From Thiomicrorhabdus sp. Milos-T2 (lineage in GTDB: Bacteria > Pseudomonadota > Gammaproteobacteria > Thiomicrospirales > Thiomicrospiraceae), in NCBI RefSeq assembly GCF_000702325.1, contig NZ_KL370891.1, positions 1,693,306-1,757,305 of the forward strand: a stretch of DNA of 64,000 bases, written 5' to 3'. A model generated the notes under the pieces. It did not search any database. It worked only from the letters and a program-made list of their open reading frames with translations, and had not been told where the DNA came from. A program made the translations under genes and the position numbers. Of the stretch, positions 1 through 64,000 are shown piece by piece; positions within the stretch are counted from its first letter, which is position 1, and the number at the start of each line of letters is the position of its first letter.

Positions 1-3000
1 GTGGTAATACAGTTTGAGCTCCCGCTTCAGAAAGCATAGCAATAGTAGCCATACCAATATCACTAAACAGTCTTTCAGAACCACAGCCAGGAAAATAGAA
101 AACTGCATCAGAATCTTCATTTACCTTAGCAGGGTCTGAAACAATAGGCACAATGGTGCTGTCTTCCAGTCCAAGCACCGCTCGCATGGTTGGTTGATTA
201 GGCCCAGTGTTAAGAGGTTTCTTCACAAAATTAATGACCTGCTGTTGAACAGGAGCAATGCTTGAAGATTTTCCTGGTATATAGCTAGTTGAGTCTTTCT
301 TCACCAGCCCCATTGAACGGAACATTTTGTTACCCAGAGTAATAAAGTTTGCACTCCAACCAATCATTGCTTTACGCATCAGTTTAATGGTCACTGGATT
401 CTTAGTATTTAGAAACCATAAAGCAGCTTTGGTGGTAATAGAGAAACGTTTTTTACCCATTTTAGTTAAGATATTTCGCATACGTATAGAAACATCACCA
501 AAATCGATATCTACAGGACAAGGTGCTTCACAGTGATGGCAGGTTGTACAATGATCAGCCACATCATTCATAGCATCAAAATGCTGTAATGAAATACCAC
601 GACGGGTTTGCTCTTCATACAAAAAGGCTTCTATCACTTGCCCTGTTGCTAAAATTTTATTGCGTGGAGAATAAAGTAAATTTGCTCTTGGAATATGCGT
701 CTGGCAAACAGGTTTACATTTACCGCAACGTAAACAATCCTTAATATCATTATTAAGCTCATCAAGCTCATTGGCTTCTAAAATAATCGCTTCTTGATTG
801 ACTAAACTTAATGAAGGTGTATAAGCATTATCTAAACCTGAACCAGGTAATAATTTACCTTTATTGAAATGGCCTTTTGGATCAACCTCTTTCTTGTATT
901 TTACAAAAGCTTCTATCTTAGAAGGCTCTAAATACTGGAATTTAGTTAACCCTATTCCATGCTCTCCTGAGATAACACCACCTAATCGGTGAGCAATTTC
1001 CATGATACGGTCAACTAATGTTTCAGCAAGATGCACCATTTCATAGTTTCCTGAATGAACAGGGATGTTGGTGTGAATATTTCCATCACCAGCATGCATA
1101 TGTAAAGCAACAAAAAGTCGTGCATTACGAATCTCTGCATGAATCGTATCTAACTTATTATGTAACGCCTCAAAATCATGGCCAAGGAAGGTTTTTGCCA
1201 AAAATTCTTTTACTTCAGTTCTATAAGAAAGTACGGTTTCTCGACGTAAGAATAAACCAGCTAAAGTATCACCTTCGCGGATATTTACATGAAACTCCTC
1301 TGCTAAAAGATCCAAACACTCATTAGCTGGGCTATGTAAACGTTCTAACTTACCTAACCAGCGAGCCTTAACCGTCTTAAAATGTTCTAGCGTTTCTTCA
1401 ACCTTACCTCTAAAGTAATTAGCAGGACCAGAGATATCTTCAAAATCATCTGCCTGACTAAATTCCGGAATATCACCTTCAAAGTATTCAATATAAGCAT
1501 TCAAAATATCAACCTTGTTCTTGATAGACATCTCGATATTGATTTTCTCAATTTCAACATTGTATTCATTCAATCTATCAAGCGGTATAACAACATCTTC
1601 ATTGATCTTAAAGGCGTTAGTATGTGAAGAAATCGCCGCTGTACGTGAACGATCTAACCAAAAACGTTTACGAGCTTCATCACTTACTGCAATGAAACCT
1701 TCTGCATTTCGTTTATTGGCTAATGCCACAATTTCAGTACAAGTATTCGCAACTTCAAAGCCATTTTCGCCACAAATATCAGCAAGAAGTAACATCTTAG
1801 GAAGTTCTTTACGACTGGCTTTTGTATTATATTTTACGGCTTTAATATAACGATCATCTAAATGCTCTAGCCCTGCAATTAAGATACCTTCTTTTTTCTT
1901 AGACTCAATATAATCAAGGATTTCAACGATAGCAGGAACCGCTAAACTTAAATCGGTTCCAAAAAACTCTAAGCATACAGTACGAGTATGAGATGGCATA
2001 CGATGCACAATAAATTTTGATGAGGTAATTAAGCCGTCACACCCCTCTTTCTGAATACCTGGCAACCCACTTAAAAACTTGTCCGTAACATCTTTACCCA
2101 GGCCTGCTTGTCTAAAACCTGAACCCGGAATCTCTAAACGTTCGGTTTCGCCTATCTGAGTACTACCATCTTTTTCAAAACGACGAATATCAAAAATAAC
2201 CGTATTTTGATCTTGTAGCTTTCCTAAATTGTGATTAACACGCTCGACTTCTAACCATTTAGCATCTGGAGTAACCATTCTCCATGAAGCCAAGTTATCA
2301 AGAGTTGTCCCCCACAAAACCGCTTTTTTTCCACCAGCATTCATGGATATATTTCCACCAATGGTGGAGGCATCATGTGACGTTGGATCAACCGCAAATA
2401 CATAACCAAAACGCTCAGCTTGTTCAGCTACACGTTTAGTTACCACACCCGCTCCAGTGCGTACCGTTGGAACCTTACCAATCATGGGTAATTCAACTTG
2501 TTCCACTAAACTCATAAATTCAAGTTTTTCAGTATTAATTACTGCGGTATTCTGGTGCAAAGGAATCGCACCACCAGTATAACCTGTACCTCCACCACGT
2601 GGAATAATGGTTAACTCTAAATCAATACATGCCTGAACCATTTCAATGGTTTCTTGCTCTGTATCTGGAGATAGCACCACTAACGGTAATTCAACACGCC
2701 AATCAGTTGCATCTGTCGCATGTGAAACACGAGCTAAACCACTAAAATCAACATTGTCTTCACGAGTACATTTTTTTAAACGTTTCAGCACTTTTTGACG
2801 AAGCAGAACTTGCTTAGGAAACCATTCTTCAAACTCAATAACGGCATTACGAGTAGATCCTAACAATTCAGCAGCTGTCTCATTTCCATTTAGACGTTTT
2901 TCTACTTCTTTAAGTCGGTGCTTTAGAGCGTTTATAAGAGCATCACGACGTTTAGGGTTCTCGATTAAATCGTCTTGAATATATGGGTTACGACTAACCA

Positions 3001-3184
3001 CCCACATGTCACCTAAAACCTCAAACAACATACGAGCAGAACGCCCGGTATTACGAGTTTGACGTAATGATTCTATTGTCGTCCAGCACTGTTCACCTAA
3101 AAATCTCAATACAATTTCTTTGTCTGAGAATGAGGTATAGTTATAAGGAATTTCTCGAATACGTTTAGTCGGATTTGGACTCAT
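1..3184 (-). CDS. FAD/Fe-S oxidoreductase, DUF3683 family (3' end outside window)
   Basis: At least 1061 codons are present; the C-terminus runs off the left edge. I translated it by hand from ATG at 3184. An N-terminal region resembling DUF3683 is followed near residue 195 by the FAD-binding signature [12 protein letters not shown], as in the D-lactate/glycolate dehydrogenase flavin fold. Two ferredoxin-like 4Fe-4S motifs follow: [11 protein letters not shown] near residue 815 and [12 protein letters not shown] near 878. Near residue 1030 there is a cysteine-rich CCG motif, [10 protein letters not shown], of the heterodisulfide-reductase/GlpC type. Such fusions are probably membrane-associated 2-hydroxyacid (lactate- or glycolate-like) dehydrogenases feeding quinones, but the substrate cannot be read from sequence. 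It lies downstream of der on the same strand, separated by about 140 bp. Confidence 0.85.
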
Positions 3185-3324
3185 GATATTGATTAAACTC
3201 TTTGTTTATGAGATTAGACAAATAAAGACCTTTAAAAGGTCTCAATATTTAGAATTATAAATTACTAAAACTTAAATTAATCACGACAAGTATTAACATA
3301 ATATTTAAGTTAATAAAATTGGAT

Positions 3325-4755
3325 TTAACTACGTCTTTTAGTTGGCTTTTTCTTTTTCTTGAGTTTCGCTTTCATTTCAGACTTTTCTTGACGACCTGAA
3401 AGACGCGAACTAGGTTTACTTTTTCGGCCTTCAAAAGGGTTAGCGGCTGCTTTGTACTCAACAGTTACAGGAGTCCCTACCCATTTAAAGGCTTTACGAA
3501 ATACATTTACCAAATATTTCGTATAGGCCGCGGGAAGCTTGTCAACTTGCGTTCCATGAACAATCACTCTTGGAGGATTTAATCCACCTAAATGTGCGTA
3601 TCTTAACTTTACTCTACGCCCACCAATCAATGGTGGCTGATGATCAAGAACAGCTTGTTCTAAAACTCGGTTTAAATCAGATGTGGAAACACGTTTAAAT
3701 GCTGCTAAGTGAACCGCATCAATCGTTTTAAAAAGATCACCAACACCTGTTCCGTGAAGGGCAGAAATTAAATGTTGTTTAGCATAGTCAGCAAACTGAA
3801 TACGAAAACTTAGCTCATTTTTAACCCAATCTTTTTGTTCGGTAGATAAGTTATCCCATTTATTAACCGCAATAACTAATCCACGGCCTGATTCAATGGC
3901 TAACCCCAACAAAGTTAAATCTTGATCCGTTAACCCTTCAGAACCATCAATAAGCACGATAACCACATGAGAGTCAGCCATAGCTTCCATTGCTTTGATA
4001 ATACTAAACTTTTCAATTTTTTCTTTTATATTTTTACGACGACGAATCCCTGCCGTATCAATTAATGTATAAGGTTTTCCATCACGTTCAAAAGGAACAA
4101 AAATACTGTCTCTAGTGGTCCCCGGCATATCAAAGGCTACAACTCTATCTTCACCAATCATACGATTAATTAAGGTTGATTTACCCACATTAGGACGCCC
4201 AACAACTGCAACCCTAACACCAGGGTGGTCGTCTAGATCAAAGTCATCTTCAACATCTGGTTCTGGTAATTCACTTAAAACATGATCTATTGCATCCGCA
4301 ACATTGTCACCGTGAGCTGAAGAAATAGTTAAAGGGTCACCTAGACCTAGCTGAAAGAAATCCGAAGTAATCAAAGATTGATCACAACCTTCCGCTTTAT
4401 TAACCAGAACATAGACAGGTTTATCAAACTGGCGAATATAGTTAGCAATAACCTCATCAGCAGGAACAATACCCTGACGTCCATCGACAAGAAAAAGAAC
4501 GGCATCCGCTTCTTCCAAGGCGGCACGAACCTGATCCGCCATAAGAGGATCTACTCCCTCTATCTCGCCACTTAAACCACCTGTATCAACCACAATATAA
4601 GGAGCTTTACCTAAGCGCCCAGTTCCATATTGTCTATCTCGGGTTAAGCCTGGGTAGTCAGCGACAATCGCATCTCTAGTGCGAGTTAAACGATTAAATA
4701 GCGTAGACTTTCCTACGTTTGGACGCCCTATTAAGGCGATTACAGGTTTGCTCAT
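3325..4755 (-). CDS. der: Ribosome biogenesis GTPase Der (EngA)
   Basis: Der is a double GTPase needed for 50S subunit maturation. At 476 aa it has the normal length. Two G domains are visible: first P-loop GRPNVGKS at residues 10-17 with DTGG following, and second P-loop GRPNVGKS at 186-193 with DTAG and NKWD. The first NKxD box reads NKAE. A KH-like C-terminal domain is followed by a very lysine-rich tail (KLKKKKKPTKRRS) of the type that contacts rRNA. It follows bamB with 14 bp between them, in the conserved hisS-yfgM-bamB-der order, so it is probably cotranscribed. Confidence 0.97.
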   Translation of the reverse strand: MSKPVIALIGRPNVGKSTLFNRLTRTRDAIVADYPGLTRDRQYGTGRLGKAPYIVVDTGGLSGEIEGVDPLMADQVRAALEEADAVLFLVDGRQGIVPADEVIANYIRQFDKPVYVLVNKAEGCDQSLITSDFFQLGLGDPLTISSAHGDNVADAIDHVLSELPEPDVEDDFDLDDHPGVRVAVVGRPNVGKSTLINRMIGEDRVVAFDMPGTTRDSIFVPFERDGKPYTLIDTAGIRRRKNIKEKIEKFSIIKAMEAMADSHVVIVLIDGSEGLTDQDLTLLGLAIESGRGLVIAVNKWDNLSTEQKDWVKNELSFRIQFADYAKQHLISALHGTGVGDLFKTIDAVHLAAFKRVSTSDLNRVLEQAVLDHQPPLIGGRRVKLRYAHLGGLNPPRVIVHGTQVDKLPAAYTKYLVNVFRKAFKWVGTPVTVEYKAAANPFEGRKSKPSSRLSGRQEKSEMKAKLKKKKKPTKRRS

Positions 4756-4769
4756 TCTATATATTTACC

Positions 4770-6128
4770 TTAAAACGGCCAGAAATCTGACAGTTTAAAA
4801 TTCCACCATGAATCGTCTTTTTTAGAGCTTTCATCATTTTTAGTTTTGTCATCACCAGATTGTTTATCTGTCTGAGTTTGTTCTGTTACGGGTTGTTCTT
4901 TTACAGGTGCTTTTGCTTGCGTATCTTCGTGTTCAATTTTGAATAGCTTTAAGTCAGATGGTGTCACATCATAACTAGTAATTACGCCTTCATCATCAAG
5001 TAAATAAATTCTATTTCCTTCCGAAAAAACTCGTAAAATACGATTCCCATCTCCATATTCATTACTGTGTTTAGCACGAGCAATTTCAACCCCTTGAGTT
5101 TTATTAAGCCAGTGTAAATAACCCCAACCATCAACCGCTAAAATATCTTCCTTAGCTATACTTAAATCACCCACTAAACGATTTTTAAAAGCATTCTGCT
5201 TCCATAAACTAACGCCACTAAACATATCAAATGCGTGCAGTACATCTTTTTCATCAACCACATAAACTGAAGAATCATCAACGACAAAGTCTCGATAACC
5301 TGAAAGTTCTTTAACAAAGTAAAAATTACCACTTTCAGGATTGATAGATGCAAACTTGCCGTGATAACCCAAAACAAATAGACGATCATTTTTAATGATT
5401 AAATTTGCTTGAACATCAACGATACGTTCTAGATCAGTTCTGCCTTTAGGTACAGCAATTCTAGTTTCCCATAATAAGGCACCTGATTTAGCTGATAACG
5501 CTTGAACCATTCCTGATTCCCAACCAATAAAAAGTTTACCATCAGCATAAACAGGAGCTGGTGCACCTCTTAAGGATAGGTTTGGCATTTGATGTTCTAC
5601 AACCCAAATGACCTTCCCTGTTTTAGCATTTAGTGCATAAAGCTTACCATCTACCGTTCTTGTGAAGATTTTACGGTCTGCAACTAGTGGACGAGTCATG
5701 ACTTCACTTGAAAGTTGACTCTGCCATAAATACTCACCTGATTTTGCGGATACAGAAATTAACTGACCTTTTGATGTCCCAATCAAAAGTCGACCATTAT
5801 TTAAGGTTGGCCCGGCAACAATAGGTGAATCAAATTTTGACTCCCATTGAACTTGATCTGACCAACGTGAAGTATTACTTTTAATTAAAGAAACCAAATT
5901 ACCGGTTTCCGTTGCTACATAAATACTTTTATCATCTTCAGAAAAAAACAGCCCTTCGGAATCTCTATTTGGCATTGACTCTAACTTAACTTGCCAGTTT
6001 TTATGAAGAGAATAATCAGATTCCATTGGCGCCATATAAGGTTCAACCAGTGGTTTTGATGTTGAACACCCAGCTAAAAGGGAAACTCCTGCAGCCAAAG
6101 CGAATACTAAGGTAAAACTTTTTTTCAT
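4770..6128 (-). CDS. bamB: Outer membrane assembly lipoprotein BamB
   Basis: BamB is the beta-propeller lipoprotein of the BAM complex, which inserts outer-membrane proteins. I start it at the ATG at 6128 (MKKSFTLVF), not the in-frame TTG at 6140, because that ATG begins the signal peptide and has GGAA just upstream. The lipobox LLAGC gives a mature N-terminal cysteine, and Ser-Thr-Ser after it fits outer-membrane sorting. Repeated blade motifs such as GKLYALNAKTGKVIW and SGALLWET are PQQ-like repeats. The last 60 residues form a charged, Gln/Lys/Asp-rich tail (QTQTDKQSGDDKTKNDESSKKDD) ending WNFKLSDFWPF, longer than in E. coli. It lies between yfgM and der. Confidence 0.95.
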   Translation of the reverse strand: MKKSFTLVFALAAGVSLLAGCSTSKPLVEPYMAPMESDYSLHKNWQVKLESMPNRDSEGLFFSEDDKSIYVATETGNLVSLIKSNTSRWSDQVQWESKFDSPIVAGPTLNNGRLLIGTSKGQLISVSAKSGEYLWQSQLSSEVMTRPLVADRKIFTRTVDGKLYALNAKTGKVIWVVEHQMPNLSLRGAPAPVYADGKLFIGWESGMVQALSAKSGALLWETRIAVPKGRTDLERIVDVQANLIIKNDRLFVLGYHGKFASINPESGNFYFVKELSGYRDFVVDDSSVYVVDEKDVLHAFDMFSGVSLWKQNAFKNRLVGDLSIAKEDILAVDGWGYLHWLNKTQGVEIARAKHSNEYGDGNRILRVFSEGNRIYLLDDEGVITSYDVTPSDLKLFKIEHEDTQAKAPVKEQPVTEQTQTDKQSGDDKTKNDESSKKDDSWWNFKLSDFWPF

Positions 6129-6201
6129 TCTAATTTCCAAGTAGGTTTATATTGAGGACTTTTATACGAGAGTAAGCACGAGTAAAAAGTCTCATATTGG
6201 A

Positions 6202-6843
6202 TTATTTTGCCAAATCATCCAATTGAATTTGAGCAAGCCCAAGTAAGTTCTTTTCTGTTTGCGGATTACTGACGACAGCAGTAAATGCATTAAATGCTTT
6301 TTCAACATCCTGTTTTTTTAGAGCCAATACACCGGACACATAATCTAACTCACCTTGAGCAGAACCATTTAATTGCATTTTTTGTAATGCCGAAATTTGT
6401 TCTTCAGCTTCGCTCATTTTGCCGTTATCACTTAAAATACGCGCTAAACGTATATGTGCTACCGTTTTTAGAGCTTCATCATCACTGTTTGCAATGACCC
6501 ATTTTAAATTTTCAACCGCCTCATCAATTTCCCCTTTTTCAAGATTGTATGTTGCATGCAACATAGCAGCACCTGCTGCATAAGGACTACTTGGCTGTTC
6601 TTGCATAAGCTTTAGCGCTTCACGAGAAACCTCTCCAAAACTGCCTTGCTGCAAGTTAACTTGAAGGTATTCATACATAGAAGAGGCATTCGCATTCTGG
6701 ACATATTGAGAATTCGTCCAATAACGCCAACCTGAAAAAGCGAGTACCACGACCAAAACGGCCGAAAGTAATTGCGTTCCATATTTATTCCACCAGCTTT
6801 TAAATGCTTCGATTTGCTCTTCTTCAGTTTCGTAACGACTCAT
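6202..6843 (-). CDS. yfgM: YfgM-like membrane-anchored TPR protein
   Basis: This is a 213-aa ancillary SecYEG-associated periplasmic protein. It has a short cytoplasmic N-terminus (MSRYETEEEQIEAFKSWW), one transmembrane segment at about residues 25-42 (LLSAVLVVVLAFSGW) and TPR-like helices to the end, matching the YfgM/BamB-associated TPR domain family. It sits between hisS and bamB as in most gammaproteobacteria. In E. coli YfgM links periplasmic chaperones to the translocon; that role is inferred from the family. A 185-bp repeat element separates it from hisS, which may interrupt readthrough. Confidence 0.9.
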   Translation of the reverse strand: MSRYETEEEQIEAFKSWWNKYGTQLLSAVLVVVLAFSGWRYWTNSQYVQNANASSMYEYLQVNLQQGSFGEVSREALKLMQEQPSSPYAAGAAMLHATYNLEKGEIDEAVENLKWVIANSDDEALKTVAHIRLARILSDNGKMSEAEEQISALQKMQLNGSAQGELDYVSGVLALKKQDVEKAFNAFTAVVSNPQTEKNLLGLAQIQLDDLAK

Positions 6844-6931
6844 TTTGTTATAAACCCTTTGCTTTATCTATTTAATATATCTAGTTAAAATTTAATTACG
6901 CGTTATTAATTATGCGTTAAAAACACTATGT

Positions 6932-7116
6932 GAGACCTTTGCACGAGTGGGGCGCGAAAGAAAAATGTGGTAAAAATTGTCTGATTTAGGCGAAAAGCGT
7001 AGCTAATAGCTAGCTATTGGCAAGTTGTCGCCCAACGGAAGTGCCCTTGGGGTACAACAACAATCAGGCGATTTTTAACCATTTTTATTCGTGCATCCGT
7101 CTCGTGCAAAGGTCTC
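6932..7116 (+). mobile_element. MITE copy A (185 bp, module 2)
   Basis: Ends are GAGACCTTTGCACGAG and CTCGTGCAAAGGTCTC, flanked by the 5-bp direct repeat TATGT (6927-6931 and 7117-7121). The central palindrome AATAGCTAGCTATT is present, and a 34-nt module-2 segment lies at 7025-7058. The right arm overlaps the 3' end of hisS and supplies its last codons. No transposase is encoded. Confidence 0.9.
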
Positions 7117-8374
7117 TATGTAAATGGCTAACCAACTCATCCCATTTAACAGTTTTCTGTTCAGCTTCTATTCGTAGAGACTTAATAGCCACTTCTTCAT
7201 TTTCAACCTCTTGCTCACCCATAACAATGGCAAAACTTGCTCCTGACTTATCGGCTTTTTTAAACTGGCTTTTAAAACTCCCTCCACCACAATTCATTTG
7301 CACATTAATCGCAGGAAAAGCATCTCTCAACATTTCGGAAATAACCAGGCCTGGTCTCGCCGTGTTTTCACCAACGGTAACAATGTATAAATCAGCTTGA
7401 GGTATAACAGGAATAAGCTCCTTATCTATAAGCAATGCCATTAAACGTTCTAACCCCATTGCAAAACCAACAGCAGGTGTTGTTTTACCGCCTATCTGTT
7501 CAACTAAGCCATCATAACGACCACCTGCACAAACTGTACCTTGAGCGCCTAATTCAGTGGTAACCCACTCAAATACTGTCCGATTATAATAATCTAAACC
7601 TCTTACTAAGTTAGGGTTCACAACATATGAAATTCCAAGATCATCAAGGTGAGATTTAACCGTTTCAAAGTGAATTTGTGACTCTTCATCAAGATGGTCA
7701 ATTAACTTTGGAGCACCCTCTACTAACGATGCCATATCAGGATTTTTAGTATCTAAAATTCTTAATGGATTACTTTCAAGCCTTCTTAAACTGTCTTCAT
7801 CCAAAGATTCTTTGTGCAAATTCAGATAATTCACTAACTTTTCACGATAAGCAATACGTGCTTCTTGACTTCCTAAAGAGTTAATTTGTAGTTCAAGGTT
7901 ATCTAAACCTAATTGATCCCATAAACGAGCCGTTAAAACAATGAGTTCTGCATCAATATCTGCTGTCGCTAAACCAAAAACCTCAACACCAAACTGATGA
8001 AATTGACGGTATCGTCCTTTTTGAGGTCTCTCATAGCGAAACATTGGGCCAGTATAGTAAAGTTTTTGAATTTGATTATGAGACAATCCATTCTGCACGA
8101 TTGCGCGAACACACCCCGCAGTCCCTTCTGGACGCAAGGTCAAACTTTCACCATTTCTATCGGCAAAGGTGTACATCTCTTTTTCAACAATATCCGTTAC
8201 TTCACCAATAGAACGTGCAAAAAGCTCAGTTTTTTCTACAATTGGCAAACGAATAGAATTAAAACCATATTGTTTTAATGTTCTTTCAGCGGTTGCAATA
8301 AGATAATCAAAGGCAACTGCCTCATCACCATATACATCATTCATACCTCTGATTGCTGAAATTTGTTTTGCCAT
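7085..8374 (-). CDS. hisS: Histidyl-tRNA synthetase
   Basis: HisRS is a class II synthetase that charges tRNA-His. The start is placed at the ATG at 8374 ([16 protein letters not shown]), because the 15 codons before it do not match the family. Visible motifs are RPEGTAG, motif 2 ([19 protein letters not shown]), the HisA motif GGRYDGL and motif 3 ([10 protein letters not shown]). At 429 aa it has near-normal length. The last ten residues ([10 protein letters not shown]) and the stop codon are encoded by inserted element A. Removing the element and one TSD copy would give a native ending of about SVFNA. ispG, normally upstream, is absent. Confidence 0.96.
7344..7355. repeat. ACCAGGCCTGGT palindrome, in hisS
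   Basis: Exact 12-mer. In hisS it is read in the frame CCA-GGC-CTG (Pro-Gly-Leu). See the genome-wide palindrome finding. Confidence 0.9.
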
Positions 8375-8434
8375 TATGTCTAATTCTCTTACTCTATTTA
8401 GTTTATTGAACGCTATCAATAAAGGATACTTGTT

Positions 8435-8711
8435 GAGACCTTTGTTCGAGAGGAAATCATGAGAAAAATTTTAACCGTTTTTACTCATAGAGACCTTTGC
8501 ACGAGATAGGTACGAAAGAAAAATGAGGTAAAATTTGCCTGATTCTCGACTTACCCCTTCGGGCGTCGAGTTCTTCGTTTGCGGCGGAAAACGCAGGGAA
8601 TAGCAAGCTATTCTCAAGGTTTTCAACAAAAAGCAGGTGAATTTTAACCATTTTTACTGGTACATACTCTCGTTCAAAGGTCTCTCATATATACTCTTAT
8701 AGAAAGGTCCT
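8435..8711 (+). mobile_element. Old, degraded MITE copy interrupted by copy B
   Basis: The left end GAGACCTTTGTTCGAG is followed by a large internal deletion and then right-arm sequence (TTTTAACCGTTTTTACTC) up to 8489. After copy B the right arm resumes (TATACTCTTATAGAAAGGTCC, 8690-8710), aligning with the consensus end. This is a nested insertion: copy B jumped into an older relative. Confidence 0.75.
8490..8684 (+). mobile_element. MITE copy B (195 bp, module 1)
   Basis: Perfect family ends with the 5-bp direct repeat TCATA on both sides (8485-8489 and 8685-8689). It carries the 36-nt module 1 at 8545-8580 (hairpin CTCGAC...GTCGAG) and lies where ispG would be expected, between rodZ and hisS. 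Confidence 0.9.
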
Positions 8712-8720
8712 ACTATTTAA

Positions 8721-9188
8721 TTACTCTTCAGGGGCAGGCAAGGTCATCTCTGTAGCCTGTTCTATACTTTTTATGACATTAGTTTGAGAAAAATCAATTC
8801 CTAAGCTATATAAAACCCAAATTATCAATGCAATTAAACTCACAATAAAAAACCATTTAATCGAACCACTGCTCATCAAAGGTTTACCACCCTTTTCGCT
8901 ATAACGGTGAATAGGCTGTAGATTGGTCACCACACTAGCACCGTCAGGGAATTCAGATTGGTATTCATCAATTTCTACATTTAACAAGTTGGCATAGTTA
9001 CGTAAATAACCTCTTTCAAAGGTACTTAAGTCTGATAATTTTAATGTAGAAGATTCAAATTTAGATAACTGCTCGACTGATAAATTTAACTTTTCAGCAA
9101 CCGCGTCTAAAGACAAACCGGCTTCATTACGTGACTCGTAAAGCGTCTCCGCAAGCTTAGTTTGATTATTTTCAACAGTCTCAGTCAT
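8721..9188 (-). CDS. rodZ: Short RodZ-like protein (HTH + one TM)
   Basis: This 155-aa protein has an N-terminal Cro/C1-like helix-turn-helix at about residues 12-70 (LYESRNEAGLSLDAVAEKLNLS) and one transmembrane helix at about 112-132 (FFIVSLIALIIWVLYSLG). It has only about 20 residues beyond the membrane. RodZ links MreB filaments to the cell-wall elongation machinery. Full-length RodZ proteins exceed 300 aa with a periplasmic beta domain, which is absent here. Position directly downstream of rlmN supports the identity. The reading frame ends cleanly, so this may be a genuinely short form. Repeat elements begin just beyond its 3' end. Confidence 0.8.
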   Translation of the reverse strand: MTETVENNQTKLAETLYESRNEAGLSLDAVAEKLNLSVEQLSKFESSTLKLSDLSTFERGYLRNYANLLNVEIDEYQSEFPDGASVVTNLQPIHRYSEKGGKPLMSSGSIKWFFIVSLIALIIWVLYSLGIDFSQTNVIKSIEQATEMTLPAPEE

Positions 9189-9211
9189 TTTAACTTTCCA
9201 TATAAAACTTA

Positions 9212-10366
9212 TTAGTTTAAGGGTTTTCCATCAAATTCAACTCTGTGAAGAGTGCGCTTAGTTCTATCTGAGACTTTACCGGCAAGTTGTCCACAAGCCG
9301 CATCAATATCATCACCACGAGTTTTTCTGACCGTTACATTCAAAGAGCCAGCCTCAAGAATTGCTCTAAAACGATGAATGGCATTATTTGAAGAACGCTT
9401 ATATTCAGTATTAGGAAAAGGGTTAAAAGGAATTAAATTCACTTTACAGGGTAAATCACGAAGCAGTTTAACCAGTTGCTCAGCATGTTCTGTTTTATCA
9501 TTAACCTTATCTAACATGACATATTCAACGGTAACATGCTTTTTACTGTGGCCACCTTCAACATAGCTATGAAGGCTAGGCATTAATACTTCTAGTGGAT
9601 ATTTCTGATTAATCGGCACTAAAATATCTCTTAAAGCGTTATTTGGTGCATGTAATGAAATAGCCAAACTAACATCAACTTCTTCTTTAATTTTATCAAT
9701 TGCCGGAACGACTCCTGCCGTACTAATGGTTACTCGTCTTTTAGATAAACCATATGCAAAATCATCCATCAAAATTCTAGCTGCCGGAAACGTATGCGTA
9801 ACGTTAAGCAAAGGTTCACCCATTCCCATAAAGACAACATTTGAAATTCTACGCTCTTCTTTTGGTTTACAACCTAAAGCTTTATTGGCCACCCACATTT
9901 GGGCAATAATCTCCCAATTTTCAAGGTTGCGATTGAAGCCTTGCTGACCGGTAGAACAAAAACTACACTCTAAAGCACACCCTACCTGAGAAGAAATACA
10001 CAAAGTACCTCGATTTTTTTCAGGGATAAAAACGGCCTCAACAGAATTATGGTTATCAACTTCAAGTAACCACTTAATTGTGCCATCTTCAGAAATTTGT
10101 TCGGCTACAATTTTAGGCGTTCTAACTTGCGCTACCATTAAAAGCTTTTCTCTTAAAGCTTTGCTTAAGTTAGTCATCTCTTCAAAGTCACTGACCCCAA
10201 ACTGATGAATCCATTTCATTACTTGACCGGCTCTAAAAGGCTTCTCTCCAATTGAGGTAAAGAAGGCTTCCATTGCTTTGCGATCCATACCTAAAAGGTC
10301 CATTTTTTCAGGCGGATTCTGCACATTATTGTCTGCAGATTTTTGAGTCACGTTGCTATTAGTCAT
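9212..10366 (-). CDS. rlmN: 23S rRNA/tRNA adenine-C2 methyltransferase RlmN
   Basis: RlmN is a radical-SAM enzyme that methylates A2503 of 23S rRNA and A37 of some tRNAs. The CX3CX2C cluster motif is at C130-C134-C137 ([11 protein letters not shown]), followed by STGQQGF and the SAM-binding GMGEPLLN region. The methyl-carrying cysteine is in the late motif AACGQLAG. At 384 aa it has normal length. Its ATG overlaps the ndk stop codon in a TAATG arrangement at 10364-10368, a strong sign of translational coupling. pilF, which usually follows, is missing, and rodZ starts 23 bp downstream. Confidence 0.96.
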
Positions 10367-10788
10367 TAGTTTCTAGAGCACAATTCATTTTCATTAAAGA
10401 AAAAAGCGATTTCTCTAGCGGCACTTTCAGGCGAGTCAGAACCGTGTACTGAGTTTTCACGAACGGATAGCGCAAAATCTGCTCGAATCGTTCCTGCATC
10501 AGCTTTAGATGGATCAGTAACACCCATGATTTTACGATTTTTAGCAATCGCATCTTCGCCTTCTAAAACCTGAACAATAATAGGATTAGATAACATATAA
10601 GACACTAATGGCTCGTAAAAATCACGACCCTTATGTTCTGCATAAAACCCTTCTGCTTGTTCGACAGTTAAGCAAATCATTTTAGAGGCAACAACACGTA
10701 AACCATTATCTTCAAAACGTTGAGTAATCTGACCAATTAGATTTCGAGAAACCGCATCTGGCTTAATAATTGAGAATGTTCTTTGCAT
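10366..10788 (-). CDS. ndk: Nucleoside diphosphate kinase
   Basis: Ndk balances NTP and dNTP pools by a ping-pong phosphotransfer through a histidine. The catalytic motif is visible as [10 protein letters not shown] with His115, and the N-terminal family signature [13 protein letters not shown] is clear. At 140 aa it is typical. It is the first gene after a terminator hairpin that follows iscA, so it probably has its own promoter in 10789-10850. It is coupled to rlmN by a one-base overlap. Confidence 0.97.
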
Positions 10789-10853
10789 CTTGCAAATCCT
10801 TTAATTTTTAATCGGCATATTTTAACAATAAATAGACAAAACTGCAGAAAAAC

Positions 10854-10884
10854 AAAACCCCGGACTTATGCCGGGGCTTTTTTT
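10854..10884 (-). terminator. Hairpin terminator after iscA
   Basis: Stem CCCCGG / CCGGGG with a 7-nt loop (10858-10876). T-rich tracts flank it in both directions, so it could act on either strand. It separates iscA from ndk. Confidence 0.7.
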
Positions 10885-10917
10885 AACAATATGGCAAATA
10901 ACTATGCAACAAAAGCT

Positions 10918-11244
10918 CTAGACAGTAAAGGATTCTCCGCATCCACAACTCTCTTTGACTTTAGGATTTTTAAACTCAAAACCCTCATTCAGTAAACTTT
11001 CTTGAACATAGTCAATTTCCATTCCATCAATATTTTCAAGACTTTTAGAATCAACCACCACTTTGGTGCCAAAACTTTCAAAAACTTGATCACCATCTTT
11101 AAGGTCGTCAACATAATCGACAACATAAGAAAATCCAGCGCAGCCGCTTACTTTAGTCGAAACGCGTAAACCCTGACCCCGGCCTCGTTTAGCAATCATC
11201 TTTTTTACGCGGTTTGATGCCGCTTCAGTTAATGTTACAGCCAT
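10918..11244 (-). CDS. iscA: A-type Fe-S carrier IscA
   Basis: This 108-aa HesB-like protein has the three canonical cysteines: C35 in SGCAGFSY, and C100 and C102 in SCGCGESF. A-type carriers deliver Fe-S clusters to apoproteins. It follows iscR by 56 bp, but iscS and iscU, which normally lie between them, are gone, as are hscB, hscA and fdx downstream. ErpA is an alternative name for such a protein; the iscR linkage favours IscA. With a full suf operon at 51-56 kb, it probably serves Suf-built clusters. Confidence 0.9.
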   Translation of the reverse strand: MAVTLTEAASNRVKKMIAKRGRGQGLRVSTKVSGCAGFSYVVDYVDDLKDGDQVFESFGTKVVVDSKSLENIDGMEIDYVQESLLNEGFEFKNPKVKESCGCGESFTV

Positions 11245-11300
11245 TTTTTATTCCTAATTTATTAAAACTTATAACCGTCGAAGTTATAAGAAAAGAAAAC

Positions 11301-11732
11301 TTAACCAAAAGTAATTTCTTTTAAATTTGTATGGTTTTTATCGACAACACCTTGAAGTGTAATATTTTTTAAAAACGCATCAATAGTATCACTTAAGTCT
11401 GACCAAAGAGAATGCGACAAACACTCATCCCCACCTCGACAATTAGACTTTCCAGCACACTTACGAGCATCTACCGATTCATCTACTGCTCTTATAATCT
11501 CGCTAATTGAAATCTCTGAAGCAATACGACTTAAACGATAGCCCCCACCAGGGCCACGAGCACTTGACACTAAACCCGCTTTTTTTAACTTAGCAAACAA
11601 CTGTTCTAAATAAGAAAGTGAAATACCTTGGCGTTCAGAAATTAATGATAGTGTAATCGCACCTTTATCTTGATTTAATGCAATATCAATCATTGCTGTT
11701 ACCGCATATCTGCCTTTAGAGGTTAATTTCAT
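11301..11732 (-). CDS. iscR: Fe-S cluster regulator IscR
   Basis: IscR is an Rrf2-family repressor/activator that senses Fe-S status through a [2Fe-2S] cluster. At 143 aa it keeps the winged helix ([18 protein letters not shown]) and all four ligands at the same positions as E. coli: C92, C98, C104 and H107. It can therefore hold a cluster even though the isc operon it normally controls is nearly gone. A type-1-like operator lies about 40 bp upstream (11771-11795), suggesting autoregulation. The suf operon is the likely second target. Confidence 0.95.
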
Positions 11733-11770
11733 TTTATTTCATTCCTTAAAAATAATATAAGGATTTTATA

Positions 11771-11795
11771 ATAACCAAGTAATTAACTCAAGAAT
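11771..11795 (-). promoter_or_regulatory. Candidate IscR type-1 operator
   Basis: On the minus strand the site contains CTTGAG, a 6-nt AT spacer (TTAATT) and ACTTGGTTAT. By eye it matches about 19 of 25 positions of the type-1 IscR consensus I remember (ATAsyyGACT...AGTCrrsTAT). Its position just upstream of iscR fits autoregulation. Confidence 0.5.
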
Positions 11796-11815
11796 TATTC
11801 ATCACATAAAATACT

Positions 11816-12619
11816 TTATTCCGGCTTAGGTTCACTATTTTTCTTTTTTAAATGCGCAGCTTGTTCAGGATCACTGGGTTCCAGCACAACATCATCCAGG
11901 CCTGGCATATCCATATCAATGGAAACGCCCCCCATCTCAGAGAGAGAGTTTGCTAACCTTTCAAGCTTTTCATCTTGCACCTGAATATGATCCAGCAAAC
12001 TATAAATCGCCTTTTCAATAGGATCCTGAGCTTCTTGACTGACACCATAAGCATCAAATCCAATTTTTTCTGCCATTTTGGCACGACGAACTTCTGCATC
12101 ATCCTTTTGCTGCTTAACCACTCGACCAGGAATACCTACCACCGTTTCACCTTGAGCCACAGCTTTTAATACAACCGCATTTGAGCCTACACGTGCATCG
12201 TCGGCAATTTCAATAGGACCCAGAACTTTTGCCCCTGCCCCTACAACCACACCATTACCCAACGTGGGATGTCGTTTACCTTTTTGCCATGACGTCCCAC
12301 CCAAAGTCACACCATGATACAGGGTACAATCATCACCAATTTCTGCGGTTTCACCAATCACAACCCCCATACCATGATCAATAAAAAACCTTTCACCAAT
12401 TTTTGCAGCAGGATGAATTTCAATACCGGTTAGCCATCGTGCCAAACCTGAAATAAAACGTGCTAACCACTTCCACCCTAGATTCCAAAACCAATGAGCA
12501 AAGCGATACCACAACAAAGCATGTAAACCAGGATAGGTGGTTAACACTTCAAATGTATTTCTTGCTGCAGGATCTCTATCAAAAACACAACGAATATCAG
12601 ATTTTAATCTTTTAAACAC
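11816..12619 (-). CDS. cysE: Serine O-acetyltransferase
   Basis: CysE makes O-acetylserine, the acceptor for sulfide in cysteine synthesis. The protein has an N-terminal helical region, then left-handed beta-helix hexapeptide repeats ([21 protein letters not shown] and following) with the catalytic region [20 protein letters not shown]. At 267 aa it resembles the EpsC/NifP-like length. Its C-terminal tail is acidic and charged. It lies in the common order trmJ-cysE-iscR and starts 2 bp after trmJ. Confidence 0.95.
11896..11905. repeat. CCAGGCCTGG palindrome core, in cysE
   Basis: Ten-base core with non-matching outer bases. Read as Met-Pro-Gly-Leu-Asp near the CysE C-terminus, so it lies in the PGL frame. 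Confidence 0.8.
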
Positions 12620-12621
12620 GT

Positions 12622-13434
12622 TTAACTCTCCACCTTGTCATTTTTTGAGTTTTCATCGATTTCATGACCTGCTTTTTGCCCGACTATTTGACCCAATGCC
12701 TGCCTTTGCGCCGCGGTTAAAATACCCCTTAAGATATCAATCTCTTTAACATCCAATTGTGAACGATTAAATAAACGACGCATTCGACGCATAAATCTCG
12801 CATTTTTAGCGGGATCTAAAAACTCAATATCTTGCAATGCTTGAAATAGATGGTCATAAAAACCTTCCAGTTGCTCAGTAGAAGCTAATTTATGGCGATA
12901 TCCTTTACTGTGCACTGATTCTATTTCAGTTGCCATTAAACATTCGTAAGCAAACACCTGTACAGCGGCACCAATATTAAGTGAGCTATAAACCGGATTT
13001 GTTGGAATATGTGCTAAATAATGACATTTATCCATCTCTGCATTACTTAATCCAGAATCTTCACGCCCAAAAACCAAGGCAACCTCACCCTCTTCAACGG
13101 TTTCTAAAGCCATTTTAGCCGTTTCTCTTACATCCAACTGTGGCCATGAAACTTTTCTTAAGCGCGCACTCGCTCCAACCACTAACTTTGTACCCGCTAA
13201 GGCCTCATCTAAACTGCTAACTACTTTTGCATCATTCAAAACATCTGTTGCACTTGATGCTCTTGCTGAAGCGATTTGACTGGGAAACTCTTTAGGATTC
13301 ACTAGAACTAATTGACTTAATCCCATATTCTTCATTGCACGGGCAATACCGCCAATATTCCCAGGGTGAGACGTTTCAATTAATACAACTTTAATTTTTG
13401 ATAAGCCTGGGTTAAGACGGTAATCTTCAATCAT
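12622..13434 (-). CDS. trmJ: tRNA (Cm32/Um32) methyltransferase TrmJ
   Basis: TrmJ is a SPOUT-class 2'-O-methyltransferase acting on position 32 of tRNAs. Family motifs are [17 protein letters not shown] near the start, [18 protein letters not shown] in the middle and [22 protein letters not shown] at the knot. At 270 aa it is normal. It is divergent from suhB across a region holding two repeat elements, and probably heads the trmJ-cysE-iscR-iscA unit. Confidence 0.95.
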
Positions 13435-13465
13435 TTATCTCTTTTCCGTTATAATCTAACAAATT

Positions 13466-13624
13466 GAGACCTTTGCACAAGAGTATGCACGAGTAAAAAT
13501 GGCTAAAATTCACCCGATTTATGTTGAAAAACTTGCGAATAGCTAGCTATTCCCTACGTTTTCCGCCGCAATCAGGCAAATTTTACCTCATTTTTCTTTC
13601 GCACCTATCTCGTGCAAAGGCCTC
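13466..13624 (-). mobile_element. MITE copy C (159 bp, base unit)
   Basis: Base-length copy in inverted orientation, with no modules. The direct repeat AAATT flanks both ends (13461-13465 and 13625-13629). The right end reads GGCCTC instead of GGTCTC. It lies upstream of trmJ and suhB. Confidence 0.9.
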
Positions 13625-13651
13625 AAATTAATTTCTGCTTGTACATGGGTT

Positions 13652-13813
13652 AGCACCTTTGCAAGAGTCGATGAATGGTTAAAAAAGGCTATAAAGCTCT
13701 ATCTTCAGCCTAAAAAATCCGCCCCAATAGTAAACTATCATGCGGTTTTATTAGACTAAATCTAAAGAGTTTTTCACTTTTTCTTACACCCCCGACTCAC
13801 GTAAAAAGGTCTA
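13652..13813 (+). mobile_element. Family-2 MITE copy, diverged (about 161 bp)
   Basis: It begins with GCACCTTTGCAAGAGTCGATGAATGG and ends with GACTCACGTAAAAAGGTCTA. An internal insert lies between the two halves of a TCTTCAGcCTAAA...TTTATTAGACTAAA hairpin. Ends are diverged and I see no target duplication. Confidence 0.65.
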
Positions 13814-13886
13814 CTCAAGGCAGACATTCTACCCGTTCGTTAACAATTTAGACATCATCATAGTCAAAAGCATAGGACAAATACAG

Positions 13887-14696
13887 ATGCATCCACTACT
13901 AAATATTGCAATGCAAGCCGCAAGAGCCGCTGGCGGAAACATTCTTCACCACCTTGACCGTATAGATCAACTCACTGTTGAGCACAAAGGTAGAAACGAT
14001 TACGTCAGTGAAGTAGATAAAGAAGCTGAAAACACCATTATTCAGACGATTAAAAAATACTACCCTGATCACGACATTCTGGCTGAAGAGAGTGGCGCAT
14101 CAAAAAAACACGGTAAAGCCTCAGACGTAAGATGGATTATTGACCCTCTCGACGGTACAACAAACTTTTTACACCAATTCCCACAATTTAGCGTATCAAT
14201 TGCCATTGAAGTAAAAGGTAAAATTGAGCATGGTCTTGTTTTTGACCCTATTCGAGATGAAATGTTTACAGCAACCCGTGGTAGTGGTGCCTTTCTAAAC
14301 AATCATCGCCTTCGCGTTAGCCCGCAAAAAACACTAGACAATGCACTACTTGCAACAGGCTTTCCTTATCATGATTTTAGCTATATTGATGCTTACATGG
14401 CGAGTTTCAAATCCTTTATGATGTCAACCGCCGGTATTCGCAGAGCAGGTTCAGCCGCTTTAGATTTAGCCTATGTTGCGTGTGGACGTGTAGATGGTTT
14501 TTGGGAATTTAATTTAAAGCCTTGGGATATCGCTGCAGGCGCTATCATTATTAAAGAAGCCGGTGGCTTAGCAACAGACTTTAATGGTGGTGATAATTTT
14601 CTTAATAGCGGAAACATCTTAGCGGCAAATCCAAAACTTTATAAAGAGATGGCGCAAACTATTGGTAAAACCGTGCCAACTGAATTAAGAAAGTAA
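13887..14696 (+). CDS. suhB: Inositol-1-monophosphatase family protein SuhB
   Basis: SuhB is a Mg-dependent phosphatase that in E. coli also acts in rRNA antitermination. The metal-binding motifs are visible: EESG (about residue 68), DPLDGTTNF (about 87-95) and WDIAAGAIIIKEAGG (about 212-226). At 269 aa it is normal. It is divergent from trmJ, which is the conserved gammaproteobacterial arrangement. A long perfect palindrome follows its stop codon. Confidence 0.95.
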   Translation: MHPLLNIAMQAARAAGGNILHHLDRIDQLTVEHKGRNDYVSEVDKEAENTIIQTIKKYYPDHDILAEESGASKKHGKASDVRWIIDPLDGTTNFLHQFPQFSVSIAIEVKGKIEHGLVFDPIRDEMFTATRGSGAFLNNHRLRVSPQKTLDNALLATGFPYHDFSYIDAYMASFKSFMMSTAGIRRAGSAALDLAYVACGRVDGFWEFNLKPWDIAAGAIIIKEAGGLATDFNGGDNFLNSGNILAANPKLYKEMAQTIGKTVPTELRK

Positions 14697-14719
14697 TCTC
14701 TTTTTTAAATTTAAAACAG

Positions 14720-14757
14720 TCCTTAAAAACTTACCAGGCCTGGTAAGTTTTTAAGGA
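14720..14757. terminator. 38-bp perfect palindrome between convergent suhB and rimI
   Basis: A perfect inverted repeat centred on ACCAGGCCTGGT (14733-14744), with arms extending through CTTA, AAAAA and TCCTT. It sits between two convergent stop codons and gives a stem followed by T-rich DNA in both directions. A bidirectional terminator is the natural reading. Confidence 0.75.
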
Positions 14758-14759
14758 AC

Positions 14760-15257
14760 TTAGCCTCTCTGCAAAGAATAAGACATCAAAATCGCATCTT
14801 CGCGATCATCTACTAATTCAAGTTGCTCTTCATCCCATGACTGGGAACGATAATACCCTTTACGAACACCATCTTCGGTAAATCCCAAAGCACGATATAA
14901 AATTTGAGCTGGCGTATTTGACTCTCTCACCTCCAAAAAAACCATCTTATAATTACTGGCCTTTAAAGTAGACAATATTTTTAAAAATGCCTTTTTAGCA
15001 ATACCCCGCCTTTGAAACTCGGGTGAAACACAAATATTTAAAATATTGGCTTCATCCAAAACGGGCAAAATACAGCAATACCCTAATATATTATCTTCTG
15101 AATCACAAAAAACATAGTTCAAACCTTGGTCTAAAGCTTTTTCAAAACCATTAAAACTCCACGGATAGTCATAAGACTTTAACTCAATTTCATAAACTTG
15201 AGAAAGATCCGATTCATCCATTGGACGTAGATAACTAAAAAGGGAATTTTTTGACAT
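14760..15257 (-). CDS. rimI: Ribosomal-protein-S18-alanine N-acetyltransferase RimI
   Basis: This 165-aa GNAT acetyltransferase has the acetyl-CoA binding motif ICVSPEFQRRGIAKKAFL (about residues 77-94) and the RimI-like VFLEVRESNTPAQILYRALGF (about 110-130). RimI acetylates the N-terminus of ribosomal protein S18. The gene follows a holD-like ORF, matching the holD-rimI pair known from enterobacteria. It converges on suhB across the 38-bp palindrome. Confidence 0.9.
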   Translation of the reverse strand: MSKNSLFSYLRPMDESDLSQVYEIELKSYDYPWSFNGFEKALDQGLNYVFCDSEDNILGYCCILPVLDEANILNICVSPEFQRRGIAKKAFLKILSTLKASNYKMVFLEVRESNTPAQILYRALGFTEDGVRKGYYRSQSWDEEQLELVDDREDAILMSYSLQRG

Positions 15258-15298
15258 AGATTCAAACGATAATTAAATGAGTCACTAAGTAAGTGAAC

Positions 15299-15952
15299 TT
15301 AAACAGAACCATTCACCGCTAAAACAGAATGATAAAAACTTTGCTTAGAATAGGGATCAGATAACATTGATTCAAAGTCAGGCACAGACACAACCTGCAC
15401 ACCTTCAGCTAATTGCTCCACAATGTCGTGTTCCTCATCCATGGTCAGCAACCACTCAACCCCTAAATCAATCACCTCTTCCATAGTAGAAAAAACCATA
15501 TCATCAGAGACCAATAGCTCGGTATCAAAAAAGACGACCTGAGATTCATCCCAATTGAAAGCCAGCAAAATATTTTGCCATAATTGCCAAGCAACACTCG
15601 TCTCATCCTGCCAAATACTTTCTAAACCAGGCCCAATTAAGACAACTGCATTCTCAATTAAAGTATTTGATACCGCTTCCTTATTACTTTTATTGGTAAC
15701 AGAAGCATTAGAATTCTCAGAAGGAATATTTACAGATTTCTCTGCGTTTTCACTCTGAGAGATAGATGATATGTCTTCATCTTTGTTATCAATATCTGCA
15801 ACATGCTCTTGAACAACTTCAGCAATCCCGGCTTCGGCCATCTTTGCAACTGAGTTTTCTTGAATCGCTTCAGAAAACCAACCAGGCTTGGTAACCCAAT
15901 TTACGCCGCCGAGCTGTTCAAACAAATCAGAAGAAAACTTTGAATCACTCAT
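15299..15952 (-). CDS. holD: HolD-like DNA polymerase III psi subunit (candidate)
   Basis: This 217-aa protein has an N-terminal motif, LGGVNWVTKPGW, that aligns by eye with E. coli HolD LGITQWSLRRPG. Its C-terminal segment (PDFESMLSDPYSKQSFYHSVLAVN) matches the HolD ending in pattern. A low-complexity Ser/Asn/Glu-rich linker occupies about residues 40-105 and makes it longer than E. coli HolD (137 aa). It sits directly upstream of rimI, as holD does. HolD bridges the clamp loader and SSB. The family is poorly conserved, so this is a moderate-confidence call resting on two short matches plus context. Confidence 0.6.
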   Translation of the reverse strand: MSDSKFSSDLFEQLGGVNWVTKPGWFSEAIQENSVAKMAEAGIAEVVQEHVADIDNKDEDISSISQSENAEKSVNIPSENSNASVTNKSNKEAVSNTLIENAVVLIGPGLESIWQDETSVAWQLWQNILLAFNWDESQVVFFDTELLVSDDMVFSTMEEVIDLGVEWLLTMDEEHDIVEQLAEGVQVVSVPDFESMLSDPYSKQSFYHSVLAVNGSV

Positions 15953-15959
15953 TAACTAT

Positions 15960-17501
15960 TTAAACCGGAGCTTGAGGGTGAGCTTTATTCATATCAGATT
16001 CCAGCTTATTTAATGCATTAATATAAGCTTTAGCAGAAGCAGTAACGATATCTGTATCCGACCCCTGACCATTAACTATACGGCCACCTTTTTCTAAACG
16101 TACTGAAGTTTCCCCTAATGAATCCGTTCCATTTGTCACATTACTGACAGAATAAAGCAGTAATGAGGAACCGGATTCAACCAAAGATTCTATTGCCTTA
16201 AAAGTTGCATCCACAACTCCGCTGCCGGTTGATAAAGCACTTGCTTCATTACCATCAACCCACAAAGTCACATCGGCTTGCGGACTTTCACCCGTTTCAG
16301 TAGATACTTTTAAAGAAACCAAGCGATAACAATTTTCAACACGCTGAATATTGTTATCGGTTACTAAAGACTGCAAGTCTTCATCATAAATTTCATGCTT
16401 ACGATCCGCTAATTCTTTAAATCGAACAAAAGCCTCATTCAACTCTTGCTCAGTTTCAAACTCAATACCCAACTCTTCTAAACGTGTTTTAAATGCATTA
16501 CGCCCGGAGTGTTTACCCATAACCATTTTATTGGTACTCCAGCCTACATCTTCAGCGCGCATTATTTCATAGGTTTCACGGTGTTTAAGCACACCATCTT
16601 GATGTATCCCTGATTCATGTGCAAAGGCATTAGCTCCGACTATCGCTTTATTTGGTTGAACTGGAAAACCAGTAATATTTGATACTAAACGAGAAGCTGC
16701 AAGAATTTCCTGGGTATTAATTCGAGTGTCAACGGTAAAGATATCTTGACGCGTTTTAACCGCCATCACCACTTCTTCTAAAGCAGTATTACCTGCTCGC
16801 TCACCCAAACCATTAATCGTACACTCTATTTGGCGCGCCCCATTTCTTACCGCAGCTAAAGAGTTGGCTGCAGCTAGACCTAAATCATTGTGACAGTGCG
16901 CTGAAAAAATCGCCTTATCGGAGTTTGGAATACGCTCAATCAATTCATTAAATAAATTTCCAAACTGATGAGGTAGGTTATAGCCAACGGTGTCAGGGAT
17001 ATTAATCGTTGTTGCACCCGCGTCAATCACCGCTTCAATAATTCTGCATAAAAAATCAATATCAGAACGCCCTGCGTCCTCTGGAGAGAACTCAACATCA
17101 TCAGTAAAATCTCTAGCTCTCTTTACCGCCCAAATAGCTCTATCAACCACCTCATCTGGCGACATCTTTAGCTTTTTCTCCATATGAATGGGAGAAGTTG
17201 CTATAAATGTATGAATACGACCAGAGGCTGCTGGCTTAATTGCCTCACCCGCTTTAACAATATCGTTCTCAACCGCTCTAGCAAGACCACAAATAGTACT
17301 ATCTTTAACTACAGAAGCAACCGCTTGAACCGATTCAAAGTCCCCTTGAGATGCCGCTGGAAAACCGGCCTCTATGACATCAACCTGAAGTTTTTCCAAC
17401 TGCTTCGCAATACGGATTTTCTCTTCCTTAGTCATTGAAGCGCCAGGGCTTTGTTCACCGTCACGAAGTGTTGTATCAAAAATTACTAAATGGTCTTTCA
17501 T
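15960..17501 (-). CDS. leuA: 2-isopropylmalate synthase
   Basis: LeuA condenses acetyl-CoA with 2-oxoisovalerate in the first committed step of leucine synthesis. The catalytic barrel begins with [13 protein letters not shown], and HCHNDLGLA and NGLGERAGN are present. The C-terminal half is the leucine-binding regulatory domain ([12 protein letters not shown], then [17 protein letters not shown]). I place the start at the ATG at 17501 (MKDHLVIFD), as in homologues; six codons upstream are open (ATG at 17516). It ends 7 bp before the holD-like gene. Element D lies just upstream. Confidence 0.95.
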
Positions 17502-17531
17502 AATATTTTTTCTCATCAAACTTTATATTTA

Positions 17532-17726
17532 GAGACCTTTGCACGAGATAGGTGCGAAAGAAAAATGAGGTAAAATCTGCCTGATTCTCGACTTACCCCT
17601 TCGGGCGTCGAGTTCTTTGTTTGCGGCGGAAAACGCAGGGAATAGCTAGCTATTCGCAAGTTTTTCAACAAAAATCGGGGGAATTTTAACCATTTTTACT
17701 CGTGCATACTCTCGTGCAAAGGTCTC
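17532..17726 (+). mobile_element. MITE copy D (195 bp, module 1)
   Basis: Flanked by ATTTA direct repeats (17527-17531 and 17727-17731). Module 1 is at 17587-17622. It occupies most of the 300-bp gap between leuA and pssA, directly upstream of the leuA start, so it may carry or disrupt the leuA promoter. Confidence 0.9.
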
Positions 17727-17830
17727 ATTTACTTGAAAGATTTGCTCGAGCAAGGCTCTTGCAAAACTCTCTATTTATATTTTTAACTTACTTGAATTCG
17801 CAGATTCAAGTAATAACCGCAATGTCTAAA

Positions 17831-18724
17831 TTAAGGTTTTTTATCGATTTCTGAGCTCGCTATCTCTGATAAATCGTTATTTCCATCAGCATCAATGGCA
17901 GCATTAGAGTCCGTGCCATCTTTAGAGTCAGATGGCTCTTGTGGTTCTTGTGGCTCTTGTGACTCTTCAGAAACCTCAGAAGACTGTGCACCTTCTTTAG
18001 TAGATTTTCTTTGTGCTCGTGTTTTCTTCAACGTTAAAAGCGTAATAATAGGCCCAGAGATGGCATAACCAAAAAAGATTAAAAACAGTATTATTGCTGG
18101 TTCAATAGTAATAACCACAAAAATTAAAACAATGATCAATAAAGTAACAAATGGCACCTTATCTTTTAAGTTTAATTCTTTAAAAGAGCTAAAACGGGTA
18201 TTGCTAACCATCATTAGACCCGCAAAAACAGTTAATATTAGTGCAACAACGGGTGTAATCGCAATATCAATATGATTACTCTCTACGACCCAAATCAAAC
18301 CCGCTAAAAGTGCAGCCGCCGCCGGACTCGGCAAGCCTTGAAAATAACGTTTATCTGCAACTCCAACCTGTGTATTAAAGCGTGCTAAACGCAAAGCTGC
18401 GGCTACGGTATAAATAAAAGCGACCAACCAACCAAGCTTTCCAAAATCGATTAAAGTCCATTGAAATATTAAAATAGCTGGAGCTAATCCAAATGAAATC
18501 ATATCTGCAAGACTGTCATATTCAGCACCAAACGCACTACAAGAATTTGTCATACGCGCAATACGTCCATCTAGTCCATCAAAAACCATAGCAAGTAAAA
18601 TAGCAATCGCTCCCTGCTCAAATTGCCCCTGTATACCCGCTATAACTGCATAAAAACCAGCAAATAAAGCCGCTGTAGTCATAAGATTAGGTAACAGGTA
18701 AATACCTCTATTGAACGATTTCAT
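17831..18724 (-). CDS. pssA: CDP-diacylglycerol-serine O-phosphatidyltransferase
   Basis: PssA makes phosphatidylserine, the precursor of phosphatidylethanolamine. The CDP-alcohol phosphotransferase signature DGLDGRIARMTNSCSAFGAEYDSLAD lies at about residues 49-74, with the metal-binding aspartates intact. Around eight hydrophobic segments follow. The C-terminal 60 residues are soluble, acidic and repetitive (EVSEESQEPQEPQEPSD), longer than in many homologues. leuA follows downstream on the same strand, but element D and about 310 bp separate them. Confidence 0.93.
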   Translation of the reverse strand: MKSFNRGIYLLPNLMTTAALFAGFYAVIAGIQGQFEQGAIAILLAMVFDGLDGRIARMTNSCSAFGAEYDSLADMISFGLAPAILIFQWTLIDFGKLGWLVAFIYTVAAALRLARFNTQVGVADKRYFQGLPSPAAAALLAGLIWVVESNHIDIAITPVVALILTVFAGLMMVSNTRFSSFKELNLKDKVPFVTLLIIVLIFVVITIEPAIILFLIFFGYAISGPIITLLTLKKTRAQRKSTKEGAQSSEVSEESQEPQEPQEPSDSKDGTDSNAAIDADGNNDLSEIASSEIDKKP

Positions 18725-18768
18725 ATACGATTCTCAACTATGAATTTAACAATTAAAATTTATTTTTA

Positions 18769-18813
18769 GAGACCTTTGCACCCAAGAGCATAAACACGAA
18801 ATAGGTGCGAAGG
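18769..18813 (+). repeat. MITE fragment (left end only)
   Basis: GAGACCTTTGCACC, an extra segment AAGAGCATAAACACG, then AATAGGTGCGAAG. The extra bases match, in reverse complement, the segment TTTACGCCCTTGGGTG in the end of the family-2 copy at 45846-45976. It is thus a fourth small module placed inside the terminal repeat. The rest of the element is lost. Confidence 0.65.
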
Positions 18814-18917
18814 ACTTTATTAGTCATATTCTATCAATATATCTATACATTGGATGAATGATTTAAGCCGTCAAACAAAACATTGTGTAATGAAACTTAA
18901 AACCAAGACTAGGAGTT

Positions 18918-19433
18918 TTATATATAAAGAGATTGATTTTTAGGAGTATTTGCAAAATAAGTCGCGGCACCAGCAAATTGCACTCCTTCAATAAAATCCG
19001 CTTCTTTGTACCCCATCATCTCCATCGTCATTTGACATACCGTCATTTTGACACCAAGCTCTAGGCACAATGACCTCAATTCTTCAACAGAGACTTGACC
19101 TTGCATTGCAAGGGTTTTCTTAAACCCCCAAGTTGCAAGTTTGCTCATACCTGGAAGAGTCCATACCAGGCCTGGCAATACTACATTCCAATCTATTTTT
19201 TTTAGCCATGCAGGACCAACAGGAGAATTTACTACCATTCCTGGATTACCCAATGGTGATACTTTTAAATGAGTCGTGTCCTTCAAAACCGCCTTTAGCC
19301 CATAAAAAGTAAAAAACAGTTCCACATCTTTTTCCATAGCAGCGGCAGTACTTGCCAAAATAAAAGTTGGATAAGCCCAATCTAAACTACCTTTACTATG
19401 AATAACACTTAACTGATTTGTATCTTCTTGCAC
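18918..19433 (-). CDS. DsrE2-like sulfur carrier family protein
   Basis: This 171-aa DsrE/DsrF-type protein resembles the DsrE2 (peroxiredoxin-like) subgroup found next to tusA in sulfur oxidisers. A conserved cysteine lies in KMTVCQMTMEMMGY, and two hydrophobic stretches around residues 15-35 and 80-100 suggest membrane association. DsrE2 proteins are thought to pass sulfur with TusA and a rhodanese; no rhodanese is present here. The tusA-like gene lies 208 bp upstream on the same strand, separated by MITE copy F. Confidence 0.8.
   Translation of the reverse strand: MQEDTNQLSVIHSKGSLDWAYPTFILASTAAAMEKDVELFFTFYGLKAVLKDTTHLKVSPLGNPGMVVNSPVGPAWLKKIDWNVVLPGLVWTLPGMSKLATWGFKKTLAMQGQVSVEELRSLCLELGVKMTVCQMTMEMMGYKEADFIEGVQFAGAATYFANTPKNQSLYI
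19165..19176. repeat. ACCAGGCCTGGC palindrome variant, in the dsrE2-like gene
   Basis: Eleven of twelve bases match. Read as Leu-Pro-Gly-Leu-Val (PGL frame). Confidence 0.8.
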
Positions 19434-19479
19434 AAGCTTTACCTTTACCTTAAATCAACTTTTAGCGTACATTGTATTA

Positions 19480-19638
19480 GAGACCTTTACACGAGAGTAT
19501 GCGCGAGTAAAAATGGTTAAAATTCACCTGATTTTTGTTGAAAATCTTGTGAATAGCTAGCTATTCCCTGCGTTTTCCGCCGCAATCAGGCAAATTTTCC
19601 CTCATTTTTCTTTCGCACCTATCTCGTGAAAAGGTCTC
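19480..19638 (-). mobile_element. MITE copy F (159 bp, base unit)
   Basis: Inverted orientation, no modules, flanked by TATTA on both sides (19475-19479 and 19639-19643). The right-hand repeat contains the stop codon of the tusA-like gene. Confidence 0.9.
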
Positions 19639-19640
19639 TA

Positions 19641-19853
19641 TTAATTTTGAATTTTAAATCGAATAACATTCTCATTAGCCATTAACTTGCAGCTCAACCC
19701 AGACTGTTCACAAAAAGCAGGAATATCTTTAAGCCCACTTTTATCACTTATTAACAATTCAACATTGATAATTTGATCTTTATTTTCCACCAAATACTTT
19801 TTCAATTTAATAATAGGCATTGGACAAACCAACCCTACAAAATTCAATTCCAT
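19641..19853 (-). CDS. TusA/SirA-like sulfur carrier
   Basis: This 70-aa protein of the TusA/SirA/YedF family has the sulfur-accepting cysteine in the signature GLVCPMPIIKLKKYL (Cys10). TusA proteins carry persulfide sulfur, in oxidisers toward sHdr/Dsr-type systems or the reverse. It is bracketed by two base-length MITE copies in the same orientation, 2 bp from one and 16 bp from the other. It pairs with the dsrE2-like gene downstream. SirA/YedF without tRNA-thiolation function is possible. Confidence 0.85.
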   Translation of the reverse strand: MELNFVGLVCPMPIIKLKKYLVENKDQIINVELLISDKSGLKDIPAFCEQSGLSCKLMANENVIRFKIQN

Positions 19854-19869
19854 TGCCTCAATCCTAATT

Positions 19870-20028
19870 GAGACCTTTACACGAGAGTATGAACGAATAA
19901 AAATGGTTAAAATTCACCTGCTTTTTGTTGATAAACTTGAGAATAGCTAGCTATTCCCTGCGTTTTCCGCCGCAACCAGGAAAATTTTCCCTCATTTTTA
20001 TTTCGCACCTATATCGAGTAAAGGTCTC
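19870..20028 (-). mobile_element. MITE copy G (159 bp, base unit)
   Basis: Same orientation as copy F. Flanks are TAATT (19865-19869) and AAATT (20029-20033), four of five bases matching. Together with F it brackets the tusA-like gene. Confidence 0.85.
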
Positions 20029-20093
20029 AAATTCAACTTTTTAATAAAAAATTAATCCATATAATAACTAAAAACAAAATGGATATTACATAA

Positions 20094-21566
20094 ATGCACT
20101 CGGTTGCCTCTATCAAAAACAATGACTACAAAGCGATTTCATTAAAACTTGTGCTCGCTCTATGGATTTTACTACTTACATTTTCTGCTCAAGCTGAAAA
20201 TTTACCTGACTTAGGCTCACCTGACTTAATTGAGTATGACCATCAAACGGAACAGGAACTTGGTAGAGCCTTTAATACCGCCTTACATACTCAATATGAC
20301 ATTTATAAAGACTTAGAAGTTAACGCATATATAAGAGAGCTAGGACACAAACTTGCCAGCTATACCGGTAACAATCGTAATTATCAATTTTACATTATCA
20401 AAGATTCAAGCATAAATGCTTTTGCAGGGCCTAACGGTGTCATTGGAATCCACACAGGGCTAATTGAAGCTACCCAGTCCGAAGACGAGCTCGCAGCCGT
20501 GATTGCTCACGAAATTTCACACGTTACACAAAACCACCTTTCAAGAAGATATGAATACTCAAACACCCAAGGTAGTTTAAACAGCATTGCAACTCTCATT
20601 GCTGCCATTTTAATCGGTACTCAAGACCCTACCGCAGGTATGGCTACTCTTATGGGCGGCATGGGATATAACATTCAACAGCAATTAAAAAACTCAAGAC
20701 AACATGAATCAGAAGCTGATGCAATCGGCATAAAACTTCTTAACAAAGCTGGCTACAACCCGCATGCAATGGGTGCATTTTTTGGTCGGTTAAGCAAAGC
20801 GAACAATTTAAACACCCATAAAACACCAGAAATCTTACGCACACACCCTGTTTCAGACAATCGCCTTGCCCAAGCAGAGAACCGTGCACAAACAATGAAA
20901 AGAATCATTAGCGAACCGGTAAGCCATCTACAATTTATTAAGATGCGGATAAAAGATGATTACAAACTTAAAATAAAACAACCTGAATTAACCCAAAATG
21001 AAATTCAAAAATTAAACTGTTATCAATTAGGGATTAGCCATTTAAAGAAAGATTTAAAAAAACCTAAGTGCCTAATAAAAATGGCTACGCAAAAGGAAAG
21101 CTTCCCGGTTTTTACAACTTTACTTATACGTTTTTATACAGAACAAAACACAAAAATAAACAAACAAGAACTTAATGATTTTAAAAAACTCATAAAATTT
21201 AAACTTGAACTCTATCCAAACAACCCGAGCATACCCATTCTGTACAGTCGCTACTTACAAAAAAATGGAAAAACAAAAGAAGCCATAAAACTTCTACTGA
21301 AAACAGAAAACAAATTAAGTTATAAATATGAACTTTATAATGAATTAGCTGAACTGTATTCAAAAACTAAACAAGAAAGCTATATTGACATCAATCTTGC
21401 CAAAGAAAATCTTGAAATTGGTAATATAGAAAAAAGCCAATACTTCATAAAACAAGCTAAAGAAACCCTAAATACAAACAACAACAAACTTAAGCAAGAA
21501 ATTTTTATTCTTGAAAACAAAATTTACAAATTATTGAAAAATAAAGATAAAAAAGAAAAACAATGA
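20094..21566 (+). CDS. Secreted M48-family zinc metalloprotease (BepA-like)
   Basis: This 490-aa protein has an N-terminal signal/hydrophobic segment at about residues 18-34 (ending FSAQAENLPDL). The zinc motif HEISH is at 139-143 and the downstream glutamate ligand is in HESEADAIG (about 204-212). The HESEAD arrangement and a helical C-terminus with TPR-like repeats resemble BepA, the periplasmic quality-control protease for BAM substrates. From about residue 280 on, the gene becomes extremely A-rich and Lys/Asn/Glu-rich, ending KNKDKKEKQ. It lies between MITE copy G and soxX. The BepA assignment is probable, not proven. Confidence 0.85.
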   Translation: MHSVASIKNNDYKAISLKLVLALWILLLTFSAQAENLPDLGSPDLIEYDHQTEQELGRAFNTALHTQYDIYKDLEVNAYIRELGHKLASYTGNNRNYQFYIIKDSSINAFAGPNGVIGIHTGLIEATQSEDELAAVIAHEISHVTQNHLSRRYEYSNTQGSLNSIATLIAAILIGTQDPTAGMATLMGGMGYNIQQQLKNSRQHESEADAIGIKLLNKAGYNPHAMGAFFGRLSKANNLNTHKTPEILRTHPVSDNRLAQAENRAQTMKRIISEPVSHLQFIKMRIKDDYKLKIKQPELTQNEIQKLNCYQLGISHLKKDLKKPKCLIKMATQKESFPVFTTLLIRFYTEQNTKINKQELNDFKKLIKFKLELYPNNPSIPILYSRYLQKNGKTKEAIKLLLKTENKLSYKYELYNELAELYSKTKQESYIDINLAKENLEIGNIEKSQYFIKQAKETLNTNNNKLKQEIFILENKIYKLLKNKDKKEKQ

Positions 21567-21744
21567 CACGTCATAAAAAATAATTTCACCATGATTAAAT
21601 ATTGCTATCGCAATACAACCTCAAAAACCTTGCGTTTATTAAGTAACTGAGTAAGCTAACACCACAAAGAGCAATCTCTTTTGTTCATAATAAAAAATCC
21701 CAACATATAATGGGAACGTCGAAAGACACTTTTGGAGGAGAAGA

Positions 21745-22125
21745 ATGATGAATTCTAAAATGAAGCAACTTTTAACTGCTTTAGCTATTTCAACCGCGGT
21801 AGTTGCTGCACCAATTTCAACTGTTCAAGCAGCTGAAAAAGGCGCATCAACGATTGAACAAGGCAAAAAACTTGCCTTTAGCAAATCAAAAGGTAATTGC
21901 CTTGCTTGCCATATGGCTGGTGACGGTACTATGCCTGGTAACATTGGTCCTGCTTTAATCGCGATGAAACTTCGCTACCCTGATAAGCAAAAGCTATTTG
22001 ACAAAGTATGGGGTAAACCTGAAACGCGTACTGTACCCAACAGCATGATGCCTCAATTCGGGCAAAATGGCATTTTATCAGATGATGAAATCAACAAAAT
22101 TGTTGATTACATTTATACTCTATAA
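21745..22125 (+). CDS. soxX: Thiosulfate-oxidation cytochrome c SoxX
   Basis: SoxX is the small haem subunit of SoxAX, which attaches thiosulfate to the SoxYZ carrier in the periplasm. A signal peptide (ending VQAAEK) precedes one haem motif CLACH (GNCLACHMAGDGTMPGNIGP), and a distal Met is in NSMMPQFG. At 126 aa it is normal. A strong GGAGGAG ribosome site precedes the start. A small inverted repeat TCCCA...TGGGA lies 30 bp upstream. It is the first gene of soxXYZA; no soxB, soxCD or soxR is visible nearby. Confidence 0.96.
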   Translation: MMNSKMKQLLTALAISTAVVAAPISTVQAAEKGASTIEQGKKLAFSKSKGNCLACHMAGDGTMPGNIGPALIAMKLRYPDKQKLFDKVWGKPETRTVPNSMMPQFGQNGILSDDEINKIVDYIYTL

Positions 22126-22160
22126 TTTTTATTAAACCTTAACCGGGAGTTTAAAACCTT

Positions 22161-22631
22161 ATGAAACGTAGATCTTTCCTTAAAGGTACCCTAGCAACTG
22201 GCGCAGCAGCTGTAGCTGTTAACGCTGGCCTTCTAACACCTAACGTAGTATTAGCTGCAGACTGGAATTCAAAAGCATTTAAAGCTAAAACAACTGATGA
22301 CGCATTGAATAGCGCTTTTGGTTCTGCTAGCGTTGCAGATTCTGGTGATATCAAACTTAAAGCACCTGCTATCGCAGAAAACGGTGCTGTAACACCTGTA
22401 ACAGTTGATGCTTCTGGTATCGATGGCGTTGAGTCTATCGCTATCATGGCAAGCAAAAACACACATCCATTAGTTTGTGAATATAATTTCGGCGCTGGTG
22501 CACTTGGTTATGTTTCTACACGTATTAAAATGGGTAAAACAATGAATGTTGTTGCCGTTGTTAAAGCTGGTGGGAAACTACTTAAAGCTGAACAAGAAGT
22601 TAAAGTAACAATCGGTGGTTGTGGTGGTTAA
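22161..22631 (+). CDS. soxY: Sulfur carrier protein SoxY
   Basis: SoxY covalently carries sulfur intermediates on a C-terminal cysteine. The protein ends in the swinging-arm motif VTIGGCGG, with the Cys three residues from the end. The N-terminus is a twin-arginine signal (MKRRSFLKGTLATGAAAVAV), expected because SoxYZ is exported folded. At 156 aa it is normal. It starts 35 bp after soxX and is followed by soxZ. Confidence 0.97.
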   Translation: MKRRSFLKGTLATGAAAVAVNAGLLTPNVVLAADWNSKAFKAKTTDDALNSAFGSASVADSGDIKLKAPAIAENGAVTPVTVDASGIDGVESIAIMASKNTHPLVCEYNFGAGALGYVSTRIKMGKTMNVVAVVKAGGKLLKAEQEVKVTIGGCGG

Positions 22632-22687
22632 TCCCCACTGATATTACTTAATTTCTACAACATAACAAATTATTAAAAGGAAATAAC

Positions 22688-22999
22688 ATGTCTATTAAAA
22701 TTAGAATGCGTGGTAAGTCAAAAGGTGGCGTAGCTCAAGTTAAAGCTCTAATCAAGCACCCAATGGAGTCTGGTGCTCGTATGAACAAAAAAACTGGTAA
22801 GCCATATCCAGCTAAGTTCATCGATATGGTTCAAGTTTCTGTAAACGGTACTGCTGCAGTTGACGCTCAGTGGTCTGGTGCAGTATCAGCTAACCCATAC
22901 ATGGCTGTAAAATTAAACGCAAATTCAGGTGATGAAGTAACTGTAAGTATTACTGACAACACTGGTGCAAAAGGTACTAAATCTATTAAACTTAAATAA
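22688..22999 (+). CDS. soxZ: SoxZ, SoxY partner
   Basis: SoxZ is the partner of SoxY in the periplasmic carrier complex. At 103 aa, beginning MSIKIRMRGKSKGGVAQVKALIKHPMESG, it is a classic SoxZ. It has no signal peptide of its own and is exported with SoxY through the Tat system. An AAAGGAAAT ribosome site precedes the start. It follows soxY in the same operon. Confidence 0.97.
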   Translation: MSIKIRMRGKSKGGVAQVKALIKHPMESGARMNKKTGKPYPAKFIDMVQVSVNGTAAVDAQWSGAVSANPYMAVKLNANSGDEVTVSITDNTGAKGTKSIKLK

Positions 23000-23109
23000 T
23001 AGTTTAAATTAGATTTATATCTTGGTATCAGTTGTAAAACTGGTACCAAAAAACTCTATTAAAAATATAATAATTAGAAATATACAGAGCTCTCGGACGG
23101 AGGATTAGA

Positions 23110-23940
23110 ATGAAAAAAACACTACTAATCGCCTTATCATTAGGTGTGGCAGTAGGTGCTGCTTCAACATCAGCATTGGCTGTTGATCCAGAGATGGATC
23201 GTCAACAAGTCTTAAATTTCTTCACTGCAAAAAATCCAAAAATTGCACATAAAGAATATATTAATGGCGCATATATTTATGACGCAGATAAAAAGGCTCA
23301 ATGGGAAGCCGCAGAAGAATTCCCTCCTTATTTAGATGACATTGATGCTGGTGAAGCTGAATGGAATAAACACCAGACGATCTATGAAAAATGCTTTGGT
23401 TCAGATGTGTCAAAAGTACGTGTTAAATACCCATACTTTGATGATGCGGCAAACAAGGTTGTAACCCTTGAAGGTTCTATCAATAAATGCCGTACTGACG
23501 CAGGTCTTAAAGCTTATAAAACAGGTAAAGGTAAACTTGCACAAGTTAGTGCTTACCTAGGTTATAACGCTCGCGGACAAATCATCAATGTTAAAATCGA
23601 AAGTGAAGGTGCTCGTAAAGCTTATGAAGCAGGACGTGCTGTGTTTACTCAGGTTCGTGGTCAGCTAGGGTTATCATGTGCTAAATGTCACGCATACAAT
23701 GCTGGACGTAAAGCACGTTCAAACATAATGTCACCATTTTTAGGTCACCCTACTCACTTCCCTGTATACCGTGCTAAGTCACAATCTTTACATACCTTAG
23801 AAGGACGCTATGTGGGTTGTATGAAAAACATGCGTGCTACACCGTTTAAACCTCAAAGTGCAGAATTCAAAAACTTAGAGTTTTTTGAAGCCTATGTTTC
23901 AAATGGTTTAGAAATCAATGCACCAGGTTACCGTGAATAA
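23110..23940 (+). CDS. soxA: Thiosulfate-oxidation cytochrome c SoxA (mono-haem type)
   Basis: SoxA is the catalytic partner of SoxX. A signal peptide (ending TSALAVDPEM) is followed by 276 aa in total. Only one CXXCH motif is present (LSCAKCHAYNAG), and the active-site cysteine is in GRYVGCMKNMRATPF. The N-terminal domain has two isolated cysteines (YEKCFGS and NKCRTDAG) where di-haem SoxA proteins bind a second haem. These probably form the structural disulfide of mono-haem SoxA. GGACGGAGG is a strong ribosome site just upstream. The operon ends in a clear terminator. Confidence 0.96.
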   Translation: MKKTLLIALSLGVAVGAASTSALAVDPEMDRQQVLNFFTAKNPKIAHKEYINGAYIYDADKKAQWEAAEEFPPYLDDIDAGEAEWNKHQTIYEKCFGSDVSKVRVKYPYFDDAANKVVTLEGSINKCRTDAGLKAYKTGKGKLAQVSAYLGYNARGQIINVKIESEGARKAYEAGRAVFTQVRGQLGLSCAKCHAYNAGRKARSNIMSPFLGHPTHFPVYRAKSQSLHTLEGRYVGCMKNMRATPFKPQSAEFKNLEFFEAYVSNGLEINAPGYRE

Positions 23941-23975
23941 TTGATCTTAAAAGATTAATTTATCTCACATCAAAA

Positions 23976-23997
23976 CCCAGCACTGCTGGGTTTTTTT
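23976..23997 (+). terminator. Terminator of soxXYZA
   Basis: Stem CCCAGCA / TGCTGGG followed by seven T residues, 35 bp after the soxA stop codon. Confidence 0.9.
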
Positions 23998-24040
23998 ATG
24001 CCTACATTTTTTTAGAATAACTCAAATAAATTATCTTAAT

Positions 24041-24224
24041 GAGACCTTTGCACGAGATAGGCGCGAAAGAAAAATGAGGAAAAATTTGCCTGATTGCGGC
24101 GGAAAACGCAGGGAATAGCTAGCTATTCGCAAGTTGTCGCCCAACGGAAGTGCCCTTGGGGTGCAACAAAAATCAGGTGAATTTTAACCATTTTTATTCG
24201 TGCATACTCTCGTGCAAAGGTCTC
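24041..24224 (+). mobile_element. MITE copy H (184 bp, module 2)
   Basis: Flanked by TTAAT direct repeats (24036-24040 and 24225-24229). Module 2 lies at 24134-24167 and modules 1 and 3 are absent, which defines 159+25 bp. It is located between the terminators of soxA and the terB-like gene. Confidence 0.9.
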
Positions 24225-24241
24225 TTAATAAAATCAAGAAT

Positions 24242-24264
24242 AAAAAAAACCGGCAAATGCCGGC
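24242..24264 (-). terminator. Terminator of the terB-like gene
   Basis: On the minus strand, stem CCGGCA / TGCCGG is followed by eight T residues, about 50 bp past the stop codon. Confidence 0.85.
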
Positions 24265-24310
24265 CTTGTAAGTCAAATCAAGTCACTTTACAAAAATTAA
24301 ACCTACTTGA

Positions 24311-24712
24311 TTATCCTGCATCAAGCATTTGCTCACCTTCATAGACCCAGTCAAACCCTTGACGAACCCATGTTTCAATTCGCATTATCAATTCAGGGTC
24401 ATTTAATCCCATTTTTTGCGCTATTAAAAAGACCTTATCCTGCTCTTCTTTTCCAAAGTGTCCATCTTTATATGAAAGTTTAATCAACTCTTGAAGAGTT
24501 ATAATTCTTGACGTTTTTGTATCCAGAAGAGTGATGGCATCATCAATATTTACTTCGCCATTATCGAGATTATATTCAATTCCATAAGCACTACTAAAAG
24601 ATTTTAAATATTGTATTTCTTCTTCAGATACATCATTATCAGCCGCCGCTAAATTAACGGCTAAATCAAATACAATCTGACGTTGTGCTTGAGTAAGTTT
24701 ATTTGCAAACAT
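24311..24712 (-). CDS. TerB-like domain protein
   Basis: This 133-aa soluble, all-helical protein has the TerB/DjlA-type acidic pattern near the start (LAAADNDVSEEEIQYLK) and again at the second repeat (LSYKDGHFGKEEQDKVF). Function in the family is uncertain; links are to metal or phage stress. It follows ilvD by 19 bp and has its own terminator, so it may be the last gene of an ilvD transcript. No tellurite-resistance neighbours are present. Confidence 0.7.
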   Translation of the reverse strand: MFANKLTQAQRQIVFDLAVNLAAADNDVSEEEIQYLKSFSSAYGIEYNLDNGEVNIDDAITLLDTKTSRIITLQELIKLSYKDGHFGKEEQDKVFLIAQKMGLNDPELIMRIETWVRQGFDWVYEGEQMLDAG

Positions 24713-24731
24713 TTATCTAAATCTCCAAAAT

Positions 24732-26591
24732 TTATTTACGCTCTATTTGTTCAACGTTTCTAACAGCACCAAATGCAGCACTGGTTGTCATTGCTCCATA
24801 AGCTCTTAATGCAGCTGTTACTCTTCTTTCACGAGGCTTTTCTGGCTTCCAAGCATGTGCAGCACCCTTTGCTTCCATTGCTTCTCGACGTTTTTCAAAC
24901 TCATCATCTGAGACTAGAGCGTTAATCGTACGATTAGGGATATCAATCTCAATCACATCACCATTTTGGACTAAGCCGATATTTCCACCTTCAGCGGCTT
25001 CAGGTGAACAATGCCCAATAGATAACCCAGAAGTTCCACCAGAAAAGCGTCCATCTGTTAACAAGGCGCACTCTTTCCCTAAGCCCTTAGATTTGAGATA
25101 ACTGGTCGGGTAAAGCATCTCTTGCATGCCTGGCCCACCCTTTGGCCCTTCATAACGAATTAAGACCACATCCCCAGCAACCACTTCATTGCCTAAAATG
25201 GCGGCGACGGCAGCATCCTGGCTTTCATAAATTTTGGCATTTCCAGAAAATTTAAAGATAGACTCATCAACACCGGCAGTTTTCACAATACAACCATCTA
25301 AGGCAATATTTCCCTTAAGAACGGCTAAACCACCATCTTGGGTATAGGCATTTTCTATCGAACGGATACACCCGGTTTCATTATCCACATCAACGGTTTT
25401 CCAACGTTTAGACTGGCTGAAGGCTTCTGTTGTTCTGACATTTCCTGGTGCGGCTCTAAAGAAGGTTTCAATCGCTTCATTCTCACTGCGGCTGATATCC
25501 CATAAATCAATGGCTGCGCCCATAGAAGAGGCATGCACAGTGTGGACATCGGTATTAATCAAACCGCCTCTTTCAAGCTCACCTAAAATACGCATGATGC
25601 CACCGGCACGATGAACATCTTCCATATGATATTTTTTTGAATTGGGCGCAACCTTAACTAAACAAGGCACACGGCGTGAGATTTCATCCATATCCTGCAT
25701 GGTAAATTCCACTTTTGCTTCGTGTGCCACGGCTAACAAATGCAATACAGTATTGGTAGAACCTCCCATTGCAACGTCTAAAGACATTGCATTTTGGAAG
25801 GCTTCAAAGGTGGCGATTGAGCGAGGTAAAACACTTTCGTCATCTTGCTCGTAATATTGTTTGGTAATTTCGACAATACGACGTCCGGCTTCTTCAAATA
25901 AATTTTTACGGTCAGCGTGAGTAGCTAAGGTTGTTCCGTTACCTGGTAAAGCAATCCCTAAGGCTTCCGCTAGACAGTTCATCGAGTTGGCTGTAAACAT
26001 CCCAGAGCAAGACCCACAAGTTGGGCAGGCAGAAACTTCAACATCGTTTACATCGCTGTCAGAACGGGAATCATCAGCTGCCATGACCATAGCGTCGACT
26101 AAGTCTAATTTAATGCCTTCACCACCTAGAACCGTCTTACCAGATTCCATTGGTCCACCGGTGACAAATATCGTTGGAATATTCAGACGCATGGCGGCCA
26201 TCATCATGCCTGGAGTGATTTTGTCACAGTTTGATATACACACTAAAGCATCTGCACAATGGGCATTACACATATATTCAACTGAATCCGCAATCAAGTC
26301 ACGTGAAGGCAGTGAATAAAGCATACCGTCGTGCCCCATAGCAATCCCATCATCTACCGCAATCGTATTAAACTCTTTAGCGATACCGCCAGCTTCTTCA
26401 ATGACTCTAGCAACCAGTTGCCCCATGTCTTTTAAATGAACATGACCAGGTACAAACTGAGTAAAAGAGTTGGCAACAGCAATAATCGGCTTACCAAAAT
26501 CTTCTGTTCCCATTCCTGTGGCTCGCCAAAGAGCTCTTGCTCCAGCCATATTACGGCCATGCGTGCTGGTTTTTGAACGATAATCTGGCAT
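24732..26591 (-). CDS. ilvD: Dihydroxy-acid dehydratase
   Basis: IlvD is an Fe-S enzyme of valine, leucine and isoleucine biosynthesis. Cluster cysteines are seen in [11 protein letters not shown] and [19 protein letters not shown]. Other family blocks are [14 protein letters not shown] and [19 protein letters not shown]. At 619 aa it is the expected length. It is divergent from argA across a 99-bp gap that must hold both promoters. Confidence 0.97.
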
Positions 26592-26690
26592 AAAAAACTC
26601 CTTTTAAAGACGGTAAAGCTATTTCAACTTTAGACTTTACCTGTCAGACTGTTATACTTATTAAATTATTACACTTATTTTCGCACATTC

Positions 26691-27977
26691 ATGCAGCAAT
26701 CTGAATTAGATTTTATTAATACATTAAGACAATCCTCCCGTTACATTGAACAACACCGTGGAAAAACCTGTGTTGTTTACCTGCCGGGCGACTTTATATC
26801 GTGTAAAGAATCTGTCTCACAACTTTCTCAAGACATTGGTTTACTCTATAACTTAGGCCTTAAAATTGTTTTGGTGATGGGTGCATCGAGCCAGTTAAAT
26901 AAAGCATTTAATGACGCTGGTATAAACTGGGAACTTCACCAACAATTTAGAATTACCCCAAGTGAATTAATTCCTGTTTTTCAAAAAACAATTGGATTAC
27001 TTCGTAGCCAACTAGAAGCAACTTTTAGTCAGGCTAATTGCCAACAACCTAACCCACCGACGTTAGTTTCCGGTAATTGGGTTATTGCGCAACCTAAAGG
27101 CGTCATTAACGGTATCGATTTCCAGCATACCGGCAAACTCAGAAAGATTCGTCATCAAGCTATTTCTGATTGTTTAAATTCGGGCCAAGTTGCACTACTC
27201 ACTCCAATAGCCTACTCTTTAACCGGCGAAGTATTCAATTTGAACACATTAGAGCAAGCCTGTCATATAGCCAGCGCAATTAATGCTGATAAATTAATGA
27301 TTTATGGTTCTGACCAACAATTAGAAAGTCTTCCAAAACAGCTGAGTATTCCTCAACTAAATGCGATTACTAAAAACCCGGCTAACAATGAGCAAGGTCG
27401 CTTATTAAATCAAGTTAAACAGACAAGTTTCAAAGTAAAGAGAGTTCATTTAATTAATCAAAATGATCCAAGTGCACTTCTACTTGAACTATTTTCACGT
27501 GATGGCTCTGGAACACTTGTATTTAGTGATAGATACCACGAATTAAGACCGGCAACCATAGATGATGTAGGCGGAATTCTTGCATTAATAGACCCTCTTG
27601 AACAAGAAGGTGTCTTAGTTAAACGCTCACGTGAAAGACTTGAGCTCGAAATTGCCAACTTTATCGTCATTGAAAGAGACCAACTCATTATTGGCTGTGC
27701 TGCTCTGTATGCAAACGAAAACAACCTATCAGAACTTGCATGCCTAGCTGTTCATCCCGAATATCAAGGCCAAGAACTCGGTGATGAGCTCCTTAAAGCG
27801 GTAGAAGCCAATGCTTCAAAAATAAATGCAAAACAAATCTTCTTGTTAACAACCCATACTCACCATTGGTTTATTGAACACGGTTTTAGTCTTGCAGATA
27901 TTTCAGTATTACCAGAAAAAAAACAATCCTTATATAATTTTCAACGACAATCTAAAGTGCTTGTCAAATCGCTGTAA
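26691..27977 (+). CDS. argA: N-acetylglutamate synthase (amino-acid N-acetyltransferase)
   Basis: ArgA makes N-acetylglutamate, the first step of arginine synthesis. Residues 1-280 form an amino-acid-kinase fold (VYLPGDFISCK and following), used as a regulatory domain. Residues from about 285 form a GNAT domain with the CoA-binding motif LAVHPEYQGQELGDELL. At 428 aa it matches gammaproteobacterial ArgA. argJ, which can also supply acetylglutamate, is at 39.4 kb. rnt follows 20 bp downstream. Confidence 0.94.
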   Translation: MQQSELDFINTLRQSSRYIEQHRGKTCVVYLPGDFISCKESVSQLSQDIGLLYNLGLKIVLVMGASSQLNKAFNDAGINWELHQQFRITPSELIPVFQKTIGLLRSQLEATFSQANCQQPNPPTLVSGNWVIAQPKGVINGIDFQHTGKLRKIRHQAISDCLNSGQVALLTPIAYSLTGEVFNLNTLEQACHIASAINADKLMIYGSDQQLESLPKQLSIPQLNAITKNPANNEQGRLLNQVKQTSFKVKRVHLINQNDPSALLLELFSRDGSGTLVFSDRYHELRPATIDDVGGILALIDPLEQEGVLVKRSRERLELEIANFIVIERDQLIIGCAALYANENNLSELACLAVHPEYQGQELGDELLKAVEANASKINAKQIFLLTTHTHHWFIEHGFSLADISVLPEKKQSLYNFQRQSKVLVKSL

Positions 27978-27997
27978 AGAGCAGCTAAAGTGAATAC

Positions 27998-28642
27998 ATG
28001 AGCAAAGTGACTCAAATCAAAGACCGTTTTCGCGGTTTTTTACCGGTAGTAGTTGACGTAGAAACTGCTGGATTTAACCATCATACTGATGCCTTATTAG
28101 AAATGGCCGTTGTTACCTTAAAAATGGATGAAAACGGCAATCTTTCTCGTGATCAGAGCTATGAAAAAAATATCCTGCCATTTGAGGGAGCAAACCTAGA
28201 AGAAAATGCTTTAAAATTTATTGGAATGGAAGACCCGTACCACCCTTTTAGAAAGGCTGTTAATGAAAAACGCGCTTTAACAGAATTATTTACACCGATT
28301 CAACAACAAGTAAAAGCTACTGGTTGCACCCGTGCTATTTTGGTTGGACATAATGCTTTTTTTGACCTTAATTTTGTTCAAAAGGCGGCTGAACGTTGCA
28401 AAATTAAGTCGCCATTTCATGAATTTAGTACCTTTGATACCGTATCGCTGTCAGGTTTAGCTTATGGGCAAACCGTCTTAGCTAAAGCCGCTGCGTGCGC
28501 TGGAATGGAGTGGGACAACAACCTTGCTCACACAGCTGTTTATGACACTGAAAAAACAGCGGATTTGTTTTGTGAGATCGTTAATCAATGGCCTATAGAA
28601 AACAATAAATCTGAAGACAACAAATCAGAAAATTCTAAATAA
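27998..28642 (+). CDS. rnt: Ribonuclease T
   Basis: RNase T is a DEDD 3'-5' exoribonuclease that trims tRNA, 5S and 23S rRNA. The Exo motifs are VVDVETAGFN (Exo I), HNAFFDLNF (Exo II) and HTAVYDTEKTADLF (Exo III). At 214 aa it is normal, with a short Asn/Ser/Glu-rich tail. It is linked to argA and followed by an ACCAGGCCTGGT palindrome and a bidirectional terminator. Confidence 0.95.
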   Translation: MSKVTQIKDRFRGFLPVVVDVETAGFNHHTDALLEMAVVTLKMDENGNLSRDQSYEKNILPFEGANLEENALKFIGMEDPYHPFRKAVNEKRALTELFTPIQQQVKATGCTRAILVGHNAFFDLNFVQKAAERCKIKSPFHEFSTFDTVSLSGLAYGQTVLAKAAACAGMEWDNNLAHTAVYDTEKTADLFCEIVNQWPIENNKSEDNKSENSK

Positions 28643-28664
28643 AAAACTTAAATTTCATCAAGTT

Positions 28665-28676
28665 ACCAGGCCTGGT
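28665..28676. repeat. ACCAGGCCTGGT palindrome, downstream of rnt
   Basis: Exact 12-mer with one further symmetric base pair (T...A), 23 bp after the rnt stop codon. Confidence 0.9.
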
Positions 28677-28743
28677 AGTTTGAATATTTTCTAAGAGACT
28701 TTGCTCAAATCTATACTAAGTTAACGCTCCCATTAGTAATAAA

Positions 28744-28767
28744 AAAAGGCACTAAACAGTGCCTTTT
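28744..28767. terminator. Bidirectional terminator between rnt and grxD
   Basis: Perfect stem AAAAGGCACT / AGTGCCTTTT with an AAAC loop. T runs in both directions serve the convergent genes. Confidence 0.9.
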
Positions 28768-28792
28768 ATTAACTTAAACATGGTAAATAAGT

Positions 28793-29155
28793 TTAAGCGT
28801 TTGACTTTGCTTCATGCTTTGCATTTGCTTCAGCCATCATCTTTTTAAGCTCGCCAGACTCAGCTAACTCTAACGTAATATCACATCCACCTTGAAGCTC
28901 TCCATCAATATAAAGCTGAGGGAATGTTGGCCAATCTTGATATTTTGGAAGATACTCAAAAATAGTTGCATCCGCTAAAATATTCACAAAGGCAAATTTT
29001 TCTTCGGTTTCTGCTAATGCTTGAGCCGCACGGCTAGAAAAACCACAAGATGGCATTTGAGGGGTTCCTTTCATATAAATAACCACAGGATTATTGGTTA
29101 CTTGGCTATGAATACGCTCTAATGTTTCTTTAACAATAGGATCTTGGTTTTCCAT
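28793..29155 (-). CDS. grxD: Monothiol glutaredoxin GrxD
   Basis: Grx4-type glutaredoxins bind and transfer [2Fe-2S] clusters with glutathione. The active-site motif CGFS is at residues 37-40 (MPSCGFSSRAAQAL), and WPTFPQLYIDGELQGGCDI is the conserved cis-proline/GG region. At 120 aa it is normal. MITE copy I lies upstream, between it and the asparagine-synthase-family gene. It is a probable partner of the Suf system and IscA in this genome. Confidence 0.95.
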   Translation of the reverse strand: MENQDPIVKETLERIHSQVTNNPVVIYMKGTPQMPSCGFSSRAAQALAETEEKFAFVNILADATIFEYLPKYQDWPTFPQLYIDGELQGGCDITLELAESGELKKMMAEANAKHEAKSNA

Positions 29156-29235
29156 TCTTCTTTCCTTACTAGTTTTAATTCTTGACTATTTTACTAGGTT
29201 ATACATAAAAAATATAGATAAAATTAGGGCAATAT

Positions 29236-29439
29236 GAGACCTTTTCACGAGATAGGTGCGAAAGAAAAATGAGGTAAAATTGACCTGGTTGCGGCGGAAA
29301 GCGAAGGGAATAGCTAGCTATTCCCAAGTTGTCGCCCAACGGAAGTGCCCTTGGGGTACAACAAAAATCAGGTGAATTTTTACCCTCAAGGGGCACCTAG
29401 AACCATTTTTACTCGTGCATACTTTCGTGCAAAGTTCTC
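29236..29439 (+). mobile_element. MITE copy I (204 bp, modules 2 and 3)
   Basis: Flanks AATAT and AGTAT match at four of five bases. Module 2 is at 29329-29362 and module 3 at 29381-29400 in the right arm. The right end is slightly decayed (AAAGTTCTC). It abuts the stop codon of the downstream asparagine-synthase-family gene. Confidence 0.88.
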
Positions 29440-29443
29440 AGTA

Positions 29444-31267
29444 TTAAATTGTTTTATCCACATGCTTTTGTAACCAAAACTCAAGTAATGCGGCATGCCA
29501 TAATTTACTTCCTTGAATCGCAGTAAATGCTTCGGGAGCTTCTGGGTTTGCCAATAGCTCGGCGAGTTTTTCTTGATTAAAAATACCTCTTGCTCTTGCT
29601 TGTGGCGATGTAAGTAACGATTTCATATACTCAAAGAAATCACCTCGAACGTATTTTAAAGCAGGCATTGGAAAGGCAACTTTAGGCCGATCAATTATTT
29701 CATCAGGAACGATTCCACGACTAATCTCTTTTAAAATATGCTTCCCGTCATTTTTAAGTTTTAAAGCATCAGGAGCAGCCATAGCCACTTCAACCAAACC
29801 ATGATCTAAAAAGGGTACGCGAGCTTCAAGGCCCCAAGCCATTGTCATATTATCCACTCGCTTTACAGGATCATCCACAATTAATGTGGTTACATCAAAC
29901 CGTAAAACTTGATCTAAAAAAGTATCCGCGCCCTCATCAGTTAAACAATCACCAACATAATCAGAAGTCACATCATGAATATGATATTTTGGATTTATAA
30001 CAGCAAGCCACTCATCATGCGAACGGTCAAAATAATATGGGGCAAAAGCACCAACCGCTTGCTGCGGTTTTTTCATATCTATATTTTTGCCTGCTTCAGC
30101 CATTTTGCTATACCAAAAATAACCGCCAAAAACTTCATCTGCTCCCTGGCCAGACATGACCACTTTGACATCTTTTGAGACTTGTTCGGATAAAAGATAA
30201 AAAGCCACGGCATCCTGTCCAACCATTGGCTCTGACATCGCCTCAACCGCTTCGTGTAAACGCGGCAACACTTCATTATTTGAGATTAAATACTTTTTAT
30301 GGTCTGTTTGATAACGTTCCACCACTAAGTCTGAGAACTCAAATTCATTACCTTTTTCTTCTGGAGCATCCTCAAAGCCAATTGAAAACGTTTTAATATT
30401 TTCAACACCTGCCTCTGCTAAAAGAGCTACAACTAAACTAGAATCAAGTCCTCCAGACAAAAGCACTCCAACGGGGACATCTGAAGCTGTCAGCCTTTTA
30501 TGAACAGCTTCTTTTAATGATTGGTGTATCTCATCAATCCACTCTTTTTCATTTTTAGGCGCAGGCAAATCATTTAATTTCTCAGGACGTTTTGCCTCTA
30601 AATGCCAAAAGCGTTTTTTATACATCTGACCATCTGGATTAATAATTAACCAATGTCCAGGCTCGAGCTTTTTAATCCCTTTTAAAATAGTATTAGGTGC
30701 AGGAATAACGGCATGAAGCGTAAGTTGATGATGCAAACCAACGGGATCAATATCGGTGTCAATTCCAGACGTATCTAATAACGCTTGCGTATTGGAGGCA
30801 AATCGAACACCACCATCAATCGGAGCATAATAGAGTGGTTTAATTCCCATTCGATCACGAGCAATAAGTAACTGATGTTGTTCGTCATCCCAAATAGCAA
30901 AAGCAAACATACCTTCAAATCGGCTAACACAATCCATTCCCCATTGACGATAAGCTTTTAATATAACTTCCGTATCAGAATGAGACTGAAATGTTTGACC
31001 TAACGCTTCAAGTTCTAATTTGAGTGACTCATAATTATAAATACAACCATTAAAAACCAGTGTTAAACCATCGTCTATCATAGGTTGATGGCCTGCTGTA
31101 GTTAAATCAATAATCGCTAGACGACGGTGTCCTAAACCCACATGTTCATTCAACCAAACACCTTCATCATCAGGCCCTCGACGCTCCATTGCCTTAAGCA
31201 TAGGAGATATATTTATTTTTGACGCTTGACTACCATTCCAATAAATTTCGCCACAAATACCGCACAT
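29444..31267 (-). CDS. Asparagine-synthase family amidotransferase (NAGGN amidotransferase-like)
   Basis: This 607-aa protein has an N-terminal glutamine amidohydrolase domain (Cys2 nucleophile in MCGICGE; RRGPDDEG; NGCIYNY) and a C-terminal ATP-PPi synthetase domain with the loop SGGLDSS. The stretch SEPMVGQDAVAFYLLSEQVSK followed by SGQGADEVFGGY resembles N-acetylglutaminylglutamine amidotransferase more than housekeeping AsnB. That enzyme makes the osmolyte NAGGN, but its usual acetyltransferase/ligase partner is not nearby. Ordinary glutamine-hydrolysing asparagine synthase remains the alternative. Confidence 0.75.
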   Translation of the reverse strand: MCGICGEIYWNGSQASKINISPMLKAMERRGPDDEGVWLNEHVGLGHRRLAIIDLTTAGHQPMIDDGLTLVFNGCIYNYESLKLELEALGQTFQSHSDTEVILKAYRQWGMDCVSRFEGMFAFAIWDDEQHQLLIARDRMGIKPLYYAPIDGGVRFASNTQALLDTSGIDTDIDPVGLHHQLTLHAVIPAPNTILKGIKKLEPGHWLIINPDGQMYKKRFWHLEAKRPEKLNDLPAPKNEKEWIDEIHQSLKEAVHKRLTASDVPVGVLLSGGLDSSLVVALLAEAGVENIKTFSIGFEDAPEEKGNEFEFSDLVVERYQTDHKKYLISNNEVLPRLHEAVEAMSEPMVGQDAVAFYLLSEQVSKDVKVVMSGQGADEVFGGYFWYSKMAEAGKNIDMKKPQQAVGAFAPYYFDRSHDEWLAVINPKYHIHDVTSDYVGDCLTDEGADTFLDQVLRFDVTTLIVDDPVKRVDNMTMAWGLEARVPFLDHGLVEVAMAAPDALKLKNDGKHILKEISRGIVPDEIIDRPKVAFPMPALKYVRGDFFEYMKSLLTSPQARARGIFNQEKLAELLANPEAPEAFTAIQGSKLWHAALLEFWLQKHVDKTI

Positions 31268-31516
31268 AAATTTTTCTCAAATATCTAATAAATTACTTAA
31301 TAACGTATTTTAGCCATTTTTAAGTCAATAGATATGCTTTTCAAGAAAATACATTAAGAGTAATATTACGAATATATTCGACTTAAAACATTACAATTTC
31401 AGTTGAAAAGCTTATAATCGAACATAGAATTATTTAATTAGATTAGTTTTATCTAACCATTAATACTGGCTAACAATAGACAGAAAAGATTGACAAATAC
31501 GTAGGTCACCTTAAAC

Positions 31517-32416
31517 ATGAATCGCATAAGAATTAAATTTAATACCTTAATCTCTACAAGCCTTTTAGCAGGTTTACTCTGTATTGCAGGAAATTCTTAT
31601 GCCGAGACGATTACTCAAACCATCAAGCCGTTAAACATAGAAGCTGAAGCAAGATATATTAAACAAGATTCAGATAAGCCCGCTATATTAATTATTCATG
31701 GCTTTTTAACAACCAATCAATTTCACACAGTTGTGGCAATGGCTAAAGGTATTGAAGATGAAGGTTATACGACTTTAGCTCCCACTTTAACGCTGGATAT
31801 TAATAAAAGAAAAAGTTCTTTAAAGTGCAACTCAATCCATACTCATACACTTGAAAAAGATGTTATTGAAATCAAAGATTGGGTTGACTGGTTAAAACAA
31901 CAAGGTCATAAAAAAATTATTCTTGTTGGACACTCTAGTGGTAGCCAAGAAGTTCTCGAATACCTTAATACCTATCATGACAAAGCCGTTTCCGGGGCCA
32001 TATTTACTAGCCTTTTTTACCTTAAAGGTAAAGAATTAGGAACCTTAGATAATGAGATTGTATTTGCTGAAGACTTGATTGCGAAAAAGCAAAATCGTCC
32101 GCACAAATACAGCTTCTTGTTTTGCAAAAACAATTACCTTGCCACACCTGAAAGTTATCTTTCTTACCTTAAATTAGACCGAAATTATGTTTTAAAAAGT
32201 TTACAAAATACAACGATACCAACATTTACTATTATGGGTGGTGCTGATAAACGTTATTTAAGTGTAGGTAAAGATTGGCTTACCGCTTTAGATAAATCGC
32301 CAACAGAGTTAATTATGGTTGACGGTGCTAACCATTTCTTTTCTAGTGAACATGAATTTGATTTGCAAGATCATTTAAATGAGATTATTTCAAATCTATC
32401 AACCCGGCAGGAATAG
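31517..32416 (+). CDS. Exported alpha/beta hydrolase
   Basis: This 299-aa protein has an N-terminal signal sequence (LISTSLLAGLLCIAGNSYAE). The hydrolase fold shows LIIHGFLTTNQ (oxyanion loop), nucleophile elbow GHSSGSQ and a late catalytic region with Asp in GGADKRY and His in DGANHFF. Substrate is not evident; lipid or ester hydrolysis is typical. The GGDEF-EAL gene begins 3 bp after its stop codon, so the two are almost certainly cotranscribed. It is divergent from the asparagine-synthase-family gene. Confidence 0.75.
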   Translation: MNRIRIKFNTLISTSLLAGLLCIAGNSYAETITQTIKPLNIEAEARYIKQDSDKPAILIIHGFLTTNQFHTVVAMAKGIEDEGYTTLAPTLTLDINKRKSSLKCNSIHTHTLEKDVIEIKDWVDWLKQQGHKKIILVGHSSGSQEVLEYLNTYHDKAVSGAIFTSLFYLKGKELGTLDNEIVFAEDLIAKKQNRPHKYSFLFCKNNYLATPESYLSYLKLDRNYVLKSLQNTTIPTFTIMGGADKRYLSVGKDWLTALDKSPTELIMVDGANHFFSSEHEFDLQDHLNEIISNLSTRQE

Positions 32417-32419
32417 CCT

Positions 32420-34618
32420 GTGAAAGCCCCGATTTTTTTTAGAAAATCTATACGATTTTATTTTGCTTTTTTTCTTATCTTTGGCGTTACCCTTCTCTTA
32501 GTCGTAAACTTAGCTTTATATAATCAAGGACTAAATATTAGAGAAACGGTTCAAAAGCAATCAATATTACAAGCTGAAAATGAACTCTTAAAGACATTAA
32601 GCGTCTCTCTCAATCAATTACAAAAAGAAGCGTCATCACTTGCAGAATGGGATGAGGTTCATCAACAATTTCATGATCCTAGCTATTACTTTTTTTGGCA
32701 TGATGAACGATTAAAAGAAAGTGGGTTTTTCAAACCCTATTATGATGATTTAGAACTTTATAAAACTAATAAAAAACTTTTAACTCCTGCTTCACCTGAT
32801 GCAAAACAACATTTCTTTCTCCCTGATGAAATTAAATCAACCCAGCCAACTCTTGTTTTTACTAAAAACTTTGAAGTACATCTCAATATCTTCCAAGAGA
32901 TAAAAAGCCGAGATTCTGAGAATACCATTGGTTACGTGGGTATCTCTCTTGACTTCTTATCGTATTTATTAAACACCAAAACTTTTTATTACCTAGACAA
33001 GTCCAGTATTAACTTATATGGAAGTGGTTCCGTTCCCTACTCGGAGATAATGCAACATATTCATTTCAAACCAGTTTCAAATCCGGTTAATGATTACCTT
33101 TGGCAACTCATTCAAGACTTTATTATCGAATTAATCATCATCATGTTAATTGTCAGTTTGATTTTAACGTTCTTTTTTAACATCACCATTTATCAACCTT
33201 TACAAATCATATCTAGTTACCTCCTACGTTTAAAAAACTCACCAAAAAAGACGCACCCTTTACCAAAAGAAACCTTTCTTCTTTCTGAACTAGATGAGCT
33301 AAAAAACTCACTTCATGATTATCATCGAGATTTGTTTAAAGTCCAAAATGAATTAGATAAACAAAACCAAGCCGTGTGGGACCAAGCACGTCGAGATGTA
33401 TTAACTAACATTTACAATCGACGAGCTTTTGATGAGGCTTGGAATGAAACCGTTAGCCAGCATGAGAAAACCCCTTCTTTAACCGCCTTTATGCTATTTG
33501 ATTGTGACTTTTTTAAAGCATTAAATGATACCTATGGGCATGAAGTGGGTGATGAGGTCATTAAACTTACCGCAGCGACTATTCAGCAGAGCCTTCCCCT
33601 TGATTGCCCTGCCTATCGTATTGGCGGCGACGAATTTGCCGTCATATTAAAAGAGAGAACCCCTGAAGAAACTATCAACATTGCTCAACATTGTTTAATT
33701 GCTTTAAATGAGGCTCCTTACAACCGTGTAGGGGTAAAAGAAACTCTTACCTTTAGTGTAGGAATTAGTAGCACCTTGGAAGATTTAACTAATGAAATCA
33801 CAAACCTTCCCAGACAAGCTGATATGGCGATGTATAAAGCCAAACAATCGCTCAATGAAAAAGTTCAATGCTACCATCACAGTTTAGATTATGAATCTCT
33901 ATCTTTAGTCTCTAATAATATTGTCAACACGGTTGTGAATGCGATTCATAACGGATCTGGAATTCAGATGCACTACCAACCAATTAAATCTATTAATAGT
34001 CAAAAAGTTTATTATGAATCACTAATTCGTATAAAACAGGATGAAGGTATCATTTATCCAAATGATATTTTTGCAGTAGTAAATCGTCGCCGATTAGAAG
34101 TTGAACTTGATCAACAAGTTATAACTTGCGTTCTACATGCTCTGCAAAACAATGAAATCCCCAAAGATACTGGCGTTTCAATCAACGTATCAGGAAAAAC
34201 CTTATTACAAGCCAACTTTTGTGAACTATTTACTCCCTTTATCCCCTTTTTAGAAAAGTATAAAATTGTTATTGAGGTTACTGAAAATAGCTTAATCGAT
34301 CATATGGACTACGCCCAAAAGGCCTTAAATTCGCTCCGTAAAGAGGGTTTTTTAATTGCCTTGGATGATTTTGGAAGTGGCTACTCCTCCATTCGATATC
34401 TAGCACACATGCCCGTTGATATTGTTAAATATGATATGAGTATGACCAATTCCCTAATGGGGAAAGACGTTCGGACACATAATATTTTAAAAACGACTGC
34501 TGAAATGATTATAGAGTCAGGATACGATTTGGTGATGGAAGGTGTAGAAACCGAAGAAATGCTAGAGGCTGTTCGTGAAGCGGGGGGCAACTCATATTCA
34601 AGGTTATTTAATTGGTAA
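32420..34618 (+). CDS. Membrane GGDEF-EAL protein, frameshifted near the C-terminus
   Basis: This c-di-GMP turnover protein has TM segments at about residues 14-34 and 230-255 around a periplasmic sensor region, then GGDEF (motif YRIGGDEFAV) and EAL domains. The EAL signature reads ESL but keeps its glutamate. NVSGKTLL, EVTENSL, LDDFGSGYSS and EGVET are present. No RxxD inhibitory site precedes GGDEF. The frame ends early after REAGGNSYSRLFNW. Removing one G from the six-G run at 34582-34587 restores HIQGYLIGKPVPIPE, ending at 34646. GTG start at 32420. Confidence 0.88.
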   Translation: MKAPIFFRKSIRFYFAFFLIFGVTLLLVVNLALYNQGLNIRETVQKQSILQAENELLKTLSVSLNQLQKEASSLAEWDEVHQQFHDPSYYFFWHDERLKESGFFKPYYDDLELYKTNKKLLTPASPDAKQHFFLPDEIKSTQPTLVFTKNFEVHLNIFQEIKSRDSENTIGYVGISLDFLSYLLNTKTFYYLDKSSINLYGSGSVPYSEIMQHIHFKPVSNPVNDYLWQLIQDFIIELIIIMLIVSLILTFFFNITIYQPLQIISSYLLRLKNSPKKTHPLPKETFLLSELDELKNSLHDYHRDLFKVQNELDKQNQAVWDQARRDVLTNIYNRRAFDEAWNETVSQHEKTPSLTAFMLFDCDFFKALNDTYGHEVGDEVIKLTAATIQQSLPLDCPAYRIGGDEFAVILKERTPEETINIAQHCLIALNEAPYNRVGVKETLTFSVGISSTLEDLTNEITNLPRQADMAMYKAKQSLNEKVQCYHHSLDYESLSLVSNNIVNTVVNAIHNGSGIQMHYQPIKSINSQKVYYESLIRIKQDEGIIYPNDIFAVVNRRRLEVELDQQVITCVLHALQNNEIPKDTGVSINVSGKTLLQANFCELFTPFIPFLEKYKIVIEVTENSLIDHMDYAQKALNSLRKEGFLIALDDFGSGYSSIRYLAHMPVDIVKYDMSMTNSLMGKDVRTHNILKTTAEMIIESGYDLVMEGVETEEMLEAVREAGGNSYSRLFNW

Positions 34619-34673
34619 ACCAGTACCAATACCTGAAACGGTTTAATTCTTTAAAAGCTTTTATTGACCTTTA

Positions 34674-34913
34674 GAGACCTTTGCACGAGATAGGTGCGAA
34701 AGAAAAATAGGCGTAAGTACCCCTTGAGGGTAAAAAATTTGCCTGATTCTCGACTTACCCCTTCGGGCGTCGAGTTCTTCGTTTGCGGCGGAAAACGCAG
34801 GGAATAGCTAGCTATTCGCAAGTTGTCGCCCAACGGAAGTGCCCTTGGGGTACAACAAAAATCAGGTGAATGTTAACCATTTTTATTCGTGCATACTCTC
34901 GTGCAAAGGTCTC
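34674..34913 (+). mobile_element. MITE copy J (240 bp, modules 1+2+3)
   Basis: The longest copy, flanked by CTTTA on both sides (34669-34673 and 34914-34918). It has module 3 in the left arm (about 34710-34731), module 1 at 34749-34784 and module 2 at 34823-34856. Its length equals 159+36+25+20. It ends 22 bp before coaE and therefore forms its upstream region. Confidence 0.92.
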
Positions 34914-34935
34914 CTTTAATTTAAAGTAAATAGTT

Positions 34936-35541
34936 ATGACAAAAGTAATCGGTTTAACAGGGGGGATTGGTTCTGGGAAATCAACTGTATCTCAATACCT
35001 ATTACAAAACAATATTCCCGTCATAGACACCGATATTATCGCCAGACAAATAGTAGAACCAAATTCTACTGGGCTAAACCAAGTTATTGACTTGTTTGGC
35101 GCAACCTTCTTAAACTCTGATGGCAGCCTAAATCGACCTTTATTACGCAATAAAATCTTCAACGACCCACAAGCTAAATCCGCATTAGAGTCGCTATTAC
35201 ACCCTTTAATTCAAGCAGAAACCCTTAAACAGATTCAATACTTTAAAAAACAGCAACAGCCATACATCTTTATCGCTATTCCTTTACTTGTTGAAGGGAT
35301 TCTCAAAAAAGGCACCAGGCCTGGTTATATCGATGAGATTTGGGTGGTTGACTGTCCTGTTGAAAAACAACTGCAACAAGCTAGCCAAAGAGATAACAGT
35401 GACGTAAATCAGATTCAAAAAATCATCAATCAACAAGCCTCACGACAGCAAAGATTAGTACATGCAGATAAGGTCATATCAAATACGAGTTCTATCCAAG
35501 AACTGTTAGAACAAACACAAAGCTTAATTCAAAAAATTTAA
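34936..35541 (+). CDS. coaE: Dephospho-CoA kinase
   Basis: CoaE performs the last step of coenzyme A synthesis. The P-loop is in GLTGGIGSGKST (about residues 6-17). D-T-D-I-I-A-R (about 32-38) and the FxDPxAxxxLExLLHP block are present. At 201 aa it is normal. It converges on the mutT-thiE gene with no bases between the stop codons. Element J forms its immediate upstream DNA. Confidence 0.96.
   Translation: MTKVIGLTGGIGSGKSTVSQYLLQNNIPVIDTDIIARQIVEPNSTGLNQVIDLFGATFLNSDGSLNRPLLRNKIFNDPQAKSALESLLHPLIQAETLKQIQYFKKQQQPYIFIAIPLLVEGILKKGTRPGYIDEIWVVDCPVEKQLQQASQRDNSDVNQIQKIINQQASRQQRLVHADKVISNTSSIQELLEQTQSLIQKI
35314..35325. repeat. ACCAGGCCTGGT palindrome, in coaE
   Basis: Exact 12-mer, read as ACC-AGG-CCT-GGT (Thr-Arg-Pro-Gly), a different frame from the copies in hisS and secA. 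Confidence 0.9.
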
Positions 35542-36513
35542 TTATTCAGCAGGCCATAATCCACTAATTGCAGCAATGCCTTGCGCACCATGCTGTATAG
35601 CAATATCCACATCACTGAGTTTCATTCCCCCTAATGCATAAACGGGAATAGGAATTGATTTCACTTTTCTGGCGAATTCATCCCATCCCATTCCAGGCAC
35701 ACCAGGGTGAGAAGAAGTTTCTTTAACGGGAGATAACAATATAAAATCGGCCTTAATTTTTAAGGCTTGTTGAATATCCTCATCGGTATGCGTTGAAACA
35801 CCTAATAACTTATCTTCATTAATTGGGCGTTCATTAAACTGATAAATCATATTTGAAGCTAATTGAATGCCATCGGCATCTGGCAACTCATTAAGCAAAT
35901 CAACTGAACCATTTAATAAAATTATCGCTCTGCTATTATCTCTTATCTTGTCTTTGCTATGAACCTGCTCAATCACAGGTAAGGCAATATCAGAAAAGAC
36001 TTTAGAATTTAAATTTTTGGCACGAAGCTGACAAAACTTTATACCAGAATCAATCGCTTGCTTGAATTTATCTAGCGCCTCTTCCTTGCTTTGAAAGCTT
36101 CCACTAATCATGTACTTATTAGCAAGCTCTAGCGCGGTTAAAATCCCTTTATTGGCTTCTGGAAAATGCAAACCCGCCAGTTCATCCATTGCAAACCATT
36201 TAACTTGCTGACCTTCATTACCAATAGGTTCACCTAATAAACTTTCAGTAATATAAACGCATAAACGTACGGCCACTTTTTCATATTTCCAAGGTATTTC
36301 AATCAACGGTGTCCAGTTATCGGTGTGAATCGCAAGTTCTTCTAAAAACTCCCTTTTAAGCGCTTCAATAGAGGATTCTCCACTCTCTATCTTTCCTCCA
36401 GGAAACTCCCAATGATTCGCATGGCTTTGATGCTTTTGTCTTAAAGACAAGCAGACATAATTCCCTTTTTTTAATACCCCAACAGCAATATCAATATAGT
36501 TCAGATTTGGCAC
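35542..36513 (-). CDS. Nudix hydrolase (MutT) fused to ThiE-like domain
   Basis: This 323-aa protein is the gammaproteobacterial MutT fusion. The Nudix box GGKIESGESSIEALKREFLEEL lies at about residues 38-59, and residues from about 140 form a thiamine-phosphate-synthase-like barrel (CQLRAKNL, ADGIQLAS, LLSPVKETSSHPGVPGMGWDEF, ALGGM). The MutT part clears 8-oxo-dGTP; the ThiE-like part has uncertain activity. Near coaE, argJ and secA its place is conserved, but hisC and an IS element now separate it from argJ. Confidence 0.88.
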   Translation of the reverse strand: MPNLNYIDIAVGVLKKGNYVCLSLRQKHQSHANHWEFPGGKIESGESSIEALKREFLEELAIHTDNWTPLIEIPWKYEKVAVRLCVYITESLLGEPIGNEGQQVKWFAMDELAGLHFPEANKGILTALELANKYMISGSFQSKEEALDKFKQAIDSGIKFCQLRAKNLNSKVFSDIALPVIEQVHSKDKIRDNSRAIILLNGSVDLLNELPDADGIQLASNMIYQFNERPINEDKLLGVSTHTDEDIQQALKIKADFILLSPVKETSSHPGVPGMGWDEFARKVKSIPIPVYALGGMKLSDVDIAIQHGAQGIAAISGLWPAE

Positions 36514-36605
36514 AATACTTCCTATCTCTTCATTTTTATTTTAAAGCGCTATTGATAATTTCAGGCTCTATGTATTTTATGATTGATTAAACAAACCTTT
36601 TAAAA

Positions 36606-36749
36606 GCGAAGACACAAAAGCACGAAGATTTCTAATATCTAATACCAACTTAAATTTAACGAATAATCAAACTAAACGTAACGCGGATTCAAGTAATAAA
36701 TTAATCGCTTTTATTTATTTTTTATCTTCGTGCCTCTCTGTCTTTGTGG
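36606..36749. repeat. Long intergenic inverted repeat
   Basis: Arms at about 36606-36629 (GACACAAAAGCACGAAGAT) and 36724-36749 (ATCTTCGTGCCTCTCTGTC), imperfectly complementary with about 95 bp of AT-rich DNA between them. No reading frame. It lies between the mutT-thiE start and the IS element. Confidence 0.6.
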
Positions 36750-36836
36750 TTAATTTTTACAATACTGGATAATCAATCACAAAATAAGGATACGCAAATT
36801 TCAAAGCCAGGGTCAAAATTGAATTAAAGCGAATCA

Positions 36837-36846
36837 CCAGGCCTGG
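36837..36846. repeat. Left target duplication of the IS4 element (CCAGGCCTGG)
   Basis: Identical to 38145-38154. The outer bases (A on the left, T on the right) rebuild ACCAGGCCTGGT after excision, within a 20-bp palindrome AATCACCAGGCCTGGTGATT. Confidence 0.85.
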
Positions 36847-38144
36847 CACTAGTGTCCGGAATAATATTTCAGTACCACAATTCATATACCAGCCTCCCAT
36901 AGCGGAAGTTGGTATTTCTTAAACTCTTCCCGTTGTTGTTTTCGCCTAAAGTATTCACTCTGCTGAATAGGTCTTTCAAACAACCCATGAGCAAGCCGCC
37001 AAAACGTTACTCTCAACGGTTCTGCTGACTTATTTTTCATCTGTTCAAGCTTAATCAATAGATACACAATAAGGGCTGATAGCACTTGGATACGAACAGC
37101 ATTACTGTTTTGGCCAATGAAGCTTTTGATTTTGAGGTGTTGTTTAATCCATTTAAAAAATAATTCAATTTGCCAGCGTTGCTTGTATAGATGGGCAATC
37201 TCTTGAGCTGAACGCTCGAAGTCATTGGTAATCAATACCAATTCACCTTTATTATCGTCACGTTTGACAACAACACGGCGCATCTGGAATTGACCAAGAC
37301 GTTTTTTCTGGCTTGAACCACTAAACTCAATGCATTGGTCTTCAAGAATATGAGGGGCTTTTTCATCGAGTTCGTAGGATTGTATGACGGTAATTGCCGC
37401 TCTTTTTTTCAAACGACAGACCAGCTTGATTTTTTGGTCATTGAGCTTTTTCCACCAGAGGTAGTCTAAGTACCCTTTATCCATCACATAGGTTGAACCT
37501 GGTTCTAAATTCCACTCTCGTGCTTGAGTAATATCAGGAATATTGGCCTGTGTGATTTCAAAACAAACAGGGACTTGGTTGGATAGTTCTAGTTGCATAT
37601 GCAGCTTAAAGCCTGTGACTCGAGAACCTTGTACTGCCCAGTCAAAACCTTTACCGAGCAGTTGAATTGGAGAAGAGTCTATTAGATAGGTAAAAGCGTG
37701 GAGTTCTTTTCGTAATTGTCGATTCACACCAGCCATGAGTTGTTGGCAAAGTGCTTGGTAGACATCAGCAGAGCGTTTACGGTTTGCTTCAGATAATGTG
37801 CTGCGTTTCAGCTCTTTTACGCCTAAGTGGTAGTGGTGAGAGGATTGGGCGTTAAACCCTTCAACCAACTGGCGTAATGATTTAGTGCCACTAAGTTGTG
37901 CGTACATCATCGCGACTAATTGATTCCAGCTACTAAACCCTTTGGCGTGTTTATCGGTTTGATATTGATGAACAAGTGATTGAAAAGTGGTACGAATGGG
38001 TTTTAAAAATTGGGCAAATCGGGTAGAGTTAAACATAGCCGTAATCTCATTGTTTTTGAAGTCTATTTCGTGGTGGAAATACTTCTATCCTAGGAGTTAC
38101 GGCTTTTTTGTCAAGGCTTTTAATATTTATTCCGGACACTAGTG
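36847..38144 (-). mobile_element. IS4-family insertion sequence (1298 bp)
   Basis: Perfect 18-bp terminal inverted repeats CACTAGTGTCCGGAATAA enclose one transposase gene. The element is flanked by a 10-bp duplication CCAGGCCTGG (36837-36846 and 38145-38154); duplications of 9-13 bp are normal for IS4. It appears intact and possibly recent. It separates mutT-thiE from hisC. Confidence 0.93.
36882..38036 (-). CDS. IS4-family transposase
   Basis: The 384-aa DDE transposase has an N-terminal domain of the DUF4372 type (MFNSTRFAQFLKPIR). Catalytic aspartates are in LIDSSPIQL (about residue 118) and YVMDKGYLD (about 184). The IS4 YREK signature Y-x2-R-x3-E-x6-K is complete in YKQRWQIELFFKWIK. No frameshift or stop is seen, so it is predicted active. 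Confidence 0.95.
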   Translation of the reverse strand: MFNSTRFAQFLKPIRTTFQSLVHQYQTDKHAKGFSSWNQLVAMMYAQLSGTKSLRQLVEGFNAQSSHHYHLGVKELKRSTLSEANRKRSADVYQALCQQLMAGVNRQLRKELHAFTYLIDSSPIQLLGKGFDWAVQGSRVTGFKLHMQLELSNQVPVCFEITQANIPDITQAREWNLEPGSTYVMDKGYLDYLWWKKLNDQKIKLVCRLKKRAAITVIQSYELDEKAPHILEDQCIEFSGSSQKKRLGQFQMRRVVVKRDDNKGELVLITNDFERSAQEIAHLYKQRWQIELFFKWIKQHLKIKSFIGQNSNAVRIQVLSALIVYLLIKLEQMKNKSAEPLRVTFWRLAHGLFERPIQQSEYFRRKQQREEFKKYQLPLWEAGI

Positions 38145-38154
38145 CCAGGCCTGG
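38145..38154. repeat. Right target duplication of the IS4 element (CCAGGCCTGG)
   Basis: Pairs with 36837-36846. The right flank TGATT complements the left flank AATCA, so the pre-insertion target was a symmetric palindrome. Confidence 0.85.
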
Positions 38155-38187
38155 TGATTTAAGGTAAAATATTAAATTCTAATAATT

Positions 38188-38216
38188 GAGACCTATGCAC
38201 AATATAGTATAGTCTC
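38188..38216 (+). repeat. MITE remnant (29 bp, ends only)
   Basis: GAGACCTATGCAC joins almost directly to AGTCTC, with AATT/AAATT flanks. It looks like an internal deletion that left both termini, just upstream of hisC. Confidence 0.6.
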
Positions 38217-38251
38217 AAATTTATATAACTTTACCAAGTCGAGTCTGCAGC

Positions 38252-39325
38252 ATGAGCCAATTTTGGAGTTCTTTAGTACACACCCTAACCCCTTATGTAC
38301 CGGGTGAACAACCTAAAGTAAGTAACTTAATTAAACTTAATACCAATGAGAACCCATACCCTCCATCAGATAAGGTTCTAGAGGCTATTCACAATGCGAC
38401 TAATGATAAATTAAAACTTTATCCTGATCCTAATGCTGATGTCCTAAAACAACGTATTGCAGATTATCATGATTTAAATTCAAATCAAATCTTTGTAGGA
38501 AATGGTTCTGATGAAGTCCTCGCGCATGCGTTTCAAGCACTTCTTAAACAAGATAAACCGCTGCTATTTCCTGATATCACCTATAGCTTTTACCCTGTTT
38601 ATTGTGGTCTATATGGTATTGATTATCAAACCATTCCCCTTAATGCAGACTTTGCAATAGACATAAATGATTACTCTCAGGATTGTGGAGCCATAATCTT
38701 TCCTAACCCTAATGCGCCAACCGGAAAGTTGCTAGGCTTGGATAATATTGAGACTTTATTACAAAATCATTCCAAAAAAGTGGTCTTGATTGACGAGGCT
38801 TATATTGATTTTGGAGGAAAGAGTGCGATCAGCTTAGTTAACCAATACCCTAATTTACTGGTGACACAAACCTTATCAAAATCTCGTTCTTTAGCCGGTT
38901 TACGTGTAGGTTTTGCAGTAGGACACCCTAATTTAATTGAGGGATTAGAGCGTGTTAAAAACAGCTTTAACTCCTACCCACTTGATCAACTCGCTATCAG
39001 TGGTTCAGTGGCTTCATTTGATGACGAAGAAGCATTTCAAAGTGCATGTCAGTCGGTCATCAACACCAGAGAAACATTAGTGACTAAGTTGACTGAACTT
39101 GGTTTTAACACCATACCCTCAGCAGCCAACTTTGTATTTACTAGCCATCCAAAATTAGAGGCTAAATGGATAGCTGAAGAGCTTAGAGAAAAATCCATTA
39201 TTGTGCGCTACTTTAATAAGCCACGCATTGACCAATACCTAAGAATTACCATTGGAAATGACTTTGAAAATCAAGCGTTGTGTGATGCTTTAGAAGAAAT
39301 TATTAACCACAAATCACAACAATAA
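38252..39325 (+). CDS. hisC: Histidinol-phosphate aminotransferase
   Basis: This PLP enzyme of histidine biosynthesis belongs to fold type I. Family features are [11 protein letters not shown] near the start, the [10 protein letters not shown] block, IDEAYIDFG and the PLP-lysine motif [15 protein letters not shown] (Lys about residue 211). At 357 aa it is normal. It is isolated from other his genes and convergent with argJ; a shared hairpin terminates both. Confidence 0.94.
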
Positions 39326-39330
39326 ATAAT

Positions 39331-39380
39331 AAAAGCTCTTGATGCGTTTAATGAAATAACAACCGCATCAAGAGCTTTTT
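39331..39380. terminator. Bidirectional terminator between hisC and argJ
   Basis: A long perfect stem AAAAGCTCTTGATGCG / CGCATCAAGAGCTTTT with a 17-nt loop, with T tracts on both strands. Confidence 0.9.
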
Positions 39381-39399
39381 AATTTTTTTTAGAACAAGC

Positions 39400-40611
39400 T
39401 TAAGAACGATACTCTGCGTTAATCTTGACATAGTCATAAGAAAAGTCAGTCGTCCAAACCGTTTCAGCATAATCACCGCGATTTAGCTGTATCAAAATAT
39501 CTATATCGGTTTCATTCATAACCGCCTGCCCGGCTTCTTCTGTGTAGTCTGAAGCTCTTCCACCATTTTCTACAATACAGACATCGCCTAAATAAATTTT
39601 AATTTTATCGACATCTAATGCACTAATTTCAGAACGGCCAACAGCGGCTAAAATACGTCCCCAATTTGGGTCTGAAGCAAACAGTGCGGTTTTAACTAGT
39701 GGGGATAGTGCTACTGTATGCGCAACCTTTAAACACTCTTGCTGAGAATTTCCACCTTCAACAATCACGCTAACAAATTTAGTTGCGCCTTCCCCATCAC
39801 GCACAATCATTTGCGCCAGTTCAGTCATCACACTATTAATTTCTTCAGCAAATTGTTGATAAGCTTCTGAATCAACAGAATTAATTTCAGGCATATCTGC
39901 TTGCTGTGTTGCAGTTAAAGTGCAGGCATCATTAGTAGAGGTATCACCATCAACGGTAATTCTGTTAAAAGAGATATTCACTGCATCCGTCAAACATTTC
40001 TGTAAACATGGCTGATTAATTTTGGCATCTGTGGCAACAAAACCTAGCATAGTTGCCATATTAGGATGAATCATTCCTGAGCCTTTAGACATCCCCGTAA
40101 TCGTGACAGAATGGCCATCAATTTCAATAATTTTACTCACTGTTTTTGGCACCAAATCGGTTGTCATAATACCTAAACAAGCGTCTTTCCAAGATGTGAC
40201 AGCAAGATTAGCAATCGCTTGAGGAATACCTAATTGAAATTTTTCCATTGGTAAATTTTCACCAATGACTCCCGTGGAAAATGGTAAAACCTGGTTGCTA
40301 TTACAACCTAATTCGTTTGCTACCCAATCACAAGACTGCTTAGCATCAATCATACCTTGCTCACCCGTACCGGCATTAGCATTACCGGCATTAATAATCA
40401 ACGCACGTGGTTGAACCTCTGCTAAATTGAATTTAGCTAGAGTAACAGGAGCAGCACAAAAAGCATTTTGCGTAAAAGTGGCTGCCGTTATCGCCTCTTT
40501 ACAAAGCTCAGCAACCACCAAATCAGTTTTGCCATTTTTTTTAATTTGCGCCGAACACGCTCCTAAATAAAAACCGGCTACGGGATGTAAAACAAGGTGA
40601 TCTAAATTCAT
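39400..40611 (-). CDS. argJ: Glutamate N-acetyltransferase / amino-acid acetyltransferase ArgJ
   Basis: ArgJ recycles the acetyl group from acetylornithine to glutamate. The autocleavage motif is visible as KGSGMIHPNMATMLGF, with the Thr nucleophile at the ATM. The N-terminal part includes INAGNANAGTGEQG, and GEGATKF is in the C-terminal half. At 403 aa it is normal. secA precedes it with 155 bp between. With argA also present, two routes to N-acetylglutamate coexist. Confidence 0.95.
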   Translation of the reverse strand: MNLDHLVLHPVAGFYLGACSAQIKKNGKTDLVVAELCKEAITAATFTQNAFCAAPVTLAKFNLAEVQPRALIINAGNANAGTGEQGMIDAKQSCDWVANELGCNSNQVLPFSTGVIGENLPMEKFQLGIPQAIANLAVTSWKDACLGIMTTDLVPKTVSKIIEIDGHSVTITGMSKGSGMIHPNMATMLGFVATDAKINQPCLQKCLTDAVNISFNRITVDGDTSTNDACTLTATQQADMPEINSVDSEAYQQFAEEINSVMTELAQMIVRDGEGATKFVSVIVEGGNSQQECLKVAHTVALSPLVKTALFASDPNWGRILAAVGRSEISALDVDKIKIYLGDVCIVENGGRASDYTEEAGQAVMNETDIDILIQLNRGDYAETVWTTDFSYDYVKINAEYRS

Positions 40612-40645
40612 GATTATGCCTATCCTTATGCTCGATAAGATTACT

Positions 40646-40680
40646 GAGACCTTTTAATCATACATTTGTAAAAAGGTCTG
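40646..40680 (+). repeat. MITE remnant (35 bp)
   Basis: GAGACCTTTT and AAAAGGTCT termini, only about 15 bp apart. It lies between argJ and the secA terminator. Confidence 0.5.
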
Positions 40681-40695
40681 TATTATTTAAAACGC

Positions 40696-40717
40696 AAAAG
40701 CCCACCTTTCGGTGGGC
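40696..40717 (-). terminator. Terminator of secA
   Basis: On the minus strand, stem GCCCACC / GGTGGGC with a 4-nt loop is followed by TTTTGCGTTTT, about 50 bp past the secA stop codon. Confidence 0.85.
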
Positions 40718-40765
40718 TCATTGCAATTCAAACGTTTACTTTATGGTTATTAAGAATACTGCTAA

Positions 40766-43489
40766 TTAACTTAATTTTCCACAACATTGTTTATATTTTT
40801 TACCTGAACCACAAGGACAAGGATCATTACGCCCTACTTTTGGAGTTTCACGTCTAAAAGTACTATCCTCTTCTTCTGGAGCTTCTTGTTGTTCTAAGTT
40901 TGCATCCACCCCATCTGCTGATGGATGATTGGCTTCAAGGTTATGAGGACGTTCATTTTCAGTTTGCTCATCAAACTCAGCTACATCTTCTGAACCTTCA
41001 ATCTGTACTAGTGAAAGAACTTTAACCGTTTCAAAAGTCACTTCCTGTAAAAAGTTTTGGAACATTTCTGAAGATTCACGTCGGTACTCTTGAAAAGGAT
41101 CTTTTTGAGCGTAACCTCGTAAGTGAATACCTCGACGAAGATAATCCATCTCAGACAAATGCTCACGCCATTGTCTATCAATCGTTCTCAGTAAAACTTC
41201 TTTTTCAAAGTGTTGACGAGTGGTCGGGTCAACGACACTCATTTTCTCTTGATAAATGGCGCTTAATTCAGCAATCACTTTTTCTACAAGTTTTTCTTCG
41301 TAAAGAGAGCTATCTTCTTTTAACCAGTCTTCAATAGCCAATTCAGCACCCAATTCTTCATGAAGTGCTTTAACCAGGCCTGGTATATCCCACTGTTCTT
41401 CTAAAGAACCTTTTGGAATATACATACCAACCAATTGTTCTACTACTTGCTCACGTAAACTATCAATCACTTCAGCAACATCGTCACCTTCCATTAATTC
41501 ATTACGCTGCTGATAGACAACTTTACGCTGCTGGTTAGAAATATCATCAAACTTAAGAAGGTTTGCACGTTCGTCTTGGTGCATACGCTCAACTTGTTTC
41601 TGTGCACGTTCGATTGATTTAGTCACCATATTATGCTCAATCGCTTCATTTGATGTCATGCCGAGACGTTTCATCATCGATTTTACTTTTTCTGATGCAA
41701 AACGACGCATTAAATCATCATCTAAAGAGAGATAAAAACGGGTTGTTCCTACATCACCTTGACGACCTGAACGGCCACGCAATTGGTTATCAATACGTCT
41801 TGACTCATGGCGCTCAGAACCAATAACTTTTAAACCACCATAACCTAACACGGCTTCATGTCGTGCTTTCCACGCTTCGGTTAATTCTTTAATTTTTTCA
41901 TCTGTTGGATTGCTTAGCTCAGCAATTTCCATCTCTAAATTACCACCCAACACAATATCCGTTCCACGACCGGCCATATTGGTTGCAATCGTTACCGCAC
42001 CCGGCAATCCCGCATTAGCAATAATAGAGGCTTCTCTTTCATGTTGCTTAGCATTTAAAACATTATGCGGTATTTTTGCTTCTGTTAAAAAACGCGATAG
42101 CAGTTCAGACATTTCAATCGAAGCCGTACCGACTAACACTGGCTGTTTAGCTTTATGTGTTTCACGAATGTCTTCTACAATCGCATTAAATTTACCTTGC
42201 ATATCCAAATAAACTAAATCGGGTAAATCAACACGCTCGGGTACTTTATTTGGTGGAATAACAACCACTTCTAATTTGTAAGTTGATAAAAATTCACCCG
42301 CTTCAGTATCCGCTGTACCTGTCATACCGGAAAGTTTGTGATATTGACGGAAATAGTTCTGGAATGTAATCGAGGCAAACGTTTGACTCTCTTGTTGAAT
42401 TTCAACATTTTCTTTAGCTTCTACCGCCTGATGTAAACCTTCACTCCAGCGACGCCCTTCCATCTTACGACCAGTAAATTCATCGATAATAACAACTTGA
42501 CCATCTTCAACAATGTAATCACGATCTTTTTCAAAAAGTAAATTTGCTCTTAAGGCGGCATTTACATGAATCATAAGGCCAATATGCGCGGCATCGTAAA
42601 GACTATCACCATCTTCTAACAACCCGACTTCTGCCATCATTGATTCAACTTTAGCATGACCATCATCGGTCAGATAAATCTGTTTAGCTTTCTCATCAAT
42701 TGTAAAATCACCACTTGATGTTTTGGTTTCTTTATCCTCTTCTCCTTGCTCTAGGTGAGCAACAAGCGGATTAATTTTTTTATACAATTCTGATTTATCT
42801 TCTGCTGGACCAGAGATAATTAACGGTGTTCTTGCTTCATCAATTAAGATGGAGTCAACTTCATCAATAACGGCATAGTTTTGCGGACGCATAACTCTTT
42901 CCGCTGAATAAATTGCCATGTTGTCACGCAAGTAGTCAAAGCCAAATTCATTGTTGGTACCATAGGTAATATCCTTAGCATAAGCTTCTTGCTTCTCTTG
43001 CTGAGTTTGACCACTTAAAATAACCCCCGTAGACAAACCTAAAAACTCAAATAACTGCCCCATCCATTCAGAGTCACGCTTTGCAAGGTAATCATTTACT
43101 GTAATAACATGAACACCGTTACCTGGTAACGCATTTAAATATGCAGCAAGCGTTGCCACTAATGTTTTACCTTCACCCGTACGCATTTCCGCAATACGAC
43201 CATCGTTTAAGGCCATTCCACCAATCATCTGAACATCATAGTGACGCATACCAAAGACACGTTTACCGGCCTCACGGACAACCGCAAAGGCTTCTGGCAA
43301 AATATCATCTAGCGTTTTACCGTCAGCTAATGCTTGTTTAAACGCCACCGTTTTATTCTGAATTTCTTCGTCTGATAAAGCTTCAAAATCCGCCTCAAAT
43401 GTGTTAATTGTTTCAACGACTTTGCGGTACTGCTTTAATATGCGTTGGTTACGACTACCAAAGATTTTTGTAAAGATATTAATGGCCAT
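40766..43489 (-). CDS. secA: Preprotein translocase ATPase SecA
   Basis: SecA drives export through SecYEG. Walker A is in [14 protein letters not shown] (about residues 101-114), DEAD-type Walker B is in [17 protein letters not shown], and the helicase motif SGRQGDVG is present. The C-terminal zinc-binding tail [13 protein letters not shown] recruits SecB and lipids. At 907 aa it is full length. The argJ-secA-DUF721-lpxC neighbourhood is conserved in gammaproteobacteria; dciA is divergent. Confidence 0.98.
41373..41384. repeat. ACCAGGCCTGGT palindrome, in secA
   Basis: Exact 12-mer, read as Ile-Pro-Gly-Leu-Val (PGL frame). Confidence 0.9.
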
Positions 43490-43629
43490 TTACGTGTATA
43501 TTCCAGTTAAAAAATAGTGCTTTTTTAGGTGATAATTACCACCATTTAAGCGAATTCTATATGGGGTTTGAGAGCATTTTACAAATGAACCCAAGCATTA
43601 TAGCTTTTGACTCAACTTATTGCGGTAAA

Positions 43630-44106
43630 ATGAGCAAATATTCTAACATAAAACCCATTACTCGCAGTATGAAACCTCTATTAAATCAAGCACACGGTGC
43701 GTTAAAAAGTTTGCTTGAAGATGCACAACTATTTCAAGCACTGCTCGAAGTTGGACAAGACAGTTTACCTTCTGAACTTCAACCCCATTTAGTGGGTGTA
43801 AGTTTTGAAAAAAACTGCCTTTTATTGCAACTAGACGAAGCGATTTGGGCAACCCAGCTAAGATTTTACGAACCCAATCTTTTAGGCATTTATCAGGAAC
43901 ACTTTCCTCACTTAGAGCTTCAACGTGTAAAAGTGAATATTCTGCCAAAAACACCAGACCCCATTAAAGTAAAAAAAATAGTAGAACCTCCAAGCCAGGA
44001 AGCTGCTCAAGAAATGCTTGCTCTCAGTCAAAACGTAAAATCTGAAGGGCTTAGTAAAGCACTTGCATCCCTTAGTTTACGAGCAAAAAAAAACGCCTCT
44101 GAATAG
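43630..44106 (+). CDS. dciA: DciA-like DUF721 protein
   Basis: DUF721/DciA proteins load replicative helicase DnaB in bacteria lacking DnaC. The 158-aa form starts at the ATG at 43630 (MSKYSNIKPITRSM); a longer frame from 43561 is open but lacks a good ribosome site. The N-terminal DUF721 region covers about residues 5-110 (LLNQAHGALKSLL...LLLQLDEAIWATQLRF). Position beside secA and lpxC is the usual one. Its stop codon lies within the terminator hairpin. Confidence 0.85.
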   Translation: MSKYSNIKPITRSMKPLLNQAHGALKSLLEDAQLFQALLEVGQDSLPSELQPHLVGVSFEKNCLLLQLDEAIWATQLRFYEPNLLGIYQEHFPHLELQRVKVNILPKTPDPIKVKKIVEPPSQEAAQEMLALSQNVKSEGLSKALASLSLRAKKNASE

Positions 44107-44116
44107 AGGCGTTTTT
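44090..44116 (+). terminator. Terminator overlapping the dciA stop codon
   Basis: Stem AAAACGCCTCT / AGAGGCGTTTT with loop GAAT. The TAG stop codon (44104-44106) is in the loop/stem junction, so the last codons form the upstream arm. Confidence 0.9.
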
Positions 44117-44145
44117 TAGTGGTTATAAATATTCGATTTTATATT

Positions 44146-44303
44146 GAGACCTTTGCACGAGAGTATGTACGAGTAAAATGGTTAAAACTCACCTTATTTT
44201 TGTTGTAAAACTTGCGAATAGCTAGCTATTCCCTGCATTTTCCGCCGCAATAAGGTAAATTTTTCCTCATTTTTCTTTCGCACCTATCTCGTGCAAAGGT
44301 CTC
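44146..44303 (-). mobile_element. MITE copy K (158 bp, base unit)
   Basis: Inverted orientation, no modules, flanked by ATATT on both sides (44141-44145 and 44304-44308). It lies between the convergent dciA and lpxC genes. Confidence 0.9.
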
Positions 44304-44343
44304 ATATTGAATTTTAAAAAAACTTTGCACTAAATAGCAATAT

Positions 44344-45264
44344 CTATGCAACCACTTTACTACTACCATATTGCACTGGTGGCTTATCGTCAGCATAGTC
44401 AGTCAGTTCATAAGCATCGGGTTGAGCCATTAGAGCTCGTAACAGCTGATTATTAAGAGCATGACCTGACTTATGAGCAGTAAACTCACCCACAATTGGA
44501 TGACCCAACATATACAAGTCTCCAACCGCATCTAAAATTTTATGACGAACAAATTCATCTTTGTCGCGTAAACCTTCAATATTCATGACACCACTATCAT
44601 CAAGACCAATGGCATTTTTTAAACTCGCGCCTAATCCCAGGTTCTTAGCACGCAAGGATTCCATGTCTTTCATAAAACCAAAAGTACGAGCGCGACTGAC
44701 TTCTTTAAAGTATGAGGTTGAAGAAAACTCTAACGTCATTTTTTCAGCTGTTTGCTGAAATGCAGGGTGTTCAAAATCAATTGAAAAATTTAAACGGTAA
44801 CCATTATAAGGCTTAAACTCTGCCCAACCGCCCTTCTCATTTTCTACACGCACTGGCTTTAATATTTTTACAAACTGTTTGGGTACATTTTGAATAGCAA
44901 CACCCGCAGACTGCAATAAGAAAATAAAATGCGAAGAACTTCCATCCATAATAGGAACTTCATCAGAAGTAATATCTATGTAAACATTATCAATCCCCAC
45001 TCCTGCAAGTGCTGACATTAAATGCTCAATGGTGGCAATCTTAACAGGCTTAGTATTCGCCTCATTCACAATAGTTGTACAAAGTGTCGTTTCACCAACT
45101 ATTTCAGGAGAAACTCTAAACTCTGCTTCAGGTGAACAATCAACTCGTCTGAACACAATCCCAGTATTGACAGGGGCTGGTCTCAATGTCATTACAGATT
45201 CATGACCCGTATGCAGACCAATTCCTTTAGCTTTAATTTTGTTTGCAAGTGTTCTTTGATTCAA
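44344..45264 (-). CDS. lpxC: UDP-3-O-acyl-GlcNAc deacetylase LpxC
   Basis: LpxC is the zinc-dependent committed step of lipid A synthesis. Zinc-binding residues are visible in IATIEHLMSALAG (His79 region) and KILDAVGDLYMLG (His/Asp). GHALNNQLLRAL is the late catalytic block. At 306 aa it is normal. ftsZ would be expected immediately upstream of lpxC in this cluster; instead 710 bp of repeats lie there. Confidence 0.96.
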   Translation of the reverse strand: MNQRTLANKIKAKGIGLHTGHESVMTLRPAPVNTGIVFRRVDCSPEAEFRVSPEIVGETTLCTTIVNEANTKPVKIATIEHLMSALAGVGIDNVYIDITSDEVPIMDGSSSHFIFLLQSAGVAIQNVPKQFVKILKPVRVENEKGGWAEFKPYNGYRLNFSIDFEHPAFQQTAEKMTLEFSSTSYFKEVSRARTFGFMKDMESLRAKNLGLGASLKNAIGLDDSGVMNIEGLRDKDEFVRHKILDAVGDLYMLGHPIVGEFTAHKSGHALNNQLLRALMAQPDAYELTDYADDKPPVQYGSSKVVA

Positions 45265-45422
45265 GGGAAACTCATTTTCTAATTAGGGTGATAAACAAGG
45301 TAGCGTTTCGCTATGGCTATAATAAATGCAGTACAACATAAATTTACTGATAATTCGAAGCATTTTACCATAATATGCCCCGCAAACTTTAGACCTAAAT
45401 TTACTTAGTTCACTTAAAATGT

Positions 45423-45836
45423 AAAAGCTTAGATTTAATCAGACTACATCGATTGAGAAGCCTTTTAAAATATTAGCCTTTGCCTTAAATTTTATCACTC
45501 AGGCTTCCCGTTACTTTTTGCAATTTGGCAAAAAAGTAACCAAAAAACAAACCCCACTCCATAAATGGGCAAGTTCTAAGCTTGTGAACTGAAAACGCTG
45601 AACTCGCTGCGCTCAAACGAAGAACTCGGCTGTAGAGACGAGAAACAGCAGCGTTTTTTTACCGTTCACTACACTAAGAACTTTGCACCATTTATTACAA
45701 GGGGAGTTAAGGCGTTTACCCAAGCTACAATATTGAGCTTCACAAAATTAAAAAAATAACTCAAATCTAATAGTGAATTTTTATCAAGCTAGGTTAATCA
45801 TTAACTGATGTTTTGTCAGATTAAGTTTAATTTTTT
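45423..45836 (+). repeat. Long intergenic repeat, copy 1 (about 414 bp)
   Basis: Nearly the same sequence occurs at 60358-60799. It has imperfect inverted termini (about 17 of 22 bases, e.g. TTTAATCAGAC / GTCTGATT-like), an internal hairpin GTTACTTTTTGC / GCAAAAAAGTAAC, and a second one AACGCTG...CAGCGTTTTTTT that looks like a terminator. A hairpin module (45615-45642) resembles module 1 of the MITEs. No plausible reading frame. Confidence 0.8.
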
Positions 45837-45845
45837 TCACTTAAA

Positions 45846-45976
45846 AAGACCTTTGCAAGAGTCGATGAATGGTTAAACAGGCCTTAATTCCCTATCTTAA
45901 GCTTAAAAAATTTTTGCCTTTTTTCTTACATTCCAGTCTCGTGTTTACGCCCTTGGGTGCAAAGGTCAAAGGTCTC
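45846..45976 (+). mobile_element. Family-2 MITE copy L (131 bp)
   Basis: Ends AAGACCTTTGCAAGAG and AAGGTCTC, flanked by perfect TTAAA repeats (45841-45845 and 45977-45981). The right end contains an additional segment TTTACGCCCTTGGGTG. The right TSD supplies the ftsA stop codon position. Confidence 0.8.
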
Positions 45977-47224
45977 TTAAAAGCTTTTACTAAACCAGGT
46001 TTTCATACGTTCAAAAACAGATCCTGCATCAGAAAAACTTGAACGCTCTGGTGCATCAGGGATGGCTCCACCCATATGGTCACGAGCATGCATTAATAAA
46101 CCAACAGTGGTTGCGTAGGAAGGGCTATTCACTTCATCTGTTAACCCTTTTACTCCTTGCGGATAACCTAAACGAACCGGCATATGAAAGACTTCTTCAG
46201 CCAATTCAACCGCACCTTCTACTAATGAACTTCCACCAGTCAATACAATTCCTGCAGCCAAGACATCTTCAAAACCTGCGCTGCGTAACTCTGCTTGAAT
46301 CAATTGAAAAAGCTCTTCATAACGAGGCTCAATCACTTCAACTAGCGTTCGGCGAGAAAGGCAACGTGCAGGACGATCTCCCACACTGGCCACTTCAATC
46401 TCTTCATCTTTATCGATAAGCTGTGGTAAGGCACAAGCATACTTACGTTTGATTTCCTCTGCCGCTTGAGTTGGCGTTCTTAAAGCAACAGCAATGTCAT
46501 TAGTCACTTGGTCTCCTGCCACTGAAATCACAGCAGTATGACGAATTGCGCCATTGTGAAATACCGCAATATCCGTGGTTCCACCACCAATATCAACTAA
46601 ACAAACCCCTAACTCTTTTTCATCTTCTGAAAGAACAGAGTCACTAGAGGCTAATTGTTCCAAGATAATATCAGCAACACCTAAGTTGCAACGTTCGACA
46701 CATTTTGTAATATTTTGTGCTGCACTAACCGAACCCGTCACCATGTGCACTTTAGCTTCTAAACGAACACCAGACATACCAATTGGCTCACGAATGCCGC
46801 CTTGATTATCAATAATGTATTCTTGTGAAAGTATATGTAAAACACGTTGGTCGCCTGGAATAGCAATGGTTTGAGCCGCTTCCATCACTCGTTCAATATC
46901 ATCAGGCTGAACATCTTGATTGCGAATAGCCACCATACCATTTGAGTTAAAGCTTTTAATGTGACTCCCCGCAATCCCGACAAACACCGATTGAGCTTCA
47001 AAACCCGACATTCTTTCTGCTTCATCAATAGCTCGTTGAATGGACTCTACGGTAGAATCGATATTGACCACGACACCTTTTTTTAGTCCTCTAGAGGGGT
47101 GAGTCCCCATCCCTACCACTTCAATTTCACCATCGGCTTTAATTTTTCCGATAATCGCAGCGATTTTAGAAGTTCCAATATCAAGACCTACTACGGTATT
47201 TGAGGTGTGCTGTTTACGCGCCAT
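45977..47224 (-). CDS. ftsA: Cell division protein FtsA
   Basis: FtsA is the actin-like membrane tether of the Z ring. The start is taken at the ATG at 47224 (MARKQHTSN), with nine codons upstream open through GTG at 47251. Phosphate-binding motifs are VVGLDIGTSKIAAII near the start and CLVDIGGGTTDIAVF; the SHS2 region follows the first. A C-terminal amphipathic segment (VFERMKTWFSKSF) is the membrane anchor. It follows ftsQ closely. ftsZ, its normal downstream neighbour, is not found; a family-2 element lies there instead. Confidence 0.96.
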   Translation of the reverse strand: MARKQHTSNTVVGLDIGTSKIAAIIGKIKADGEIEVVGMGTHPSRGLKKGVVVNIDSTVESIQRAIDEAERMSGFEAQSVFVGIAGSHIKSFNSNGMVAIRNQDVQPDDIERVMEAAQTIAIPGDQRVLHILSQEYIIDNQGGIREPIGMSGVRLEAKVHMVTGSVSAAQNITKCVERCNLGVADIILEQLASSDSVLSEDEKELGVCLVDIGGGTTDIAVFHNGAIRHTAVISVAGDQVTNDIAVALRTPTQAAEEIKRKYACALPQLIDKDEEIEVASVGDRPARCLSRRTLVEVIEPRYEELFQLIQAELRSAGFEDVLAAGIVLTGGSSLVEGAVELAEEVFHMPVRLGYPQGVKGLTDEVNSPSYATTVGLLMHARDHMGGAIPDAPERSSFSDAGSVFERMKTWFSKSF

Positions 47225-47255
47225 CTTGTGCTTTACCTTTTCTCTTTTCACACTA

Positions 47256-47960
47256 TTAAGAATTTTTTTTAGCTATTATAAACCCGTTACTATAGCGTAA
47301 ATCATAAACTCGTGCTGACTTTCTCGTCTCAACTTCTAGCTTAGGATAAGCCTGAATAAAACGGTGTAACTTTTGTTGGTATGCCAATTCATCAACAACG
47401 ATTGTCGGTCCATCTAAGATTTTGACTGACCAAACATTGTCATCACTAAGTTTCAGTTGGGAAACCACTAACTTAAGCGGGTTTAATTGATTTTGAATAT
47501 CAATTAAATTCTTTAGAACAACTTTAGATTTAGATAATCTGCCATCTAAACGGACTAAGTTTTCAAACCCGCTAATTGATAATGGAAAAAATACATTCCC
47601 CGAACGGTTAATTAATCCCGCTTCACCCCAACGAGCAACGGGAACCTGTTCTTTAATCGAGAGATAAAGCAAGTTAGGCCACTCTCTTTTAACCTCGGCA
47701 GAATCTACCCAATCCAAACTTGTTAAATCTGCTTGAATGCGATTAAGAGGAATATCCCAAAATGACTTACCTAAATAGGGTTTTACCGTTTTATAAATTT
47801 CTGTTGGGGTAACTTGGTTTACAGGCGTGATTAAATCATAGGCTTCGATAGGCTGATACAATGGCGAGTTTTTTTGAGTTGAAGACCAAACTAACAACGC
47901 CAATAAAGCAATCGCTAGAATTAACACTCCTAATTGAATACCGCGTTTAAGATTAAACAA
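47256..47960 (-). CDS. ftsQ: Cell division protein FtsQ
   Basis: FtsQ is a bitopic divisome protein. One transmembrane segment is at about residues 7-28 (GIQLGVLILAIALLALLVWSS), then a POTRA domain (LITPVNQVTPTEIYKTVKPYLGKSFWDIPL...DLTSLDWVDSAEVKREWPNLLYLSIKEQVPVARW). The beta domain follows to the end. At 234 aa it is slightly short but complete. It lies between ddl and ftsA in the usual order. Confidence 0.94.
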   Translation of the reverse strand: MFNLKRGIQLGVLILAIALLALLVWSSTQKNSPLYQPIEAYDLITPVNQVTPTEIYKTVKPYLGKSFWDIPLNRIQADLTSLDWVDSAEVKREWPNLLYLSIKEQVPVARWGEAGLINRSGNVFFPLSISGFENLVRLDGRLSKSKVVLKNLIDIQNQLNPLKLVVSQLKLSDDNVWSVKILDGPTIVVDELAYQQKLHRFIQAYPKLEVETRKSARVYDLRYSNGFIIAKKNS

Positions 47961-48074
47961 GCAGACACCCTCTTTTATACATCAGCAAAATTCAGCATTT
48001 TTTTGTAAAATCATGCGCATAATATCTCTTGAATTCGCATATTAAGTGCTTTGCCCTGGTGGAATACAAAACTC

Positions 48075-48977
48075 TTAAAGAGACGTTTTTAAAATTTCTA
48101 AAACCAGCTGCTCAAAACTAATCCCTTTGGCTTTTGCCGCCATTGGAACTAAACTATGGTCAGTCATACCCGGAACAGAATTCAATTCAATTAACCAGGC
48201 CTGGTTATCTTCGTCTAACATTAGGTCAACTCTCCCCCAGCCCTTGGCCCCAAGCACGTTAAAAGCATTTAAAACCAGCTCTTGTAAATCTTGTTCTGTT
48301 TCAGAGTCTAAATCACACGGACAGATGTATTGAGTATCATTAGATTTATATTTTGCATCAAAATCATAAAAATCATGGGTTGTCTTGAGTTCAATTAATG
48401 GCAAAGTCTTTTGGTTTAATACCGCACAAGTATATTCACGTCCCGTCACCCACTGTTCAACTAAAATCTCACTATCGAACTGCTGAGCATATTCAACCGC
48501 TTCTACCAGGCCTGGTTTATCATAAACTTTTCGCATTCCAATACTTGAACCTTCATGGCAAGGTTTAACAATGACTGGAAAAGGTAAATCAAATTCAGCG
48601 ATATCAAGCGGCATTAATTCCGAGACCCAAATAAATCCTGGTGTTGGCAAACCCGCCCCCATCCACATCCATTTAGCTCTGAGTTTATCCATAGCTACGG
48701 CAGAAGCCGCCATACCACTTCCTGTATAAGGTAAATCTAAGTCATCTAAAATGGCCTGGACAACCCCATCTTCTCCCCAACGACCATGCAAGGCAATAAA
48801 GGCGCGATCATACTCTTTGGCAATACGTTGCAAATCATCAAGAGAAGTGACATCTTCAGAAACCGCATTAATTCCTTGATCAATAAAAGCCTGAGTCACC
48901 GCTTGACCACTTCTTAAAGAGACTTCTCTTTCTGCAGCCTTGCCGCCCATTAAAACCGCAACCTTACCAAAATCCAT
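48075..48977 (-). CDS. ddl: D-alanine-D-alanine ligase
   Basis: Ddl makes the D-Ala-D-Ala dipeptide for peptidoglycan. The start is the ATG at 48977 (MDFGKVAVLMGGKAAEREVSL), sharing TAATG with the murC stop codon and giving 300 aa. ATP-grasp features are HGRWGEDGVVQ (early), KPCHEGSSIGMRK and the C-terminal GRVDLMLDEDNQAWLIELNSVPGMTDHSLVP. Two ACCAGGCCTGGT palindromes lie inside, read in two different frames. Confidence 0.96.
   Translation of the reverse strand: MDFGKVAVLMGGKAAEREVSLRSGQAVTQAFIDQGINAVSEDVTSLDDLQRIAKEYDRAFIALHGRWGEDGVVQAILDDLDLPYTGSGMAASAVAMDKLRAKWMWMGAGLPTPGFIWVSELMPLDIAEFDLPFPVIVKPCHEGSSIGMRKVYDKPGLVEAVEYAQQFDSEILVEQWVTGREYTCAVLNQKTLPLIELKTTHDFYDFDAKYKSNDTQYICPCDLDSETEQDLQELVLNAFNVLGAKGWGRVDLMLDEDNQAWLIELNSVPGMTDHSLVPMAAKAKGISFEQLVLEILKTSL
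48194..48205. repeat. ACCAGGCCTGGT palindrome, in ddl (1)
   Basis: Exact 12-mer, read as Asn-Gln-Ala-Trp-Leu (QAW frame). Confidence 0.9.
48505..48516. repeat. ACCAGGCCTGGT palindrome, in ddl (2)
   Basis: Exact 12-mer, read as Lys-Pro-Gly-Leu-Val (PGL frame), 311 bp from the other ddl copy and in a different frame. Confidence 0.9.
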
Positions 48978-50365
48978 TAAACCAACGCTCCTTGCTCTTG
49001 CCAAGCTTTAGAAACTTGACCGACATCCCCTGCTCCCATAACCAACAATACGTCGTTGTCTTGCAGGACATCACCCGCAAGCGTATTCAATTGCTCTAAA
49101 CTATCGGCATAAAAGCCATTTCCACCGCGAATCCTGAGTGCTTGTAGTAAAGCTTTAGAGTCAAACATTGGTAAATGTGCCTCGCCAGCCGCATAAACAT
49201 CTAACAAAATCACTAAGTCTGGGCCAAGCAAAGCTTGTACAAAATCATCAAATAAATCACGTGTACGAGTATAACGGTGTGGTTGAAAAACCAACACCAA
49301 ACGCCGTTCTGGAAAAGCTGCTTTTGCGGTGGCTATTGTGGCTTCTAATTCAGTAGGATGATGGCCATAGTCATCGACTAAGGTGACATTATGAGAGGCA
49401 ATTGTGCGCTGTGGATAAACCTCAAAACGACGACCAACTCCACCAAACTCGGCTAACCCTTGTTGTATCGCGTCAATTGAAACATCTAATTTTAATCCGA
49501 TAGCAATCGCCGCTAATGCATTCAGTACATTATGTTTACCTGGCAAGTTCAAGGTAACATCAAAACTCACTTCTCGACCAATCAAAACCTGAAATTCCAT
49601 CTGCAAGCCTTTTGCTTGAACATTAATCGCTCTAACATCTGCTATTTCAGAAAAGCCATAGGTCAAAATTTTACGAGATAATTTAGGCAGAATTTTCTGA
49701 ATATTTTCATCATCAATACACATAATAGCGATACCGTAAAAAGGTAAACGATGAATAAATTCAATAAAGGTATTTTCTAATATTTGATAATCACCCTGGT
49801 AGGTTTCCATGTGATCTTCATCAATATTAGTGACCACAGACATCATCGGAGATAGGTGTAAAAAAGAAGCATCGGACTCATCCGCTTCCGCCACCAAATA
49901 TTTACTAGAACCAAGACGAGCATTGGAACCCACTTGGTTTAACTTACCACCAATAACAAATGTGGGATCAATGCCACCTTGTGTTAAAACCGCCGCGGCT
50001 AAACTGGTTGTTGTGGTTTTTCCGTGTGTCCCTGCTATGGCAATACCAAAACGCATACGCATTAACTCAGCCAGCATTTCTGCTCGTGGAATCACCGGAA
50101 CTCGAGCACCTCTTGCCCAATCTACTTCCGGATTTCCTGGTCCAATTGCGGTAGACACAACAACTACATCGGTATTTTTAACATGGTCAGCGTCGTGGCC
50201 AAGTTGAATCAAAGCACCTAAAGATTCTAAACGTGCCACAGTGGGATTATGTTTTAAGTCTGAACCTGAAACTACGTAACCAAGGTTTAAACAAACCTCA
50301 GCAATACCAGCCATTCCAACCCCACCGATTCCTACAAAATGAATCTGTTTAACTTGCTCTTTCAT
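48977..50365 (-). CDS. murC: UDP-N-acetylmuramate-L-alanine ligase MurC
   Basis: MurC adds L-alanine to UDP-MurNAc. Motifs are HFVGIGGVGMAGIAEV (Rossmann), the ATP loop GTHGKTTTTSLAAAVL (about residues 114-129), DEDHMETYQGDY and FQPHRYTRTRDLF. At 462 aa it is normal. It overlaps ddl by one base and is preceded by a repeat element rather than murG, so the dcw cluster is broken on its upstream side. Confidence 0.97.
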   Translation of the reverse strand: MKEQVKQIHFVGIGGVGMAGIAEVCLNLGYVVSGSDLKHNPTVARLESLGALIQLGHDADHVKNTDVVVVSTAIGPGNPEVDWARGARVPVIPRAEMLAELMRMRFGIAIAGTHGKTTTTSLAAAVLTQGGIDPTFVIGGKLNQVGSNARLGSSKYLVAEADESDASFLHLSPMMSVVTNIDEDHMETYQGDYQILENTFIEFIHRLPFYGIAIMCIDDENIQKILPKLSRKILTYGFSEIADVRAINVQAKGLQMEFQVLIGREVSFDVTLNLPGKHNVLNALAAIAIGLKLDVSIDAIQQGLAEFGGVGRRFEVYPQRTIASHNVTLVDDYGHHPTELEATIATAKAAFPERRLVLVFQPHRYTRTRDLFDDFVQALLGPDLVILLDVYAAGEAHLPMFDSKALLQALRIRGGNGFYADSLEQLNTLAGDVLQDNDVLLVMGAGDVGQVSKAWQEQGALV

Positions 50366-50388
50366 TCTACTAACTTTCTATATATTGA

Positions 50389-50498
50389 GAGACCTTTGCA
50401 AGCGTCGATGAATGCATAAAAAAGGCGGTAATTCTCTAACTTCAGTCTAAAGAATTCTTGCACTTTTTTCTTACATCCTAGACTCGTATAAAGGTCTC
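50389..50498 (+). mobile_element. Family-2 MITE copy M (110 bp)
   Basis: The shortest complete family-2 copy: GAGACCTTTGCAAG... to ...TATAAAGGTCTC, flanked by perfect ATTGA repeats (50384-50388 and 50499-50503). It has no internal hairpin insert and so defines the family-2 base unit. Confidence 0.88.
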
Positions 50499-50619
50499 AT
50501 TGAATTTTAATAATCCGCATATCATACAATGAATCACAATCTAACTAAAAATATAACTAGAAAAATAAATAGAAATTTTACATACCACTTTAACCCTAAA
50601 TCTAAACAAAATAAAAGTT

Positions 50620-50631
50620 ACCAGGCCTGGT
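50620..50631. repeat. ACCAGGCCTGGT palindrome, intergenic between murC and the 123-codon gene
   Basis: Exact 12-mer within an imperfect longer symmetry (AGTtACC...GGTcACT), 36 bp past the hypothetical gene's stop codon. Confidence 0.9.
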
Positions 50632-50666
50632 CACTTCTAGCTTTATTTAAAGTTTAGACTCAAAAT

Positions 50667-51020
50667 CTACTGCAAAATCATTTTAGAATCGTCATTGTCT
50701 GCTAATGCGTTATCTTCCAGATTAGGCGCTTCAACAGGTTCTGGGATTACCCAAAAATATTGACCTAATATGGCAGCCAGTTCACTTGGCTTTTGATATG
50801 GATTCGTTATTTCAATGGAACCTTGAGAAACCAACATAATAGAACCTTTCTCCATAGCTTCATCAAGCTTTTGCTTAATAAGCTCAACATTTTCACCTTG
50901 AAGAAGTGACTCTGTAGGATTCCACCATAGCAGCATATTTTTATAGTCAGATTCACAATGAGGCAAAGGAATGAGCTCTAAGCGAATCCATTGTAGTGGT
51001 GATTTAGTTTCTTCAGTCAT
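50667..51020 (-). CDS. Conserved-looking hypothetical protein downstream of sufS
   Basis: I do not recognise this family. From ATG at 51020 (MTEETKSPLQWIRLEL) it is 117 aa; an upstream start at 51038 (MWHISSM) is also open. It is acidic and soluble, with no signal peptide or membrane segment. The pattern (LLWWNPTESLLQGENVELIKQKLDEAMEKG then YQKPSELAAILGQYFWVIPEP) looks like a real folded domain, and codon use resembles its neighbours. It lies between two ACCAGGCCTGGT palindromes and follows sufS on the same strand. Confidence 0.6.
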   Translation of the reverse strand: MTEETKSPLQWIRLELIPLPHCESDYKNMLLWWNPTESLLQGENVELIKQKLDEAMEKGSIMLVSQGSIEITNPYQKPSELAAILGQYFWVIPEPVEAPNLEDNALADNDDSKMILQ

Positions 51021-51091
51021 GGAACTAATATGCCACAAAAAACTAAATAAAAAACAGAATTTAAAGGAAATAAAAAAACATTTATTAAGCT

Positions 51092-51103
51092 ACCAGGCCT
51101 GGT
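51092..51103. repeat. ACCAGGCCTGGT within a 22-bp palindrome
   Basis: Perfect arms AAGCT / AGCTT extend the core on both sides (51087-51108), between sufS and the hypothetical gene. It could form a cruciform or a terminator. Confidence 0.9.
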
Positions 51104-51142
51104 AGCTTGAATTGAATATCGACTCTTAGCGTTTAAATAATA

Positions 51143-51158
51143 GAGACCTTTGCACGTA
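51143..51158 (+). repeat. MITE fragment (left terminus only)
   Basis: GAGACCTTTGCACG and then unrelated sequence, 10 bp from the sufS stop codon. Confidence 0.5.
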
Positions 51159-51167
51159 AACAAGACA

Positions 51168-52397
51168 TTACAAAAGCATCTCTTTTGCTTCATTAATTGA
51201 AGCCACTAAGCGGTCTATATCATCTAAATTATTATAAACACCAAATGAAGCTCTAATCGTTGCTGGAACATCAAAATGTTGCATAACCGGCATAGCGCAG
51301 TGATGACTGGCTCTAACCGCAATACCATCTTGATCCATTAAAGTAGCCATGTCATGCGGATGAACGCCCTCAATAATAAAAGAGACAACCCCTCCTTTTA
51401 CATCGGCTTCACCAATAATACGCAAACCATCAATTTTTGATAGCTGTTCGGTAGCGTATTTGAGAAGTTGGGCTTCATGCTGTGCAATATGATTAAGACC
51501 GACATCATTTAAAAAATCGATAGCAGCAGCCAAACCAATTGCACCAGAAATATGAGGGGTACCCGCTTCAAATTTGTAGGGTAAAACATTGTATTCAGTT
51601 TTATCAAAACTTACTGAATAAATCATATCACCGCCACCTTGATAAGGAGGCATTATCTCTAAAAGCGACTCTTTAGCGTATAGCACGCCAATACCCGTAG
51701 GGCCATACATTTTGTGTCCTGATAAGGCATAAAAATCACAATCTAAATCTTGTACATCAACAGGCATATGCGGCGTAGCTTGCGCACCATCAATCATAAT
51801 TTTAGCGCCAACTGAATGCGCAATTTCAACCATTTCTTTAACCGGATTAATCGTACCCAATGCATTTGACATATGAGTCACTGAAATCATTTTGGTTTTT
51901 TCAGAAACCATACTTTTCAAGGCATTTAAACAGACTTCACCTTTTTGATTCATACGCAAAACATTTAAACGAATACCTAATTTATCTCTTAACAGCTGCC
52001 AAGGGACAATATTAGAGTGATGTTCCATCTCGGTCACAATCACCTCATCGCCTTCTTTAAGGTTTTCCGCTACCCAACTATGAGCAACTAGGTTAATCGC
52101 TTCGGTTGTACCGCGAACAAAAACAATTTCTTTAGTACTTTTTGCATTTAAAAAACAACGGACTTTTTCACGCGCACCTTCATACTTTTCAGTTGCTCGT
52201 TCACTTAAACCGTATACACCACGGTGGACATTGGCATTTTCTTCACGATAGTACTTTTCTAACGCATCAATAACGCTTTGCGGTTTTTGAGATGTGGCGC
52301 CATTGTCTAAATAAACAAGAGGGTGACCATTTTCACAGACATTTAAAATGGGGAATTGTGCTCGAATTTGAGCAAAATCAATACTATTTTCTGACAT
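51168..52397 (-). CDS. sufS: Cysteine desulfurase SufS
   Basis: SufS releases sulfur from cysteine for Fe-S assembly. The PLP-lysine is in ALSGHKMYGPTGIGVLY, and the catalytic cysteine is in RASHHCAMPVMQHF (about residue 365). At 409 aa it is normal. It is the fourth gene of sufBCDS, separated from sufD by element N. No SufE or SufU partner is seen in this window, although one would normally be needed. Confidence 0.96.
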   Translation of the reverse strand: MSENSIDFAQIRAQFPILNVCENGHPLVYLDNGATSQKPQSVIDALEKYYREENANVHRGVYGLSERATEKYEGAREKVRCFLNAKSTKEIVFVRGTTEAINLVAHSWVAENLKEGDEVIVTEMEHHSNIVPWQLLRDKLGIRLNVLRMNQKGEVCLNALKSMVSEKTKMISVTHMSNALGTINPVKEMVEIAHSVGAKIMIDGAQATPHMPVDVQDLDCDFYALSGHKMYGPTGIGVLYAKESLLEIMPPYQGGGDMIYSVSFDKTEYNVLPYKFEAGTPHISGAIGLAAAIDFLNDVGLNHIAQHEAQLLKYATEQLSKIDGLRIIGEADVKGGVVSFIIEGVHPHDMATLMDQDGIAVRASHHCAMPVMQHFDVPATIRASFGVYNNLDDIDRLVASINEAKEMLL

Positions 52398-52434
52398 ATT
52401 TAATCCGTAAAGCCTATAACCAAAAAGTTAATCT

Positions 52435-52607
52435 GATCTTTGAGAGAATCGAGAATTTAAGAAAATAGTGAAAGAATTCTTTAAATTGAGTCTAAAAAAC
52501 ACATCATAGCTAGCGACTCTAAAACCTCTAGCTACTGGATGTTTTTTAGACTAAAGATAGAGAATTATCGCCTTTTTTAATCATTCTTCGACTCTTGCAA
52601 AGGTCTC
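52435..52607 (-). mobile_element. Family-2 MITE copy N (173 bp, with hairpin insert)
   Basis: Reverse orientation. The right end GGTCTC overlaps the sufD stop codon by two bases. An inner hairpin (AGTCTAAAAAACATC / GATG-GTTTTTTAGACT) is inserted relative to copy M. Flanks AATCT and ACTCT match at four of five positions. The left end has decayed to GATCTTTGAGAG. Confidence 0.75.
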
Positions 52608-53955
52608 ACTCTCTTACTTTTTTTTGAACACTCGCTAAACCAGCAGATAATCGAGCCGTTACCCACTGACGGATAGCAGCATTATTAATGACCTCGACAG
52701 GTTCTAGTAGAAACGCATGGGTAATCATTTTAATCGCATCTGCTCTACGAATTCCGCGAGCTTGTAAATAGAAAATTTGATTCTTATCTATCTGCCCAGA
52801 AGCAGAACCGTGTGAACATTTAACATCATCTGCATAAATTTCCAATTGAGGCTTGGTATCCATCTTAGCGGTATCGGATAACAATAAATTTTTGTTATCC
52901 ATTTGCCCATCGGTCTTTTGTGCTTTTTGGTCAACACGAATCATTCCGTTAAACACCCCAACCGCATGATCTGTTAATACATATTTATGTAACTGCTGGC
53001 TGTTCCCCCAAACATCGTTATGTTGGGTATCGGTTCTAGAGTCAACGGTTTGTTTATCTTTTGCTAAACACGCACTATTTTGTTGGCTTTCAATATGTTC
53101 ACCATTCATAAAAATATGATTTTGATGACGAGAAAGCTGACTTCCCATAGAACCATAAAAGCTCATACATGAACTACTATCATCTTGATAAATATACTGG
53201 TTATTAAAATAAAAAGCGTTATCGTCCTGCTCTTGCATAACAACCTGTTTAAAGCGTGTATGTTTGGCTAGATTTACTTCTGTAACAACATTCGTGCAAG
53301 CCATTGAGTCATTATCTTGTGTAGAGGTTTCTAACGTGACGTAGCGCTCAATTAAGGTTAATTCAGCATTATCAGCCAACTCAATACGGTTACGAAGATT
53401 ACTCATATGTTGACCTTCAGTTTGAATATTTAACACAAACAAAGGCAACTCTAAATGAGCGTTGGCAGACAATTGTAAATAAAAACCATCCGCTAAAAGT
53501 AAACTATTTAAAACTCCAAACGGTTCTTTTGTTATTTCAGATTCACTCGAAAATAAAGCACTCGTATCACCAGCAATATCAAAAGTATCTTGTAACGATT
53601 CAAAACTCACCCCTTTGGGTAAGGCGGCTAAGTCATCAGACAAACTTTCATTAAACCAACCGTCCACAAACACAACTTTAGTCACTGCAAAATCTGGCAT
53701 AAATTTGTGCAGTTGCTCGCTGGTAATTTTGCTAGCGGGCTTAACTTCAAAATGCTTTTGAACAAAATTTGTTAAACGCGTGTACTGCCAATTTTCATCA
53801 CGTTGAGTAGGGAAACCTTGCTGCTTTAACAGCGCTTGAGCCTGTTCTCGGATTTGCTTTAATGATTCGTTGTCACAAGCTTGATTCAACCTTTCAGACT
53901 CAGCAATATAATGTGCTACCGCTTTTTGGGCTACGGGAGAGATTTTTCTTTGCAT
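52606..53955 (-). CDS. sufD: SufD scaffold subunit
   Basis: SufD forms the SufBC2D scaffold. At 449 aa it has the low-similarity N-terminal domain (KQQGFPTQRDENWQYTRLTNF) and the right-handed beta-helix core. The C-terminal signature is DDVKCSHGSASGQIDKNQIFYLQARGIRRADAIKMI, with the conserved Cys-Ser-His. It follows sufC by 18 bp. Its stop codon overlaps the end of element N, so the last codon context derives from an insertion. Confidence 0.96.
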   Translation of the reverse strand: MQRKISPVAQKAVAHYIAESERLNQACDNESLKQIREQAQALLKQQGFPTQRDENWQYTRLTNFVQKHFEVKPASKITSEQLHKFMPDFAVTKVVFVDGWFNESLSDDLAALPKGVSFESLQDTFDIAGDTSALFSSESEITKEPFGVLNSLLLADGFYLQLSANAHLELPLFVLNIQTEGQHMSNLRNRIELADNAELTLIERYVTLETSTQDNDSMACTNVVTEVNLAKHTRFKQVVMQEQDDNAFYFNNQYIYQDDSSSCMSFYGSMGSQLSRHQNHIFMNGEHIESQQNSACLAKDKQTVDSRTDTQHNDVWGNSQQLHKYVLTDHAVGVFNGMIRVDQKAQKTDGQMDNKNLLLSDTAKMDTKPQLEIYADDVKCSHGSASGQIDKNQIFYLQARGIRRADAIKMITHAFLLEPVEVINNAAIRQWVTARLSAGLASVQKKVRE

Positions 53956-53973
53956 TAGAATTCCGATTTAGTC

Positions 53974-54738
53974 TTATTGGTTCTTATTTTCGAATTGCTG
54001 AATGATCTCATCATAGCCATTCTCTTCAAGTTCATGAACCAATTCAAAACCACCTGATTTAACAATTTGACCGTTATATAAAACATGAACGTGGTCAGGT
54101 TTAATATAATCTAATAAACGTTGATAGTGCGTTACCACAATAAAGCTACGCTCAGCTGAACGCAGTGCATTCACCCCATTAGCGACCACTCGTAATGCAT
54201 CAATATCTAAACCTGAATCGGTTTCATCAAGAATACAAAGCTTAGGCTCTAACAATGCCATCTGAAAAATATCATTACGCTTTTTCTCACCACCTGAGAA
54301 ACCTACATTAACCGAACGTTCCAGTAAATCTGCACGCATATCTAACAGTTCAATTTTAGCTTTTGCAAATTCATCAAAATCAAACATATCTAAAGCAGGC
54401 AAACCACGCTCTTCACGCACCGCATTTAAAGCCGTTTGCATAAATAACTTGTTACTTACGCCAGGAATCTCAACCGGATATTGAAACGCTAAAAATAGTC
54501 CTTTGCGCGCACGATCTTCTGCGTCTAGCTCTAACAAATCTTCGCCATCAAATGTGACATGACCTTCGGTGACTTCATAATCATCACGGCCAGACAATAC
54601 ATTTGCTAAGGTACTTTTACCCGCCCCGTTTGGCCCCATAATGGCGTGTACTTCACCCGGTTTAACCTCTATGTTAAGCCCTTTAAGAATTTGCTTTTCA
54701 TCAATTTCAGCTTGTAGGTTTTCTACTTTTAATAACAT
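53974..54738 (-). CDS. sufC: SufC ATPase
   Basis: SufC is the ABC-type ATPase of the Suf scaffold. Walker A GPNGAGKST (about residues 35-43), signature FSGGEKKRN, Walker B LCILDETDSGLD and the H-loop VVTHY are all present. At 254 aa it is normal. It lies between sufB and sufD. Confidence 0.97.
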   Translation of the reverse strand: MLLKVENLQAEIDEKQILKGLNIEVKPGEVHAIMGPNGAGKSTLANVLSGRDDYEVTEGHVTFDGEDLLELDAEDRARKGLFLAFQYPVEIPGVSNKLFMQTALNAVREERGLPALDMFDFDEFAKAKIELLDMRADLLERSVNVGFSGGEKKRNDIFQMALLEPKLCILDETDSGLDIDALRVVANGVNALRSAERSFIVVTHYQRLLDYIKPDHVHVLYNGQIVKSGGFELVHELEENGYDEIIQQFENKNQ

Positions 54739-54820
54739 GGTTTTATACTTTTATTTAATTTAATCTGGGTTTGATATATTCTAGGATTATCTATGATTTG
54801 TTAGCCTTTTACTCTAAAGC

Positions 54821-56347
54821 CTAACCCACAGAACCTTCTAAACTAATCGCTAATAACTCTTCCGCTTCTTGCGCAAACTCTAGAGGCAATTCACTAAAAA
54901 CCTCTTTACAAAAGCCATTTACAATCATAGAAATTGCATCTTGTTCGCTAATCCCGCGCTGTTTACAATAAAACAGCTGGTCTTCACCAATGCGAGAGGT
55001 CGTCGCTTCATGTTCAATTTGTGCCGTTGGGTTTTCTACTTCAATGTAAGGGAAAGTATGGGCTCCACACTGGTCACCAATTAGCATAGAATCACACTGT
55101 GTAAAGTTTCTTGCCCCTTCCGCACTCGGTAAAATTTTGACTTGACCACGGTAAGTATTGTCACTTTTTCCGGCAGATAATCCTTTTGATATAATCGTAC
55201 TACGAGTGTTTTTACCAATATGAATCATTTTGGTTCCGGTATCCGCTTGCTGTCTGCGATTCGTTAAAGCAACCGAGTAGAACTCCCCTATCGCATTATC
55301 ACCCTTTAAAATACAACTTGGGTACTTCCAAGTGATTGCAGAACCCGTTTCTGCCTGTGTCCAAGATAGTTTTGAGTTTTTACCCTCACAGAGCCCACGC
55401 TTAGTCACAAAGTTTAAAATCCCGCCCGTGCAGTCGTCATCACCTGGATACCAGTTTTGTACCGTTGAATATTTTACTTCTGCATCTTCATGCACAATCA
55501 CCTCAACTACCGCGGCATGCAACTGATAAGTATCTCGAACCGGAGCCGAACACCCTTCTAAATAACTGACATAACTGCCTTTATCCGCAATCAAAATCGT
55601 TCTTTCAAACTGACCCGTTTTAGCTTCGTTAATACGGAAATAGGTAGATAAATCAATTGGGCAATGAACACCTTCTGGAATATAAACAAACGTCCCGTCT
55701 GAAGCCACGGCCGAGTTAAGTGCCGCAAAATAGTTATCATGATACGGAACCACCGTACCAATATATTTTTGAACCATTTCCGGATAATCTTGAACAGCTT
55801 CAGAGAATGAACAAAAGATAATCCCCAGTTCAGCTAAATCTTCACGTTTTGTGGTTGAGACAGAAATGGAATCAAAAATAGCATCTACCGCAACATTGGC
55901 ATCATCCCCGGCAATAGGCACACCTAACTCTGCAAATGCCTTTGCCACTTCTGGATCAATTTCATTTTCAATACTGTCTTCCGTACCGCCTTCAGTACTG
56001 CACTGACCAGCGCAAGAGCCACATTCTGGAGCTGAATAATAACTATAGTCTTGATAATCTAATGGCGTATATTCTGCTTTAGCCCAATGCGGTTCTTTTA
56101 GCGTTTTCCAGTGTGCAAACGCTTTTAATCTAAAGTCTAACATCCACTCTGGCTCGTTCTTTTTAGCAGAAATAGCACGTACAACTTCTTCATTAATACC
56201 TTTGTCAAAGGTCTCAACAGAGGTTGTCGTGACAAAGCCCTCTTTATAATGCTGATTCTTAGAAAGTAAGTCATCAATCTCTTGATATTGCCCACTTTCT
56301 TGTATGCCTTGAGGTTGTAGTTCGGTTATTATTGCTGGATTAGCCAT
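54821..56347 (-). CDS. sufB: SufB scaffold protein
   Basis: SufB is the main Fe-S scaffold of the Suf system. The start is the ATG at 56347 ([11 protein letters not shown]), with four codons further upstream open. Conserved blocks include [32 protein letters not shown] and the C-terminal [37 protein letters not shown] motif near residue 113 fits the N-terminal cysteines of SufB. At 508 aa it is normal. It is the first gene of sufBCDS, and IscR is a likely regulator of the operon. Confidence 0.97.
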
Positions 56348-56456
56348 GGTTTTTAACACTCAATTTTAATTTCTGACTATTTTAGTAGGTTATTAATAAA
56401 ATGTCTATGAGTTTTCATTAAAGAATCTTAATATGCTTAGCCATGTTTAGGTATGT

Positions 56457-57269
56457 TTAGCTCTTTGAGGCATCAACAAGTTGCTTTAACCAGGCCTGGT
56501 CAAGTTTGATACCACTAATTTCAATCTTTCCAATATCACCACTCAGAATACTCTCATCGGCGGCGAAGGTATCCCAGCGGTATGGTGTCCCTTCAATTTC
56601 GACTAAATTGGCATACTCTAGGGTTTTTACCACCGCTTTAACCCGCGTAATTTGCATACCTAAATTTTGACGAGAAGAATCTAAGCCCATTAATAAATGT
56701 TCCAAAACAATACGTTCAACTTGAAAACAAAAGGTTTCTAACTCTAGTGATTGAGTCGACTGCGATTCATTTTGTGAATCTTTTGCTTTAGATGAAGCGG
56801 CAACAAAACCCTTAAAACTTACTGGCAAACTTTGATTTAAAAATCGAACAACCGGTTTTTTAACATCGAGTTCAGCATGATTTGTCAGCCATTGATTCCA
56901 CCAGGCCTGGTCATCTAAAGATGCTGATTCCGTAAAGGTAAACACAATACCATCTGCAACCATTAACATTTTCTTTAAACTTTCTTCAAGCCATTCAGAA
57001 TTATTCTTTGGAAGAGGATTACGCACGTCTATCAGCAACCAAAAGGTTTGATTACATTGCTTTTGAGGTAAATTTAAAAAATCGTTCCACTCAAAACAAC
57101 CAGGCCTGGTAGTTTTTTCACTGTATTGTGCTTTGCTAAGATCTATATTCGCCATGGTTTGATTTAAATTTATACAATCAAACTGCTTATGCAAATTACT
57201 TGCAACTCGTGATTTACCCGAACCAGGTAAACCTAGCAAAACAATATTTTGAGTATTAAGACTATTCAT
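56457..57269 (-). CDS. P-loop NTPase in the znuA transcript, unknown function
   Basis: This 270-aa protein has a Walker A at residues 13-20 (GLPGSGKS) and no clear GTPase NKxD motif (VRFLNQSL lies near that position). The protein looks like a small GTPase or CobW-like metal chaperone, but I cannot place it in a family. The start overlaps the end of znuA by 8 bp, so it is coupled to the zinc-binding gene and may help deliver or sense zinc. It contains three ACCAGGCCTGGT palindromes, the highest density in the window. Confidence 0.65.
   Translation of the reverse strand: MNSLNTQNIVLLGLPGSGKSRVASNLHKQFDCINLNQTMANIDLSKAQYSEKTTRPGCFEWNDFLNLPQKQCNQTFWLLIDVRNPLPKNNSEWLEESLKKMLMVADGIVFTFTESASLDDQAWWNQWLTNHAELDVKKPVVRFLNQSLPVSFKGFVAASSKAKDSQNESQSTQSLELETFCFQVERIVLEHLLMGLDSSRQNLGMQITRVKAVVKTLEYANLVEIEGTPYRWDTFAADESILSGDIGKIEISGIKLDQAWLKQLVDASKS
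56489..56500. repeat. ACCAGGCCTGGT palindrome, in the P-loop gene (1)
   Basis: Exact 12-mer, read as Asp-Gln-Ala-Trp-Leu (QAW frame). Confidence 0.9.
56900..56911. repeat. ACCAGGCCTGGT palindrome, in the P-loop gene (2)
   Basis: Exact 12-mer, read as Asp-Gln-Ala-Trp-Trp (QAW frame). Confidence 0.9.
57099..57110. repeat. ACCAGGCCTGGT palindrome, in the P-loop gene (3)
   Basis: Exact 12-mer, read as Thr-Arg-Pro-Gly (TRPG frame), different from the other two copies in the same gene. Confidence 0.9.
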
Positions 57270-58395
57270 TATTTTGGGTTAAGCAATCACTAAACTCACG
57301 ACTGAGTTGAATCATGAACTGGTCATAATTCATAAAATTTTGGTGGTTCTTTTGCTGAAATTCAGTACTGACTATTCCCATAGGATCTAAACTACCTACG
57401 TTAATCGTCAACCCTCGTGTCACTGCCAAAACCCGCTTTTCTGGAAACTGTGGCTCTTTAAAAACACATTTAACTGCGCCCTTTTTAATTCTAGCGCGTA
57501 TATCAGCAACCCGCTTTAAACTCGGAAAAATTGACGGGTTAAGCTGAATAGAACCAACGCCTTTTAGACCATACTCTTTTTCAAAATATTGGTAAGCATC
57601 ATGCAACACCAGGTAAGGTTCATTTTTTACCAATTTTAATTGCTGTTTAATAGTATTGTGAGTCTGCTGTAGTTTATTTAACCAGGCCTGGGAAGCGTGT
57701 TTAATCTGTTCTGTTTGATTCGGTTTTAACTGCTGAAGTTGCTGTGAAACTGCCTTAACTAATAATAAACTGTTTTTGTAGGACATCCATAAATGCCCAT
57801 CCATACTTGTCGCATTTTCTTCAATTGCGTGATGATTATGTTGCTGTGCATGTTCCTGTTCGTGTTCTTCATGTTCATGTTGATCATGTTCAGCCTCTTC
57901 TGAAGCCTCATGATGGTGATGATGAACTTCCCATAAACCTCCACTTCTAACGGGATAAGTTTCAATGCCAGCAATTTTTGCTAAATCCACATTAGTTTTC
58001 TCTAAATTGGTCACCGTTTTCTGCATCCAGCTATCTACCGGCGAACCCACCCAAACAATTAAATCACTCGTTTGCAGACGCCTTAAATCAGAGGGTTTAA
58101 GCTGATAACCATGTGGACTAGCACCCGGTTTTAAAATAACAGAGAGATGATCATTTTCATCTAATAAGGGCGCTATAATTCCTGCCAAGGGTGGAATAGA
58201 GACCGTAATATTTATGGCATAAACGGATACGCTTACAAATGGTAGCGTTAATAATAAAAGAAGTGACGCGGCTTGTTTTGCAGTTTGCTTTTTCATAGCC
58301 TGACTAAGCTTTTTTAACCCTGTAAAGACATCTAGTATCATCTCAGTAAATTCTTTTCGTACTTTATAGATTAAACTCGATAAAATATTCAACAT
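57262..58395 (-). CDS. znuA: Zinc ABC transporter substrate-binding protein ZnuA
   Basis: ZnuA binds periplasmic zinc and delivers it to ZnuB. The start is probably the ATG at 58395, which has AAGGA 9 bp upstream; the ATG at 58296 (MKKQTAKQAASLLLLL) is the alternative that begins the signal peptide directly. Cluster A-1 features are VSIPPLAGIIAPLL and PGASPHGYQLKPSDL, and a long His/Glu-rich loop (HHHHHEASEEAEHDQHEHEE) is typical of high-affinity zinc binders. The 5' part of the longer open frame comes from an inserted element. It is coupled to the P-loop gene. Confidence 0.93.
   Translation of the reverse strand: MLNILSSLIYKVRKEFTEMILDVFTGLKKLSQAMKKQTAKQAASLLLLLTLPFVSVSVYAINITVSIPPLAGIIAPLLDENDHLSVILKPGASPHGYQLKPSDLRRLQTSDLIVWVGSPVDSWMQKTVTNLEKTNVDLAKIAGIETYPVRSGGLWEVHHHHHEASEEAEHDQHEHEEHEQEHAQQHNHHAIEENATSMDGHLWMSYKNSLLLVKAVSQQLQQLKPNQTEQIKHASQAWLNKLQQTHNTIKQQLKLVKNEPYLVLHDAYQYFEKEYGLKGVGSIQLNPSIFPSLKRVADIRARIKKGAVKCVFKEPQFPEKRVLAVTRGLTINVGSLDPMGIVSTEFQQKNHQNFMNYDQFMIQLSREFSDCLTQNNE
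57681..57692. repeat. ACCAGGCCTGGG palindrome variant, in znuA
   Basis: Eleven of twelve bases match. Read as Ser-Gln-Ala-Trp-Leu (QAW frame). Confidence 0.8.
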
Positions 58396-58423
58396 AATTT
58401 TATTCCTTGCCTTCCAGCAGATT

Positions 58424-58570
58424 GATAGTTTTGCACGAGTATGGCGCGAAAGAAAAATGCGGTAAAAGCTGTCTGATTTCATTGAAAAACTTACTAATTG
58501 CTAGTTTTTCAATGAAAGAAGGTCTTTTTTAGCCTCTTTTATTCGTATAAACGCCTCTTGCAAAGCTATC
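58424..58570 (+). mobile_element. MITE-like element in the znuA/znuC divergent region (147 bp)
   Basis: Ends GATAGTTTTGCACGAG and CTCTTGCAAAGCTATC are diverged from GAGACC but clearly related. AGATT flanks both sides perfectly (58419-58423 and 58571-58575). It keeps the interior motif GGTAAAAGCTGTCTGATT but has a different centre. It sits between the znuA and znuC starts, so it must influence their promoters. Confidence 0.8.
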
Positions 58571-58607
58571 AGATTATTTACTCAGTAATTTAAAGGCGTT
58601 AACCCGC

Positions 58608-59483
58608 GTGCATTTTTCTAATTTTAGACAGCCTCTTATCAAGGCTGAAAACGTTTCACATAAATATGAAACCAATACAGTTTTACAAAATATTTCACTT
58701 CAAATCTTTGCAAAAGAAATTGTGACTCTCATTGGACCAAATGGAGCCGGTAAATCAACCTTACTAAAAATTTTACTGGGTTTAACGACGCCCTCTCAAG
58801 GAACCGTTTCTCGTCAAAAAAACCTTAAAATAGGTTTTATGCCTCAAAAAATTCATATTGATCCAACCCTACCCATGACGGTAGAACGTTTTTTGCAATT
58901 AGGCTTACCAAACAAACATCAAACCCTTTTTTCCAAGTTTAAACTTGGCAGTTTTAAGGCTGCATATGGTAACACAATCATTGAAAAAACCACTCAAGAA
59001 CTCGATATTGTTAACCTGTTAAAGCAGCCCATACAAAAAGTTTCAGGTGGAGAAATGCAACGCATTCTATTAGCCAGAGCCTTAATTAGAGAACCCGATC
59101 TACTGGTATTAGACGAACCCGTTCAAGGCGTTGACTTGCAAGGACAAACGGAAATATATGACTACATTAATAAAATAAGAAATGAACATGAATGCGGCAT
59201 ATTAATGGTTAGCCACGACCTACACATTGTTATGAAACACACCGATGAAGTCTTATGCTTAAATAGACATATGTGTTGTACAGGACACCCTCAAACGGTT
59301 AGCAAAAACTCTGAATTTCAAGCTTTGTTTGGAGACCTTTCTGAAAGCTTAGCCGTTTACGAACATCATCATAATGAGAGTTGCCAACTGACACATGGTG
59401 AAGCTTCTCACGGCTTATCGGCTCAAAATAAACACCATGAACATCAAATAAACACGACCTCTAAACCAAAAGGAGGCAAATAA
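58608..59483 (+). CDS. znuC: Zinc ABC transporter ATPase ZnuC
   Basis: ZnuC powers zinc import. It starts at GTG (58608), because no ATG is available nearby. Walker A GPNGAGKST (about residues 44-52), signature VSGGEMQR, Walker B LLVLDEPVQGVD and the H-loop MVSHDLH are present. Residues from about 255 form a His-rich tail (HHHNESCQLTHGEASHG...HHEH), which resembles metal-binding tails and is not needed for the ATPase. znuB follows 2 bp downstream. Confidence 0.94.
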   Translation: MHFSNFRQPLIKAENVSHKYETNTVLQNISLQIFAKEIVTLIGPNGAGKSTLLKILLGLTTPSQGTVSRQKNLKIGFMPQKIHIDPTLPMTVERFLQLGLPNKHQTLFSKFKLGSFKAAYGNTIIEKTTQELDIVNLLKQPIQKVSGGEMQRILLARALIREPDLLVLDEPVQGVDLQGQTEIYDYINKIRNEHECGILMVSHDLHIVMKHTDEVLCLNRHMCCTGHPQTVSKNSEFQALFGDLSESLAVYEHHHNESCQLTHGEASHGLSAQNKHHEHQINTTSKPKGGK

Positions 59484-59485
59484 TT

Positions 59486-60283
59486 ATGTCATTGCTTTCT
59501 GATTTTATGCTATTGGCGCTATTAGGTGGAATAGGCCTAGCGGTTATCTCTGCTCCTTTAGGCGTGTTTATGGTTTGGCAGCGCCAATCCTACTTTGGAG
59601 CAACACTTGCTCACTCGGCACTTTTAGGGATAAGCATTGGCCTGTTTCTACAAATAGACCTAACTTTAAGCGTTATTTTGATTTCTATGCTAGTTGCCGC
59701 AGCTATCTTTTGGTTAAGCCAGCATAAACAACTCTCTTCTGATACTCTTTTAGGGATATTAGCGCATAGTAGTTTAGCATTTGGTTTAGTGTTAATTAGT
59801 CTTCAAGATAATATTCAGATTGACTTAATGGGCTATCTTTTTGGCGATATTCTAAGCATTAACTCAATTGATTTAAGCTTGATTTTATTGACGAGTATTT
59901 TAATTTTGCTGTTTTATTTTAAATATTGGGGCGCGTTACTCAATGTAACACTGAATCCTGAGCTTGCGCAGGTTGAAGGTATTAATGTAAAACGAGTCCA
60001 ACTTTTATTTGTACTACTTCTCGCCTTTATGATTGCACTCTCTATGAAAATAGTGGGCGTGTTATTAGTCACATCGTTATTAATTATTCCCGCCGCGGCG
60101 GCACGTAAGCTTTCAACCTCTCCAGAGCAGATGCTAGGATTTAGTATTTTTATTGGGGTTTGCTCAATAATAGGAGGGTTATTTACCTCCTACTATATTG
60201 ACCTGCCGACAGGCCCTTCTATTGTGGTTGTAGCAACCATTTTATTTTTATTACTGCAACTCAAACCACAACCGAATAGGTAA
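59486..60283 (+). CDS. znuB: Zinc ABC transporter permease ZnuB
   Basis: ZnuB is the ABC-3 family permease (265 aa) with about seven or eight hydrophobic segments (LLALLGGIGLAVISAPLGVFMVW; LLLTSILILLFYFK; LLVTSLLIIPAAAARKLS). LIIPAAAA is the family's cytoplasmic coupling region. It is cotranscribed with znuC and is the last gene of the plus-strand znuCB unit. The long repeat follows after the stop codon. Confidence 0.95.
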   Translation: MSLLSDFMLLALLGGIGLAVISAPLGVFMVWQRQSYFGATLAHSALLGISIGLFLQIDLTLSVILISMLVAAAIFWLSQHKQLSSDTLLGILAHSSLAFGLVLISLQDNIQIDLMGYLFGDILSINSIDLSLILLTSILILLFYFKYWGALLNVTLNPELAQVEGINVKRVQLLFVLLLAFMIALSMKIVGVLLVTSLLIIPAAAARKLSTSPEQMLGFSIFIGVCSIIGGLFTSYYIDLPTGPSIVVVATILFLLLQLKPQPNR

Positions 60284-60297
60284 AACCGATAAGGTGT

Positions 60298-60357
60298 AAA
60301 AGCTTAGATTTACTCAGACAGTACAGAGATTAAGAAGTTTCTTAAAATCTAAGCTGT
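60298..60357 (+). repeat. Partial duplicate of the long repeat's start
   Basis: GTAAAAGCTTAGATTT(A)CTCAGACAG... duplicates the beginning of the following repeat copy (60358 onward), giving a short tandem of about 60 bp. Confidence 0.7.
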
Positions 60358-60799
60358 AAAAACTTAGATTTAATCAGACAGTACAGCGGTTGAGAAGCCT
60401 TTTTAAATATTAGCCTTTGTCTTAAACTTTGTCACTCAGGCTTCCCGTTACTTTTTGCAGTTTGGCAAAAAGTAACCAAACGAAGAACTTGGCTGCAGAG
60501 ACAAGAAAAAACAAACCCCACTCCATAAATGGGCAAGTTCTAAGCTTGTGAACTGAAAACGCTGAACTCGCTGCGCTCAAACGAAGAACTCGGCTGTAGA
60601 GACGAGAAACAGCAGCGTTTTTTTACCGTTAACTACACTAAGAACCTTGCACCATTTATTACAAGGGGACTTATGGGGTTTGTCCAAGCTTCAATATTAG
60701 GCATCAAAAAAGTGGAAAATAACTCAAATCTGATAATGAATTTTTATCAAGTTAGATTAGTAATTAACTACTGTCTTGTCAGATTAAGTTTAATTTTTT
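60358..60799 (+). repeat. Long intergenic repeat, copy 2 (about 442 bp)
   Basis: Near-identical to 45423-45836 plus an extra 28 bp. The extra segment at 60478-60505 is a hairpin module that duplicates the copy's own module at 60579-60606. Inverted termini are imperfect. No reading frame supports a protein. It lies between znuB and the chemoreceptor gene. Confidence 0.85.
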
Positions 60800-60854
60800 A
60801 CATCTAAGCCCATACAATTCAAGCTTAAACAATTCGATCTTGCACACTCAAAGC

Positions 60855-63335
60855 TTAGACTACCTGGTCAATCAGTTTATACAGGATTTCCACCACTTTT
60901 TCACTTTGTAAATCTACCGCTGACAAGCCTTTTTCCACAGAATCGACATCATCGATTGACTTAGCATCCATAACCGTTTTAATACCTTGGTGCATTTGCA
61001 TATGCTCTTCACCTAGTTCAGCCATTAACGGTAAATTCATTAATTCCTGACCTTCGCTGTAATACCATTTCCCTAAAATACAGGCGGTATGGTCGGTAGC
61101 AACTTCATAGCTAACACCAATATCAACCCCTTCAACGAAGGCTCTAATTTTACCTTTCCATGCCAAGTGCGCTTCAATCATTTTTTCAAACTGGCTCGCT
61201 GCTTGTGAATGAATTAATTTTTCGGTTCTTCTCGTAATTTCTTTGTCAATTATAAATCTGTTAACTTGTTCTTTAAGAATATCTGCATCACCAAGTAGCT
61301 CTTCACTTGAAGTTGCAGCTTGCTCAACAACAAGCGCATTTCGTTGGGTCATTTCATCCATAGAAGCGACTGCCTTATTTACTTGCTGTAGCCCGCTGGA
61401 TTGTTCGTCACTTGTGGCTGAGATAGTCGTGACCATCTCGCTTACTTCGTGCATAGATTCATTAATTTTGGTTAGAGCATCACTTGTTTGTCTTACATAA
61501 AGACCACTTTCTTGACTGATTTTTACACTGTTTTCAATTAAATATTTAATATCACCCGCCGCTTCTGCGGACTTACCAGCTAAATTTCTTACCTCTCCGG
61601 CAACAACCGCAAAACCTCGACCATTTTCACCTGCTCTCGCCGCCTCAACAGCCGCATTTAAGGCGAGTAAATTGGTTTGGAAGGCAATTCCATCAATTAA
61701 GGAGGTAATTTCATTAATTTTTTGGTTTGCTTCAGACATTTCTTCCATTGAAACTAATGCTTTATTCATGGTCTCTAAACCAGACTCTAGTTGTTCCCTT
61801 GCTTCCAATGTTCTATCTTTTGCATGATTCGCATTTTCCGCATTATGGCGAACAGCCGTGGTCATCTCTGCCATTGAACTAGAGGTCTGTTCTAAGGCAG
61901 CGGCTTGTTCTTGCACTCTTCGGCTAACATCGGAATTACCTTTAGCCATATCATCTACACCATGAACGACAGACTTTGTTATACCTTCAACTTTAGCAAC
62001 CATCACGGCGGTATTTTTTACCGAACTATTTAAAGAATCTTTTAATACCGCCATTTTCCCAGAGTAGGTACCTTTTACGGTCAGAGTTAAATCACCGTCA
62101 CTAATGGCAGATTGGACTTTTGCAACTTCATTTACAAAATTTTCTAAATCACTCAAAGTTACATTTAATGAATCTTTTAAAGGAATAAAATCACCCCTAG
62201 CGTCAGCTTCAGAACGCGCCGAAAAATCTCCATGAGCAAGGTGATTTAAGGTACCTGCAATAGACTCAACAACCCCTTTCATACGAATAGCTGATCGATC
62301 TAAATCGTAAATAACATCAGAAAATTTCCCTTCAAGTTGAATGGAATCATCTTTATGTACCATTAACTTACCTTGACGAAAATTGTGAGCCGTCTTTTCT
62401 AACACATTCATAGTTGAATCAATTTGCTTTATCGAGGTATTTACATCAAGTTTCATTTGTAAAAAATCGCCTTTGAGGTCGGATTCAACTTGACGACTAA
62501 AATCACCTTTGGCAATCGAATTTAAAACATTATTTACCCCAAAAATAGCGTTATTAATATCGTCTAATAAATGGTTAAACGCTTTAGACGCTTTTGCAAG
62601 TTCATCATTTCCATAGACTTTAATACGATGTTTAGTCTCACCCGTTTCACTGATTTTAACCATCGTACTGACCATAGAATTAATCGATTTCATCAAACCT
62701 TGAGTAATCATTGACCCTACAATCGAAAAAGCTATGACTAAGACACCAAATGCAATCCATAAATACATTACACTTGCACTTTCCTGTTCGAGTAAGTTAG
62801 CAATGGCTTGGCGGTTATTTTCTTTTCCCTTTTCCTGTAATTGAACAACATTATTTGAAAACTCTTTATATTTGGGATGAAACTCTTCCTGCATAATTTC
62901 AACCGCTTCCGATTGAAAGCCCTCATCTATGGCTGTCATAAAGCTAGCAAATGCCGCATTAGAACTTGCCATAGTCTGTTTTATTTCATCATAAACATCT
63001 AGTTCTGTCTTTGTAAAATCTAGCGAATTAAGTTTATTAAACAGATTTAATATAGTTGAAGCACTCTCTTTAAGGTGTTTTTTAGAGTTCGCTAAATCAG
63101 CATCATACTGATCACTATCTGGATCTAGAAGCGCTAAATTTAATAATTGAATTTCACGATGCAATGCCGTGTTTTTCAGTTCATCTAATAATTCTAATTT
63201 AAGCCCATTGTCATCTACGACAACGGTAATAGTTTTATTAGTTTGATTGACTATCCATTGCGTAGCCAAAGTACTGATTAAAAAGAGAGATAAAGTTCCG
63301 ATGATACCTAAGATCATCTTCATTTTAATAGACAT
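60855..63335 (-). CDS. Methyl-accepting chemotaxis protein with C-terminal CZB zinc domain
   Basis: This 826-aa receptor has TM helices at about residues 9-28 and 192-213 around a periplasmic four-helix bundle, then HAMP and several HAMP-like segments ([21 protein letters not shown] and similar). The signalling hairpin tip is [36 protein letters not shown]. Residues from about 715 form a CZB domain: H in [10 protein letters not shown], the [12 protein letters not shown] motif and [12 protein letters not shown] domains bind zinc and tune receptor output. It is adjacent to znuCB. Confidence 0.93.
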
Positions 63336-63446
63336 AGACGCTCCACTCGCTGCTCAGTCCGTTGAACAGGGCTGTTAATAATTAACCTAAAACGTCATTT
63401 TAGTGAAATATTTTTTAATAGATAATCAAGACTTTTGTAGTCTAAA

Positions 63447-63950
63447 TTAGTTATTTTTATTTGCTTCTTTTTCTAATACCACAAAATCAAAAGCAAATGA
63501 ATGACGCTCATCTTTAGGGTGATACTCTCTTGAAAGCTCATTCCATGCCAATTTTGTCCAATCAGGGAAAAGGGTGTCCCCTTCTATTTCCGTATCAATC
63601 AAGGTTAAGTAAAGTTTATCGGCTTTTGGCAACATCATGTTATACAACTGCCCTCCACCCATAATAATCACTTCATCCTGTTCAGATAACTCAGCTAAGG
63701 CCGCATCAACCGAGGCACAAAGGGTTGCGCCATTTGTCTCAAAATCAGTTTGGCGACTAATGACATAGTTTGCTCGGTTAGGTAATGGTTTAGATCCAAT
63801 GGATTCAAAAGTTTTTCTACCCATAATGACAGGCTTACCCGTTGTTGTGGCTTTAAAAAACTTTAAGTCATCAGGAAGATGCCAAGGCATATCATTGTCT
63901 AAACCAATGACTCTATTTTTTGCCATTGCGGCAATCATTGCAATCTTCAT
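63447..63950 (-). CDS. folA: Dihydrofolate reductase
   Basis: FolA reduces dihydrofolate. MIAAMAKNRVIGLDNDMPWHLPDDLKFFK is the DHFR N-terminus, with the active-site Asp in PDDLKFF and the later VIMGRKTFESIG and IIMGGGQLYNMMLP blocks. At 167 aa it is normal. Its start overlaps the thyA stop codon (ATGA), the conserved thyA-folA pairing. Confidence 0.95.
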   Translation of the reverse strand: MKIAMIAAMAKNRVIGLDNDMPWHLPDDLKFFKATTTGKPVIMGRKTFESIGSKPLPNRANYVISRQTDFETNGATLCASVDAALAELSEQDEVIIMGGGQLYNMMLPKADKLYLTLIDTEIEGDTLFPDWTKLAWNELSREYHPKDERHSFAFDFVVLEKEANKNN

Positions 63951-64000
63951 ACCGATACCGTCGCTTTAATATGGGGATGAGACTCGTAGTCGACTATTTC
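63947..64000 (-). CDS. thyA: Thymidylate synthase, C-terminal end (partial)
   Basis: The last 17 codons translate to EIVDYESHPHIKATVSV, matching the ThyA ending (...GYDPHPGIKAPVAI in E. coli). The gene continues beyond the right edge. The stop codon TGA shares bases with the folA ATG. Confidence 0.8.
   Translation of the reverse strand, partial: EIVDYESHPHIKATVSV

Follow-up and report, generated by a model that had tools for sequence, protein, structure and literature searches.

Hairpin modules at fixed points of a Thiomicrorhabdus MITE family as probable nested elements exchanged among copies

Copy J and its relatives in the window

The region analysed is a 64,000-nucleotide stretch (the window, to which all plain coordinates refer) of the genome of Thiomicrorhabdus sp. 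Milos-T2, a sulfur oxidiser of the Thiomicrorhabdus group, which is 2.65 Mb in two contigs. Copy J lies in it between an ORF that ends at 34618 and reads like a GGDEF/EAL protein and one that starts at 34936 and reads like CoaE, both assigned by eye. No ORF of 100 aa or more is found inside copy J. The repeat unit is a non-coding 159-bp palindromic MITE with 16-bp TIRs of sequence GAGACCTTTGCACGAG, a palindromic centre and 5-bp target duplications (TSDs), and it is a MITE by its TIRs, its TSDs and the absence of coding. The parts of copy J and the other copies of this family in the window are as follows.

34674..34913, + strand: copy J, a 240-bp MITE with modules 3L, 1 and 2, and TIRs at both ends
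34669-34673 and 34914-34918: CTTTA flanks of copy J, the target duplication
34674..34689, + strand: left TIR of copy J (GAGACCTTTGCACGAG)
34709..34733, + strand: module 3 in the left arm of copy J, 25 nt replacing 5 nt (net +20)
34749..34784, + strand: module 1 of copy J, a 36-bp hairpin CTCGAC..GTCGAG with the tail TTCTTCGTTT
34803..34816, no strand: palindromic centre of copy J, AATAGCTAGCTATT
34825..34852, + strand: module 2 of copy J, 28 nt replacing TTT (net +25)
34898..34913, + strand: right TIR of copy J
6932..7116, + strand: MITE copy, 185 bp, with module 2 (7027-7054)
8490..8684, + strand: MITE copy, 195 bp, with module 1 (8545-8580)
13466..13624, - strand: unmodified MITE copy, 159 bp
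17532..17726, + strand: MITE copy, 195 bp, with module 1 (17587-17622)
19480..19638, - strand: unmodified MITE copy, 159 bp
19870..20028, - strand: unmodified MITE copy, 159 bp
24041..24224, + strand: MITE copy, 184 bp, with module 2 (24136-24163)
29236..29439, + strand: MITE copy, 204 bp, with module 2 (29331-29358) and module 3 in the right arm (29381-29402)
44146..44303, - strand: unmodified MITE copy, 158 bp

These measurements bear out the lengths given in the initial annotation of this DNA, namely 158-159 bp for unmodified copies (159 at 13466, 19480 and 19870, 158 at 44146), 195 bp with module 1 (8490 and 17532), 184-185 bp with module 2 (185 at 6932, 184 at 24041), 204 bp with modules 2 and 3 (29236, where module 3 occupies the mirror position of the right arm) and 240 bp for copy J, in which the TIRs, all three modules and CTTTA on either side were located. 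Twelve TIR-bounded elements are listed in the window. Ten belong to the 159-bp family; of the other two, the element at 58424-58570 is a decayed copy and that at 50389-50498 a shorter relative. By eye, the target duplication agrees at 5/5 positions in ten of the twelve and at 4/5 in two. Single-strand folding is far stronger than in shuffled sequences for copy J (z = -8.4) and for an unmodified copy (z = -8.9), which is what a long imperfect palindrome would be expected to show. Two ORFs overlap elements of this kind: that at 7085-8419 (- strand, reads like hisS) stops inside a MITE copy (overlap 7085-7116), and that at 57262-58482 (- strand), as listed, starts inside the decayed MITE (overlap 58424-58482).

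Genome-wide, the TIR with up to 2 mismatches matches 235 times in forward and 236 times in reverse orientation, and the reversed control gives 0 and 0; the MITE family is present in hundreds of copies in one genome. An IS4-family transposase (PF01609 with DUF4372) at 36882-38036 was considered as the sole mobiliser of the MITE and set aside, as its ends (around ACTAGTGTCCGGAATAA, by eye) seem unlike the MITE TIR. A recurrent ACCAGGCCTGGT-like palindrome occurs at 28619-28685, 51046-51112, about 36836-36850 and 38142-38160, and is also found beside the ends of this IS and in other loci.

Module slots and element lengths across the genome

Out of about 235 elements, 173 TIR-bounded ones were collected by a rule allowing no more than 8 mismatches over both 16-bp ends. 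TSD agreement, which also served for choosing between candidate ends, is 5/5 in 104 of these and 4/5 in 43 (147 at 4/5 or better). Four slots could be parsed in 155 elements, while the other 18 are decayed or belong to other families. Exclusion of one misparsed copy, C1:1571304, leaves 154; that copy is still included in the linkage (r2) and backbone-tree analyses described below. TSDs of at least 4/5 flank 133 of the 154.

Each slot is either short or long with almost nothing between. The slot of module 3 in the left arm (3L) has about 5 or 25 nt, that of module 1 has 0 or 36, that of module 2 has 3 or 28, and that of module 3 in the right arm (3R) has 2 or 22. A fifth module of 16 bp, module 0, lies inside the left TIR in 15 copies. 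Element length equals 159 + 36 + 25 + 20 + 20 (+16) within 1 nt in 152 of the 154 parsed copies and exactly in 136, the two exceptions being C1:725264 and C1:1990475. Lengths are therefore discrete, as had been proposed, and do not form a continuum. The additive scheme itself stands as far as the sums are concerned and needs amending in two respects: modules 2 and 3L replace sequence instead of being cleanly inserted (module 2 puts 28 nt in place of 3, a gain of 25, and module 3L puts 25 nt in place of 5, a gain of 20), and there is a module more than it had allowed for.

Among the 154 copies, 14 of the 16 possible four-slot combinations and 23 of the 32 five-slot combinations are found, and all four slots are filled in 13 copies. 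Module patterns were among the means of locating elements, and the module frequencies are overestimates for that reason. All four presence/absence states are seen for all ten module pairs. Odds ratios exceed 1 for every pair, with p < 0.05 in nine of the ten, and the 0000 and 1111 states are commoner than under independence. Unmodified 159-bp copies are found in other species too, as are, in the elements read there, modules 2 and 3L at the same MITE points, which makes these two modules old within the family.

Hairpins within and outside the MITE

The module 1 pattern is found at 40 places in the window genome and at none in controls. All 40 are at one point of the MITE (35 inside called elements, 5 read by eye), so a single insertion of module 1 would suffice for this genome. 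With up to 3 mismatches, module 1 occurs in 11 of 32 genomes of the genus, including its own (controls 0), and in 31 stretches of named GTDB records, among them T. marina, T. cannonii, Hydrogenovibrio halophilus and Thiomicrospira WB1; the named records are Thiomicrorhabdus, Hydrogenovibrio and Thiomicrospira, and one MAG filed as Thiotrichales. A broader class pattern, in which two positions of the stem may vary on either side, hits 100 times in 14 of the 32 genus genomes and never in the reversed control. By reading, the stems are complementary in 94 of the 100, with 1 wobble and 5 mismatches, although 38 of the 100 come from the window genome and are mostly inherited copies. In a class-wide sample of 369 genomes only the window genome has the pattern; three relatives sampled with it, one from the genus and two more from the family, were negative. 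Two matches in viral contigs have imperfect stems and look by eye like chance.

Class hairpins are 27-38 bp long and consist of a short loop closed by a 6-7 bp stem (one strand reading, for example, CTCGAC, CTCGGC or CTTGGC), followed by the tail TTCTTYGTTT. Among 105 chosen by canonical stems, total length is 27-28 bp in 33 and 35-38 bp in 72; 64 carry the tail TTCTTCGTTT and 21 the tail TTCTTTGTTT. After collapsing flank sites, T precedes the hairpin at 41 of 43 and C or G follows it at 42 of 43, giving a target after TT(T).

Contexts in other genomes differ from the single point occupied by module 1 at home. From 13 other genus genomes, 53 distinct contexts of class hairpins were examined; in 35 of them, spread over 9 genomes, neither a TIR-like end nor a MITE centre lies within 260 nt. 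Four are at the right-arm point, one is near a TIR and one is at the same point as in copy J (genome G001; the class hairpin is also at this point in H. halophilus locus L280). The remaining 12, from the 47 filed as other, have a one- or two-sided TIR-like match or a centre nearby, and at least five of them are MITE copies: four rows from G016 are right-arm copies cut by contig ends, and one from G018 has both ends. Three loci of G009 and one of G007 that carry module 1 show no MITE end. In T. cannonii module 1 occupies the mirror point on the right arm of this MITE family, in MAG 354-166 it lies beside the TIR, and JE_KL2 has two copies of it in tandem. In H. halophilus module 1 interrupts a repeat whose sister copies carry the empty site CTTRTTTTCACAAGG. 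One MITE fragment of the window genome (G000:C1:195592, L129) has a 27-bp short-form hairpin at the right-arm point beside a module-0-like stretch, and is unlike the common copies. In the G016 draft many short contigs begin or end in the MITE right arm, which suggests that this assembly is broken at near-identical MITE copies.

A second repeat family, present in the window at about 45445-45844 and 60382-60807, carries class hairpins as well.

45615..45642, - strand: module-1-class hairpin, 28 bp, with one stem mismatch, in the second repeat family
60478..60505, - strand: 28-bp hairpin of the module 1 class in the other window copy of this family; the sister copy is empty there (45542)
60579..60606, - strand: module-1-class hairpin, 28 bp, at the same site as 45615-45642

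The repeat spacings of 14937 and 14964 fit a filled site at 60478-60505 and an empty site in the sister copy. Eight copies of the family were aligned (a ninth row, L225, is unrelated and was left out), and filled and empty states can be compared at two sites in the window genome. The difference is +28 at each, and nothing is duplicated beyond A-runs. Empty sites in sibling repeats thus show no target duplication. The micro-duplications that had been looked for at module edges are absent or only 2-3 nt long: TT at module 1 and CAC at module 0, and none at module 3R. They were rejected as TSDs because at other sites the left flank is TGT or TTG and the right end is a constant GTTT.

Module 2 behaves similarly. 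With one mismatch allowed, its pattern is found at 23 places in 10 of 31 other genus genomes. Its contexts in other species are MITE-like, defined as a MITE centre within 50 nt upstream, in 10 of 22 and not in 12. In the window genome it is present in 2 of the 8 aligned copies of the second repeat family, and in one of these (L002) it is 28 nt replacing 3, the same geometry as in the MITE. Module 3, in the window genome and the loci read, is in MITE sequence except for one weak match in a gene. Module 0 was seen at 26 places in the stretches read. Called elements contain 16 of them; by eye, the others belong to further MITE copies or to elements sharing the TIR. With one mismatch it also occurs within the TIR-like ends of other, shorter elements at 18779-18798 and 45940-45959, and similarly at G000:C1:1267252, and a minimal element of TIR, module 0 and TIR is found near C1:226674. 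As to whether modules occur alone elsewhere, the module 1 class and module 2 do, and modules 3 and 0, in the window genome and the stretches read, were seen in elements with the MITE type of TIR, apart from the weak module 3 match.

Judged from these sequence contexts, module 1 belongs to a hairpin class that probably moves on its own, and module 2, found in MITE and non-MITE settings alike, is probably a second such element. At least these two hairpins look like very small mobile elements themselves.

Ancestry, exchange and mechanism

Divergence from the consensus over full-length slots is 13 of 1260 bases for module 1 and 10 of 1012 for module 3R (1.0%), against 57 of 1960 (2.9%) for module 2, 18 of 475 (3.8%) for 3L and 3.1% for the backbone. 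Poisson chances of the low values of modules 1 and 3R are 1e-6 and 8e-6. The least variable backbone stretches of 36 bp and 22 bp are at 1.8% and 1.5%, so the lower divergence of the two modules may in part be constraint.

A backbone tree, of low divergence, was built without the module columns. Module 1 requires 36 changes on it for 37 copies, compared with a mean of 33.3 for shuffled labels, and the other four modules are likewise shuffle-like. Backbone SNPs left out in turn cluster in 6 of 7 cases, with 0-7 of 200 shuffles reaching the observed count; SNP 88 does not. On these low-divergence trees, module states do not follow the ancestry of the backbone. This points to exchange among copies, and we read it as modules that move between copies or that arrived after the copies had diverged. 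Linkage among 7 backbone SNPs and 5 modules has a mean r2 of 0.01-0.05 per distance bin with no significant decay (Spearman -0.15, p 0.23; 120 of 1000 permutations), and flank diversity around module 1 shows no clear drop in module-bearing copies. With no linkage decay and no visible conversion tract, exchange is not directly demonstrated.

The reading preferred here, to which we give a probability of about three in four, is that two layers of mobile DNA are present, a MITE and tiny hairpin elements that were nested inside it and then exchanged among its copies. The outer layer, evident from its anatomy, is the 159-bp MITE, presumably moved in trans by a transposase. The inner layer would consist of very small hairpin elements inserted into it, those of the module 1 class being found after TT(T) and before C or G at three points of the MITE family, in other repeats, in other sequence and in tandem. 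Inside the MITE of the window genome, gene conversion or template switching would then carry modules from one copy to another, which would account for 14 of 16 combinations on backbones whose relationships do not follow module content. Both parts of the original proposal are carried forward in this reading: nested insertion agrees with the module 1 class away from the MITE or at its other points in other genomes and with module 2 outside it, and module exchange with the four states of all ten pairs and with module states no more clustered on the backbone tree than shuffled labels.

How the hairpins might be inserted can be suggested only tentatively. Single-strand insertion of the IS200/IS605 type is put forward because the hairpin carries a 3′ GTTT end of its own that resembles the target and because it is kept in form more than in letters. 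Two traits of IS200/IS605-type insertion are found, no target duplication at empty sites and a fixed short target 5′ of the hairpin. The placement of insertion points in loops of the folded MITE is mixed, and predicted pairing gives no clean placement. Nor is the Y1_Tnp domain (PF01797) associated with the hairpins: 8 of the 14 genomes that have the class pattern encode it, and so do 13 of the 18 that lack the pattern. No class hairpin was found at five scanned Y1 loci (L307, L326, L308, L309 and L327) within the flanks examined. The only Y1 candidates found in the window genome are RAYT-like genes, which there and in T. marina score 72.7-78 bits against NCBIfam NF047646, just under the cut-off of 80.

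Four other explanations were weighed against nested insertion and exchange. The least improbable, though still rather unlikely, is a single insertion of each module into a source element, with several sources amplified and no exchange. It would account for the excess of 0000 and 1111 over independence, for odds ratios above 1 in all ten pairs (p < 0.05 in nine) and for the 36-bp module 1 lying at a single point in the window genome. However, copies sharing a module do not share a backbone history (the 36 changes for 37 module-1 copies against 33.3 in shuffles), 6 of the 7 left-out backbone SNPs do cluster where modules do not, and every pair of modules is found in all four combinations. An ancestral MITE with all hairpins, from which shorter copies arose by independent precise deletion during replication, is quite improbable. 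In its favour, hairpins are in general easily deleted, all four slots are filled in 13 of the 154 copies, and modules 2 and 3L occupy unchanged points in the elements read from other species and so are old within the family. Yet the module 1 class is at different MITE points and away from the MITE in other genomes, unmodified 159-bp copies are present in other species as well, slippage would not turn the replacements at 2 and 3L into one exact empty sequence, and modules 1 and 3R, with about a third of the backbone mutations, look younger.

It seems improbable that the hairpins are true REP elements, mobilised by the RAYT genes which these genomes encode. Their size and palindromy match, some REP families are described as sitting inside palindromes in the available part of PMC3733652, and RAYT-like genes are present in the window genome and T. 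marina, but a GTAG or CGTC tag is within 8 nt of only 1 and 2 of 109 hairpins respectively, the five scanned Y1 loci lack the hairpin and there is no presence/absence association. Selection of the modules as RNA elements, for example as processing sites or terminators in read-through transcripts, is very unlikely. Stable predicted folds (z = -8.4 for copy J) and complementary stems in 94 of 100 class hits would fit it, but class hairpins are in many other contexts and in tandem, the window has no Rfam match at gathering scores, and recognition of single-stranded or cruciform DNA would equally give complementary stems.

A further reading, which we consider less likely than not, would make the MITE family a combinatorial library of hairpin cassettes. 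On this reading the 25-38 bp hairpins are a lineage-specific class (Thiomicrorhabdus, Hydrogenovibrio) among the smallest mobile DNA, with a TT^S target, their own 3′ tail and no linked transposase, riding inside MITEs and other repeats and passed as cassettes between MITE copies. The hairpins bear on an open question, the movement of 20-40 bp palindromes without a visible transposase; how CGTC REPs move remains open according to the abstract of PMC3733652. In this genome and its relatives, many sibling repeats either have or lack the same hairpin at defined points, so that empty sites, a target rule and varied complementary stems are at hand, and these make both mechanism and exchange testable.

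A review of prokaryotic MITEs (PMC10969869) has no mention of nested, modular, mosaic or hairpin. Among the open-licence papers listed in searches, none was seen to describe these elements, and none links Thiomicrorhabdus with miniature inverted repeats. The hairpins seem closest in kind to the very small mobile repeats known from cyanobacteria. The small dispersed repeats there, SDR5 for instance, reportedly treated by Elhai et al. in 2008, are said to be very small imperfect palindromes that were judged mobile and lie inside other repeats. They differ from the hairpins described here in sequence and lineage. The latter fall into two classes, in one of which the stems vary but stay complementary, the tail is constant and the target is TT^S, and they occupy a MITE combinatorially. 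The REP/BIME/RAYT system, as far as it is covered in the available part of PMC3733652, is alike in its 20-40 bp palindromes, a size range that includes the class hairpins (27-38 bp with the tail), and in having some families inside palindromic targets. Unlike it, the hairpins have no GTAG or CGTC tag and no linked RAYT was found, and they carry the constant 3′ tail TTCTTYGTTT instead. Correia/NEMIS of Neisseria is a MITE that occurs at about 107 bp and, with a further 50-bp internal sequence, at about 155 bp (available part of PMC2229807). Its one internal segment, which is not described there as moving alone, compares with five independent slots in the present MITE. Pneumococcal BOX elements are modular small repeats with variable modules, in a genome where repeats are inserted into one another, but the modules form a tandem boxB array according to the accessible sections of PMC3049150, whereas the MITE holds single, different hairpins at fixed separate points. 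Mobile hairpins of mitochondria, the double-hairpin elements of fungi and the RHEs of sponges, insert at many places and also in tandem, and those of Allomyces lack a flanking duplication; in the portion of PMC2800124 that could be consulted they belong to organelle genomes, have different sequences and are not seen nested in a MITE, whereas the hairpins of Thiomicrorhabdus are bacterial and MITE-nested.
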